This document shows positions 1 to 64,000 of a DNA stretch of 64,000 nucleotides, in pieces. Within the stretch, counting starts at the first letter, position 1, and every line of letters starts with the position of its first letter. This stretch comes from Kappaphycus alvarezii. Taxonomy: Eukaryota; Rhodophyta; Florideophyceae; Gigartinales; Solieriaceae. The translations under genes and the position numbers were made by a program. The notes below the pieces were generated by a model, which ran no database searches, was not told the DNA's origin, and saw nothing but the letters and a program-made list of their open reading frames with translations. The DNA is taken from contig NADL03000019.1 of NCBI GenBank assembly GCA_002205965.3, positions 186,001 to 250,000 of the forward strand, read 5' to 3'.

Positions 1-86
1 TCCAATGAAATAGGACAACTGCTGCTGAGGTCGAGCTACCGAATCGTCAACCTTCTGTTGAAGAACCTCGAGAAGAAGCCAATGGG

Positions 87-1782
87 ATGGCCGGAGTAGG
101 AGGGGTATGCAAAGAAGTGCATGGAAAAATTTGGACCAATCAGGAGGTAGTATTACCGTTGAATGGATCAACGGCATATCGGCCATGGAAGGTAATTGGT
201 CCAGCAGGGAACACGTACATACAAGGTCATACCGAGTATGAGAAGACCCCGTATGATTTTTTCCTTTGCATGTTTCCTATCGAACACCTTTCCACAATTA
301 CCGAACTTACAAACCGGAAACTCGCTAATGGTGGGCACATGCGTACACAGCTGGTGAAATTCTAAAGTTTTTTGGAATTCTCATATTGCTATGCAGATTC
401 GAGTTTACAAGCAGAAGGTCACTTTGGAGTACACAGTCTACATCCAAATACATTCCATTGGCGGCTTTTGGAAAAATCATTTCGAGGAACCGTTTCGAAG
501 CACTGGTTTCATGTATTACATTCAGCCGCTACACTGAAACTGAAAGCACTGACAGAAGATGGTCTTTGGTCAGCGGATTCGTGGAGGCCATAAAACGGCA
601 TAGGAGGTCAAGTTTTTCGCCATCGGAGAGAATTTGCGTGGATGAAAGCATGTCACGCTGGTACGGAATGGGGGGGATTGGATGTCAGAAGGACTACCGC
701 ACTATGTCGCCATGGACCGTAAGCCTGAAAACGGATGTGAGATCAAGACTGCGTGCTGTGGTGTCAGTGGCATTGTATTGAGTTTGGAGATTGTTTTGTC
801 AGCATCTGACTGCAGTAATCGGCGTTACGAGTCAAATTTCCCTCATGGTACTGCTATTGTTCTTCGCCTTACAGAGCCTTGGTTTCATTCGAATCGACTT
901 GTCTGTGCAGACTCTGCATTTGCTTCCGTGGCCACAGCAAATGCGCTTTTTGAATATGGACTGAGGTTTACAGGTGTCGTCAAGAATGCGACAAGGCAGT
1001 TTCCTATGTCATTTTTGTCAGGGCTGGAACTTTTCAGGCGCGGAGATCATATCTGTATGGTAAGTCCGAGGACGGAAAGCCACCCTTCTATGATGGCCGT
1101 TCTGTGGATGGATAGAGACAGAAGATACTTTGTCAGCACCTCCGGTACAACACTTCCGTCAGAGCCTATCAGAAGGTCTCGTTGGAGATCTGCTGGTAAT
1201 GAAACGCTACTTGTGGAAATGGAAATTCCAGTTCCAGCGGTTGTCAGCACATATTATCAAACGTGCTCCCAGATTGACAGGCATAACAGATGCAGACAAG
1301 ATGATCTTGGATTGGAGAAGAAATTCGAAGTCAATGATTGGTCGTTGAGGGTTAATACATCTTTGCTTGCAATTTGCATCGTTGACTCATGGCTTCTATA
1401 CAAGGGTTTGATGGGTGCAAGAAATTGCATGTCTCAAAAAGATTTTTATGCAAAACTTGCAGAGCAACTCATTGACAATTCATTTGATGCTATTGGCCTC
1501 CGCAGATCTGACATTGACGTTCCAGAGGATTCTGTTCCCTCATTGGCCTGCGGTACTGGAATCCACCTGGTACCCACAGTGAAAAGGCGCAAAGGAGCCA
1601 ATGGGGCCCCAACGAAAGCGGCGTTTCAAAGCAGATGCAAAATTTGCAAATCTGACAAGAAGTCCAAATTTCTCTGCTCTGAGTGCCTGAAACTGAACAA
1701 AGAGGTTTGGATATGCCATTCAGAGACAGGACGTAACTGCTTTCAAAATCACTTACGCGATGTCCACTTCTGTCATAATTAG
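87..1782 (+). CDS. piggyBac-type transposase (DDE_Tnp_1_7) with C-terminal zinc finger, two frameshifts
   Basis: Cut-and-paste transposase of the piggyBac superfamily. The N-terminal part (87-365) has the FFLCMFPIEHL and ITELTNRKLA stretch typical of the family. The catalytic region has ICVDESMSRWYG (first Asp, near 640), then LPHYVAMDRKPENGCEIK, then VCADSAFASVATANAL (second Asp, near 905). The third block is QIDRHNRCRQDDLG. The last 50 residues are a Cys-rich finger (CKICKSDKKS, CSEC, CHSETGRNC, then a His-rich end), as in many piggyBac proteins. The frame breaks at 353-354 (GG) and at the seven-G run 670-676. One extra G at each place joins all three parts, so the protein may be intact. 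The frame is open upstream of 87 to near position 9, so the true start may lie further 5'. I could not find paired terminal repeats with TTAA. Confidence 0.85.
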
Positions 1783-2261
1783 AAGATGCTTTATACTACT
1801 CTATAGTGATGTTTACTTGTCTACGCTTACATTTTATGTAGGTTGAATGAGTAAAAATGAAAAAAATTGAGTCCTTGACTATAGCCGCCTACATTTCTGA
1901 TTCGCGTCGTTCGACTTGCGGAATTAGCATACTTACCTGTGGCGTTATTCCCCTTTATGAGTGATCAGTGAATTAACCCCTCTGCTCATGTTCAAGTGGG
2001 CGCGCTAAGGCAAACTGAGGTAGCAGCTGTCGCAGAAATGTCGACCTTCCTGAAGGAAGTTTTTGCCCTCCTGTGGAGCGCAGCGAGTCGGACTCACGAT
2101 TTCTTTGTTCATTCTTTACTTGAAGCCCATTAGGCCACAGCGGTTGTTGTGAATGAGGATGAAACTACTTTTTATAGTTAGGGGAAGTTATTTTTTGTAG
2201 GGATTCAGCGTGCCAGTGCATAATTTTAATTAAAAAATCTAGATAATTTCGAACAATCATT

Positions 2262-2301
2262 TGTACTCATATGAGTACATTACTGTACTCATATGAGTAC
2301 A
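2262..2301. repeat. Two copies of an 18-bp perfect palindrome
   Basis: The sequence TGTACTCATATGAGTACA is its own reverse complement. It occurs at 2262-2279 and again at 2284-2301, a 22-bp period. No gene overlaps it. It could be a dimeric protein binding site or the tip of a transposon end; function unknown. Confidence 0.85.
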
Positions 2302-2468
2302 TTTGCTTGTCCTTTGGACACTAGTCTTGAATCGGGTGACTGAATTCTGCGTGTTGCGGGGCACGACATATTCCAGACGCGGCACATGTAGACCAAATGA
2401 CGTAGCTAAGCTTCTGATACAAGCGAGCCTTCACTCCTTTAATAGAGCACCCGCTGCCGGACGCGACA

Positions 2469-4000
2469 TCACGCGACATCTGCCGCGTATTTCTCTATGA
2501 CTCGGATGATGTCTCGGAAGGTGAACCTACCGAATCGAAAGCCAACGGTATAAAATTCCATCCTAACCTCGATCGCCCTGGCAGGACCGCGCCAGGAATG
2601 GCAGCCACTTCCGTGGCTAGGTCCCTTTTCTTCCGCTTTTCTGCTGCATTGGCAACTGCTCGCGCTTTCCGTGCTCCCACTGACATGTAGCTCTCCCTGG
2701 AATAGCGAGTATACGGTGATTTCATAGGCCACTGGGAGAGGGCGCGAGGTGTTCGATGCATCAGACGCGGGGTGCACCAGAATATCCGTGGGTCGCGCGT
2801 TGAGTCCAGGGAGTAGGTATTTGACATCGTATTGGACGCCAACTCCTGCTGCCTTGAACAGCTCTTGCCCAAATACTGTTCTCTCACAACTGCTGTGTGT
2901 CGGTTGGTCCACTCAAGGCCTTTGTTACAGAGGTCTGCTGCATGGCCTCCTAAGAGATCCACGGGCGTATGGCACACGGTGCACCACAGCGGTGCGGTGT
3001 CGTCAAACACGCGAACTCCCAGGTGACGACTTAGCATCACTGTCCACATCTCGTTGGACGTTCGGTTGACTACAGAGGGGTGTGTGTTGAGGAAGGCTCC
3101 TGCTTGCGTTTCCAAATATGCTTGACGTCGGATTCTTCGCCGAATATCTGCTTCTGAATGCGATGCGGGCTGGCAACCTCGTCCATTCATCGTCCTTCCA
3201 GAAGAACTTTGCTGCCGACTCGCACCAGGCGCGATAAAGAATGTTGTGTGTACTATCAGGCTTGGCAGCAAGGCTGGCCGCTGTCAGTGTTTCCGGAAGA
3301 CTGGCATCGTCGTTATCGAAGGACGTAGGGAGCCGTGGGGCAAGCTCCCGGAGATGTCTATCCGCTTCAGCGTATCTGCGCGCACAGTGTTCAGTCTCAC
3401 CAGGGTCCTCAGGGCTTCGCAGCTGCTCGGCATCAATTATGCTCGCAGCATATGCTGCGAAATTGAGCGTCGCCACCGGTGTAAAGCCGTGGCTGCCGTA
3501 GTGGAGAGGTAAGGACACCTGCCTTCGAACTGCACCAGTCATCGGCACTTTGTTGGAGCGTGCGTAAAATTCCAATTGCTCTTCGTCAAATCTCAGGGCA
3601 ATGGCAGTGGTCACAATCCGCGGAGTCAGTTTCACCACATGTTGAAGCCTACAAGCCTAGGCACATACCCGGTGAAGATGGAACCGAATTCGAGCGTCTT
3701 CGATACCGTCGATCAGCGACACTGTGTGCTAGCAGCCTGAAATTTTCCTGTTGAGAAAATTCTCCATACATTGGGACGACACAATTGGGGCCCCACGACG
3801 GTCGATGCCTTCGGTGGAGAAGTTCTCAATTGGGAAGCGGTGGAGTAGTGGCGATGCCCGTTGCTTGGTCGGCGCGGCCTGAACAGACGGGTTTTTGCAT
3901 GATTCAGACACAAGCCGTGATCGGGTCCTGTGGAGCTGCGGATGTACGTACCTACTGTACTGTACGATATACTCTGTAAAGTCAACAGCAACGGTGGTTG
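2469..4000 (-). pseudogene. Non-LTR retrotransposon reverse transcriptase, C-terminal half, decayed
   Basis: Read from 4000 down to 2469, this is the thumb and post-RT part of a LINE-like protein. It begins with GLCLNHAKTRLFRPRR and a region before IDGIEDARIRFHLHR. Next comes the typical VSLPLHYGSHGFTPVATLNF block, then LETQAGAFLNTHPSVVNRT with a Cys/His cluster (CTVCHTPVDLLGGHAADLC). The C-terminal domain contains RPTDILVHP, PVAYEITV and RSRLGWNFIPLAFDSVG. These parts lie in several frames, so the copy is broken. The same C-terminal domain recurs on the minus strand near 58.3 kb, so this is a repeat family. The N-terminal RT palm is missing. Confidence 0.75.
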
Positions 4001-4381
4001 GTCAGTCAAAAAAATCTATAACACTTCAGAAGGCCAATACGAATTAAGCTACCGCAGCGTACAACCTAACGCCAAAATCTCAAGTTAAGATATTGGAGAT
4101 ACGTTCGTTATTGTCACATATCAACCGCTCTACAGTTCTCAAGCTTCCACTGCTCTCTCTTAACTGAGAAGTCACTCGTTCTCACCCCGTAGCAGCAGTG
4201 ACGCTTCAGAGGACTCGTTTAAAAAGTTGTCCGAGAACACAACATTTCGCAAGCCCAGACTTTGCATCGATTGTAGGTGCTTGCGTTTGCTCCGGCGCAT
4301 CACTTGGTAACTGAAGTCGGATTTCAATAAACTGAGGCAGCCGGGTTAGGCAGGTATAATTGAAAGCACAGTCACTTCCCA

Positions 4382-5860
4382 ATGGATCCGGAAAAGTTTC
4401 AACCCCGGGACTCCTTCGACACAGCCCACGTCACTACAAACAGTGGCGCTCCTGTCGATGACAGTCTAAATTCGCTTACCCTTGGAGAACGAGGTCCGGT
4501 CCTCCTTTCCGACTTCCATCTCGTCGAGAAACTAGCCAATTTCGACGTGAGGTTATTCCTGAGCGGCGTGTTCATGCCAGGGGGGTTGCCGCCAAAGGAG
4601 TCTTTCAATGCACACATGACATTACACGATACACCATGGCTGATCCGTTCTCCAAAGTTGGTAAGGAGACCCCAGTAGCAGTGCGATTCTCAACTGTCGT
4701 ACATTCCGTGGTTCTCCAGAGACGCTTCGAGACCCGCGCGGATTTGCCACCAAGTTCTACACTGCTCAAGGAAACTGGGATCTAGTCGGTAATTTGGAGC
4801 CTGTATTTTTCATCCGTGACGCCATTCAGTTTCCAGAGATGGTGCATGCATTCAAGCCAAGTCCGAAACGGACAAGCAAGAGTGGCATCGCATCCTCGAC
4901 TTCTTGTCCTTCCACCCGGAGTGCATGCACATGATGACTTGGTTGCTCGATGACGTCGGCATTCCGAGAAACTATGAGACCATGAACGGGTCTGGAGTTC
5001 ATACTTTTGTCATGATCAACGCGCAGGGTAAAGAGACGTACGTCAAATTCCACTGGGTTTCGGAGCAGGGACAACACAACTTACTGGACGATGACGCGAA
5101 GCGCGTCGCGGGTGAGGACTTTAGTCATGCCACCAACCATCTTATTGAAAGCATTGAGATGGGTATCTTTCCCGCGTGGCAACTGAAAATTCAGGTAATG
5201 GATCCAGCCACGGAGCTTGACCACAACTGGGGGGACCCTTTGGATCCCACGAAAACATGGCCCGAAACCGAGTTCCCCATGATCCCAGCTGGGCGCATGG
5301 TGCTAAACCAGAACATGGACAACCAGTTTCTCCAAGGAGAGTGCATTGCTTTTTCTCCAGGAAATGTGATACCAGGTAACCTTCAGCCAGGACAAACTGC
5401 TCCAAGGCCGAATTTTCAGTTACGCAGATACGCAACGCTACCGGCTCGGTGCTAATTACTGCAACTACCCATAAACGCACCACGCTGTCCATTCATGAAC
5501 CGCCAATTCGACGGCGCAGGGAATACAATGCATCGGAAAGGGGACGTCAACTATTACCCTAGTTCCCTCGCAATGGCAAATACTGTCGGCAATGAACGTG
5601 TTCCTCATCCCAAACGTGCGGTGTCTGGCACACACGTGCGTAGGCCACTGTCCAAGCAGAATAACTTCGGACAAGCAGGAGAGCGGTGGCGGAGTTTCGA
5701 CGAGGCGCGGCGGCAAAGATTGGTTGAGAGGGCAGCAGATGCGTTGAACGCGCCTAAAGTTTCGAAATCGCTGAAGAACATTTGGATCGGTTATTGGACG
5801 GAGTGTGATCCTGAACTTGGGGCCAGAATTTCTGCTTTGGTCAAGACAAGCAAGATGTAG
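4382..5860 (+). CDS. Catalase, peroxisomal, with several frameshifts
   Basis: Heme catalase, breaking down hydrogen peroxide to water and oxygen. The start [20 protein letters not shown] and the following block to LVEKLANFD match the catalase N-terminus. The distal-His block (PERRVHARG) is present in a shifted frame near 4560-4590. [19 protein letters not shown] (near 4810-4865), [20 protein letters not shown] (near 4930) and the proximal heme Tyr region ([16 protein letters not shown], near 5410-5455) follow. Length, about 490 residues, is normal. The protein ends in SKM, a type 1 peroxisomal targeting signal variant. Frameshifts fall at about 4546, 4706, 4867, 5380-5388 and 5459. Each is repaired by one extra base in a short C or A run, and little else is altered. 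I infer an intact intronless gene with read errors; a recent pseudogene is the alternative. Confidence 0.93.
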
Positions 5861-6855
5861 CGTAAATTGGTAGGCTTTGCACGCCGGGTGAACTATTACT
5901 TGTCTTTAATGAATAGTGTGCGTATGTTAGTGTTGCTAGAGTGTTAATACATCAGCAGAATACAATACAATATTGACGAAATACCCTACGCAGCTGTCTA
6001 CGAAAATAATTGTCGGGCACTGCAGGATTTTCTGCCTGCGTAACTAAGGGGCCGCTTTGCACTGAAAGAAGCGCTCCTCGTCGTCACCCTTGCTGATCTA
6101 GCCGCCAAGCGAACCACGAGTCTCCTACAGTGAAAGGTAGTCCGTGGATTAGAAGACGGCACGCGAATGAATACGGGCTTGGATAAACTTGCAGCGTAGC
6201 ATTCGGAGCGCATGTAGACGTCATCATAAAGTCTTCTGCAATAGGATTGTAAACAGCAATCGTGAGGACATCATGTATTGCACAGACATTCACGAGGGCC
6301 TGCACACAACTGAGAACTCTCCACGCAGTAGACGGCAGAGGCGATTTGAACGGAATGGATCTCTACTAACGCAAGTGGTCAACGATATGCCGGTGGTAAG
6401 CCGAGCTATTGTCTCGTAGCAAGTAATCGCGATGGCTCTCCATAACTGCTAGGATCACTGCCAGAGACAATATTCGGAAAGACGGAAAGTAGGTAGCGCG
6501 ATAAACTCAGGTTTCATCACTGCCCTTCTTTCTCTACTTGAAAATCATGAACAAATTGTGTTGAATGGCTCACTCGCTCGACGTGTTTTTGCACCGTACA
6601 GTACTGTGGCTGTCGATGTGGTCAGTGATGACGCGCAGCCATCGTCTTACAGAGCTTCGCCTTTACAGGTCTTTCGTACTGTAAGTACAGTCCATTTACA
6701 CATACAGTAGTAACTGTACAGTACAGGAACAACTGACGCAGTTCTACAAACTTCATTGTACCCTTTCTGCATCAATTTGATCCAACCCCCGTCATCGTCG
6801 TTTCCCGCCGCTCTCAATTGCAACCTCCATCATCTGTCAGCATTTGACCCTCACC
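5861..6855. other. Intergenic, no supported gene; TACTG-type repeats
   Basis: No recognisable coding region was found between catalase and the PPR gene. Short runs of the CAGTA/TACTG pentamer lie at about 6595-6608 and 6674-6728, next to the 3' end of the minus-strand PPR gene. Short ORFs here look like chance. Confidence 0.5.
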
Positions 6856-8221
6856 CTACCGCCCTAGCCGCCTTAGCCCCACTTCCTCTCCCAACTGAAT
6901 CGAATACCTCGGCCCACTCCCCTCCATCGCCTCCCTCAACTCCGCAACCAAATCCGCCCTCCCACTCTTCCAGCAAGTCTCCACCACCATCAATCTCATC
7001 CTTTGTGACACCGCATCCCCAACTCCCTCAACAACTCATACGCCTCCTGACTCGCCGCACAAGTCTCAAAGCCACAAAAGCGCTATATATCGCGTCCCCC
7101 GCCCTAGCATAGCGGCCTTTTCACTCACCTCGACCTCCCATGCGTTCCCATTCAGCCCCCTGGGCCCTCAAATTCACATCTCTCCGCCCCTGTGCCAAAT
7201 ACTCCCGCACTAGAGCCAAAACTCGATCAACGCTCCCGCGTTCCCCCGCTGCCCGAATTAGCGCTGCATACGCGATATTGGAAACCTTGCATCCCCGGCT
7301 TTTCATGTCCGTAAACAATTAGTATCCGCCTCCTGCCTCCCGTTAGATACATAACCACTACCAAGCTGTCCGTCAAATCATCGTGAGCAATGGCAAACCG
7401 CTCAAATTCTCCATAAGCGGTGATTGCGGTATTCAAGTCACCGGTCAGAACAGCAACAAACATGATGCCATTGAGATAGCGCCTCTTGTCAGTACCAATC
7501 GCCTCGTCATTTTCAAACAAGCCGTCCGAGGTCCAGGCTGCGGCTGTATTGATAGCAAAATCCATCAAAACGGCGGCCGCCTGGGCATCCAACGCGGACA
7601 CACAGACGCGGAAACACTCGAATACAAAATCGGGTGTCAGCGACAAGTGCGCGGCTCGTAAATACTTGAGCACGGACAGGCGCTGGAGCGCGTTCCACGA
7701 GGGGTCCATAGCGGCGGCATACAAGGACGCGAAGCATGGAAAGTCGGGCGGATGTCAAACAGTTGAGCGAGACGAAAAAGAGACTCTACAGCGAGATCGG
7801 AGGCGGAAGCAGAGAGCAGATAGATGTGGATGGGCGGCGGAATGAGAAAACAATAGCGTGTAGAAGATGGGCGAGGGGTGGGGGGTGTGGGTGGGAGCAT
7901 TGGAGTGATGGCGAGTGAGAGGAGAAGGCATGGAGGGCGGGGATGTTGTAGGGGGGATTGGAATGGACCAGGGAAGTGAATGCGGTGGCTAAGGCGTGAT
8001 GGGGGAGGTGAGAAGAATGGGTGGTGGATGGAGGCAGAGGTAAACGCTTGACATCGAGGCCTTTCCAGCGGGGCTTTTTTGAACCGCGCTTGCGTTGAGA
8101 GGACGAGAAGGGCGTGTGGCGGCGGCGGTGGAGAAGGGGGAATGTGAGGGGAGGTTGACGGGGGACGGGGGAGAGTTGCGCGAGGGAAAAGTATGGATGG
8201 GAGACGTATGAGTATGGACAT
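6856..8221 (-). CDS. Pentatricopeptide-repeat (PPR) protein, probably organellar, several frameshifts
   Basis: Read on the minus strand from the ATG at 8221-8219. The N-terminus (MSILIRLPSILFPRATL, then Pro/Ser/Arg-rich) is basic and free of acidic residues, like an organelle transit peptide. The helical body includes PSWNALQRLSVLKYLRAAHL and TGDLNTAITAYGEFERFA. A clear PPR unit follows (GCKVSNIAYAALIRAAGERG then SVDRVLALVREYLAQG, near 7180-7290). Two further PPR-like units lie near 6990-7090 (QEAYELLRELGMRC) and 6870-6985 (VETCWKSGRADLVAELREAM). PPR proteins bind organelle RNA. The frame changes near 7730, 7340, 7317, 7140, 7080 and 6985. At 7340 and 7317 one extra base in a C or A run restores it. 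The RNA target cannot be inferred. Confidence 0.7.
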
Positions 8222-8533
8222 TAAGAGGTGGGTGGTGGTAAGGTCATGTGCGAAGAGGGGGTGGGCATAAGGAGGAGGCTTGGTTGGAGTGGCACGCAGC
8301 TGTCGGGAATGCCCGTGGATGTTGGGTTGCACTCTTGGCAATGACGGATCCGGAGAGCGTTGCGACTGGTCGCGCTGATAGGGTAACTTTTGGACGCGCA
8401 CGGTACCTTGACAGGGGTCAGATCGTTCGTCACGAAGCGTACTGTACTACACAGTATTGGCAATGGATTTATCGCAACATTGGTTGCTGGCAATTTGGCA
8501 CCATGAAAATGACGGCGATCCAGTCCCAGACAG

Positions 8534-8596
8534 CACTGTACAGTACAGTACTGTACTATAGTAGTACGGCTGTGCGTACTGTGCTGTAGTACTGTA
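8534..8596. repeat. CAGTA/TACTG pentamer cluster
   Basis: Dense alternation of TACTG and CAGTA, able to fold back on itself (for example GTACAGTACAGTACTGTAC). It lies about 300 bp upstream of the PPR start and about 250 bp upstream of the next plus-strand ORF, in a divergent promoter interval. Similar clusters recur through the window. Confidence 0.7.
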
Positions 8597-8844
8597 ATTT
8601 GGATATGTGTCTTGGATGAAGGCTAAACTCTGGTGGCATCCTGCTCGGCTGGACACGCATTGACATCAACATACAAGTTCAGGCTTCTTTCTCCTCGATT
8701 CGCAGTCCTTTCCCTTGCCGTGCACATCAATGCAGTGCGAGCAAGTGCGAATCACCCAAGCGTTTTCCCGTAAGAGCGAGTCGTTCACATCTGGCTCCTC
8801 TCTTTCATCAATATTCTAATTTCCAAACCAAGCCGACATGTGAC

Positions 8845-8958
8845 ATGGACGAGGTCATTGACGAGATCGATGTTACCCTTGACTGCCCCCTGGAATCTTT
8901 GAACGAGGATCAATCTACTGATGAGTCTATAGATGCTGCTCGGTCTGATAAGGTATGA
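8845..8958 (+). CDS. Short acidic ORF, possible first exon
   Basis: An ATG at 8845 opens a 37-codon acidic frame (starting MDEVIDEIDVTLDCPLESLN). It follows a pyrimidine-rich leader like those before the catalase and SHMT starts. The frame closes two codons after GTATGA at 8953, which resembles a 5' splice site, so it may be the first exon of a longer gene. No matching downstream exon could be fixed: the open frame at 8933-9277 is not recognisable. No family assigned. Confidence 0.3.
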   Translation: MDEVIDEIDVTLDCPLESLNEDQSTDESIDAARSDKV

Positions 8959-10186
8959 AAATACTATGCGTCCCTACCAGGATTATCAGGCACTTGCAAA
9001 CCAGTTGCCGTTGCAATTTCATCTCAAGGGTGATTTCAAGCGTGACTCTCTTGATGCGGCTTCATTGTATCATTGTCTTATATTAACCGTGATGGATTTC
9101 CCGTCCTCAGATCACCCAGGCACTAACCTGGCTTGCCCAGTTACCTGCGTTCCACTGTGGTATTCCTTCTCTGAAATTTGGGTGGTTGCACCGACCAACC
9201 CTACCTTGCCACATTACACAAACCTGGTTCATGACAAAGTCTCGCGTCTGTTGTGTGCGAGAGGGAGTACGGACTAGCCCCGTGCAGTATCTTATCAATC
9301 AAGGGTGCCATAGTGGGCAGAGTACTTAGAAGCATCATTGGCGGAGTGAGTCTACCGGATAAACACTCCATGACTGGCTACGTTTTCGCCAGCTGTGCCC
9401 AAGTCCATACCACCACCACCCCCATCGTATTGCCACCGACTCACGACCTGTAATGCACATCGACCCCTCGTACAGCGAAAATTATGGCCCAGTTTAAGAA
9501 AACATAGCCTAGATGATACCAAAAAAGTCACACGTCTGTGCACATGGCCACCGTGCTGTAAGCAGGTTTGGAAGTCTTCCTTGAATTCATCCTAGAGACT
9601 GCCAAACCACCTCTACCGTCAGCTTTAATACAGTATTCGGGGACTGGACTTGACCCGTGCAGACCAAGGTGGTAAAATACGGCCTGGGAAGGTGCCGAAG
9701 GGTGTCACAAAAGTCTGGACCACTGGCTGAAGGGCTTCCGGCTGTAAGGTTTGCGGTGTCGAAAATTTGGCATGTTCAATAATTCGACTGTCAGTTGTTC
9801 ATATGTGTTTTCACCCAATCAAGTTTGCACAGGTGTATGCCAAATTTCGTCGTAGGGCCCCTTACAGCATAGCCTTAATCACAGCTTGCTATTTGGACAC
9901 GTTGCACCACAACAGCACGGATGCTGCTTTTTTAATTTTTTCTGGCCACTGTACTGCAAATGAATCTTGATTCACTCCAATCGCATGTTTTCATTTCTAC
10001 GTCAACAAAATTTGGGTCCCTCCTTTCTTCACCTCCTGAACGAATTTACGGACCACTGACACTAGAATCCGCGACTCCGATTTCTGCTACTCATCAAGAC
10101 CTCACCCCGTCACTTAATCCTCACACTTCTACCAACACACGCTACACCTTTCACGACAGCCAGCACTTGACAATCTACAACCCACC

Positions 10187-11574
10187 ATGTCCGAATGCTA
10201 CACCAACGGCTCCTACTCGCCCGCCTTTGCCGATTTTGCCGGCAACCGTCCCATATCCACCGTCGATCCCGAACTATCGAGCTTCTGCACCGTGAGAAAG
10301 AGCGTCAATATGCCGGCATCGAGCTCATTGCCTCTGAAAATTTCACCTCCCGTGCCGTTATGGAGGCCCTCGTTCCTCCCTCACCAACAAATACTCCGAG
10401 GGCCTTCCAGGCGCCCGTTACTACGGAGGCAATGACGTTATTGATGAAATTGAACTCCTCGTCCAACGTCGTGCACTCGAGTGTTTCGGCCTTAATGAAT
10501 CGGAATGGGGTGTCAATGTCCAACCCTACTCTGGCTCGACCGCCAATTTCGCATTGTACACAGGTATTTTGCAGCCGCATGATCGCATCATGGGTTTGGA
10601 TTTGCCCAGTGGTGGTCATTTGACCCATGGTTTCTACACGGCAAAGAAGAAGATCTCGGCAACCAGTGTCTACTTTGAGTCATTGCCGTATCGTGTCGAT
10701 CCGGAGACCGGTTACATCGATTATGACAAACTCGAGGAGACGGCCTTGCTCTTCCGTCCGCGGTTGTTGATTTGTGGTGCGAGTGCATATCCTCGTGACT
10801 TTGACTTTGAGAGACTTCGTGAGATTGCAGATAAGGCTGGAGCTTTGGCTCATGTGCGACATGGCGCATGTATCTGGCCTTGTTGCAGCTGGGGAGATTA
10901 GCAACCCGTTTGAGCTGTGTGACTTTGTCACGTCGACTACGCACAAGAGTTTGAGAGGGCCGAGGCAAGGGCTTATCTTTTATCGCAAGGGTGGACAGGA
11001 GAATTGGGAGTTGCGTATCAACCAGGCAGTGTTTCCGGGGTGCCAGGGAGGCCCGCATAATAACACTATTGGGGCTTTGGGAGTGGCGCTGAAGGAGCTA
11101 TGACTCCGGAATTCAAATTGTATATCCAACAGACCAAGGCGAATGCAAAGATTCTTGGAGAAGAGTTGGTGGGTATGGGGTACAAACTGGTGACAGGAGG
11201 AACGGATAACCATTTGGTGCTGTGGACTTGAGACCCGAGGGATTGACTGGCTCCAAGGTGGAAAGCTTTGTGACCTGGTGCACATTACATTGAATAAGAA
11301 TGCTGTGGCTGGTGATACCTCTGCGTTGTCTCCTGGTGGGGTGAGGATTGGGGCGCCAGCCATGACGTCGAGGGGTTTGGTAGAGGATGACTTTGTCAAG
11401 ATCGCAGGGTTTTTGGACAAGGCTGTGAAGATTTCGTTGAGGATTCAGGGAGAGGTGGGGAAAAAGCTCAAGGACTTTTCGGCGGCGGCCGAGAAGGATG
11501 AGGAGGTGGCAGGACTTAAGGAGGAGGTGATGAAGTTCTCCAAATCGTTCCCGATGCCCGGTGGATGCTTGTAG
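10187..11574 (+). CDS. Serine hydroxymethyltransferase, cytosolic type, frameshifted
   Basis: PLP enzyme that moves a one-carbon unit between serine/glycine and tetrahydrofolate. The start ([20 protein letters not shown]) follows a CACC leader and has no long transit peptide, suggesting a cytosolic form. Then come [39 protein letters not shown] and [11 protein letters not shown]. The PLP-lysine block [12 protein letters not shown] is near 10930-10965, followed by [16 protein letters not shown] and the C-terminus [20 protein letters not shown]. Length, about 460 residues, is normal and there are no introns. Frameshifts at about 10277, 10372, 10847, 11097, 11222 and 11263 are each fixed by one base, mostly in G or A runs, and the residues on both sides stay conserved. 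I infer a working gene with read errors. Confidence 0.93.
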
Positions 11575-12069
11575 AGATACCTCGTTGAGGTTGGATGTGT
11601 GTTAGTTTTGTTTGGAGAGGCGGTGGGTTGGATGTCTCGGTCCTCCTTGTCTTTGCGTGTATGGTTTAGTTTTTGCTCAAGCAGGTTGAGCTGGTGAGTA
11701 AAGACGTATCTGTTGGTCGTGGTATGTTTTACCTCTATCGCTTGGTGTTGGAAATCAGCGGATGGACAAATCTTGCAGTTCCTTTCTTCATCGTAGCTTG
11801 CTCATTGTGAATTCTTTTGCACAACTGTAATTTTGTAATCCAAAATCACCACTGTGCACTGTGTACAGTAGGGTTAAGATCCGCAAAGTAGGCTCGTTTA
11901 TCAGACCCCCTCGTACTGCACAGGCCACTACTCGTACCCGCTCTAATTATCTTGAGCTACCTTCGCGCCCTTCCGGCGACCCCATCACCACCAAGTCACT
12001 GCCGCCATCTCGCCCAACCCTCCCCATTCGTCGCGTCCACCTCAGCCTGAACCACTGAAGCAATCCAAG
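11575..12069. other. Intergenic between SHMT and SmE
   Basis: The first 150 bp continue the G/T-rich composition of the SHMT 3' end and probably hold its 3' UTR. A short GTACAGTA motif lies near 11862. The last 150 bp are C/T-rich and lead into the SmE start. No other gene seen. Confidence 0.5.
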
Positions 12070-12570
12070 ATGGGCTCTCGAAACGCCAAAATGATGCTGT
12101 CCCATCGTATGTCCCCAATCCATCCCCACTTGTCCCCAACTTTCCCCATCTATTCTCACTCCAACCGCTGGCCACTAACTCGTACTCTGCACCGCTCATG
12201 CACTGCCGTCGCTGGGACAGAACATGATTTTCGGTTTCTACAGAATGCTACGCGGGTCGAAATCTGGCTCTATGACAATGTTGACACGCGCTTTAGAGGG
12301 TGCATAGTTGTACGGTTTTCACATGCTCATATCCCAGGCTACACTTTTGCCTTTTACATCGCGGATCCACTTTCTGACTCATCTTTTCTACTCTGCTGTT
12401 TCTTGATTTCTCCGCAACTCCAACAGGGATTCGACGAATACATGAACCTCGTACTAGACGACGCCGTTGAAATTGACGTTAAGTCGCAAAAAGCCACTCG
12501 ACTTGGCCGAATTTTACTCAAAGGCGACACCATCACAACTCTAACTGCCGCCACTTCACCTCAACGCTAA
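12070..12570 (+). CDS. Small nuclear ribonucleoprotein E (SmE), three exons
   Basis: Sm-ring protein of the spliceosomal U snRNPs. Exons are 12070-12106, 12221-12309 and 12427-12570. Introns are 12107-12220 (GTATGT to CAG) and 12310-12426 (GTACGG to CAG). Splicing gives 89 residues; SmE is about 90 in other eukaryotes. Sm motif 1 is HDFRFLQNATRVEIWLYDNV followed by DTRFRGCIV, and the second splice joins GFDEYMNLVLDDAVEI precisely. Sm motif 2 is LGRILLKGDTITTL. This gene is unfragmented in frame. It converges on the PTGES2-like gene, with about 58 bp between the two stop codons. The N-terminus is shorter than in animals, so the first exon is slightly less certain than the rest. Confidence 0.9.
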   Translation: MGSRNAKMMLSHRMSPIHPHLSPTFPIYSHSNRWPLTRTLHRSCTAVAGTEHDFRFLQNATRVEIWLYDNVDTRFRGCIVVRFSHAHIPGYTFAFYIADPLSDSSFLLCCFLISPQLQQGFDEYMNLVLDDAVEIDVKSQKATRLGRILLKGDTITTLTAATSPQR

Positions 12571-12628
12571 CCACTCTACGCCACAAAACAAAAAGCAAAA
12601 CGTTAAACCACTACAACCCGTCACCTCC

Positions 12629-13579
12629 TCAGGCCCTCGATAACACAGCTTCCTCCCCGACTGCGTCCCTGACTCTTTCAAACCACTCATGCAAGTCCGG
12701 TTCCTTTCCACCATTTCCGCAAAGGTATCGAATCCCTGAATCGCCTTTAGCACCCCATACACACTCAAATCTGCCATCCCCGGACGTTCACCCCGAAGAA
12801 CCTTCCGCCCTGCTCTCTCACCGCCTCCATCCAGTCCCCCAATGCCGACGCGAATTCGCTTCTCTCGTCTTCAATCCCATACTTTTTCTTCAATTTCCTC
12901 CCCACCATGTACATCGCCGCAGCCCCTGAATAACGAATGGTTCCACGTTGCCATGCGGAGAACTTGGCATTGTCCGTAATATACTGAAACGTCTGTAGTG
13001 ATTCCGATGGCGTACGGTAGATATTCGGCGCTATGAAATGAATTAGAGTGTCGTCGAGCCATTTCAACCACTGGCGTTCCTTATCCGACGGCCGCTTGGA
13101 CATGCCCGTGGCGGCACACACCGCGTCAATAACCGCAGCACTGCCATTAACCTGCTGCCCATCTATCATAGCAATCGGCACTTTGCGATACTGCGAATCG
13201 GGAAGCCCAACGAGTTCCGTCTTTCGAAGCGGGTCAACCTCGATAACGGAATATGCGATACCATGATAGTCCAAATACGCACGAACCTTGTTACAAAACG
13301 GGCACACTTCATACTGATAAAGCACAATATCAGGCGTAGAACCAGCGGTACGGGTAGCGGCAGCAGGTGCGGCCTCGGCATGCACAAGGCGGACGGGTGG
13401 AATGAATCGGGAGTATAGTGGCGGTAGCGAAGGTGGAGGCGTACAGGACCAAGGGGCAGCGATCGCGGAACGGGAAAGGAAGATGGCACCGAGGCGAGAA
13501 GTGAGGGCAACGGCTTGTGATGGCGCAGGTGGCGAGAGACGCGAGTAATAGCAGTGGAGAGGCGCGAAACAGACACCAT
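12629..13579 (-). CDS. PTGES2-like protein (glutaredoxin domain plus GST-like C-terminal domain)
   Basis: Homologue of membrane-associated prostaglandin E synthase 2. The basic N-terminus (MVSVSRLSTAITRVSRHLRH) looks like a mitochondrial targeting sequence. The glutaredoxin-like domain has LYQYEVCPFCNKVRAYLDYH, with a CPFC redox motif, then YRKVPIAMIDGQQVNGSAAV. The GST-like domain has LKWLDDTLIHFIAPNIYRTP and SGAAAMYMVGRKLKKKYGIE. The end (MADLSVYGVLKAIQGFD, then DLHEWFERVRDAV) lies in shifted frames. Breaks occur near 13385-13500, at the C4 run 12791-12794 and at 12699-12700. The last two are mended by one base in a run. In organisms without prostaglandins this family is thought to act in mitochondrial redox or heme-linked roles; the substrate is unknown here. 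Confidence 0.85.
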
Positions 13580-14379
13580 GATCGACGGATCGCGGGCGGT
13601 GGCACCAGGATGGTACCGGAGAGGTGGGCCGGGAGTGAGAGATCGGCAGGAAAGCTCGGTTTCAAGCTGGATGGGGTGCTTGAGGTAACCGGTTCGGGAC
13701 GTGCGGAAGCAGAGGGAATTGCAGGACTTTGCGGGAGGTTTGAAAGAAAGGGGGAGTGGAGGGGAACGAACGGATTGACTGGCTTGGCAACTATGGTTAG
13801 ATTTGCCACGTCGTCGATTGCGATGGTCGGCGTCCTCGGGCCTGGCTTTTGATCTGTTGCGCTATTCAGTGCAGAACTAAATTGTACTCTCATACAGTAC
13901 TTGTACAGTACAGTACCTCCTACGGAAATCCTGCTCAGAAATAAGGATGTCGTATGTTTAATTGAGAAGAGGGCCTTAGTTGTGACCAATGTCAACGAAA
14001 AAGAGCGAACCGGGAAAGGGGAAGAATCACTGATGCACCGTCCGACTGTAACCTCGCTTACCTGTCCTGTCATTCCAAGACCAGAAAGTCCGCTTTAATC
14101 CAACCTGTGCTTACTCCTCGCTGCGAAAAACAAACAACTGAAACACCCACTTATGTAAAACAAATCCAACTCTGCTACTTCTGCACATCTCAAGTCGCCC
14201 TCGTCAACCAAACCACCGTGTACATCCTCTCCTCCTCAATTCTCTTTCCCTAGTCCGCATCGCCACATCGCATGCTTGAGTAAAGCGGCTTAATTCTCAT
14301 CCTCATGACTCGCAGGGAATGTGCCAACTTGTCAACAAAGCAACGTGCACTCGATTCTCACGCTATGTGTTGCATATTT
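13580..14379. other. Intergenic, 5' flank of the PTGES2-like gene
   Basis: The minus strand near 13580-13850 is C-rich, like the leader of other genes here. A TACAGTACTTGTACAGTACAG run lies at 13892-13913. Open frames on both strands have biased, low-complexity composition and no family resemblance. No gene called. Confidence 0.45.
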
Positions 14380-14858
14380 CTACCCTGACCTCCGCTCCTC
14401 TTGCTTCCTTCCGCCCTTTGTGAAACGCAGTCCGAGCTTCTCCCGCTTCTTCACGCCACCCTTGAGTCCCCCGAACAGCATCTCATTGCCCCTCCTCTCA
14501 TTTCCCTGTCGCTCCTTCCTCTCCTTCCTCCCACCACCAGTCCCCTCGTTCACATCCTCCATCTTCTCCTCACCATCTTCCTCTTCCTCCCTCATATTTC
14601 CAAACGTTCGCCTGCCCCTCCGACCCCAGAGCGAATTACCCCCATTCCACCCTCTTCAATTACAATAGGACCCAACGCCTGTTCTTCCCCCTCCTCCCCT
14701 TCCTCCCCTTCCAACGTCCAATACATGCCTTCCTCTCTACCCCGTTGCTCCCTTTCCAACTGTTCCCGACGCTCGCGCTCCTCTTTTTGTTTCATGAATC
14801 GCATCCCGCGTAACCGCTCACTCAACACCCGACGCCCGCCTAATGCCTTGCTTGCCAT
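14380..14858 (-). CDS. MPP6-like nuclear exosome cofactor, one frameshift
   Basis: The ATG at 14858 starts MASKALGGRRVLSERLRGMR, followed by FMKQKEERERREQLEREQRG. This matches the start of M-phase phosphoprotein 6 (a short basic lead, then LS..LRGMKFMQR), which helps the nuclear RNA exosome process 5.8S rRNA. A Trp-containing acidic segment (EEGMYWTLEGEEGEEG, PIVIEEGG) fits the next MPP6 region. The frame changes near 14600. The new frame holds NEMLFGGLKGGVKKREKLGL, comparable to the RMSFGGF motif of MPP6, and ends at 14380. Total about 160 residues, normal for the family. Acidic and basic low complexity weakens the call; it could be another small charged nuclear protein. Confidence 0.5.
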
Positions 14859-15474
14859 GCTGTGAAGACTTGATTGTTGAAACGTCACGTGCGCGTGGCA
14901 AGTGTTCTGAGGTTGGCAGTTGCGGTGCAGTGTAGTGAGATACCCGCTGGCTGGTAATGATAAACATTCAACACGATGGAACGACGGTCGCGCCGGGATG
15001 GTCGTCGGCAGCTGGCATCTGTTATGTGGCATAGTGAGGATTTGAAAAATTGCGCGAGTTGTATTTAGTGCCGGAAAATGTGGCATGAGTTTTGAATAGT
15101 GCTACTCAGTACAGTATACACAAGAATTGGCGGCAATTCTTCCAATCGCACAGAACAGTATCTGACTCGAGTCCTAATGGATCGTGGAAAATGAATATTA
15201 ATATTGACGGCCTTAATATCCCTTCTCGCAAAGGTTTGGGTGATAGTGCGATTTCAAAAATAGTGCACCTTATGGCACCAAGCAAGCAAAAAACCGCACC
15301 TCGCTGCGTGTATCGGGCATGTAATCCAACAGGAAACACTTGTACCGTACGTACGCTACTAAGATTAATTGAAGTACAATGCCTGCGGTTTGCATTTTGG
15401 GACCGATGCGCCTCACGTGCAGCGTCCACATCGTCCAGTGATTAGATCCCTACAGGTATTGCTCGGCCGGGAAC

Positions 15475-17240
15475 TTGCAAACAACTCTACCACGCATTTG
15501 GCGCGCTCAAAATTTTCAAATCTGCCGTTCCCAAGCTGGGATTCCCAACCTCATCCCCTCTCTCTGTACCACCTCCACGGCGCCCATCCGCCACACCACA
15601 CCACAAACCGCTCCTATTCCGTCCATCCCCGTTCCCCCACGCCGGCACACCCACCCGCAACCACCCTTTCAACCACCCTTTCAAACCCGCACCTACGCTA
15701 CACACCCCCTTCTCACACTCCCACACCACAAAGTGCGCATCTCCCAAAACTCAAGCACCTCCAATCCTTCCAACTCCACACTCCCCGTCCAATCATACGT
15801 AGGTAGACCTTTTCAGGAGTCAATGTTTCTCAGCTTTACATTGCCAAGGTCCGAACCTTGTACGTTTCGTGCAAGTATTGTCTTGGAGAGTCACAAGACT
15901 AAATTAGTACTGTATGTGCAACTGTCCAGCACCATTCTGTAATGGGATGTTTTAGAAGTAGATGCCGACCTCTCGAGACCATGCCTCGAGCATCCCTGTA
16001 CGATTGATCGGCCTGACCTGAAAACGTCATCAGCTCCTACCGATTGGCCCCATAGACAACAGCTTCCACAGTTCGGCCAGTCAGGAATGCACGCGCCGCA
16101 CTTCTTCTCCTCCCAAAAGTTGCCCACCCCTACCTGAAAGAGATTATGGAAGACAACGCAGCTGCTTGCGAAAACACCGCGTCATAGATTTACCGACTCA
16201 CGTGCGAGATACGAGGGCAAAATTTGTCAGTTGCTGATCCTCCTTGCCGCAATCCACGTCGCCAATCTTCACGTTCAACCTTCAGCCATCCCATTGCAAA
16301 ATCACCCACATGGGTCCCCGACACGATCCACAGCACCCCACCCAATCCAGACACCCCTCCCCCATTGCCAGCCGCCCACCTTCATCCCACAGGCCCAGCA
16401 TCTCAACCGTCCGTCTTTCCCCACACCACCTTCCCCATCCACACATGAGGCCACACACGCACCACCCCCATCACCTACCCTTCCACTCCACCCTCGCCCC
16501 ATGTCCTACCAACACGCGCGACATTTGCGACATCTCACCATACGCCACCCCCATTTTCTTCATCGGATCCGGTCCGGTAGCAGAATGTCATCCCATTGCA
16601 CATATGTATCGCCAACTGTGGCATCCTGGTGGCACTGCAGCGCAATCCCAGGCCATGCGCGGAAAGAGAACAAAGCAATTGTTCAATTTCAAGGGCCCAG
16701 CCTTGGAGCGGTACACACTGCTGCGACTCGGGTTGGTATGGAGTTGGTGATTGGGGGTAAGGTTTCGTTCTGCAAACGCGTACAGTTGGCGGAGAAAGTA
16801 GGGGATGGATGAATGTGAGGATGGATGGATTGAAGCGAGGTCAGTAGGAGTTGACACGGATTTTGGGTGGTAGTGGACGGAGGTAGAGAAGAAAGGCAAT
16901 TAGGGTGGCGGAGAGCGGGAAGTGCCGTGGAGACAATGAATTAGAAGGGGGGAGGATGTGATGGTGGAGAAAGGGAGAGACTGGAAGTGTGGAAAGTAGA
17001 GAGGAGTGTGGGGTATCGGAGAGGGCAACTTGGAGTGAGGTTGGGGATGGTCGGCAGAGGATGGGGGGGGTGAGGAGGATAGATCGGCACGGTAGGCGGC
17101 GTTAGCGGTAGGCCGGACACAGTTATGTTGGAGGAATGCTGATTTTGGGCAGGGATGCCGCAGGAGTGAGGGGGAGCAGGATTCGCAACGGGACAACTAC
17201 TGGTGGTGGTGATCGTTGCGCTGCCATTGTGTGGCACCAA
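15475..17240. other. Skewed, C-rich to G-rich block, genes not resolved
   Basis: The plus strand is C/T-rich at about 15480-15800 and 16220-16640, then G-rich at 16740-17200. Recognised genes here start C-rich and end G-rich on their coding strand, so a gene is likely. The pattern is symmetrical and fits either strand. The plus frame holds DICDISPYATPIFFIGSGP near 16520-16580. The minus frame holds PYFLRQLYAFAERNL near 16780. Neither was recognised, and frame errors prevent a model. No product is claimed. Confidence 0.3.
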
Positions 17241-17252
17241 TTCTTGATATCA

Positions 17253-17291
17253 GCACGTGGAGCTGGTCCCCGGCACGTGGAGCTGTCCCCG
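17253..17291. repeat. Tandem 20-bp unit carrying a G-box (CACGTG)
   Basis: GCACGTGGAGCTGGTCCCCG is followed directly by a second copy that lacks one G. Each copy holds a CACGTG palindrome (17254-17259 and 17274-17279). This is a possible bHLH/bZIP site in the flank of the unresolved block. A pentamer run TACAGTACAGTACAG follows at about 17320-17340. Confidence 0.6.
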
Positions 17292-17742
17292 GCGGCATAA
17301 AAACTCAGGTTTAGGTAGTATACAGTACAGTACAGTACAGCCGCCCTTTGACGGGTATCTACACTGCGCCCATAAACTGTACTGTTGTCAGATTATGAAT
17401 CATACGTGTACAACATGCACAAGCGGCACACGCAGTGCTGGGAGCATTTGCGTCTTGTGAGACAACCCAAGTATGACAGGGGAATGCTGGATAAGCAAAT
17501 GCCATACGAAGTCCCGAGTTGCATTAGAGATAGACGATGACTGTGAATGTCGAAGTGCATTCGAGGAAGCCACTGGGCGAGGGATAAAAGTATTCGCGTC
17601 TATAAAGGATAGATCTGCGGGCCTTCCCTAGGGTTAGGAGAATAGCCAGCATCTTCTGCCGATTGATCTCCTTTGCAGCACAGCCCTTACCCCCACATCC
17701 TTAGTCACAGCTATTCGATCCCCGAGCCTCTAACTTCATTTT

Positions 17743-18213
17743 TTGCTTATAAAGTATCTTGTAGGACCGAAAAAGACGTCAGTTCTGGGCCCAGGGGCCC
17801 CCGATATCTCAGCAAGCAACCTCATCCCGGCATCACGCCGGAAGTCTCTTAGCGATAAACATAAGTACATTTCTGATGTGAAAATGTGGATGAAACGTGT
17901 CAAGATCTTTGCTAGCGGAGGAGATGGTAAGGCAAAAGGAGTGTTGAATGGTTACGGACAAGTCTTGTACGTCGGAATGGATGGAAGCTATCTTAAAGTA
18001 ATAGATTCGAAAATCATATTGGACAGGTTGTCATTAGGGCCATTGGACGACAAAGAAGTGTTCATATATAAAGACCATAAGGAAATAGTCGATAAAATGC
18101 TGTCGGTCGTCTCAAAACAATCACCGACCAACATCGCGAGGCGTTTTTTCTACACAGGTACAGCGGTTTCTAACTGGAAAGAAGATCAGGAGAGGGGTAG
18201 AAGGAATATATAG
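17743..18213 (+). CDS. Hypothetical protein, basic, unrecognised
   Basis: An open frame of 156 codons entered without an ATG; the first Met is at KMWMKRVKIFASGGDGKAKG near 17884. Composition is balanced and protein-like (for example NGYGQVLYVGMDGSYLKVID and EVFIYKDHKEIVDKMLSVV), unlike the low-complexity frames nearby. Downstream, 18270-18420, another frame holds ALIPLDNPGIPHFKYNNILS, which may belong to the same broken gene. I do not recognise it; a decayed transposon ORF is possible. Confidence 0.35.
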   Translation: MLIKYLVGPKKTSVLGPGAPDISASNLIPASRRKSLSDKHKYISDVKMWMKRVKIFASGGDGKAKGVLNGYGQVLYVGMDGSYLKVIDSKIILDRLSLGPLDDKEVFIYKDHKEIVDKMLSVVSKQSPTNIARRFFYTGTAVSNWKEDQERGRRNI

Positions 18214-19518
18214 ACAGCTTCAGGGGAGTAGCTCAGGAGCACGTGAATTGCTTTCAGAAAGCACCTTCAGCTCAGAAATGCAGCAAATTGCTCTCATCCC
18301 GCTGGACAACCCCGGAATCCCTCACTTCAAATATAATAACATACTCTCCATCCTTGTTAACCAGAATAAGGTCTAGGGCGTCTCCCGGTCTACCACTTGA
18401 TTGGTATCGGAGACGGAGATGGAAAAAGCTCTACCTCTACCTAGAACTATGCTCGAAAAAAATGCTTGGGGTCATAGGTAACAATGATTCTCAGATCCGC
18501 ATCGATACAGCTAGCCTTGTACACGAGGAACTTAAGAAATCCAAGGAAAAAACCTCGCAGCTGATATAACACATCACCGCTATCGAACGCGGCACTTTGC
18601 GCGTTTAGCGCACAGCGGATCTGGTGTAGCGACCAAAAATGGGGAGAAAATATCATCGTTCATTGCCTCTTCTATGGGGACCGAAAGTCCTGTTGGTCCC
18701 GTCGCAGTACTGCAATCCTAGGCTCCTTTTTCGGCCGTACAGTAGTTGCTATCGCGAGATCTATCGTTTTTCGGCAACGATCTGCTTCTTAACCTCATTA
18801 GCATCTACTCCGCAGCCCAAAAAACTCTGCAAATGTTAAAGCAACTAATATACATCACTTATGAGTAGGTTCCAAACTTAAATAGTAAGTAATTTTGTAG
18901 ATCCAGTGCTTTCGCAGAAACAGCAGCGTCAACATTAAAATATAGTGTAGACGAAAAAAGAGGTCTGAAAGTTTTATTTAGTTAATTTGGTTACTATACT
19001 GTACATCAACATACAAAATGACTAGCCTTCCTCTATTCTCAGTGATCTGAGGTCTTTCTTACCTTGATTCTCAAAAAACTAAAAGTTTAGTACTTAATGT
19101 TTGCTTTACCAATATTTTCACTTGTATTTGCGTATTTCATCAATATTTGCGCTTTTCTTGCAGTTTAAAGCCAAAAACATTACCAGAATTACTCGTGTTG
19201 GCTTTAAATTTCATTTGGGGAAGATACAGCATTTCTTGAATTATCTCAACACCGGCGCTCTGTCGCGACGGCATCCTATCAACACCAGCGCCGCGCTTAC
19301 CCTCTGAGAACTCGTTAATACGCGAGAAGACGGCAGAAACGACGCCTCGTCGCGCTTCCGATGCTCCCTTGTCTTCTCGGTGCTTTAAATTGCGCTGGCC
19401 GTCGGCGCGACGGTGTTTACTTTTATACTGCCGCGTGCTTCGAGTGGGGAGGGCCGGGGTGTTAGGGACTGATGGTGGGATTGAGTAGGATGATACAAAT
19501 GCAAATCCAAAGCTGAAG

Positions 19519-20263
19519 CCGGTGGGGGTGGAGTCGGCAAAGGAGGTGAGACCGTATCTGGTGGAGGTGAGGGGCTTTATTCGCATGATGCGATGGCGTT
19601 TACGCGAGAATTTGAATTTTATGGTGGTTATGAGAGCACAGGGTTGCGGAGGCACTTGTCGCTGCGCAAAGTGAGGGTTGAGACGATGAAAGTGTGGCAG
19701 GGTTCGATTGATGGACATGTGGTTATTTGGGGAGTTGATAACGTTTAATTCGGATCATCATATTTTTATGTGACCTGGTAGGCGAGGAGGGGTTTATGTG
19801 TTGATCAGAAGTTTTTTGAGGAGATTAAGGATTTTTCGTATGATATGGGGATGAGGATGAGTACGAATCAGAATACGGATGGGGTTCATATGAGTGATGG
19901 CACTCATGAGTTGCTCCTGTTGAACCCTGGTGATTTGAGTGGGAGGCGGTGCGTGCCGGTCGCCGTACGGGCGCGGGGGCCAACGTACTTGAATGAGTTG
20001 GAGTGCGTTTGCCGAGATATTTGGGCCAATTTTTGGATGAAGCACCTGATTTATAAGATAGATCCGCAGACAGAGGTAGTCAAATTGATTTCTGATAAGT
20101 TTGATTTGCCTGTGAAGGGTGATAGTCTGCCAGGTAATGATTTTTTGAGCGGAATTGCGTTTGATAGGAGACGGGGAGGCTGTAGTTAACGGGCAAGAAG
20201 TAGCCGGTGGTGTACGAGATGATAATTGCTAACGGTTCTCTGGACCTGAATAAGTTCAAGTAG
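19519..20263 (+). pseudogene. Glutaminyl-peptide cyclotransferase (plant/bacterial beta-propeller type), decayed
   Basis: Homologue of the propeller-type glutaminyl cyclase (Glu_cyclase_2), which forms N-terminal pyroglutamate. In order: RPYLVEV (19550) and, after a frame change, LYSHDAMAFTREFEFYGGYE (family: YPHD..AFTQGL...YESTG). Then DQKFFEEIKDFSYDMG and DGVHMSDGTHELLLLNPGDL (family: GWGLT.DG..L..SDGS). Then YLNELECVCRDIWANFWMKH, LIYKIDPQTEV, NDFLSGIAFDRR, and VTGKK with a stop in place of the usual Trp, then PVVYEM and a stop at 20261-20263. True stop codons occur at about 19747 and 19778. Several conserved residues are replaced, including Gly-Trp-Gly before the SDG block. Unlike catalase and SHMT, this looks like genuine decay. 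The N-terminal membrane anchor was not found. Confidence 0.75.
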
Positions 20264-20292
20264 ACGGTAAAACGTCGCATGAACATGTACGT

Positions 20293-20751
20293 ATGTATTG
20301 CTCCACTCCATCAGTAGCACACGCCGCGGCGTGTGCTCATGCGTGGCGATTGAACAAGCGTGATGTACCATCTAGCCTCATCGAACCCAGTAGGGTGAAG
20401 GCGCTTACTTTGGAACATTGCCGCGTGGGGCCAGTTTGCGTGGTGACCCTGGTTGTCTTTTCGAGGCTGTGGCGTGTCCGTCAGGGATTGGTACAGTTTT
20501 GTACGGTAATGCAGTACGAGCCATTGACTCGCAGGGCTTTTTCCGACGAAACGCTACGATGCCCTAAGCTCGATATATCCGCCGCTGTGGTGCGAAGGCC
20601 CGCACCCTCACCCTCGGCGCAAGCACCAGACACGTACGTCGCGCCATCAACACGTGAAAAACTTTCCTCCTCAATCACCATGAACACCCATGTCGCGCAT
20701 GACCATCAGAATTGTTCCCGCCGTTCTTTTTCATTTGAAAGTACAGTATAG
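20293..20751 (+). CDS. Hypothetical open frame, weak support
   Basis: A 152-codon ATG frame, Arg/Val/Ala-rich at the start (VAHAAACAHAWRLNKRDVPS) and Ser-rich at the end. It ends in a TACAGTATAGTACT cluster. No family resemblance was seen and the composition is near background. It may be chance. Confidence 0.15.
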   Translation: MYCSTPSVAHAAACAHAWRLNKRDVPSSLIEPSRVKALTLEHCRVGPVCVVTLVVFSRLWRVRQGLVQFCTVMQYEPLTRRAFSDETLRCPKLDISAAVVRRPAPSPSAQAPDTYVAPSTREKLSSSITMNTHVAHDHQNCSRRSFSFESTV

Positions 20752-20787
20752 TACTCTCGACTAAGTTCTACGGAAAGGGAAGTTTAA

Positions 20788-21069
20788 TTATATTTCATGC
20801 TGGCACCTCCTAAACTGGCAAAACGATCGAGGACGGTTCCGCGCTAGACACCTTCCAAGGATTTTTCTGCGCCTTTTTACTGTGGCTTCGGCAATGCTGT
20901 GAAGTCTATTACGGTATCTGAAGAATTTCTGGCAATCGGACTCCCGTAGCGGCGCCCACTTAATGAGCAAATTAGTTAGCGTCAGACCAAGCTTAAAATA
21001 GGAGTCTAAAGGAGCTTCTGACCAGCGCCACATATGAGAACAATGCCCAGCGCTCACAAAGCCTGCCAA
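20788..21069 (-). pseudogene. Fragment of an unrecognised, transposase-like protein
   Basis: A 93-codon minus-strand frame with WAPLRESDCQKFFRYRNRLH and SIAEATVKRRRKILGR. The pattern of a short conserved core then a charged helical tail resembles C-termini of DDE transposases, but I cannot place it in a family. Flanking sequence to about 22 kb shows no continuing gene. Confidence 0.25.
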
Positions 21070-23359
21070 AGTATTTTTCGACGATTATGCGATTGCGTGC
21101 CACCTATCTATTGTAGAGTTTTTAATTTACAGTCAGAACTCACGAGGAGGAATTTCTGGGGATGGTAGCTCGAAAAAATTCTAGAGGGCGTTAGAATACC
21201 TTATCCAATATTATTCTCCACTAATTACCATACTTGTGTCGCAGTGAAGACCATTGTCCTCAATTGACCCTCACCACGCGCTTCGTCAACTCCTGCAGAT
21301 GCCATTCTTTCTGGCGCTGTAAAATTTCCAGGTCCGAATCTGGTCTAGGGTATTTATCACTCGCGCCAATACAAAAACTATTCTACAACACCGACACCTC
21401 CACCTTGTAGCCATACAGCTTATTTTTCCGCTTTAATACTTCTTTCCTTCTTCGGTATTCTCACTTAGACGAAGCGACTGCTGAAAAGTGGAATCATTAG
21501 CATAATGAGCCTCCGGAATGTTTTCGAAGAGGTGGTGACCCTCATGTAGCTGTTACGTGGTAAAAGAAGCGCCAGTGTCCATCACAAAATACTGACAAGA
21601 GTACTCAGAAAAACTGAACAAGAATTTCGTCACCAAATGCTCCGGTATCGGCGCTTTCATGCTAAAGAGTTTCACTAAGACATCTCGTTGGCCTCCGTGA
21701 TTCATCACGGTGAGTAAAATAAAAGTTCATCTTTACCGGTGACCTTGGTTCTCTGCCCTCTTCCCACGTTGTGCGTGCGCATGAAGTCCTTTTACAAGAA
21801 AGACCTTAGTGATTCGAACTGATCGAGGGAAAAATTAATCATCCCCAAAATGCATTTAGTGCCACCTTCTCTGTAAATCCGTCAAAATTTGGGCAAGGAG
21901 AATCACTTTCATCTTTATTAGTTTCAGCGTTGTGTGCCTCTTTATTGCTGAATATTTTTTCCTTCGCTATTGCAGCATCTGCTAGAAGCTGGAGGGAAGC
22001 GGAGGTCTTTGTAGGCGTGATGTGTGGGTGGCGACACGGTCGTCCTCAACTTGGTCAATTGCGGGAGTATGGGAATGCTGGGAGGCGAACGCCATTACTG
22101 AGATTTTGATGGAGCAAAGGGCCGTTGTGTTACGAATCGCAAAGAAGCGTTGTCCACCATTGTTTAGAAAAAGTGTTTTTCGAATAAGCAAGAGGCGGGC
22201 TGCTTTGCATAGTAAACTTTCATGGGTCTTTTAGCGGATTTTGGTGTTTTTTGTTACTGTTGTATCTCAGAACCGAATGCACTCAATTGCGTATTGCGTG
22301 TGTCAATTTTGAAATGACCGCGCGTGCGAGCAATTCAAAAGAGATTGAGCAATTAACTTATTCTCCCTTTATTTAATATGTGCAGAGTGCCCTTCTAGTT
22401 GAATAAATTACAGTGAAATTGGCATAAAATTGGTAAGCAACACTTTATTTAGTTTGATACTTTTGCGTATGTCGGTAATGGAATCATATTGGCTATTTCG
22501 CCACTCCCTGACTATATGCGGTTTCATTCTAGTGGGACTTCTTACGGAAAAAAACGCGTTCACAAGACTCGTGGCCACCTTTTTCCGCAACTATGGATTT
22601 GTCTCCAGAGCCCAAACCTGATATATTTCACATCTATATCATCAAACGACTTTCAGTCGCCGCATAGAACCGTCCGGTCTCCTCTGCATTTTGTCCAAGA
22701 AACTTGTAGACTCTCCTTTATGATCTACAAAGATTTTTTTGGTACCTTTCCAGACGAAGAAGTTACCCTGCGCTGGGTAACTGTGTCCGACAACACCAAT
22801 AAATTGTGAATTGCACTGATATCCCCAACTTTTGCCCCGAAAAACAGTGTCCGGATGGTTTTAGTCACGTGCTTGAACGAGGTCAGTGACTTGAAGGCTT
22901 GTAGCCAAGTACGCAACAAACAGAAGTCTCGTAATGCTGCTCCCATTAACCGCAAAATTGTATTCGACAAATATGAACCCGACCATAACAGATACCCGGA
23001 AAAATTTCTCCTGCTATTTTCTGCCACCATCGCCTTCATTTGAATGTTCACCCGCGATTTAGCAGTTTAAAGGCGATCCTTTACTCATTCTCCGGATCCT
23101 AAAAATACTTCAACAACTTGAACCTCCTCCATGCATAGAATTTTTGCGCCGCGGAATGATAAAAAGTGATTGCGGTCAACAGTTTATATAGAGCTGAAAT
23201 AGTCCAGCCTCCAGGCACTTGATATATATAATCGCAAAAGTCCCCTCAACCTCAGTCTAATTGAGGTACTGGACGAAATATCTTGCAGCTTGCGTGGAGG
23301 CTGCATTCTTCACTTCTGTGAAGCAGTTCTTCGGTAGTTTTACAAACCCAGGTACACTT

Positions 23360-23437
23360 CCAGGCCTCCCAGGTACGAACCTGAGCCAGGCCTCCCAGGT
23401 ACGAACCTGAGCCAGGCCTCCCAGGTACGAACCTGAG
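23360..23437. repeat. Three tandem copies of a 26-bp unit
   Basis: Unit CCAGGCCTCCCAGGTACGAA plus CCTGAG, three exact copies at 23360-23385, 23386-23411 and 23412-23437, with partial units either side. It starts a zone (about 23340-24700) rich in CCTGG/CCAGG motifs. Confidence 0.9.
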
Positions 23438-23439
23438 CC

Positions 23440-24700
23440 CAGGAACAGCCCAAGACAACCTGGAGAAATCCGAGAAATCTTCGGATATGAGCCTCGGATA
23501 GACTGTAAGCACTCTAAATTTCAAATTTAATTCCTGGACATGACTTCCCAGGAATACTGGGATCCTAACCTGGGCGAAACATAGAAAATTTCCAGGTTTC
23601 TGGAGCTACAAGAAAATGAAATAAATGCCATTCACAAGAACAAATTTCCAGGAATCTCCAGCAATTCCCGGGAACTTCGCAGGAATCCTGGAACTGAAGT
23701 CGAGAAAACTTCTACTCACAACATACATCCCACGTACAAATCTGCTTGATAGGTGGTTATTCCGAAGGGTCCTGAGAACATTTATGCTCATAATTAACGA
23801 TTGTGACGACAGGCTTCTAAATCATAGGCATTTCTAAGCTTCATGGTTCTCCGAAAAAATCCGGAAGTAGCCCAGGAATCCTGAAGAGTACCTAGGAATT
23901 CAAAAAATTCATTTAATCGGTCATTAATACAGAAGGAAGTAGAGGACAGGATTCGTATTGCCATTAAAGGGTTCTAAACCGCGTAAACTGAAGATTTATT
24001 CATTTATTCGGTCCAATCGCTATTCATTTAAAAGTACCATCTTAGTTGAGCCCCACGATTTATGAAAATTCTCGAGGAATACTCATATTTGACAAAAAAG
24101 GTATTTATTGGTAAACATACTACCTAATCATAGTTTAACTGCAAATCTGAGTCGGTTTTGACGTATATGGCCCCTAAAAACCTATTTTAGGTGTTCTGTT
24201 AGACAAAAATAGGATCGCTACAGCTAACCAGGAGTAAAACCAAGGATTCCTGGGGAGAACCCCAGGTTTCCTGGAGGGAGTCCCAGGTTTCCCGGAACTG
24301 TCCCCAATATTCCTGGAAATCCTCGAAGTATTGTGGGTTCTGACCAACAAGTACAACGTTTGAAGCATTGGTGCCCAATCAGCATCAACGTGCGTATCAG
24401 ACGCCACATCGGATATGACCCCTCTACTCCCATTCCAGATCTTCAAGTATGCAACACCTGGGATCTATACAGCTCACCTGGAGTGAACCCAGGATCCTAG
24501 AGAGAATCTCAGGATTCCTGGAGAGAATCCCAGGATTCCTGGAGAGAGGGGAGAATCTCAAGATTCCTGGAGAGAGCCTGAGTATTCTCAGAGCAACCAC
24601 ACGATTCCTGGGGATTTCATACTGGGAACCCTGCAGAATATTGAAAAGGGTCTCTAGTATTCTGCAGGCCCTGCTGAACCCGGGTTCCCAGTGAATATCC
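23440..24700. repeat. Degenerate CCAGG..TCCTGG repeat field
   Basis: Imperfect copies of motifs such as CCAGGATTCCTGGAGAGA and CCCAGGTTTCCTGGAGGG recur at about 23545-23720, 24230-24320 and 24480-24610. Many form small inverted repeats (CCAGGAATCCTGG-like). No gene is supported inside. Confidence 0.7.
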
Positions 24701-25739
24701 TATGAATTTGCTGACAAGTATTACAAATATGCTGTATTCAGTTTTCGTAGGACCAGAAAATTGAGCTATCTTATGAGCCAAGCCTGATGGTGCTATCGCA
24801 AATTCAAATGTAGAAAAAAGAAAAAAAATATCGTAGTGTAGACGAGAATTTGGTATTCCATCTGATATACAACGAAGATTGTATGATCATCATATGATAT
24901 AGAGAGCCATATTTCGAGAGCCGGTCAACATCATAGGGAGGGCTAGAATTGGTGTCAGGTTTCGGTGGGAATTTTTTACTGCCACCGTCGCAGCCTGCTG
25001 TGAGTAAACAGGGTATCATCAAAGAATTATTTTGGATCCTGAATTTTCTGGCTGGATTTGTGAGGCTCCCTACCCGTTCAATCTCAAGTCGATTCCCAAC
25101 ACTGGCAAGATCATCAGAGTCACTTTCATAACGTTCGCACAATACCCTCTTCATCCTTTCCAAAAGGCAACCCCAATGCCCAATGGGGTCCAACGACAAG
25201 AATACATCACATTCCCCTAAGGGTCCTTCTTGAAAGTCCAAAATTCTTGCCAAGAAGACAAAATCAGTCGCTGCCGTCCACATCGCTTCCCGTGGTGCTA
25301 ATGATAGGGTTCCAAAACCCGCAAAGCCCAATATACGTCTCCTCAAGCTCGCAGATCCCTATGAGACGCAGGTAAGGAGACACAGGGTTCCAAGTCACTA
25401 CGACGACTCCTTTACATAAAAACGGATCCATAATTCGAAAATTACCCGAAGTGTCGCCCAGAAGGGGAACCAGCGCATTGTGAGTTTCCCGCAAGTACCT
25501 CTGGTCTACTATGCACGAGAGGTATACTCCTGGTAATCTTCCTTCCTCGAATCCCATGGATGACGTCGTGCAACACGTGCCACATGATGACTCCTCCGAC
25601 AGTACGGAGGGTTTTTTGATGTCAGAAAGGATGTATTGTGTGAAAATGCAAATTATTACGACAAAGTGGATGTTTATTGGTCCTTCCCGTGAACTGGTGA
25701 CAACTTTCATGCTGATGAGGAAGACGATTGCGACAAACC

Positions 25740-26224
25740 ATTCCTTAATGTGTTCATGGGGTCTTCACGACCCAAGAAGAGGCGCTCAAGGCCGAGTAAC
25801 GAGGACCTTTTCGCGGCTGGCGGGGATGATTGCGACAAAGGAGGCTATCTAGATGGTGAAAAAATGCCAATGATTCCTTTGAAGCCCCCAAAAACGATTG
25901 TCAGGGTCTTTGTCCATTTTTTGGAAATGTTTCGGATGATTTGCCACCTCGGTCGCGCAACATGGGGCAATGCTCTACACACAACGCAAAGGAGCGCAAA
26001 GTTTCGACGAATTCACGCAATATGGTCGAAAATCCGGATGAAATTCTTTCCAGTACGCGAGCTTTCGAAATGTAGATTGCTGCCCTTCGTCGACAGATGA
26101 ATGAAACGAAAGGGAAGGTTGCTAGGAAGAGCCGGAACATTCGCCAACTCGAGAAAACTGTGGACTTCTTGCATTCATCGCTTGATAGAGAGAAAGCGAA
26201 TGTAACATCTCTGCACGGATAGAT
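25740..26224 (+). pseudogene. Decayed coding tract with coiled coil, unrecognised
   Basis: Plus-strand frames show protein-like sequence: FMGSSRPKKRRSRPSNEDLF with AAGGDDCDKGGYLDGEKM, then after a frame change ALRRQMNETKGKVARKSRNI followed by RQLEKTVDFLHSSLDREKAN. The last part is a heptad-like coiled coil (26078-26221). A basic segment then an acidic one, then a coiled coil, fits a transposon accessory protein, but no domain was recognised. Minus-strand frames at 24804-25710 are less convincing. Confidence 0.3.
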
Positions 26225-26914
26225 CAGTGTTTTCCAATCAGCGTCGAGGTGTTTCGCGAGGTCTTCTTCTGAGGGCAACATGGGCGGTATGAAAGGTATG
26301 ATGAGGAAGTGGTTGGCGTAAGTAAAGATTTCAGGAAAGGAGCAGAGGATGAACGGATTCATATCCTCTTAGGAATTCTATGACCAAATGCCAAAGATCG
26401 CGAAATTTTTGGCCACTGAAACTGTCCCCGCAGAGTTCGTTTCTCTGAACATCGATGGCACTTGGTGTTCAAATATGGTGCAACCGCCAGGGCATAAGCA
26501 GAGAGCGCGGCATACTCGCGACGTAGGCTGAAATCTAAGGAAGATTCCACCTATTCAGAGGGCGACGAAGTGGAGATTGGGGTGGTTGCTGTCTTCGCGT
26601 TCTATGAGAAAAGGCGGGACAGTACCATTGATTCGATTGTCTGTCGGAAGCATTCCTCGTTGCCTCACGGAACTTGCTTTTAATTCGGATTTCTTCTATT
26701 CCGACACATTTGTGCTCAATACTGCCCTTTTCGAGGGCTGCATTGAACTTTTGAACGCTGACAAAATTTCAACGCCACGACGAAGGAACGAATCGCAAAT
26801 GTAGCAGGGACAAGTACAAACCTTCTTATACGTTTGGTAAGGAGCTGTCGGGAGAATATTGGTAGCCGGAAGAAGGCTTTGAAAAAAACTTACCTTGTCG
26901 AGATTGGGTAGCTT

Positions 26915-27184
26915 TTGATTTTCTCGCCGAAGCAAGTTAAGGGTGGCGATAATGCAACATTGAAGAAGCGTGACGAGCAGTTCGATGACACCATCAGTAA
27001 GCTCATCAAGAAGAATTGGAACCGGCAAGTTGTCACTTCATGGCGGAGGCAAGCAACTTTTGAGGAGGTTTGTACGGAAGGAATGGATCCGTTACCCTGT
27101 AGGGAACTGGATGGAATCGACACTTTATTTGGTAATGAACCTGCACGACTCGCGGCTGAGACTTTCATCGGCGAACAGATCTGA
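26915..27184 (+). pseudogene. Hypothetical fragment, unrecognised
   Basis: A plus frame with helical, charged composition (DATLKKRDEQ-like start at 26945, then IKKNWNRQVVTSWRRQATFE and LDGIDTLFGNEPARLAAETF) that continues past the stop as FNVIIFARLDAWMTSLSEDL. Coding-like composition favours this strand over the longer minus-strand frame that overlaps it. Probably part of a decayed mobile element. Confidence 0.25.
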
Positions 27185-28399
27185 AAGGCGGATGGGTTTA
27201 ATGTAATTATATTTGCACGGCTTGATGCCTGGATGACCTCACTGAGTGAGGACTTGAAGAGGAAGAAAGCTGTACAGTGAGTAGAACCGAGCCCACAGTG
27301 CTGAAAGGAATATTCAAAGAGCTCCCACCAATTGAAACCGCATCTCTTCTCAAGTATTGTGGATCTCTTCTTGTTAGTGAGCTTTAGATAAGAAAAACTG
27401 ATCTTGGAGAAAACCACTTCATTGACGAGCTTTTGGTGCCCAACATCAATTCTTTGATTGAGTCTTTTGATAACCGCAGCCGTATTTACACCTATGCCTT
27501 CCAATATCCGAGGAATGGACACATCTATGTCGCGCTAGCCTACACATGCTTCAAAGAAATTGTACGCTGTTAGCTTGGCACAGTTGATGATTACTACATT
27601 TGCCATTCTGAATCCCGTGGAAAAGATATGAAGCCATTTACGCTGATTAATCGATCCCGGTTCTAGTAGGAGGATCTGAAGAGGAGTTATTGGTCTCGTA
27701 TAGTGATTTGAATGTGATTTTCCTCGGTAGTTTTCTTAATGAAGCATTCCATTAAACCCTGTTCTCTTGTACACTCACTTGTTGCGCAAAAGAGGGAAAA
27801 AGTCCTTCATGAAAACATTAACGAATTGGACCTCTTTCACTTTTTGCGCTACGTATCCATAGGAAATATCAACATTTTAAGTTAATGGAGCAGAGTGATT
27901 CAGCCTCTGCACAGAATTACTTCTGAACAGAATTGAGGAAATTTCGTATTGGATGCGTTAGATACGAGAGATTGTGACAACGGCGAGGTCGTAAAAGGAG
28001 TCGAGGGTTCGATGGAGTCAATAGAAGTGGAGCATGGCGATGGTGGAACCCGTTTGAAGGATACGGGGAAAAGAGCCTCCTGCTCTTTTCCTACCCTGAG
28101 GGCAGAAAGAAAGCATGGGTGAGGGAGGAGGATACGTAACAAAAGGGGGAGGAGGAGGTATAGAAGCATGCGAGGAAATGAGGGGGGGAAAAGGATTGCA
28201 GAGGAGTTTCTGGGGATTCCTTGGTTTTTGCTGAGAGTAGGGGTGGGGAAAAAGATCGTAAGGGAATTGGTATGTTTATAGGGTACTGAAGGAAGTATTT
28301 AGATAGAGAGGGGGTTTAGGTGAGATCCTTCGATTTTTAAGATTACCTGACTCCTACAAATGGACTTTTAAAGGCCTCTAGCCTATACAGTACTCACAG

Positions 28400-31120
28400 T
28401 AAACCAACCTCATAATTTCCGCCTTCCTCGCTCTCATCTAAGTTCATCATCATATAAAGCCAAAATTCATCCTTCATCTTTATCAAAAACGTAAAAGATA
28501 CATCAGAAGGATACTGGCCGTCACACAGCGCCACCGCAGGGATTCCATTCGGCAAACTCCTTTAACAATAAGGCCAACCAACCTGGCTGACTCCCTCAAT
28601 CCCTTTGATATTGGCGGTGACATTATGGGCACGACGAAGAGCAATTTCCCTCAGGTGTCTCTGGTTCTCCTCCATCACTTTCACTCTCCGCCGTTTAAGC
28701 TTCCTTTCATCCAACGCATCCTGCTCGGCCTTTCTCTTTGCACAAGCCGTCGCGATGTTTCCAATGCCCTAGGTTACAGCGCGCTCTATGCAGTTGTTGA
28801 CGATGCCTGCTACCATTTACTTGGCGTTGGACATCGAGTCCCGCACAATATCCTCCGCAGTAGCACCAATCATCAAAAAAACAAATGCCTCACCCTCCGC
28901 CCTTTTCTTCTCCCGCACGCACACAATTTTATGCCGTTCATCGGACCAAATCTCCCTGAAAATGCTATCCCTTTGCTCCGCTTTCCTCTAATTCACCTTC
29001 TTCAATACGAAATTAAATTCCTCTACCCAAGTAAAACCTTTTGACATAGGAGAGCTCTGATTTCCATGCATCAGGAACTCCCAATATTTTCTTCTGATTC
29101 TGCGGTCATTGGGTATATCCACGAAGACGAAGGTTCATTAAACCTCCGCGCACAACGTGTACCAGACCGCACAAACTATTCAGAGGACAAAGTTCGTAAG
29201 ACCGGCCTTATCCCGGTCAATTTTAAAGTAAGCATCGAGGTTATACCCGACTGTATTTTTGGAAACGAAGCTTAGAAAGTAGTTCAGCTCACTAATAACC
29301 TTTGTCCTGATACTCCGAAATGAACGAGACACTCTGGGTCTAGGAGATGGCGCGGAGTTCATCAGTGCTGACTTGAAAAATTGACGGAGTAGGTGGGAAT
29401 GGTCTTTTCCATGTCGATGGTCTTTCGGGGATTCTTAGAGCGAAAGATTGCAAAATGATCGACCAGATTTCTCCATTTCTGGGGCCCACTTTGGTTTGGT
29501 ACTGTGGTGATGATGTAGCATTTCGGTTTGGTACTGTGGTGATGATGTAGATGCGCTTATAACCAAGATTTTTGTTATGTACGTTGACCTTTTGCGGTTG
29601 CTGACATCCACAATTGGTAGTTTCTGGGATAAGCTTCGACTTTAGCACGCAACTTAGTCGACCAAAAGGCTCAAAAAATAACTTTGAGCGTCCTTGGGGC
29701 CTACTGAAGGTCCCGTGTGGGCACATTGAAGTTTAATATGCTTGATCATGCCGTTGATGACTTGCGCAGACTAGAAAGATGCTGGACTGTTCGAGTACGG
29801 CCATTTCATATACAAGAGAATGTACAAGCTTAACTCGAAGTGTCGGCGCTCAGCAATGGAGGAAATAATTCGAAAGATGCCTGGAACAGAGGCCAATGCT
29901 TCAGAGAATAGAAACGGGAATACCAATGGGGTGAACAAAACAAGACTAAGGGCAGCTAAATTGGACACCGCTTGTCTGGTACATGGTGAATTCACCATTC
30001 CCATCAGCGACTTCTTGGTATGCTAACTGCGGAGAATTCAGATCTTTCAATTTCTCAAAGCGGTTGCGCAACAGCTTCGATTGCATTGTGATTTATTTCC
30101 CCAGATATGTCGCTACTAACGCCGGTTGAAATAGTGGGAAGGAAAGCAGCTATTTTGCTTCCATCTGTGACGAGTCTCCCGCGACTTTCCTGAGCTAAAT
30201 TAAGAACTGTGATGTGAAAAGGGTAGAAAGTTAGGCGAGAAGGCTTCAATGAAGTTACAGACTTATCACTGTATAGCTTCAAGAGCAAAATGATCGACTG
30301 CTGCCCATCCTGTTCCATTCCATGCCAGCGCACATTCCTGTCACTTCGTTCATAATCATGTTCCGAACAACGGGAATAAATTGCCGACCGAGTTCGGAGT
30401 TCATCAGATAATTGAAATTTGAGCTCTTGTCGGGCTCTCGCAGGATTTCTGAGGTCTTGACACGTTTTACCTGAGCGATTAGGACATCAACAGGATTTCG
30501 TCAGTGAAATTGAGGCGAAGTCGCCGTGTTAGAGTGGTATCCAGAAGACATTTATACCATTCAGAAGCCATTCCTTTTTGTGATTTTGCTTGACTCTTCT
30601 TCGCAGAATTTGACATGGCTCATGATATCCTGAAACGTTTGGAATGAATCTCTTAATCTATCCCAGTGAACGAGGTCGACAATAGCTTCTCATAGCGATC
30701 TCTCGCCACCCTGATAGTATATTTCTCTGCCAAGAATTGCGGAAAACGTGCAACATCTTCAAAAAAATCATTATTGGAGACCGTAGCCTGTTCTTCAGCT
30801 CCAAGCTGAGTTCTGGATTCCATAACGGATTGAATACCAGCTCGTTTTAGCGCCTCGCTGAAGTCTTCCTATTCACGTTGCGCCGCAGCGACGAAGTCTT
30901 CTGATTCGTCTTTTTCCAGAAACACGGCGGGATAAATTGCCAGGCTACGGGCATTAACTCCCAGTGTGAGGCATACCGACATCCTTCCCTTCGTCGCAGA
31001 TCCTGACGAACCCCTTCTGGCTTCAGAAAATTTACACTTGCCAATATGAGTAGCAAGTGCAAGCGGGGTCCTTGAAGAAAAGGGACAAGGAAATCGTTGG
31101 AATCGTTGGAATCCATTTTT
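28400..31120 (-). pseudogene. Long decayed coding tract, unrecognised family
   Basis: Reading the minus strand from 31120 downward gives long protein-like stretches interrupted by stops and shifts. These include AVFLEKDESEDFVAAAQRE, EDFSEALKRAGIQSVMESRT, NDFFEDVARFPQFLAEKYTI (30700-30870), KSQKGMASEWYKCLLDTTLT, FNYLMNSELGRQFIPVVRNM (30350-30420), and further down DERHKIVCVREKKRAEGEAF (28890-28960) and LDERKLKRRRVKVMEENQRH (about 28670-28730). Most of it lacks ATG-led frames. I recognise no catalytic motif. The size and state suggest a dead transposon gene or two. Confidence 0.4.
29493..29550. repeat. Two tandem copies of a 32-bp unit
   Basis: GGTTTGGTACTGTGGTGATG plus ATGTAG is repeated with a 32-bp period (starts at 29493 and 29525). 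The duplication lies inside the decayed minus-strand tract. Confidence 0.85.
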
Positions 31121-32501
31121 CTAGTCTTTCCTACGCGACGAAGGGAGTGAGATAGAGAAATTGAGAAAAGTGAGATGTGTCGAGTCGGTATTTCTGTTAC
31201 CCCTTCGATGGATTGGAGGGCTTATCTGCAGATGTAAGTCATAATGGTCGAGTAACAAATTTTTTCTCCCAGGTTTCGACTTTGTTGTGCGGAAGGGTAG
31301 AGATGGCAACAGATTTCACCTAAAGGTATGAATTATGTCAAGAGTACCAGCTTTGAATTCACACGTATGCTAAAATGTGGTGAGATGTCGGTGTTAATAC
31401 GTTTCGTACTATTATTATGACGGTTTTCACATAAAGTATTGTTATGGCTATTAAACATTGAATTTCGCAGATTTTGAATCGATTTTCAACCTTGTATTAT
31501 TTGATGTATCTTTCAATACGAGTCCATGGCAAAGACACGTTTTATCTCCATAAATCGTTTTAGATATGTGGCAGCGGTTCTGTTACCTACACTTCAGATT
31601 GCCCAATCATCTGGTACACTGGAAGGATTGTATGGTCCCAAGTTTCATCACTTGTCTCTGTAAACCTAATGATACGTACTGTACACTTCATGACATTATA
31701 TTACGTCAAGGCGGGCTTCTAGTTGGGGGAACATTTTGAATTTTGTAATTCGCTTCAGAGGTGCACCAACACCAACCCCGGGATCTCAAGGAAAGGGTGA
31801 ACACCAACCTTCAACTTTTCCGTCAGCAACCCATGACGCAGCTCAACTTGAATCCCCAATGTGCACCTCGCGGATACTGACCTCAGGAGTCCATTTCATT
31901 TTCAGATGCACTGCAGATTCAAGAGTCCGAAGGCAATCGAAACGATACTAGGGCCTGTACCTATTGGATGGATCCCACAGGACAGGGGCTGGGAAATGTT
32001 TTTCATTGAAAGGCAGGGTTTTATCTGCGGAGGAAGCGACGGTCAATTCCTCAATTGCGCACTTCGTCATCTTTTGGTACTCTTGCTGCAACTGCCCATA
32101 CATCTCTCGTGAATACATTTCTAACTTTTTTGCTTGGTTTAACTCATTTCCTTGATACTACCACGTCAACATATTGTATGGAGAAGTTGTGGCCAAATAT
32201 TTTCGGGGGTATTGAGAACCGCGGGGGGTTGGAGCTGAATTGAGTTATGTACGAGATCTTCAACTGTTTATCTCGAAGAAAATCATTGTTCTGGTACGCT
32301 TGCACTGTTCTAACATCTGTTTTCGTTCGTTGTGAGGTTTTCCGCGATGATGATCTGGTTATGTGGTACTAGGATGTAAATTTGTGTGCGTTGCCGTGTG
32401 TTTGATGTTGGCAATATGGCAAGACGAAATCAGCCGTGCTGTTGGAATGATGGCAACCAGAAAACTACAGTAAGTACAATTTCAATTTTGTGTTGTCGCT
32501 T

Positions 32502-33402
32502 TTAACTTATCGTAACCGGAAAAGATCCTAACAGTCCCTTTTTGGGTGTCGGAGATATGAATTTTCTCCGATATCGCGCTACCAAGTCGAGTGAGTTGGT
32601 AAATCGCTGGTCTGTAGGCAGTTTCAGATTCATTCCAGTAAGCTTAGCTGCAGTTCCTGTAGATATCAAAACCGCCTGTCGAAAGTGATATGAACAGGTC
32701 ATGAGCACGCTCACTAGCTCCTCCATGATCGTTCACAAGCTTTTTATAGAGCCATCCATCCCAATACTAAATTACTCCCGAGTAAATATTTCCCTCGATA
32801 CGTCTCGGTTTGATGCAATAATTCATGTGATAGTCAAAAGAGTTTTTGCACTAACATTATCGAGAGCTTATGAATTTAGATTAGACGTGGACCCAGAGGT
32901 ATGTACTGCATTTCTCAGTAGTTTTGCATTGCTTACATTCGATGAAAAAAGTCATAATAAGAGATCACGAATCCTATCGGTTTTTCTGCAAATAACCTGG
33001 TCAGGAAACAACATGTGAAATCGGAAGCATACGTATGAGATATTGTTGAGATCGGAATATTTGAGGATTTTTTCGAAATTCAGTAATCCATGTTGGGTAT
33101 GGAGCGTAAATTTTCATTAAGACCTGTTGCGTGATGGTCCTCTTTGTGGAAAAGTCGACTGCGAGATCAATCCAACTCCTATTCACGATTTTCCAAGTGA
33201 AAAACTGTTCTCCTGGAAGCGCTCTTAGTTGCTCAACAATCTCTATACCTAGATCAAGTAAAACATCACAGGCTGCCACGTCGAGAGAACTAGTTTCTTG
33301 CATAGTATCGGCGTAATCTGATGATATCGATACGCATGCGGCCACGCCATCATTGTTCTGCTCTGTAGCAACACATATTCCTTCTTCATCAGAGGTCCCC
33401 AT
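32502..33402 (-). pseudogene. Hypothetical minus-strand protein, broken, unrecognised
   Basis: The 133-codon ATG frame at 33001-33402 has balanced, protein-like sequence (TSDEEGICVATEQNNDGVAA, LGIEIVEQLRALPGEQFFTW, KIVNRSWIDLAVDFSTKRTI). A further frame, 32502-32726, holds ARYRRKFISPTPKKGLLGSF. The stretch between is full of stops. No family recognised. Confidence 0.3.
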
Positions 33403-34144
33403 ACTGTAATCCGCTCGACTTGCCCCGTAGTCTTCACATTCATCGTCAAGAATTCCATTTACACTTTACTCGAAACTTCTTCAATAGGCACACTGTCATC
33501 ACTGAGATAAACATATCTATTACTTGCATTTCAAGGCTTTGTTCCTTGCTACTGGTACGATCATATTTTTCGGAAGCCTCTTATATCATCTAGCAGAGGT
33601 CCATATTGCTGATTTTGAGTATACAATATACTCCTCAAAATTATTTATCAGTCACAGCAGCCCTTTTGTCACTCTGAAAGCCTATACTGTGAGGAAATTC
33701 CGAATGAAATTACAGTCCCAGGGCCAATGATTCCATACCTTGCTTCTTTCTGAGATTATTTGCAGCGTGGCAATTACTGCACAATGTTGAATACGTCACT
33801 GGATCTCTAGGAGTACAACAATGCTTTCTTCTCTGATAGGCAGACATAATGGTTCATACTGATAGATTACAGACGAGAAGTTAGTGAGTACTTTGTACGC
33901 GGATGAATGAATGAATGTGCGGAGGTGAAGATAGCCTCCTAATAACATCAGTCCAAAATTCCTGATTGCAGCTGGCCGGATGACACCCGAGCATAGAAAA
34001 AAGAAAAATTAAGGTTCGTTTCTTTTTGTGGTCTTATATATTCACAAATGGCTTGATGCGCAACGACAAGTAGCTCTATTCCAGTTCAAACTAATATTTT
34101 CGTGTTCCATTCAACAAGAGGAGTGTACCGAAAAACAGTTTTAA

Positions 34145-35366
34145 ATGTTCTCTCTTGGTATGCTGAAGCCTGTTGGAAAGGGGCATAAGAAAAGAAACAT
34201 TCTCTCAGCGGGTTCCAACTCTTCGACGTTCAATGTCCACAAGTACGTCAACGTATCAAAAGAATTTGATGATCTTATCAAGAGTCACAAATCTTCCTAT
34301 GATGGACAGTTTGAAATTGCATACAAGCAGTTCCCAGATGATGACTAGGCGGAACAAAATAGCAATCGGTTTGTCCAGAAACTGATCGGAGAAAGATTAA
34401 CTTTCATGTTATAATGTGATGATGTTGATGAATATAGGCCATACTTTGGAGGGGCAACATATCCCGAGGTTCAACCTTCTTTGATGCATGATGTCGCCGA
34501 GCTAATAACATTCATGGAAGAGATGAATTTTTACAGACAAGCCCTTGGCAAGTAGGCCGATAAGACATTGATTGCACAGAAGATGCTAGCAAGTCCAGAA
34601 AATTCCGCACAAAGAAAATTAGAGAACGGACGGAAAGAGTAAATGAACATATCCGCAACCTGTAGGGCGATTAAACCGCTGATATAGATACATTCGAGCC
34701 GGAGGAGACGTATTCTCACGACCGCTACTCTGCCTACAGTAAATTTCAATAGCTGTCGTCACTGAGATGGCCCGAGCTCATCATTGAAATCAACAGAAGT
34801 TCTTTCAATTGATCATTCTAAGATTTCTCCGCGGTACAGAAAAGCAACTTAATGTATATAGGATGCAGTTTGCTCTCAACTGGCTTCTAGTAAAGCTAGA
34901 ATGGCGTTTCACGAGGCTATTTACAATGGTAACAAATCTATCAGGCGCAAAACCACCGAGCTTGAACCCGAACACTTGAAGAAGAGTTATGACCAGTACG
35001 TTAGAGACTAAGGAAGCGGGATTGATAGTGAAAGTCGGAAGAAATTACCTGTAGAAGATCTTTTGCGTTCGAGTCGGCAAAATAGTAGATTGAGACTTTC
35101 AAAAAGAGAATGACGAGGTTAAAGCGGCAGCTTTAAGGAGTTGAAACGGACCGCAGGAGATTTTTTCAGGTCAAATGTCGCTATTCCAAGGCAGAAGCAT
35201 GACAAATCCCATGTTCCGACTCAGCGATCAAGATTGGCTCGTTACGACCCACATTGCCCCAAAATAGCTGTCCAGAATACCCAGAATAGCTTCGAGCAGC
35301 AGCGGAAGCCCAAATTCCCTCCAAGTGGGTGTAGGAAGTGTGTTTTCCGTGGAACACAAACTTAGA
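34145..35366 (+). pseudogene. Decayed plus-strand coding tract ending in a Cys-containing basic tail
   Basis: Plus frames give HKYVNVSKEFDDLIKSHKSS, VQPSLMHDVAELITFMEEMN, ARMAFHEAIYNGNKSIRRKT and a basic tail ending PPSGCRKCVFRGTQT at 35363. Intervening stops show decay. A helical, charged body with a basic Cys-containing end is compatible with a retroelement gag or a transposon DNA-binding protein; that is only a suggestion. Confidence 0.3.
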
Positions 35367-35618
35367 ATATACTCGTTTGTAATCTTAATTATAATTAACT
35401 TGGCTTACTTATATTAGATATAATCACTTAAGACTTGAGCACTCCAATACGTCCATTCTGTTGTTGATACTTTAGTTTTGTGACCAATGCCTCGATGTTC
35501 CAATTAATACATCGTATCCCCTTACGTCATTCCTCGATATTTATATCTCTGCACCCTGAGCTCCAACTATCCATTGATGACTCATCTGTAGTCGTTTGTG
35601 GTAAGATACGTTACGTTT

Positions 35619-36138
35619 CTATTTCATAGGACCATTTAAAATGCATTTTTGGCAATCAAATGATCCATCTTTTCTATTTCCAACACAGTCCGTTGCTTTC
35701 ATAAGCGCACCTATTTTATCCATATGATACCTTTCCCCAGGAACCGCTCTTGCCCTGTCCATTTCTATCTCGTACCAATATGAATTTATGTTGCAAATTT
35801 CGCATATAATAGGGCACCCGATGGCCACATGCTAATGAGATATCCCCTTAGTCTCCTCTCCCACCAGTTCGACAGTTTGCTGTGCTTAAACCAACATGGA
35901 CACAAAAATTTGGGTATCCATTATTTGCGATGCCTTCAAGTTCGAGCTCGCTATGTCCAGCCCAGATGATGTTGCAAGTTGTGAAATAAGCAGTCTCGGA
36001 TAATGGAAAAGCTTTCATTGCGTTCTTTCGACTCTGCGATGTTGTCCCATGACTGCGAACATCCTGAACCATGCCAAGATAGATATGTACAAGGACGCAA
36101 TTTGCCATGAGACAAATTGTGTCAGTGTGGCGTGCCAC
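35619..36138 (-). pseudogene. Cys/His-rich minus-strand frame, unrecognised
   Basis: Two minus frames join across a shift near 35840. The first starts MARHTDTICLMANCVLVHIY and ends HVGLSTANCRTGGRGD. The second holds CPIICEICNINSYWYEIEMD, RARAVPGERYHMDKIGALMK and ATDCVGNRKDGSFDCQKCIL. The CxxC and CxxxxxxxxxxCxxC pairs suggest a zinc ribbon. The second part is unusually protein-like for this AT-rich zone. Family unknown. Confidence 0.35.
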
Positions 36139-36199
36139 AATGTCAAATATTAGATCTAAAACGCAGATGTACTGTATAGAAGATATATAATGGATGTTC

Positions 36200-39100
36200 A
36201 GAGCGTAATGTTGAGAGAAAAGAGAATTGGATTAGATTGATTATCTTTTCTAACATTATTATTAATGAAACTTGAATTGCACTGATGGGTCATAATACTA
36301 TGACAATAATTTTTTTTTGTATTTCCTCATGTTGTGTTTCAATCAGAAGTTCTAAGTAATCCACTGCATGCAGCAGAGTTTTTCATACTCCTCCATAGCA
36401 AATAAATTGCTGCGGAAGATTATTAAGACTGAGGTGTTACGTCCTGGAAAAGAATGCACCGGTCTAACTCGAAGGTATCTACCCACATGCATAAGGTCAA
36501 TAATGTTTATGTTTCACGTTTTGTTGCTTGATCTCAGAAGTGAGGCACATCGAATGAGCTTTCGTGGTCTTTTCGGGTCCAAACTTGCAATCATCCGATA
36601 GATAAACATATTTCTAGCCCATCCAAAGTGATCTAGTGACGCGCACAGGTGTTGAAAGAAGCCTCAGAAGAGAAAACACTTCATTTCGAACATTTGGGAT
36701 ATCTTATACTACTGTGAAGTTGCTGACCTTAGATGCCTCTGAAAGCTATAAACTTGGCTCATTACATGGCTTGATAGCAAATGTCACCGTCTTCCCAACT
36801 CGGCGCGCCTTACGGTATCTTACATTCTAAAAAGCACGCCTGGGCGTGCCATTAGCTGCGAGTTTGAGCGTAACACGCTACCGGCCCTCGCTCGCCGGGA
36901 TCGTTTGCCGATTCAACGTGTGACGGCGCTGGCGGGTTTGCAGTGGTAGTAGCATCTATAAACTGGTTTGGAATTGTGGCGGCTACTTTCGAGAACAGCA
37001 TCGGGTGCTTATTATATTCTAGGATAAGCTTCTTATTTGTCATTGGAGTTTTACTGTCGCACACCTTGCACTTTGATCTGGGCGAGATGCTGGGTGAGAT
37101 TCACACTTTGTACACTTGCACTCGTGGCCTTGCAAGGTTCTTGTGAGGTTATTCGATGTGCTGGGTTCAAACCATCGTTTTAAACTTTTGATAGATTGCT
37201 ACTGTTATCATGTAGAGTTTTACGCGGATGATTTTGGCTTTCCGTACTACTTTCTCAAGTTTGATTCGATAGGCACACAAATTTCACACTTATCGCAATA
37301 ATGATTATCAATACCCAACCCTTTTCCACACGACGTATTCCAAATTCATCATAATAACAATCTTCCTTGCCCTCTGTATCGTCATAAAACTTGCACACCA
37401 CAAAAATATCACACCCACTTTACTCCGCAACGTCTGCAATTTTCCGCCACCAGTTGATCCTTTTCGCCTCACTCCAAGCATCCGAAAATTTCGGTCCCAT
37501 GGTGATCAATATCATGGACATCATTCTCATTAAGATATATTCTGCACGAATAGTATTGCCTCAGCACTTGGGCTTAATCCAGCATTTGCTTTGATAATTT
37601 TCACAGCCTTTTGTCGAAATTTTCCCTGGACATTTTCCATCTCCACATTAGTCCTCCTTCTTCACCACCCTCGCCCTCGCTTCATCATACACCTTTTGCA
37701 TCTTCTCAGGGCATAGCGCCCTATTTCATCCGTTTCCTTGGCCAGTGCCTGACGCAAGTCGTGCTGTGAAGCTATTCAAGGTAAGAAGGAGTCGTGTTGG
37801 GGTAGTTTGGCTTCAGCCTCAGGCAAGGCATGGATTTGAAGCCGTTGAGAGGGTCTTATGCGAAACTTTGCATCGGCATACAGTGGTTCAGCACGGGGTT
37901 CAACCAACTCTTTCCTATGTCGTTTGTAGGGGTTGAGTTGAGTAAGGCGGGAAGGTAAGAGGCGGAAGCGGTATAAGTGCGCATTCACGGCACTTTGGAA
38001 GTAGGTAAAAGTAGGGTATGAGTTTCAAATTGAGCCGTTTGGTTTTTATTGAGATGAGAATCGGGTTCAAAAGAGTTGGAACGGTCTTGATAGAGTGCTA
38101 ATGTCAACACTAATGATTTTAATCGCATAATTTCACGTAGCAACTGTAATATTGCGTCATGGAATGGTGTGATTTGATGATCTACATTGGCGCATTGCTC
38201 GTTTCTGTCAAAGATGCAAATCGATTGCATTTTATTACACTGTCCCAAGTCAGCAAGTTGGATGCTCAAGGGCTTCATCTATCGCGCACTTGATCTGCTC
38301 TCGTCGGTCGATATGTCTACACAAGCGTCGCTCAATACACTATAAAGTATCGACATTACACATCTACACGTACAGTATGGATATCATTTGATACCTTCAA
38401 GCATCAACACACACACCAGTGGCAAACAAAAAGAACAAACTCTCATCTTATGCCAAAATACCAGCAAAAGACAGACTGCCAACCATCCAATCAGCAAACC
38501 ACCTTACTGTAGCACGAGCGCAGAGCACCATTCCTCAAGTACAATCTCCAACCTTCAACCGCAAGTCTAAATATCACTAGTGATAGCCGGCTCCTCAACA
38601 ACGGCAGGCTTGAATCGATCAGTTGAAGTTTCAAACCCTTCACAAATTTTCGCGCCGAAAACCCGCAACTTCACCCTGCAAAACTTCCTTTGCAGCGCCT
38701 TGAGACATCTCAACACGCTAGTTGTCAGCCTTCATTTTGCGGTACAATGACACGCAAAACAGGAGAATTCGCTCCTTTTTGAGCATTGGAGGCAATGTGA
38801 AACTCGAAGCGATGAACGTGCACACTCTGAGATGGCCTGCGCAGCCCCACATTTGCTTCCGATAGAACAGGCGGGACACGGTGCATAACAATTGTCAAGT
38901 GATTAGGTGTTGCATTCTTTGTTCTCACTTCGGCCCTGGAGCTCCAAGGAAGCGCAAAATGTCAACGAGAGCAAGGAGAAAAGGAAAAGGAGAATAAGTG
39001 TGGTTCGGAGCACCATTTTAATGCGTTGCGGGTGTGGTGGAGCAGATTGGCTGCTGTGGTGGGAGCGCCCCATAGGACCTGTCTTGGAAGCCTTTAAATT

Positions 39101-42100
39101 GGATAGCGCAGAGCGTCTTTTGACGTAAACATTTTGTTTTTTTGAACATCGTCTAAAAATTATCTATAAATCTCTGTGGCTTCTTTCAGGCCATGAGATG
39201 ATTTAATAACAGTCCAATGAGCGCCTAACAGTTTTCCGAAATTATTTTCTTGGAATTTCAGAAACAGTAAAGGAGGACACCCAAGGTTAATCCTTATATC
39301 GTCCCATCGCTATCCTCACGAGGGTAAACTTTGCTGCGATAGTGCTTGCCTCCTGTTAACCTCCATATATTCTCCTTTGGTCCTCCAGAGGGACCTAAGG
39401 TACTCCATCTGTTGAAATCTTTGTTAGGGGAGATTCACTTGTATTCGGCCGCATCCACTAGCCTTATTTATTTTTTTGAGATATGTCTTAAGTAAATAGA
39501 TCTCCGTGACCTGAAAATGTTATTTTCCTCGAGTTTAGATTAAATTTATTCCTTTTGAAACCCAAATCTCTTCATCGAACTTCCTGTGGTCTTATTTACT
39601 GTTTCACGTTAAATTTATTTCCGAAACCTTGAGAAGATTCGGGTTGGACACTTAGTTTTCATGTTCGGACCAATATACGCCTTTGATTGCTCGCTGCGGT
39701 AAATCTCATATTTCTGCTGCAAAATTTTCCTCTCCCTCCGAGAACAAGAATTTTCGGGCTCCCTGTAAAACTTTGAGTTAATTTTCTCATGAAATTACTT
39801 TTGTGGGAAGTTTTTTTGAATCCCTCTGGTAATCAGTAGCCCGTATCATGCAATCATAGCGTTACAATACTTCTTATCTCTGACTACCTCATCTTTAAAA
39901 TTTCAGCCTTACTATTTTTCGAAACGGCGGTTTTAGAGCAATATTAAATTACAGAAACAAATCCTAAATTATCTCTTAATAAATAGATTTCCAACGTAAA
40001 TAAGCGAATAATACCATGTAAATTCCCCCAATACTATTCAAGAGTATCTGCGTAGGGCTTATTCACTTCTTTTAACACCATTGTCGTCTCAGATAAACTT
40101 TTTATGCATCGTTTATGTGCAGTATAGAGATCAATTGTTGAAATGATTTAAGGATGTCGTATATATTTGTAAATTTTCAATAAATAATTATAATATTCGT
40201 CGTATCTATAAATAGAAGATCGAAATTCTATACCATTAATGTATCGAACCGTTTAGTTCTTATGTACTGAGATTATTCCGGATCCAAAAGTAAGGTTAAG
40301 CTAAAATTACTTTGTTCAGATCTCCTATTTATTTTAAAATTGAGTTTTAACCCTTCCATGTTTCTTTAACGTAATTCCGTTTCTAAATTTCAATCCATCA
40401 ACTGTTTTCTAAAGTTTTCTTTTCGAGATTAAATTCCAAAGAAGGTATTGTAGTGATGATGTATGGCTTTAGGGCCCTGGACCACTCGATAGGGCAAATA
40501 TTAGTCCACGCTGCGTCCTTTGCTGGATCTAAGGGGAGATTTTAGTCGGGAAGTATGAAAGGGTTGGCCTTAGTTGAAAGTCTACTCAATAAGTTCAGAA
40601 TGAATATTAACCAGACCATAATTATTCGACTTAGATAGCATCCTATTCCCCAAGCGCAGAAAAAAGTATACCCGTAATGATGTAAAATTGATCATTTCAC
40701 ATATCTCCGACTCATCTGTGATATTGAAATTCTAAAATAGAATCTATTTCTTTGTAAATTGATAGTAATTGTAACAGTCGTGTATAAACCGGATCAAAGA
40801 AGACCTCGTTAACACTGGAGGAGACATGAATATACGTATAGAGAAATATTTAGCTCAGATACATTCAATACTTTAATGTAATCTCTATTACAGAACTTGG
40901 TTGACTGTTTATGTCACTCTGAAAATATCTAATTCGTCTCCCTTACAACAGATCATATTTTTATTATATCGGCCTTTCACAAATTCAGTGGAAAAAATTG
41001 CGCCATACTCTATCTTTAATAATAAATATATAATTTTTCTTTTCTTCCTCAACTTCGAAGAAACTACCAAAATAATCCTATCGAAGTGGTTCGAATTTTC
41101 AAGGAAGATAAACTACCGTTGCGGTCTCCATATTCATTTTATGTATCACAGAACATTTTTCTTTTCAGTTTCATATTGTTTCCAGACAGTTAATTCAATT
41201 AAACAGCTTACCTGATGAGTCTTCCCGAAAATATATCTGGAATTTTGCCAAACTGATTCCCCTGGATTCAATGCAAACTTTGAAACAATTATTTTTAGCT
41301 TATTCTCGAATATGCTTTTGTCCTCACTATTTATGTACTTTTCAACTCTTTATAGTCATTTATATGGATTTCATCTTGTATTTCGACAAAATGAATCTCT
41401 TTAAGTACGTAGTAAGAAATTCAGTGGATTCTAGGAATTTCGAATCAACCGTTTTTTCCTACAAATTCACCACTCGACGAAGAACCTCAGTTTTTCTATA
41501 TTTAGTATCACTATCTTCGGCTTTTAATTAATGATTTCATCGGTAATAAAAGCTTTCATTTTCTTCACATTAACACAAAAATATTATTGTCCTCTTTTCA
41601 ATCAACTTGTAATGTAATTGATCACTTAAGAAGGATGCAGGGGCTGAACAGAGTTCGGTAGAACAGTTAGATTGTGGCGAAGAGTGGTGCAAACTTTGTC
41701 TGGTTGTTTCAAAAGACCAAATTGTTTCACCTGTTGGAAAAATTTGTTAGTTAAGCACCCGTCGTGACTATACAGTATTCAAAGAAGGTAAGTACGTATC
41801 TGTTCGTCTTCCGCGTATCCAGAACTAAGCATCTCGTGAATCTTTTTTAAAGATGATGGAAACCTAGCCCAAGAGCAGTTTTAGGAGAATGTTTCCCTTC
41901 TGTTTTCTCCCTTTCTTTGGATAACATGGCGATTAGTCAAAACAAATACCTCTCTCGATGATGTTCTATCGATACTTGTGATGCTTATCTTGAATGTACT
42001 TTCCTGTAGGTTTCAAAAATTCAGATTAACTGCAAATTTACAGAATTTTTGAGTCTAGCATCAGTACTTTTAGTACTGAACTCGTTCCGATCTCTTTAAA

Positions 42101-43400
42101 ACTCTTTGAATCTCTAAAGAAGGCCGCCTAAGCCTCCAGTCGGATATTATTATCCATCCAAAGTGATTGAATTTTTTAAACAGCTACTAACTTTGCCTGT
42201 TTCCAAGAGACATCCAATCACCGAATGCATGGAGCACCTTTCTGACATCGAATGGTAGATCTTCTAATTCTATGCAGTAGTATTATGATTATGGATAGAT
42301 CCGCTACCCCACCCAGGGTTACTCCAGAGTTTTCAGTCTCTGACATGATCGCGCTTGTTACAGGTTTCTCTTCATTATTTTTGGCTTTATCAGATAATTT
42401 CCTACTGCCCACTTCGTAGCTTAGGAGACATTTGTCTTTCCTCTCTTTCTTACACATCTTTTGCTTGCATTTATTCTATTGCTCGCTTATATAATTAGTA
42501 ACGACTACTGTTGATGTGATCTAGCTCAGTGGATCACATTTAGCTGACACGGTAGATATACAATTGTCCCAGTGTACACATCTCTAGACCTAGTCTGTTC
42601 ATTTCTTACAACTTCGTGACCCATCTAATATGAATGACGCGTGAAAGGTGCACTCTTCAGTTCTAACGGAGCTTTGACTACAACAAAAATACAATAACCG
42701 TTTTCATAACAGCCAAGAGTACTGGCTGCTCAGATGAGGATTGATCTCGTAGTAGTCGTACTAAATGGAGTAGAAGAAGGAAATAAAATTCATGTGATTA
42801 TCCATATTTAAATTCTCTTACAACTTCAAGGATTTCCAGAGTGAAGTTGCTGAATGACATAGTACTTTCTTGAGGAATTTTTCATTTTCAGCTTCGATAA
42901 AGTGTCTGGGGTTGCTTTGCAACTAGTGATAGATGACTCCAAGGGTTGGTGCAACAGGAGGGCGCCGGTGGAGCTAAAGAGATGGATAGCGTCAATAACC
43001 CTATGCTCTGATCTGTGGACGGTCACCATATGTACTCTTCGGGTCTTTTAATTGCGGTCATTCTCAAACAAGTTAAGTCATGAAACCGATGTCTTCCGAC
43101 CATTTTTGTCGCAAGGATTAAAATGATGTAAATATCGATTGGATTCGACGATCCCCTAATTTTAAGAGCTTCAGGGGAAATATGACTCGGTTAGTATTGT
43201 AATATCGGTCCAAATATCACAAAAGAGCAACAATTACCAATTATTTGAAGCAATATTGCAGTCCTGTAGTAAATCAAAAGACATCTTGAAATTCTCTTCC
43301 GCAAAAGAAGATATATCAACCTGAAATTTCACGAAAATACATTTTAAAATCTACAATATCAACTTTTTGAACGAATAATACAGAGTGAGGGTGAGTCTAT
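36200..43400. other. AT-rich stretch, no supported gene
   Basis: Only short frames without domain resemblance were found on either strand. Composition is strongly AT-rich from about 39.2 to 43.4 kb. I found no tRNA-like arms and no clear transposon domain. Confidence 0.5.
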
Positions 43401-43413
43401 AAACCTTTTGAGC

Positions 43414-43518
43414 ATTTTAACGCAGTGAAAAAGAATTTTAACGCAGTGAAAAAGAATTTTAACGCAGTGAAAAAGAATTTTAACGCAGTGAAAAAGAATT
43501 TTAACGCAGTAAAAACGA
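43414..43518. repeat. Five tandem copies of a 21-bp unit
   Basis: The unit is ATTTTAACGCAGTGAAAAAG plus A; copies start at 43414, 43435, 43456, 43477 and 43498, the last diverged. In one frame each unit would read KKNFNAV, but the frame has no other support, so this is treated as a minisatellite. Confidence 0.9.
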
Positions 43519-44493
43519 AATCAGCTTACAATGTCACAAAATTCACCTTGACCAAACTTGTGTTCTGCATCAATAAGTCGAACTTGTATCGCTTTCCAGT
43601 TTGGCTACTGTTGCTAAGAAGACTATATTACACCCTTATTGCCTTTCACCAATACTCCTCTCTGAAACCATCAAGGAGAACATCTCCCCCTCCACCAGGT
43701 CCATATCTCTCATGAGGAACTCTTCATTAGTCTAAAGTTCCTAACGCCCTTAACATCTCCAGTAAACCCTTTTTGTGTCGTCAAAACCAACTGCTTGTAT
43801 GTTCTGCGGCATGAATCAGTGATATTTAATATACGTAAGTGCAGTAGATAGTTTTCTATGTGGAGGGTGCGGAAAGAGATTCGGAGCAGGCCGTCTTCAT
43901 TTTCGTTTCGTACGTGAGTGTGGAAATGGTGACTTAATTCGGAGGCATACAGGCTGCGGATCGGAGGAGATAGGTAGGAATTTATTTAGAGATGTAAGTA
44001 ATAATGTGGGGAATATTTAAAATGTTGTACGAGGAAGTTGGTATTGTGGACATAGCTTGATGTAGTGTAAGTAGGAGAACAGTGAATGGAGGGAAAGGGT
44101 GAGTAAGAGCGGGAAGAGGGCAATGGTGTATTGATTGAAGTGGTGGGGATGTATTGACGGGGATACGAGGGAGGGTGGGGTTAGTGGTTGGACGTTTTTG
44201 GTAGTAGAGGTCGTGATTGAGAGGGAGTAGGTAGAAGGGAGAGAGGAGAGGGGGTTGGGAGATTTAGGAAGAGAGTGAAAGGAAGGAAGGATGGGTACAA
44301 AGGGCAAAGTGAGTTGTAAATAGGAATCAGAAGGGACACTAATAACGTCAAAAGATTGAAGGTGACGGTCTGAAGTCGCGGTTGGACATTTAGTTGATTT
44401 GCAGAGCGGGGCTTAGGGGTTTCGCTGAAACGGCGTAGGCAATAACCACCCCAACACTTCAACAGTCAACTTTATGCAAACCATGGCGTAATC

Positions 44494-44967
44494 TTAATAA
44501 TCCTTGTCGGGTCTCGAGGTCGATTGGGGGCGCCCCAAGACTATACTGTGGTGGGCAGTGACAAAGTAAATATTTCCTGAGTACTGTAAATACAATTTCT
44601 GGAAGGTGGGCTGTAATGGTTGAGCGTACAACTGGAACTGTACAAGCAAAAATATAGTGTACAGTAGGAAAGTAGTGAAATAGAGAGAACAGAAAGGACA
44701 GAGAGAAAATAAAAAGAAAACCACGCATCGACTAGTGTTCCGACTCCAACCAAAACAAAAAACACCATCAATTATTTCAAACTGGGCTAAATTCCCTCCC
44801 GAAGGCTCTGCACATTTCAGATTCTTTTTTGTATGACAATCTCCGCAACAGGCATAAATAATAGCCTTTCTGCATGTCAAACACCGATGAGATTTTATCG
44901 CCTTTTTTCTCGTTATCTTTGGTTTTTTCCTTTCATTCCGCTCAACGCCCAACACCAAATCACACAT
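44494..44967 (-). pseudogene. Possible piggyBac-type C-terminal zinc-finger fragment
   Basis: The minus frame starts MCDLVLGVERNERKKPKITR, then HRCLTCRKAIIYACCGDC and CAEPSG. A basic linker then paired CxxC motifs resembles the Cys-rich tail of piggyBac transposases such as the one at 1600-1780 in this window. The catalytic part is not present upstream. The remainder of the frame is low-complexity and probably not coding. Confidence 0.25.
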
Positions 44968-45209
44968 TCTATCGGTTGGGAAGACACTTTCATATATTAT
45001 ATTCGCTTGTTCAAACTATTTGCGTTTGGAAGTCCGAGGTTGCACTTGCTCGATTCCTCCATACTGAAGACTGATGTAAACTTGCTGAATTCTTTAAATA
45101 TGTTCTTCTATGCTTATTCCTTATTTCTTCTTTGTACCCATTCAAGTGCAAGCATCGTAACTAAATGTCAAAATGTTTCACTTTGCGAGGTCCTGTGCCT
45201 TAAATAGGA

Positions 45210-48200
45210 ATATTACCCGCCTTTTCTCTCAGAAAATTCATGTACCGGTAGTATAATTTTCGTAATTCTAGCGATATTAGGTCTGTGAACGAAACACATT
45301 CCTCAACTGCATGCAGAAAGGCATGTCAGTAACTGAAATCACAGGGTTCTTCCTAAAGTCAGTATTAGAAATGGTCTTCAGCTGGGGGGATAAGAAATCA
45401 AGCACTCCCATCTGATGATTTCAGTACACATTTGAAGTGAGTCATCTAGTTTCAACACGTCTGAGATGGGGTCCCATCATCAAGTACCGTTCGACCCAGC
45501 GCTTGGATTTGATTGTAATATGACATGAAATTACTTATATCAGACGCATGATATTTCTTCAAAAGAGCATAGTACTCCCTTTTAACGTACTTAACATCAT
45601 CTACAACCCACCCGAGCGATACTCAACGTACAGTGTCCAAGGAATGGCTATATTTTTGTCGAAAGATCTCAAGAAACTGAACAATGCAAGCAATTAATAT
45701 ACCACTTTCTTTCATTGACTCACCTTTCCAGACTGCAAAAATAACTCTATTAATAACTAGCTTATCTGAAATATGAAGGACTCCCGCACGGTATCGCGTA
45801 GTGGGATGAACCTCCCGGAACAATTCATTACAAGAATCATCTTTTCAAACATTATCAATCCAAATAAAGTATTCACATTTATGTATATATATGCAATGCA
45901 TTAGAGAAAGTCCTAACTGCATTCATTGTTTTGATCCCGAACGATACTGTGATGAAACTGTCACTTCCATCACATATAGAGGCGAACACTTTCTACCAAT
46001 CCAACTTAACGAACATTTTTGACACAAGATGTTCTCGTGTAGTCCTTACAGAACATTAAAGAATTACGTGGTATTGCAAATGTCCACTGCTTACTTAAGG
46101 CAAAAGATAGAGGCGACTTTAGGATCTCAATTTCATTCCAACTTCTCATGCGCAAATTCTTGATACGAATTGGTGCAAGGGAAACTTCTCTCAGTTCATT
46201 AGAAATACCCCTATTAACCTCGCTAGACAAGTCTTTCTCCGGCATATTTGCATACTTATCCCCATCAATATTTACTTTACTGCTTTAAACGGCTGATTTC
46301 AATTAATTAAAAATTCAACAAGTTGGTATTTAGTTGATTGAGGTTCAAATGGGATGCTAAACATATTTAACATTCGCTGCAGCTCACCTTTTGAATAATT
46401 ATATCTCACTCGATGAATATATGAGCATTTTGTTAGCCATCTAGAATCTAGGGCTAGGTCCATCAACGGCCTGTGTATTAATTCAAAATACATTTATAAC
46501 ATAGCTCCAATGGTATTTGATCCCCTGTTTAGCATCGCTATATAGGGTAAGTTGAGTTGGAGAGTCTGCCATTACCCTCGATCCAGCTGGTCCAAAATTC
46601 ATGCCTTTCATGTAATAATCAAAACATGTCGCAATATCCGCAATGAATCCATGTCCGGTACCGTGATTTGGCTCTAAACGCTTGAAGAAAGAATCAAACT
46701 TGGTCTTTTGATTGTAGGTATGTTAATATTTTAACCCTTGCCAACAATTGAATAACAATCTTCGTTGCGGGTAAGCATCTTTGACTGTGCGCTGCTCTGA
46801 CTATGACTCAGATTCGCTTCTCCTGCCTCTCATGAAAAACTTGTAGGTCTTCTCTTTTTTGATGGCTGCGTCTAGAGTCCTGAATGGATCTTTGAGAAAC
46901 ATGGTGAAACAACGCGAAGGAAGAAGAGTATAAATATTGTCTACCTTGGCCAAAATTCTATTTAAACAGTTTTCCCTGTAAATAAATGCGTCTTTTTGTG
47001 TGTTTGTGTCTATTTGTTCCAAAAATTCGTAGTTGAGCAGATTAAACGGCCCTAAGTTGCTTTCTGAGACAACCGTGCCCGATTCATTCAAGAGATTTCT
47101 CTATCACCGAAGATGAAGGTATTCCATAACTATCGCTTGTGTTTTCCAAGTCTACTGGCGCCTAATACGTTATAATTGAAAGATATTGGCTCTTTTGAAT
47201 TATGTGCACTTATTAGCAACTTTAATAACAAGATCAGGATTGTAAGTTTTTACAGTTTTCTATAAAGTTAAATGAAGAAAATTGGAGTTTATATCTTAGT
47301 TTAACTTTGATATAATTATTTGTACGCAAAGAAACAGTTTTCATCAAATACTGTTCCATTCCTAATTGTCTAATCATTTTTCAATGTTACTAATTTTTTA
47401 ATTTTTCGCACAGGCTTGTTTTCTTCCAATTGAAAGCAATCAAAGTTTTTAATTCTTCTCTTGCTTGCCTATTTGTATCAATAGCGCCTCTTGTTGACTT
47501 ACCAAAGATCGAACTCTTTGATCTAACTGTTCTATTGAGTACTATTCACTAATAGAACCAGAAGAATTTTCAATTATTCATAATTGTATCCATCATATAT
47601 TTGAATTAGATATCTATAAAGCCATAAATATCGTGCAATGAAGCTATTCTGGCTTAAAACGTTGAAAGGGTTTTGAAGTCACTAAAAACTGTCTAAAACT
47701 TTCATTACTTGTAATAAAAGTATCATAAAGTAGAGAATCTAGATTTTATGTCTAATACTGATTATTTTTCACGAATGCTGTGGCAGTCTATTCAATTTGA
47801 CATATTAGGAACCACAAGAAGACTTGTATTATTTTAGAACTTTCTAAGCCATCAATCTATCTTTTAAGTGCTAATATTGGCTATAAAATAATACATTGGC
47901 AGTCATTCTGTCTATTACATAACTGTGGAGTACGTTTTTATATTACTTTCTATGTTCCTTATAAAACCATCCAAATTCTACACTGAAATCTCTATTAATG
48001 ATTTAATTTCTAACCTATATCTGTTAAGAGTGCTTATTTACTTGTTTAGTTGCTATAAGCAAGGGATGTCAGGTTAAATTTCAAAAAAATGAATCAATCA
48101 AAAGTCTCCTCCACTTAATATCAGATAAAGATTTATCATCTGGAAGTGCAGGGCTAGAACTAGAGGTGCAGTATTTGATTGAATAATTATCTCTGTAACT

Positions 48201-48600
48201 TCTGAATCATCTATTTCTTTTAAAACATTATGTTCAGAAATAGTGTTTTTGTGATAAGCAACTAAAACGCCTGAATTATCATTGATTACTAAATTACGTC
48301 TTTTGAATAAGTTCATGGGAATCAAAGACTTTACAAAAGTAGTATCAAGAACGTAGTCAACATTAACACTCTATTTTAATTGAGCAAGGGAACTTGAGTT
48401 AACTTGAGCCTCAAGTGACGGAGATAAAATGAACTGAACCTGAACACTGCATTCTCTTCCTGCCAATCCTTTACATTGTAAGCCAAACTTTCGCTGTGGA
48501 GTAAGCAAATGTGTTCTCGTCGCGAGCGAGTACATAAAAAGTCACAATCTCTCCAAGCACTGATGAAAATGGCCTGAACCCTACGTCCGTGTGTAGGTCT
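45210..48600. other. AT-rich stretch, no supported gene
   Basis: Minus frames at 46006-47091 (for example NSLMFCKDYTRTSCVKNVR and LAKVDNIYTLLPSRCFTMFL) are short and unrecognised. The 47.1-48.1 kb part is extremely AT-rich with no open frames of note. Confidence 0.45.
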
Positions 48601-48639
48601 GGGTTTTCTGAAGCACAATGTGTCGGCCAATGATTTTTG

Positions 48640-50024
48640 TAGCATTATGCTACTTTACCATCCTGGCAACAATTTCCGATCTCGACTGCACAGAGTGGCC
48701 TTCAACTTCTCCGAAATTGTTACACGTCGTTCCCCCTCCTATTGCAGCGGAAGGCGCCAAATGCTTTGACGAGATGATCGATAAATGCGTCCGAACTCTA
48801 GCCGGAGGCGTTTTAGACCGTGAAGTCTTTCGAGAACCAGCTCCCAGTGAAACCGCTAAACCCAAGAAACCATCGCTGGGGGTAGGCTCATGACGGCTCG
48901 CGACATTTCCGCCGCCTCTTTCCTCGCATCTTGGCCACTGCTGATACCCTAGGCCGCTCCCTCTTACCGGCTTCAGTACGACCGCTGAGCACATACAAAG
49001 ATGCAGCCGACGCCTATAGGGAGTGGTCTGCCTCATGTCCGCCTTCGAAGATAGTTTCCTTCAGCGCTTTTGCTCCAACAACGTACCCTCGCAAAAGAAG
49101 CTCACGGATGCAATTCACGAAGCGGCTCAAGAGCTCATACCCCCTGGCGATACCAGGAGACAAGCTTTTCGCTCGTCGATGGGCCTTCCCGGTGCTAAAC
49201 AATGGTATACTGCACACCATGCCCGGGCCTTAAGACATTCATTGCTCCCAAGGCTTTCTCCGTCTGACTCCAATATTATTGCCAGGTCCCGTCCTTCGCC
49301 CCCAACACCCCGTGCCCCAGGAGAAAGTGCCCCGGAAACCCTGGACATCTTCGGCGACCACCTCCTGCACTGCTTGCATGGCCGAGAGCGAATCGAGCGT
49401 CATGACCGCCAGATTACGGTCCTCGCGTCGCACTTAGCAAAGGCCGCACGACACCCGGTCATGGAGCCCCGTCCCAAAGGCAAGCACCGCACAAGGCCAG
49501 AAACCAAGGCTATGGGGGGCACCGGAGAGACAGACTTTTTCGACGCTACATTCGTCAATCCACTTGCTCCCTCCAACACACTGGCCCGTTGCTTCAACCC
49601 CTTGACATCTCTGAACGCTGCGAAAGCGTCGAAGTTCAAGAGGTATCAAAAGACTTCGTCACCACGCATCCCAGGTCCCCACAGATCCCAGTGCCGATAT
49701 CCACTCTTGCCGGGTGGCACCCGGACGCATTCGCGGTGCTCACAGACGTGGCTAAACACGTCGCCGTACGAGCCATGGGGACCTTCGGGCGGGTGCGATC
49801 TGTCCTTACGCAAAGACACGCCGCGGCGACGGTTTCGTCCAACGCAGCATGCCTTGCGGCTGGCCTCACACCAGCCCTGTGAGGTAGTACCTCATGACTC
49901 GGCCTCATTTCCAGACTCTTCATTATACAGACCTGTCCCCGCTAGTCTTCGGAAAATAGCCGTCCTACATCTCAAATCAGTAAAGCACCCTAATCCCCCC
50001 CCTTTACCCAAATGGAACATGTGA
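48640..50024 (+). pseudogene. Non-LTR retrotransposon reverse transcriptase, C-terminal part, broken
   Basis: Plus-strand pieces in changing frames follow the post-RT order of LINE-like proteins. AAEGAKCFDEMIDKCVRTLA and GVLDREVFREP (48745-48845) are followed by ADTLGRSLLPASVRPLSTYK and DAADAYREWSASCPPS (48930-49050). Then KKLTDAIHEAAQELIPPGDT, SSMGLPGAKQW, the Cys/His motif FGDHLLHCLHGRERIERHDR (49350-49410), TGETDFFDATFVNPLAPSN (49520-49575) and WHPDAFAVLTDVAKHVAVRA. The last part is the C-terminal domain. Palm motifs are missing upstream, so the copy is 5'-truncated, as is usual for LINE insertions. It belongs to a different subfamily from the copy at 2.5-4.0 kb. Confidence 0.75.
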
Positions 50025-50875
50025 CCTCACTTCAGGAATTGACATTACTTTCCAATTAATAAATTACCCAAATTTTTTCCGTTTAAAGTTTTCATTTGAT
50101 GTCTTTCAAGTCTTCTATATTTTAATATTAATTTGAACATGGTGCAACCCAATGGACGACAAGTAAACCAGCAACGGTACACTCTCTTGCTGACCGAGGC
50201 AAAGTGTTTCTGTTTTATGGCTGACGTGACTCTATGTGCACCACTGTTGTACCGTTGAATGGGGGCCTCCCATAGTTCTCAGACCTGCCCTTGATTCCAA
50301 GTTGCTACCCGTTTGAATAGACACACGAGTTGACGCGGACAAGTGCCGTGAGAATGACGGCGGGAAAAAGGGGCGGTTTTGTAAATGCGTCCGCAGTAAG
50401 CGGGTTTACGGCTTGTTAAGTTTGTGTGTGAAGCAAGTAATTCCACCGTAGATGTTGGACAGGCAAAGTAACTTGTGAATACCCTACCGTTTCTAGAAAG
50501 CAGGCTTGGTCAATCCCCCAGACTATAAGCAATGTCAGTACTGGGCTGTAAAGTACCTTTGCCTGGCTTGATTATTGGTTGAGTGAATTCGTAAATGCTT
50601 GTCCCCGTTTCTCAAAAACTGGTTGAGGATTGGTTTGCATTATTCAACTTTTTTTGTTTCTTTTGGGAAGAATTCTGGCGGGTATCTATTCCATATTACG
50701 CAACCCATGGATCGTGATCATAGGGTCAATGGCTCGAGTGCAGCAGTTTTGCGGTAAACAAGCAAAACGGCAGTAGAAGAAAGCGAAAGTACATATTTCG
50801 TATTTGACTCAAGGCGTGACTAAAGAAGCATGGCTCATGAAATGTTCTTCGTCATACTGTAACAGGCAGGGTTGA

Positions 50876-51107
50876 GTATACAGTACTGTACAGTACAGGA
50901 CACAGTAGACTCGTGATGGACAAAAATAGAAACCAGTTTCGAATGCTACAGTACCATACCAACCCCAGGAGTAGGGATATTCATTTATCCGTACTGAGTA
51001 CAGTACAGTGATTCACTGCTTCTTTATACAGTACGTACTGTACAGTACAGTATCGTAGCTTACAGAATGGCGAGATTTTTGTATCTACTGTACTGTACAG
51101 TATCTAT
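50876..51107. repeat. CAGTA/TACTG pentamer clusters upstream of the membrane-protein gene
   Basis: Repeated GTACTGTACAGTAC-type runs at about 50879-50900, 50995-51008, 51028-51052 and 51087-51104. They lie 250-500 bp upstream of the start at 51364. Confidence 0.75.
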
Positions 51108-51363
51108 TGCAACATGGCTCTTGAAGGGGGATTGGTTAGTCTACACGTGTACTACACAGTAGACCAAACAGAAGAGTACAAAATACGGAATGGACATTAC
51201 TGTACAACTACTGAGTTTTACAACAATGCTACGCTACCCTGTTGCCAGGTAGCGCGATCCAACCGTTTCCATTGTCTACGCGCTTTGGCTACCTTCATAA
51301 GCCATATAGGCCGATCATCTCAATGCCAATATCCCCACCGTCTCCCACGCCATTCTCTCAACC

Positions 51364-52684
51364 ATGCCCGACCGATTCTTTCAACTTTCCTTCCTTCTAG
51401 TTTCCTTTTTCATTCACCTCCCACGCCCCACACAATCCGTCTCCCCTCCTCTCATCACCACCATCCTCCGCACCAATGCAGACATTCTTCCCGCCCGCAC
51501 CTTCTTCTTTCCCTCCGTCAAAACTCCCCTTCCCTCCCACACACCCCTCTCGTCTTGACACTTCCCCCCGTCTCCCTTCCTCTGGCCCGTTCCCACTTTC
51601 CAATCTTCTCCCCATCTCCTCCCATCCCATTCTGCACCTCTTCAACCTCACATCCCATCCCCACATATCTACATACACCCGCACTCTCTCATTCTCAACC
51701 CTCTCGCCCCGATTTCCTCCTGCTCCCCTTTCTGCGCCTCATTCCACACCCAATGTTCCTTCTCCACCCGTCTCATCACCCTCACCCAAACCAATCCACC
51801 TTCACCACCCTTCAATCCCATCTCCACAATCTCCATTCCCACAAAGACCCCTCCTGCCTTGCCCCCAATCGCCCCGACTGGCTCGACGAGGAGGCATGCA
51901 TCCTCAACATACAATTTGGCAAGCAACTTCTCCATGCCCCACTCCACCCAATCTCCACCCGTCTCCCCCCTCATCAATTCTCTCCCATTACCTCTACTAT
52001 CCCGTCTCCGCTGGGAGACCCCTGAATCATGCGGCCATCGTCTCCTCATAGATTTCAGCACTCCCCACATCCTACACCCCCGCTTCTGGTGGACTTACCT
52101 CTTCCTCGATCTATCCTGGGAATGGCGACGCTATCGTCTCGCCCTTGACACTGCCGCTCAGGACTGGCGGGCTGGAATGCGCGCTGTCCTCATCAATATC
52201 ATTTGCCGCCGTGATATTGACACTCATGTTCATGCTGGCTCGAAGAAGGGAAGCAATTCGAGATGTCGCGGGGGAGATGGAACGCAGGCGCATGCTACGC
52301 ACCGTGCTTACCGGCATGGCATGTGGCGTAGCGTCTTGGGTTGCAGCTGCAGCGTGTGTCGATGTTGAAATGGGCCCATGGTTTGCAAGCGTTTTGGTGG
52401 GTATTTGGAGGGCGGTGTGGTATTTGGCTTTTTGGATATGGGTGGGAAGGGGGTGGAAAGGAAGAGGAGTTCAGGGATGGGGGACGATAGTGTGGGTGGC
52501 GATAGAGAATGTGGTTGTGATTTTGGCAGCGGTCGCTGCGTGGGGTAAGAGGGTGGAGGCAGTGGTAGGCAGGGTGGCATCTGTTGTCGGTGGAATTTCT
52601 TTGGTTGGGGGGGCTTTGGGGGTGATGGGAGTGGTGAGAGAGGCCAGGAAGTGGGTGAAAGGGAGAGGAAAGGGAGAGGGCTGA
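51364..52684 (+). CDS. Predicted secretory-pathway multi-pass membrane protein, unrecognised, frameshifted
   Basis: The start MPDRFFQLSFLLVSFFIHLP is a strong signal peptide. The middle, in several frames, includes NRPDWLDEEACILNIQFGKQ (51865-51920) and LHPRFWWTYLFLDLSWEWRR (52070-52130). The last frame, 52145-52684, is highly hydrophobic with about five membrane segments: SISFAAVILTLMFML, VLTGMACGVASWVAAAAC, FASVLVGIWRAVWYLAFWIW, TIVWVAIENVVVILAAVAAW and VVGGISLVGGALGVMGVV. It ends with a basic tail (REARKWVKGRGKGEG). The coding strand runs C-rich to G-rich like other genes here. Frame changes near 51550-51780, 52020 and 52180 are assumed to be read errors. No family was recognised. The signal peptide and the helices are clear; exact borders between frames are not. 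Confidence 0.5.
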
Positions 52685-53793
52685 TACATAGGATATTCAG
52701 GCTACGGCGGCAAATGGTGCACGTGATGCTGCGTTACCAGGGGCTTTTGTGACTGTCACTCAGATGAGAATAAGCTTCTTTTTGGTGAACCAGTGGAACA
52801 ATGCAGCTATAGGCGGAGAGAATGGCCGTCGCAGGGACAAGGGGTCTCAGAAACTCTGCCAATTTTCCAGTGTATTGGTGAAAACTGGACCTCGCCCAAC
52901 TTTTTGCAGCTCAGAATGAAATTGCACAGTGCGTTATCGCCACTGGTAGTTCCGATGCTGAGCAAGTTGAATTCATTCTCAAAATGCTACGCGAGTAAGG
53001 GAGACAATTTCGCCAAACTACTCGATTGCCTCAGTTGACTAGAACCTACAAGGTCAACCAAGGAAACTGGGAAAGCTCGTTGCAAGGAATCGTTACCCCA
53101 CGTGTTGCTACAGTTGGATCCATCTGTGGCCAGACAGGACCTCAGCAAGGGTTGAGGTAGTATCGAGCAAACAGATTTTGTACCATACCGTATCGCAGAC
53201 AGCATCGCAGGCAACATCTACCATGGTATACGTGTAGATGCAGTGAACTTATACTACTGAAAATCAGGGAAAGGGGTTAGTACCTTTAGTTGAGGGGTAG
53301 TCCTCGGGCAGTTAACATGTTCTTCGATTTTTCGTTCTTTTCCGTTGTTCGGAGTTAAAGGGGGTGGTCCGCTTTTACGTTATTACAAGACGGTGAGTGC
53401 AAACTCTTTCCGAATCATACACCTGGGCTCGGACGTCCGGGACCGCAGGGACGCATGCAAGTATCGTAGCGGCACGCTGCACCAACTGACGGAGCTATCC
53501 GTTCGCCGAATACGTCAGATAGTAGCCAGGATGAACGCGAAACGGCACCATAGGCGCATGGTTTGTTCAGTTCGCACTGTTTTGGTGTGCTGAGGAGGCG
53601 TTGAGGCTGTAAACGAGAGACGGACAGTCTAAGTCCACTCAGGAAGGGTCAGCTGATTGGGAAGAATGAGGACTCGGCGGAGATGGCGAGCATGAACTCG
53701 TTACATATCAAGATAGCGCGTCAGTGGTGCGTGGTTATGCTCAAGCCGTACGATAAATGACCGTAATAATGTAGGGCTTCGGACGTTGGCATC

Positions 53794-55045
53794 TCAGGTG
53801 GTAGCGACGAGGAGAGTGGGCCACCGAAAGGCACCGAGGTATTTACACAGAGTCCAGTGAGATGACAGAGAAGCCGTGACTGCGTGCTGAGGCTGGCAGG
53901 CTTGAAGAAATCCCGGGCGAGAGCACTGCGAAGATTGCCGTGGCCGGTCGTAACGCCGAGTCTGAACTACACGCAGTAGCCTGATCGCCATGTGGGTGCA
54001 GTGCAGCATGGCATTGTGGATATTTGACGAGATGGGATAATCGTAAATGGTAAGGTCGCGGTGGACATCATACACCATAGAGGATGATGACTCCGGAAAA
54101 GAGGGAGACAAAGGGGCAGCCATGAACGGAAGCATCAGGGATAGGAGGGAGTGAGTTTTCTCAGTGCGGTAGTCAGCAGTACGGCCGGCGGAAGTCAGGA
54201 TGGCATTTCATGAGGCTCGTTTATGATGCGGTAGCTAACGGCGTGCTGCAGTTACTGAAATAGAATCTGATGATCTGGTTCCAAATCCTAGGGAAGAGTC
54301 TTTGGCCCCCAGCCCTCAAATCAGAGTGGATTTGCATCTATTCGCGAGCGGAGAGTTTGGTGAAAGATGATAGGAAAAACATAAAGTGACGGAATCCACA
54401 AAATGTGCGGGTGGACGGATACGAGGTACCGTTAGAACGAAATGGTAGCATTAATGAAGCAGGCGGCATACGTCGATTGGCGTGTACTATCGATCTCGGA
54501 GGATCCGTAGTCGTCATCGATAGGTTGCCGGTGGGTCTGGGCCAGAGCGTCGGGGCGAATAAGTGCATTGCTCAGCGGGGAGTGGACAATAGAAGTAGAC
54601 GGCGTAGGGTTGAACAAGAGCGGAACGAGTCGGAACTTTTTTTGAAATTTGCAAGGCAATGCAGTGGCGATGGAGATGGAATGGAGGAAGGCACCGAACA
54701 GAGGTCAAACCATTCAGTTTCAGAGACATTAGGCTGCAAGTGATAGTCAACTGAGTCCAGAGGAATACTGACAATGCTGAAGGCCCTTTACGAGGACAGA
54801 GAAAACGTTAATGGTGTCTTTCAGGAAGAATTGTGTTGACGGAAAGTTAGGAACAGGGTATGGCGTCCCAGGCGTTCAAGAGTGGGCTTTCGTCTGCGAG
54901 AATCTTGAATGCTTTGCAATGGATTGGTGTGCACTGTAAACTGACCAGTGGGGTCGAAGGGTGTCGATGTGTCGACGGGATGCATGTCAAATACGGAAGT
55001 GTCGGATGACGATGATGGTTGATGGATGTCCTCTAGCTCCATCAC
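53794..55045 (-). pseudogene. Retroelement debris, minus strand
   Basis: Minus frames include DLTIYDYPISSNIHNAMLHC followed by THMAIRLLRV (54000-54070). This could be the region around an RT YxDD-type motif, but the flanks do not confirm it. Further upstream on the minus strand, VFDMHPVDTSTPFDPTGQFT with VHTNPLQSIQDSRRRKPTLE (54830-55000) and SFIPSRRLLLL-like Ser/Leu-rich frames are protein-like but unplaced. All are broken. Confidence 0.3.
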
Positions 55046-56680
55046 CCCTTTTTCTCCGATACGGTTTTAAGTAAAGATACTCAAAGGGGAGGACGACTGC
55101 GCGCCTTACATCTAATGTAAGCAATGAAACCCGGTCGGGCATTACAGTAGGCTATGAAGATGGACAGCAATGTATTACCGTGAAGAAGGGAACCATGAAG
55201 GGGTCACAATTGGAAAAGAGACGCGTAGCGTTCCGTTGCCGGCGTACCATTTGCTCAGGAGCAGGCCGCAGTCCGAGAGCATTATGAAGAGGGGCTGAGG
55301 AGCAAAAGAGAAGAGATCTATGCTGGAGGAGATCCTTCCCTTAGGTACTCACCAAATCTTTACAAGCGGAGTGTAAGATGGGGGGGGCGGAAGGAGACGT
55401 TATTCGCCAAGCGGGAGACATGCGCCCCTTGGTTTATTAATAAAACACAGAAGCGAAGGCGCGTCTGTCGAAAGTTGACGCATCACTCTTGCCAGGAGAA
55501 AATTATGAAGGCGAAACTTGTGTCAACGGAGACCATCAAGCAGATGGCGGCGGTTTGCAGAGCATGCGTGGGTAACGGACTTCAGAGTTTAAGCCTGCTG
55601 GTATCGCGTTGAGGTCTTACAACAGAAAAAAGTAGTTCCGTTAGTCTTAAGGGTGCGGAGGGTGCGAGGGCCTAGGAGGTAAGAGGCCAGTAGAGCTTGG
55701 CCTACAGCAAAGACTACGGCCCTGGTAGTGTTGTGGTAACTGCCTAGAGTTGGCTACTGCAATATTTCTCTGAGGTTTAGTTGGTAATTGCACCGGCTAA
55801 ACTGACCCTACAAATAAAGCAGTTGCAAAGGAGACGGGAGGAGGCATTCAGCCAGGGATGTCTCCGGGAGGATTGTCCTGTGAGATTGGTGAATGTAGAA
55901 AGGCAGATGACCGTGGCCTCTGAAGAAATGGCTGGACAGCGAAGAGGCGCAGAAGGCGGGGAGAATGAACACCAGACTTGGGAACGAGAAGGGATAAATA
56001 GAGCGGGCATGGCACCACTGAGACATCGTTAGATGGTCGCAGTCCGTTGGAATGTTTTGACTCTGTTATCCTGAGTGTCTGCAATCTGCTGCGAAAGGAG
56101 ACCCGCCTGCAGCCCAATGAAATAAATCCTTCCTTCTGTTTCTGTTTCTGTTGGGTGAGGCCAAGGATAACCGCCAACTTACCGTGCGAGTCAGGACATC
56201 TGGATGCAGAGGGTGGATGACACATAAGTCTGACAATGACATAGGCTCACTGCTAATAAGCCCTTACTCTCGTTCCCATCGCTCTTTACCCAGCGCACGG
56301 TTACATTCCAAACGAGGGTCGCTATATTCATACTGCACGACTGAATGAGCTTTACGATCACACAACACGTTCTAATTTAGAAGGATCCGAGAGAAAAAGG
56401 CGGTAGCTACGGTGGATCGGATAGCAGAACCTCATCTCTGGCGGGGACCTAGAGCGTAGCGATAATCGTAAAGCACCAGCGATTAATACTATAGTGAGAC
56501 GTCAGAACGGGGACCCATTTGTGTGTCAGAAGCCAACTAAGCGAATGTCCTACCCAGAGGAGGTTTCTCAGCCTGGCTGTTGAGTTAAAGGGCTGGGCGA
56601 AGTGGTCGGTCTAGTTCCTCACCTATGTTTACAGCAAGGTTAGTGACCTGTGGTCCAAAGCCACGGACCTTGGACGGACG
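55046..56680. other. No supported gene, probable repeat debris
   Basis: Composition is purine-rich on the plus strand, and short frames on both strands overlap. FPTFCASSLSSHFFRGHGHL-like minus frames near 55850-56000 have no clear family. I see no RNA gene or long repeat. Confidence 0.4.
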
Positions 56681-56683
56681 ACT

Positions 56684-57564
56684 CTATGAAACTAGGACAG
56701 TAAACGGTCGGCACGAGGAGCGCCGGCCAAGGTTGTCCAGGGCCGAGAGACCCGTGACGCCGGCTTCAGGGGCTACCAAGGCAGTGACCAGCAAGCGGAG
56801 TAGGCGAGAAGACATGCTGTCGGGGCCAGCGGCGGAAGTTAAGTTCACAGAGCGGGCAGCTCGCATGAATGCTCCCTCGGTGATTTCCAGGGGAGGGGTT
56901 AGGTCCGCATCATCCCAAGGGATGACCGCGGTGCGTGCGAAGGGTAGGGAGAAGCGAGGGCAGTCTGCGTGGCAGGGTCGCGTGTGTCGGCGATAGCAGA
57001 ATTCGTGAGGGCGCGCATGGCACGTGAGCACTGCGCGTCGTCAGCGATGCGCATTGCAGGAGTGACCGGTTGGTTTTGAGTGGCCGTGTGATGGATACGA
57101 GCGGGCGGTGAGAGGTCCGTTCGCACCTGGCTTATTTTCTGCTTGACGAATCCGTTCACCAATGGCATTGATTTGGCCTGGTGGGGAGCGCCATCGAGGT
57201 TCACCGGCAATGGCGCGCCGAAGAACCACGGTTGGGAACATTTGCAGTCGAAGAAAGGTAGTATGGACCGTGGCAGGGTCCGTGACAGTGCTAGCCGGCC
57301 GCCCGCAAAAGACGGATGGGGACGGTGCTGTGAGGACAGGTCCAGGAATAGAGTGAAAGAGATCAGAAGGGCGGGTAGGCGTGGCCAGGACATCCTGGGC
57401 AGAGGGGAAGCAAAGAGGGAAACTGGGGAAGTGTGAGGGTAATAGGCGGGGTCATGATGATAACAGCGGTGTGGGTGGTGGGAGGTTGGCGGCCGGGCTT
57501 TCCGCAACCATGGCGGAGAGATCGGCGGAGCCAGGGGCATCGGGGCGTCTTGAGTGACATGCAT
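56684..57564 (-). pseudogene. Non-LTR reverse transcriptase, N-terminal part, decayed
   Basis: The minus frame near 56700-56930 reads TPPLEITEGAFMRAARSVNL, then TSAAGPDSMSSRLLRLLVTA and APEAGVTGLSALDNLGRR. This is the start of an RT domain in LINE-like elements: a spacer helix, then AAGPD.M.PRLLR, then a fingers segment. Upstream on the same strand, RALTNSAIADTRDPATQTAL (56960-57020) precedes it, as in these proteins. The remaining palm motifs do not follow within normal distance, so the copy is truncated or interrupted. Confidence 0.55.
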
Positions 57565-58010
57565 CGAGCGTCTGTAGGGTGCCAGCGCGGAGGAAAGGCC
57601 GTCTCTCAGGGGTCATAAGGGTGTCCACTTGGGACTCTCCAGCGGGAATGACGCCGCGTTGCGAACAACGTCTCTTCCGCGCCGACCTTGGCTGTCTACA
57701 GGAGGTCTACGTACGACTTTACGGCATTATTATCAAGGGTTCAGTGCAGGACAAACTATTCTGCTGGCTAACTGCTAACCGGATGGACCACGTCGGCCAC
57801 GTGCACTGATGTACAAACGATGATTGCGTTTGCTACAGACGACCATATCGTGTAACTAATGCGAAGGCATACGCGCGCGCAGAAAACTGTTACCGACGAG
57901 TTCAATTTGTCGGCAATATGTGGGAAGGGACCCTACAGGAAGCGGCTAGTAGCAAGAGAAGGCGTTGTTAGGGAATCGAAAGCCAGCGGTTGGAACTCAA
58001 AAGTTGGGGG

Positions 58011-58600
58011 CTAGTGTGGGGTTGTCAGAGGGTGGAGGGAGGCGACGAGACGGTTTGCGTGCCAAATTGGTATCCTTGTTGCGTTGCGCGACTGGAGCAA
58101 CACCACCCGTATCGCGAGTGGCCTGCTGATGCGGACGTCGTTCATGAAGGGTGAGACCACGGTGATTTCATGTGCAATTGGCCGGGGCGCTGTAGAATTC
58201 GGTCCGGGGCTACGACATTCGTGCTTTGTCAATAGGAAGTGCAACGTGGAGGGCCACTAAACTTAACCAGCTCTTGATGAAGCCGAAATAACATCATCGC
58301 CTTAGAGCTTCCGATACGGACTGCGATGACAGCCGCATACTCGTGGACCACCTTAGATGTGGTCGCAGACAAGCATCCCAAGGAATCAAAGGCTAGAGGC
58401 ACAAACTGCCATCCGAGTTTCGAGCGTCCAAGTAGAGCTTGGTCAGGAATGGCGGCGATTTTGGTCGCAAAGTCCCTTCGCTTCCGTCGTTCGGTTTCAG
58501 ACGAAGGCTTCGCTGCGAGAATCCAATGTCCGAGAGGGTTAGTTCCGAACTGTATGATTAATGACATCTGGAAATAAAATCTGACGAGTGAAAGAAGCAT
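58011..58600 (-). pseudogene. Non-LTR retrotransposon C-terminal domain, two pieces out of order
   Basis: The minus frame 58229-58600 reads HWILAAKPSSETERRKRRDF, then ATKIAAIPDQALLGRSKLGW and QFVPLAFDSLG, then VVHEYAAVIAVRIG. It parallels RSRLGWNFIPLAFDSVG in the fragment at 2.5 kb. The piece 58011-58244 holds RPIAHEITVVSPFMNDVRIS, which in the 2.5-kb copy precedes this block but here follows it. So two partial copies or a rearrangement meet near 58240. The permuted tRNA gene starts about 175 bp upstream of this fragment's 5' end. Confidence 0.7.
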
Positions 58601-58716
58601 TGCAGAAAGAAAGAAGTTTAATGCATTCAGTACAGAGGACTGTGCATGTCCTAACTATACGTGTAAGAAAATACAAACGTGTCACACGTGGACTTCTTAA
58701 TTTTCGTTTAGTCAAG

Positions 58717-58724
58717 TATAAATA
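58717..58724 (+). promoter_or_regulatory. TATA-like box upstream of the permuted tRNA gene
   Basis: TATAAATA lies about 50 bp before the 3' half of the tRNA gene. Position and sequence fit an upstream RNA polymerase III element. The usual internal A and B boxes are in reversed order in this gene, so an upstream element could matter. Confidence 0.45.
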
Positions 58725-58774
58725 GAATGTTCACACTCCAGATTCGACAGAAGCGGGTCGTGGGGTGCGCGCAA

Positions 58775-58864
58775 CGTTCAGGTCGTAGTATATGTTGTAT
58801 GCGTGAGTTCGAATCTCACCGGTGTCACAGACTGGGCACCGTGGCCGAGTGGTCTAAGGCGCTA
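58775..58864 (+). tRNA. Circularly permuted tRNA-Leu (anticodon CAG)
   Basis: The 3' half (58775-58827) lies upstream of the 5' half (58835-58864), with 7 nt (CAGACTG) between. The 3' half holds loop TTCAGGT with anticodon CAG at 58779-58781, stem CGTAG, a 14-nt variable arm (58789-58802), T stem GTGAG/CTCAC around TTCGAAT, acceptor strand CGGTGTC and discriminator A. The 5' half holds acceptor strand GGCACCG, U8, D stem GCC/GGC, G18G19 and CTA. Joined in mature order they give 83 nt. Acceptor: seven pairs, one G-T. Anticodon stem: CTACG/CGTAG, five pairs split between the halves after A29 (or before it; an A on both sides leaves this ambiguous). D and T stems are complete. The long variable arm and CAG fit leucine. 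No ordinary partner half lies near either end. Permuted tRNA genes matured through a circular precursor are known in Cyanidioschyzon merolae and some green algae. Confidence 0.88.
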
Positions 58865-58865
58865 A

Positions 58866-58928
58866 GCACTCGTCGCTTCCTTTTGTCGCTTCGACAAAGG
58901 GGGAAAAGCTTTGGTGCTTTAGACTTTT
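58866..58928 (+). terminator. Structured trailer and T-run after the permuted tRNA
   Basis: CCTTTTGTCG (58879-58888) and CGACAAAGGG (58892-58901) form a 10-bp hairpin with a 3-nt loop and one T-G pair. An outer stem AGCAC (58865-58869)/GTGCT (58914-58918) can enclose it. T4 runs at 58881-58884 and 58925-58928 are candidate polymerase III terminators; the second follows directly after the outer stem. GCACTC at 58866-58871 can instead pair with GGGTGC at 58763-58768 upstream of the 3' half, forming the kind of helix needed at a bulge-helix-bulge splice site. Confidence 0.5.
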
Positions 58929-59351
58929 AGAGGCAGTGGCGGTTGTTAGCAAGTACTGCATTGTGAATGACACCTGAGACATCAAACCTGAAATCAATAT
59001 AGGAAATTGTTTGGTTTGGCATGATGCGCTCGCAAATGGGACTCAAATTTTACAAAACCGCTTTGTCCATCCCACGATACTGTACATATGTGGTACTACC
59101 AATCTACTTCTGTGGGTAAAACGCACGCTCGTGGATCCCTAATCCTTACACCACTAGCAGCAAACCAAACCGAGCAAACGTCTTTCTGGGAGTGGTTGAC
59201 CTTAAAAAGTTCACCATGGCCGTCAAACATTTCGTATCAGCAAAACATCCCAAATCCCCTCGGCCATGGCAGAACATAATCTACAGTACCACGCTTTTCT
59301 GACATCCAACAAAAAAAGAGGCAAAGAGGCCAGAAAAAGCCAATAAGGTGA

Positions 59352-59400
59352 AGTACAGTACAGCACAGCACAGCACACAGCACAGCACAGTACAGTACAC
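59352..59400. repeat. CAGTA and CAGCA pentamer run
   Basis: GTACAGTACAG is followed by repeated CAGCA units and then CAGTACAGTACA. It is a pentamer microsatellite with a T-to-C variant block, about 280 bp outside the left end of the Harbinger element. Confidence 0.85.
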
Positions 59401-59633
59401 CGAAGAACTTTATGGCAGTAGCGAACAGTACAGTTCATTGGGAAACGCGGGCTAAAAGGACTTGACACGAGGGGTAGTTTCATTTTCCTGACAACAGCAA
59501 TCGCACACGAGGCCTAATTGAAATGACAGATGAGTAAACTAAGAGCAAGTCTAGCAGTGGGGCAAAATTTGCGCCGTTGAAAAATAATATGCACCGTTGG
59601 AGAACATAAAATTAAGTTGCAAACCAAGCAGTG

Positions 59634-59646
59634 GCGGTGTATTTCA
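59634..59646 (+). repeat. Left subterminal repeat of the PIF/Harbinger element
   Basis: GGCGGTGTATTTC. Related copies lie at the other end of the element (62888-62959) in both orientations. Subterminal repeats of this kind bind the transposon Myb-like protein in PIF/Harbinger elements. Exact terminal repeats and target duplication were not resolved. Confidence 0.45.
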
Positions 59647-59823
59647 TAGCTTGACCCATGCTCGTACTTATTTTCCTACTTCCTGACAGCCAATCAAACG
59701 GCATCGCTGTGGATACAATTGAAAATAAACATGTTGGGCAGCGGGTGAGAATTCATCCTTTTGCAGCTAACATCAACGATTGGGCGACACATTTAACGCT
59801 TCCTAACCACGACAAGCGAAAAT

Positions 59824-61205
59824 ATGGAGCGCTCGTCAAAGAGGAGGAGGGAAATGAACTTGATGCTGGCCTATAGTATCCAGAACAGGGCAATCAGTAT
59901 GGGATCTATTGTTACCGCATCCGCTGCAGAGAGAGATGGGCCGGAGAGGGTCAAAAAGTGGAAAGGAAGACTGCCTTGGACGCGGAATATTGAACGTGGA
60001 GAGAGCACATAGTTGAAAGACTATCTTGGACCATCTCTGATATACAATCTACGCGCATTTCGCAGAGGCTTTAGAGTTCCCCGTTCCATGTTTCAAAGTA
60101 AGAATTCATGATGATCTGACAAACTTGTTTCCTACGATACGGAAAACCCGCCGAAATGCCGCAGGCAGGATAGGTATTACGTCACAGATCAAGGTTCTGG
60201 CATGTTTTGGTAAGCTCGGAACTGCTCAGCTCTAGATGATACAGATGATAGCGCTAAGATGTCATCGGAAACGCTACGACAGTACTTTCGTTTGTTTTGC
60301 GAATGAAACATGAAACTTTATGGATCTAATTACCTTAACAGGCGACTATCGATGGCCAAAATTCATGCTATAAGAAGAAATACGAAGTACATGGATTCTC
60401 TGGATGTGTGAGCGGTGTATACTGTGGCAAGCTCGTGTGGAAAAACTGTACCTATTCGCTCTAAAGACAGTATAACAACAAGAAAGAAGGAAAGTTAGGT
60501 ACTATTCAGGTCGAAGCATGGTGTGATCGTGATCTTTATATTTGGCATTGGTTCCCGGCAAGATGTGGAACGAGTAACGACAAAACGATGTTGGCCATAT
60601 AAATTTTTTTTACTGACATTCTGAATGGTAATTAAAAGTTTCGCATTCCTTCTGATTATCGTATTTCAACGTCCGCAATACTTCTTGAGCTACCTTACTT
60701 TCTCGCAGATGGCATATACCCAAACTGGTTCCCTTTTTGCAAAACTGCTACATCACCCTGATAACGATTACGAAATAAGGTACACAAAGCACCAAGAAGC
60801 GCCAAGGAATGGTATTGAGAGGGTGTTCGGAGTGTTGTAAGCTAGGTTTTACATACTGAGACGGGAATGCTACCAATGATACAAAGAAGATATAATTAAT
60901 GTTAGCAACACAAGTGTTATTCTGCACAATATGTTAGTACGAATGAATCAATGAGTGGAGTTTGCAGCAGATGAGAGCGCAGAGGGGAGTTTATTCGATT
61001 TATTAGGGGAGCTATACAATTTAGAAACTGCGAATGCGAACAATACGAGGCAAGAAGCCCAATAACACAACGAGGAGCTGCAAGGAGAGATTGAGGAAAG
61101 TGGGTTTGATTAGGAGGCTATTGAAATAAGAGAGAATTACATGACGATATCAAGTGCTCTTGAGTGCTTGTAAAAGGACCTCATTAACGCTGTGAAAGCG
61201 AAAAA
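59824..61205 (+). pseudogene. PIF/Harbinger transposase (Plant_tran family), broken
   Basis: DDE transposase/nuclease of the PIF/Harbinger superfamily. It starts MERSSKRRREMNLMLAYSIQ, with KDYLGPSLIYNLRAFRRGFR near 60015-60075 (family: DYF...P.Y....FRRRFRM). Then SETLRQYFRLFCE (60260-60300) and GFSGCVSGVYCGKLVWKNCT (60393-60450; family: GFPG..G.IDC.HW.WKNCP). Then YNNKKEGKLGTIQVEAWCDR and DLYIWHWFPARCGTSNDKTM, covering the second catalytic region. Then FAKLLHHPDNDYEIRYTKHQ, EAPRNGIERVFGVL, ARFYILRREC and TSVILHNMLVRMNQ. The first catalytic Asp block reads SGVYC where GAIDC or similar is expected, so activity is doubtful. Stops at about 60460, 60838 and 60871 and frame changes show decay. Confidence 0.88.
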
Positions 61206-61738
61206 TATGAGATAGTGAGTTAGAGAAGCTACAAGTACTTCGTGAGAATTATTTAAACTATAAACAGACCTCCAGAAAGGATTTTTCCGGTAGGGTCCCT
61301 GCCACCTTGCCTGCCATAGTGTAAGACAAATAACAAACCTACGCATTCACTACCTGAACTTTACGTCAGGAACTACTTTCAATTGAATGTAATTGTCCAT
61401 TAATGGACATGAAAATAAGGTCATAGCCAACTAATGCACTTCATTTTCTACAACAACAGCACCACTTCCAGACGCGTCGCATTCTCTCGCTCTCTTAGTT
61501 CATTCCTCGCGATCCATATTTTCGCGCTCACTAGCACGTCTTTTCATACCTCGCTTCCTCTCGTTGAGCCTATCAGACATGATTTCTTTATACTCTAGGG
61601 AAATCTTGTCTAGGATTTGCAACAATCTTTAATCGTTATCCGCATAAGCCGCCTCTTCGCTGCTCCTCTTGATTGCCAACAATACGCCATTTCCAACATC
61701 AATCTTTTGTAACAGTTCTTATAGTGTCTTCTCTATCT

Positions 61739-62713
61739 TCATGTTTTTTCTACTGTCATTCTCTTCACGTTTAGCAGATTTGATACCGACAGGACGCACT
61801 CTTTTGTAAAATTCAACAACAAATTGGCTTCCTCATCATTGTGTACTGCAAGTCCTTCTTCTTTTGCTGTTTCGAAGTCTCTTATTTTATTGTTCGGCAA
61901 CGATACAGTACAACGATGCAGTACCAGATCTGGTTCTACATCCCCAAGTGTTGCGAAGTTCTTCTTCTGATCGATCCTTGACATAATCATCCTCAAATAT
62001 AGGCTTCAAGGATAAGTAATCTGTCAATTCGATAAATTTTAACGGTGCAGCATACTTAAAAACACGGCTCTTTTCCTATACAGCTCTTTTCCTATACAGC
62101 TCTATACTCAATATATCAATGTCCTCATCCGTCGTTCCAGATATCTTCCCAGAGCGAACTTTTGCTCTCACCGCAAGAAAGTGCTGCGTCTCTCTGGTAT
62201 GTTGGGCCCATTTAGATCGCAGGGACTCACCTTTTCCATTCATGGAGTAGTTTCTAGCGCAAATACTGGCGATTACCTCCCACATAGTGGCTTCAGTCTG
62301 ATTAGGCCCTTTCATTGACCGGGATATCCAAGCGTTGGCAAGATACAATGATTCATCAGACGTGAATAATTCCCCCTGCCCTTCCGAATATCAGAAGAAT
62401 CCCTAGCAGATATTTAACCCGGACGAGGAATTGGTCTTCTTTGTTTTGGAGCCCTTACGCCTCCCTCTACCTCTTGTTGGTTTTGATATTAGAGGAATTG
62501 GTGTAGAACACATATCATGCGGCGTTTCTATTCCTCGCTGTTGAGTGCCAGTGTTGCTAGACTCATTGGGTTCGAAAGATTCTGGGATTGATCCGGGAGC
62601 ATTGAAAAGAAGGACTGAAGTTCATCGGGATCTTGGACGGGGTCATTGAGATTGACCTCCCCGGTTCTGGAGGCCGTGACTCTCCATCCGCCCTCACTTA
62701 GGGTGCGCTTCAT
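61739..62713 (-). pseudogene. PIF/Harbinger Myb/SANT-like DNA-binding protein (ORF1), broken
   Basis: Partner protein of the Harbinger transposase, facing it tail to tail. The minus strand begins MKRTLSEGGWRVTASRTGEV. It then holds an AT-hook-like RGRGRRKGSKTKKTNSSSG (62410-62490), and then the trihelix/Myb-like domain: SDESLYLANAWISRSMKGPN, QTEATMWEVIASICARNYSM, GESLRSKWAQHTRETQHFLA and SGTTDEDIDILSIELY (62090-62370). This is the layout of the Myb-like plus NAM-associated domain found in PIF ORF1 proteins. The C-terminal part is LHRCTVSLPNNKIRDFETAK with EEGLAVHNDEEANLLL. Stops near 62530 and 62400 and a 16-bp tandem duplication near 62069-62101 break the frame. Confidence 0.75.
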
Positions 62714-62887
62714 AATTAGATGGTGTCGTGGTGACGCTCCCTCTTGCTCCGAGAGTCAAGAAAATCGTGATGCATTGACAGAATGATGACCTCAAGCACC
62801 GTCTTTTGGCGGGAATCAGAAGAAATTAAACACGGGAGAATCCAATTGGCTGATCATATCTTGATTTCCGTTTAAAAAAATGGTGAC

Positions 62888-62959
62888 GGTGTATTCACTG
62901 GTGTATTTCGGTACCGGTATGCACATGGAAATACACCAGATCAAACGCTTTACACCGCC
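62888..62959. repeat. Right subterminal repeats and 11-bp hairpin of the PIF/Harbinger element
   Basis: Copies of GGTGTATTTC-like sequence lie at 62889 and 62900, with inverted copies at 62928-62938 and 62951-62959 (TACACCGCC). TGGTGTATTTC (62899-62909) and GAAATACACCA (62928-62938) form a perfect 11-bp stem with an 18-nt loop. Confidence 0.6.
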
Positions 62960-62969
62960 AAAAATAAAT

Positions 62970-63604
62970 TTATAACGCTGCTTAGGTTGTATATTGGGCT
63001 AAAGGTTTCCCAGAAATTCATTTACATCGCTGATAGACAGATAGACTTGCTCTAATATATTATATTTTGTGTAGCCACTTCGTGATACGCCGGCCTGTGT
63101 ATCAGATCTTTAGCTGCATTACCTGGTCGTCTATCGCCATGTGAAACAGAGGAGGCAGCCGGGGCGCTACTAAAGCAATGGAGACGATAGAAGTGTGTTT
63201 CAGAAAGTTGGGGAAAAAGGTCAATGGAGTGTATCTGGATTCCCACAAGAATCCAGATGAACCCCTTTTTATGGAAAATACTGTAGCTCTACTCTAGAAC
63301 TTCTATATTTGTGTTCACTCAGTAGAAATTACTAGAAAATCGAAGCGTAGCTATAGATTAGTTCTATATAGAAAAAAACTAAGTAAATAAAACGGTGACT
63401 TGGGGCTCCACGTCAAATAAAACCATGTAAGGAAAATAAAACCGCCATCTGGTTGCTCTGAGCTTCTAAATTATTCCAGACGATGCAGTTTCTCTGTTAC
63501 ACCACTGTGTAATAGAGAACTGAGATAAAAAGAGAACAAGTCTCTATTACAAAGAGTTGTAACAAAGACATTGTTAAATTATTCCCTCGCCCGGACTATT
63601 GACG
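62970..63604. other. No gene; probable LTR or flank of the Ty3/gypsy element
   Basis: AT-rich, with TTACACCACTGTGTAATAGAG (63496-63516) and TACAAAGAGTTGTAA (63550-63564) inverted motifs. This is where the 3' LTR of the minus-strand Ty3/gypsy element should lie. A direct LTR copy is outside the window, so borders cannot be set. Confidence 0.35.
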
Positions 63605-64000
63605 TTATCGTAAATGGTACTGCGGAAGCATATTTTGTTTCCAATTATACTGTTGAAAAGCTTCAGTTAACATGAAAGATCCATCTTCCATAACATCTAC
63701 AAATTCGTTTTTTGCCACTCGCATATGACGTGGTTACCATGAATTCAACATAACAACTGGTATCCCCGAACAATTTTCTTATAAGCTAAAAAAGCCTCAG
63801 CTTCTTTTTCTATTCAAGTAAGCAATTGAAGCGGCTCAGGAACAGGGGGAATAGGTGCATACAGCAACTCCAAGTGTGGTTTTTTGTGGATGATATGAAT
63901 TATTGGATGGATCTTAAAGTGAGCAGGGAGATGCAATCGAACAGCATTCTTACCAATAAGCTCCTTTACCATAAATGGACCAAATCTTCGCGCACCAAGC
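63605..64000 (-). pseudogene. Ty3/gypsy polyprotein C-terminus (integrase tail and chromodomain), partial
   Basis: The minus strand enters from beyond the window with [20 protein letters not shown] and [20 protein letters not shown], the GPY/F module of chromoviral integrases (family: RR.GPF.V...IG..AYRL.LP....IHPVFHV..LKP). A decayed chromodomain follows: GYQLLC, HGNHVICEWQK, and, after one frame change at an A-run, NEFVDVMEDGSFMLTEAFQQ, ending YHLR at 63605. The ending DGS..LTEAF..Y matches chromodomain tails of these elements. In-frame stops near 63817 and 63757 show the copy is dead. Upstream integrase and RT lie outside this window. Confidence 0.75.

Follow-up and report, generated by a model that had tools for sequence, protein, structure and literature searches.

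A probable circularly permuted nuclear tRNA-Leu(CAG) gene with a predicted bulge-helix-bulge at its join in the red alga Kappaphycus alvarezii

A permuted tRNA-Leu gene, very probably a real one, lies in the 64,000-nucleotide stretch of Kappaphycus DNA analysed here (the window). The 3' half of the tRNA precedes the 5' half on the forward strand, and a short spacer links the discriminator base to G1 (Table 1). Most probably the locus is a red algal nuclear gene for tRNA-Leu(CAG) in circularly permuted form, whose product would be processed through a circle spliced at a bulge-helix-bulge (BHB). The initial annotation had read the locus as a permuted tRNA-Leu(CAG) gene; that reading is upheld and is strengthened by the predicted BHB at the junction, the TATA-like box and the TTTT run.

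The joined cloverleaf and the order of its halves

When the two halves are swapped they form an 83-nt RNA in which every stem is paired, and ARAGORN, applied to the swapped halves, calls it tRNA-Leu(cag), the class II tRNA with the stems that the initial annotation had described. The coordinates given there for the halves (58775-58827 and 58835-58864, 7 nt apart) proved exact to the base when the sequence was re-read. In the ARAGORN structure of the joined tRNA, the acceptor stem has 7 bp (one of them G-U), the D stem 3 bp and the T stem 5 bp, and the discriminator is A. The anticodon stem (5 bp) is built from both halves, CTA+CG pairing with CGTAG, and closes the loop TTCAGGT, while the variable arm comprises 4 bp by eye and 3 bp as drawn by ARAGORN. 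Inspected by eye, U8, A14, G15 with C48, G18G19, U33 and T54T55C56 are all in place; the bases listed originally (U8, A14, G18G19 and U33, with the anticodon CAG) are all among those found. A cloverleaf that appears in swapped order and carries the conserved tRNA bases is what is expected of a permuted gene. CCA is not encoded at the boundary between the 3' half and the spacer. Counted from the anticodon, the permutation junction falls between positions 29 and 30.

Table 1. Features of the permuted tRNA-Leu(CAG) locus, in window coordinates.
Feature	Position	Strand	Basis
TATA-like box TATAAATAG, likely RNA polymerase III upstream promoter element	58717..58725	+	sequence; putative function
BHB strand contributed by the leader: GGGTGC of the outer helix (58763-58768), GCGC of the central helix (58769-58772) and bulge bases AA (58773-58774)	58763..58774	+	predicted fold
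3' half of tRNA-Leu(CAG), C30 to discriminator A73: CGTTCAGGTCGTAG-TATATGTTGTATGC-GTGAGTTCGAATCTCAC-CGGTGTC-A	58775..58827	+	sequence, ARAGORN, pair probabilities
Anticodon CAG	58779-58781	+	within 3' half
Variable region	58789-58802	+	within 3' half
T arm	58803-58819	+	within 3' half
Acceptor 3' strand	58820-58826	+	within 3' half
Spacer CAGACTG, 7 nt, linking A73 to G1	58828..58834	+	sequence
5' half of tRNA-Leu(CAG), G1 to A29: GGCACCG-TG-GCCGAGTGGTCTAAGGC-G-CTA	58835..58864	+	sequence, ARAGORN, pair probabilities
Acceptor 5' strand	58835-58841	+	within 5' half
D arm	58844-58860	+	within 5' half
Central helix strand GCGC of the 5' half, pairing with the leader	58859-58862	+	predicted fold
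Bulge TAA (58863-58865) and trailer outer helix GCACTC (58866-58871)	58863..58871	+	predicted fold
TTTT run, a likely terminator for RNA polymerase III	58881..58884	+	sequence; putative function

The locus could also be read in ordinary order. ARAGORN reports a tRNA-Leu(cag) at 58750-58828 as well, and the Rfam tRNA model aligns to 58746-58827 with 15.8 bits (E 2.1), so that the gene would be an ordinary one and the D-arm-like stretch downstream of it unrelated. We regard this as highly improbable: the score stays under the cut-off of 29, the call leaves two acceptor positions and one position of the anticodon stem mispaired and has a poor D arm, and a better acceptor partner (7 of 7 pairs) stands downstream together with a D arm. 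A natural-order tRNA at the locus was rejected on the Rfam score and the mispairs, and an Rfam scan of the window at the cut-offs of its models found nothing. The flanks were scanned for other partners. Over the 2 kb that follow the 5' half, no TTCRA-looped T arm able to complete that half satisfied the criteria. Over the 2 kb that precede the 3' half, six 7-mers carry T8 and A14 and can pair with the acceptor strand at 6-7 positions, none of them with a convincing D arm as judged by eye. The statement that the halves fail in ordinary order and have no other partners nearby accords with the score of 15.8 against 29 bits and with the flank scans. Further copies of the halves were sought across the window: no other site comes within 10 mismatches of the 30-nt 5' half, and the best other site for the T arm and acceptor strand has 9 mismatches in 25.

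A predicted bulge-helix-bulge and flanking transcription signals

Known splicing endonucleases cut behind the second base of each bulge of a BHB. The predicted BHB at this locus has an outer helix of 6 bp, one of them G-U, and a central helix of 4 bp (GCGC/GCGC); its two 3-nt bulges, TAA and AAC, face opposite ways, one on each strand. The leader strand reads GGGTGC-GCGC-AA|C, and the strand composed of 5' half and trailer reads GCGC-TA|A-GCACTC. The predicted cuts, after 58774 and after 58864, fall exactly between A29 and C30, the join that the tRNA needs. The bases alone fit a junction at 28/29 just as well, since an A stands on either side, and 29/30 is preferred because the BHB picks it. 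A BHB-like motif with its cuts at the join is a further property expected of a permuted gene, here by prediction. The initial annotation had placed the junction at CTA/CG from the halves, and the predicted BHB sits exactly there; absent from that annotation, this predicted motif is the weightiest addition to the case for a permuted gene.

Pair probabilities are 0.98-0.99 for the central helix and 0.76-1.00 for the outer helix, and the minimum-energy fold of 58755-58885 includes the BHB helices along with the T, variable and acceptor helices. When the 20-nt flanks were shuffled as mononucleotides, the full central helix with an outer helix of at least 6 at the same register recurred in 692 of 1,000,000 cases, and a minimum-energy fold with the central helix and at least 4 outer pairs recurred in 1 of 300; both flank-shuffle tests were devised after the motif had been noticed. 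The total folding energy of the precursor is unremarkable (z -0.62, with 54 of 200 shuffles equally or more stable). The motif is a relaxed form in which the inner exon-side helix of the strict hBHBh' motif is absent. Its central helix takes up G24 and C25 of the D stem, and the precursor fold shows a shifted D hairpin and three anticodon-stem pairs; the D arm and the anticodon stem must therefore refold once the halves are ligated.

The signals expected around a permuted gene are present. The TATA-like box that the initial annotation had mentioned upstream was located as TATAAATAG at 58717-58725, separated from the 3' half by 49 nt; the TTTT run follows the 5' half after 16 nt. As far as presence goes, the box thus lies upstream and the T-run downstream, and neither is inside the 7-nt spacer. 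In C. merolae, most permuted genes have a TATA-like sequence at most 50 bp upstream of the 3' half, with a T-stretch downstream, and the intervening sequences of permuted genes span 1-74 nt (PMC3978253), a range that the 7-nt spacer fits. The A and B boxes of C. merolae permuted genes are reversed, as they are at the Kappaphycus locus; because of this order, binding of TFIIIC has been doubted in C. merolae and TATA-led transcription proposed (PMC3978253). In having a TATA box, a T-run and a short spacer, and in not encoding CCA, the locus agrees with known algal permuted genes.

We infer transcription, cutting, ligation and end trimming at this locus from the pathway of C. merolae and green algae, in which splicing at the BHB turns the precursor into a circle, the spacer is removed by RNase P and tRNase Z, and CCA is added (PMC3978253). 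By analogy, the upstream TATA box would direct RNA polymerase III to produce one transcript containing leader, 3' half, spacer, 5' half and trailer. As modelled, the leader would pair with the 5' half and the trailer as a BHB. The tRNA splicing endonuclease would then cleave both bulges, a ligase would link A29 to C30 to give a circular RNA, RNase P and tRNase Z would excise the 7-nt spacer, and CCA would be added after this excision.

Chance matches, look-alikes and the host genome

How readily such an arrangement arises by chance was gauged with a scan for the permuted core, defined as a T arm, an acceptor closing over a spacer of at most 80 nt, U8, A14 and a D stem with GG in its loop. The real window gave two matches, a loose one at 22179 and the tRNA-Leu locus, and 200 dinucleotide shuffles, scanned on both strands, gave 30. 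With a 5-bp T stem and a 7-bp acceptor required, the tRNA-Leu locus was the one match in the window and the 200 shuffles gave none. ARAGORN, run on swapped segments of the same geometry from each position on both strands of the window, made eight calls, all of them offsets of this locus, and called 0 of 319,550 swapped segments from shuffled sequence (five shuffles, one strand).

Viral contigs provided a control of another kind. At least 120 loci in them have a T loop ahead of a D arm and were chosen for this, and in the 120 that were scanned the permuted core matched 45 times in 29 loci, 11 times with full T and acceptor stems. ARAGORN was run on 9 of these 29 loci, holding 11 of the 45 matches, and 7 of the 11 coincide with neighbouring ordinary tRNAs (L023 twice, one of two at L069, and L047, L084, L095 and L102). 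Three further matches, at L042, at L120 and the second one at L069, have a T arm to which ARAGORN assigned no ordinary tRNA, and in L028 it calls no ordinary tRNA anywhere. The Leu-type permuted pattern had no match in the viral contigs. Because tandem ordinary tRNAs in the viral loci mimic the core, a permuted core alone is no proof of a permuted gene. It is the intact cloverleaf of the joined halves with the BHB at the join, and not the core or the overall stability, that marks the tRNA-Leu locus out.

The same mimicry lends some weight to the idea that the locus is a dead remnant, in which a tandem pair of ordinary tRNA-Leu genes shed its outer halves and left a functionless 3' half beside a 5' half. 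Duplication followed by loss of the outer parts is also the published model for the origin of permuted genes (PMC3978253), and neighbouring ordinary tRNAs often resemble the core (the 45 matches, 11 of them full, in 120 viral loci). We consider a remnant improbable nonetheless, given that the joined stems are intact, the BHB lies at the exact join, and the TATA box and T-run stand where they are expected; the joint retention of all four would not be expected in a functionless locus.

YrlA Y RNAs carry a T arm, an acceptor hairpin and a D arm in permuted order on paired ends, and their genes adjoin a gene for a Ro60-like protein (TROVE or DUF2828). A non-coding RNA of this kind at the Kappaphycus locus, with paired ends for a Ro60-like protein and a tRNA-mimic tip in permuted order, would share the topology described here, and the Rfam YrlA model (RF02553) is the second of two matches at the locus, with 14.2 bits (E 5.5). 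The phage-like contig L028, moreover, has a permuted core beside a DUF2828/DUF7788 gene. We judge a Y RNA at the Kappaphycus locus very improbable: 14.2 bits stand against a cut-off of 69, and a Y RNA would have no need of three features seen here, namely the complete anticodon arm (U33-CAG-G37), the variable arm of class II type and the predicted BHB. Among the 16 different window ORFs scanned with Pfam, none matched a Ro-like gene. Unlike the permuted tRNA gene proposed here, YrlA Y RNAs are not tRNA precursors.

In contig L028 (IMG/VR 3300042314_001838), the permuted tRNA-like core at 5476-5589 (-) has a 7-bp acceptor hairpin, a T arm and a D arm, the flanks of the core pair as AGGATCT/AGATCCT, and the core adjoins the DUF2828/DUF7788 gene (ORF 3702-5147, -). 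Rfam found nothing in positions 5148-5805 of the contig. A permuted tRNA there, perhaps with a group I intron, was considered and dropped. The DUF2828/DUF7788 neighbour is the reason for reading the core as a Y RNA; perhaps L028 is a case of a phage that encodes a Y RNA of the YrlA type and a Ro60-like protein to go with it.

The host was placed through a PTGES2-like gene at about 12632-13579 (-), which has frame changes inside conserved stretches. Among the best 120 of 452 matches of its protein, the top named ones are red algal (Chondrus crispus, 68% identity; Gracilaria domingensis, 64%), and a eukprot transcript reaches 81%. In a tree of 16 rows (the window protein and 15 of those 120 matches), the window protein pairs with the eukprot transcript (support 98/93) within a group of Chondrus, Gracilaria, Agarophyton and metagenome rows with Hildenbrandia outermost, and land plants stand apart. 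Because this is one gene tree, we infer, rather than establish, that the host lies near florideophyte red algae.

A Pfam scan of the window ORFs identified catalase, SHMT and LSM protein genes. By eye, the catalase gene (4000-6100, +) and the SHMT gene (10171-10901, +) also have frame changes within conserved stretches. The frame changes in the PTGES2-like, catalase and SHMT genes suggest either uncorrected assembly indels or decaying copies. Several other elements were observed in the window. A DDE_Tnp_1_7 transposase, which we take to be piggyBac-like, occupies 329-1782 (+) in two overlapping frames that are probably one frameshifted gene. A long ORF at 49020-50024 (+) resembles the end of a retroelement reverse transcriptase by eye and has no Pfam match at E 0.05. 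A short tandem repeat of the AGTACAGCAC type lies at 59352-59408, about 490 bases past the tRNA gene.

With frameshifts in housekeeping genes, the assembly may carry small errors, and base accuracy may be modest, which is what could be said for an assembly artefact that put the halves in permuted order. Small errors of this type would hardly create a permuted arrangement, and a random misjoin would hardly yield a BHB centred on the join together with a 7-nt spacer closing a 7-bp acceptor. We attach almost no credence to an artefact.

Permuted tRNA genes and tRNA splicing in red algae

In the literature consulted, permuted tRNA genes are on record from one archaeon, two chlorarachniophyte nucleomorphs, C. 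merolae, four prasinophytes and the green alga Auxenochlorella (PMC3978253, PMC12633428, PMC4494063), those of Auxenochlorella (PMC12633428) and Amorphochlora (PMC4494063) being later additions. The 34 genes tabulated by Soma in 2014 (PMC3978253) have junctions at 15/16, 20/21, 37/38, 50/51 and 59/60, and the sole red alga in that table (Table 1 of the source) is Cyanidioschyzon merolae. The junction found here, 29/30, does not appear in that table. The described positions are a range and not a requirement for permuted genes; relative to Table 1 of PMC3978253, 29/30 is new as a permutation junction, and permuted tRNA genes themselves were already known. Among the matches listed, which were open-licence titles and openings of abstracts, there was no report of permuted tRNAs in red algae beyond the Cyanidiophyceae; a report not listed may exist.

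The closest parallel is the permuted tRNA-Leu(CAG) of C. merolae, whose junction is at 37/38 and whose spacer is 9 nt (PMC3978253, Table 1). Like the Kappaphycus gene, it belongs to a red alga, represents the same isoacceptor, places the 3' half first and has a short spacer, and C. merolae permuted genes generally share the upstream TATA-like box, the downstream T-run, the BHB at the join and the absence of an encoded CCA. The two differ in that, compared by description, the C. merolae junction lies in the loop and ours in the anticodon stem, and in that the Kappaphycus host was placed near florideophyte red algae. The precedent of C. merolae and green algae, which the initial annotation had invoked, is apt, and the host itself also groups with red algae.

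Permuted genes of Ostreococcus, Micromonas and Bigelowiella (prasinophytes and chlorarachniophyte nucleomorphs) have the same gene order, and many are class II (Ser, Leu); their junctions differ, lying at 37/38 except for an atypical one at 15/16 in O. tauri (PMC3978253). Interruption of the anticodon stem has an earlier instance in a permuted gene, the tRNA-Ser(TGA) of O. lucimarinus with an intron at 27/28 (PMC3978253). In the archaea Staphylothermus and Nanoarchaeum, the split tRNA-Lys(CUU) is joined at 30/31, likewise through a BHB within the anticodon stem; unlike the circle proposed here, it arises from two separate transcripts that are spliced in trans (PMC3218864).

For tRNA splicing, the position of the join would be informative. 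Yeast-type splicing endonucleases measure to the 37/38 site, and a join at 29/30 lies away from it; the gene therefore predicts that the endonuclease of the alga reads the BHB itself. An endonuclease of this type has been proposed for C. merolae, and the gene suggests one in a further lineage of red algae. In C. merolae, junctions and introns are scattered across the tRNA, and a Sen2-Sen34 enzyme independent of the tRNA body has been suggested (PMC3978253), while introns at odd places in the tRNAs of cryptophyte and chlorarachniophyte nucleomorphs hint at a similar freedom (PMC4090602).

More broadly, permuted tRNAs may be a standing feature of red algae and no mere peculiarity of the tiny Cyanidiophyceae of hot springs, with tRNA-Leu(CAG) already permuted in the ancestor of all red algae, the break point shifting later inside the anticodon arm, and the gene described here serving as the main reader of CUG. 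We put this forward tentatively and as the less probable outcome; if true, it would require red algal splicing endonucleases that follow the BHB in archaeal style and not the distance from the tRNA body. Since C. merolae has a permuted gene for this isoacceptor too, an ancient trait and repeated invention could be told apart by examining tRNA-Leu(CAG) across sequenced red algae. A clean case near florideophytes, in a transposon-bearing genome, would give the trait a broader spread among red algae and show that it depends neither on a very small genome nor on hot, acidic surroundings.
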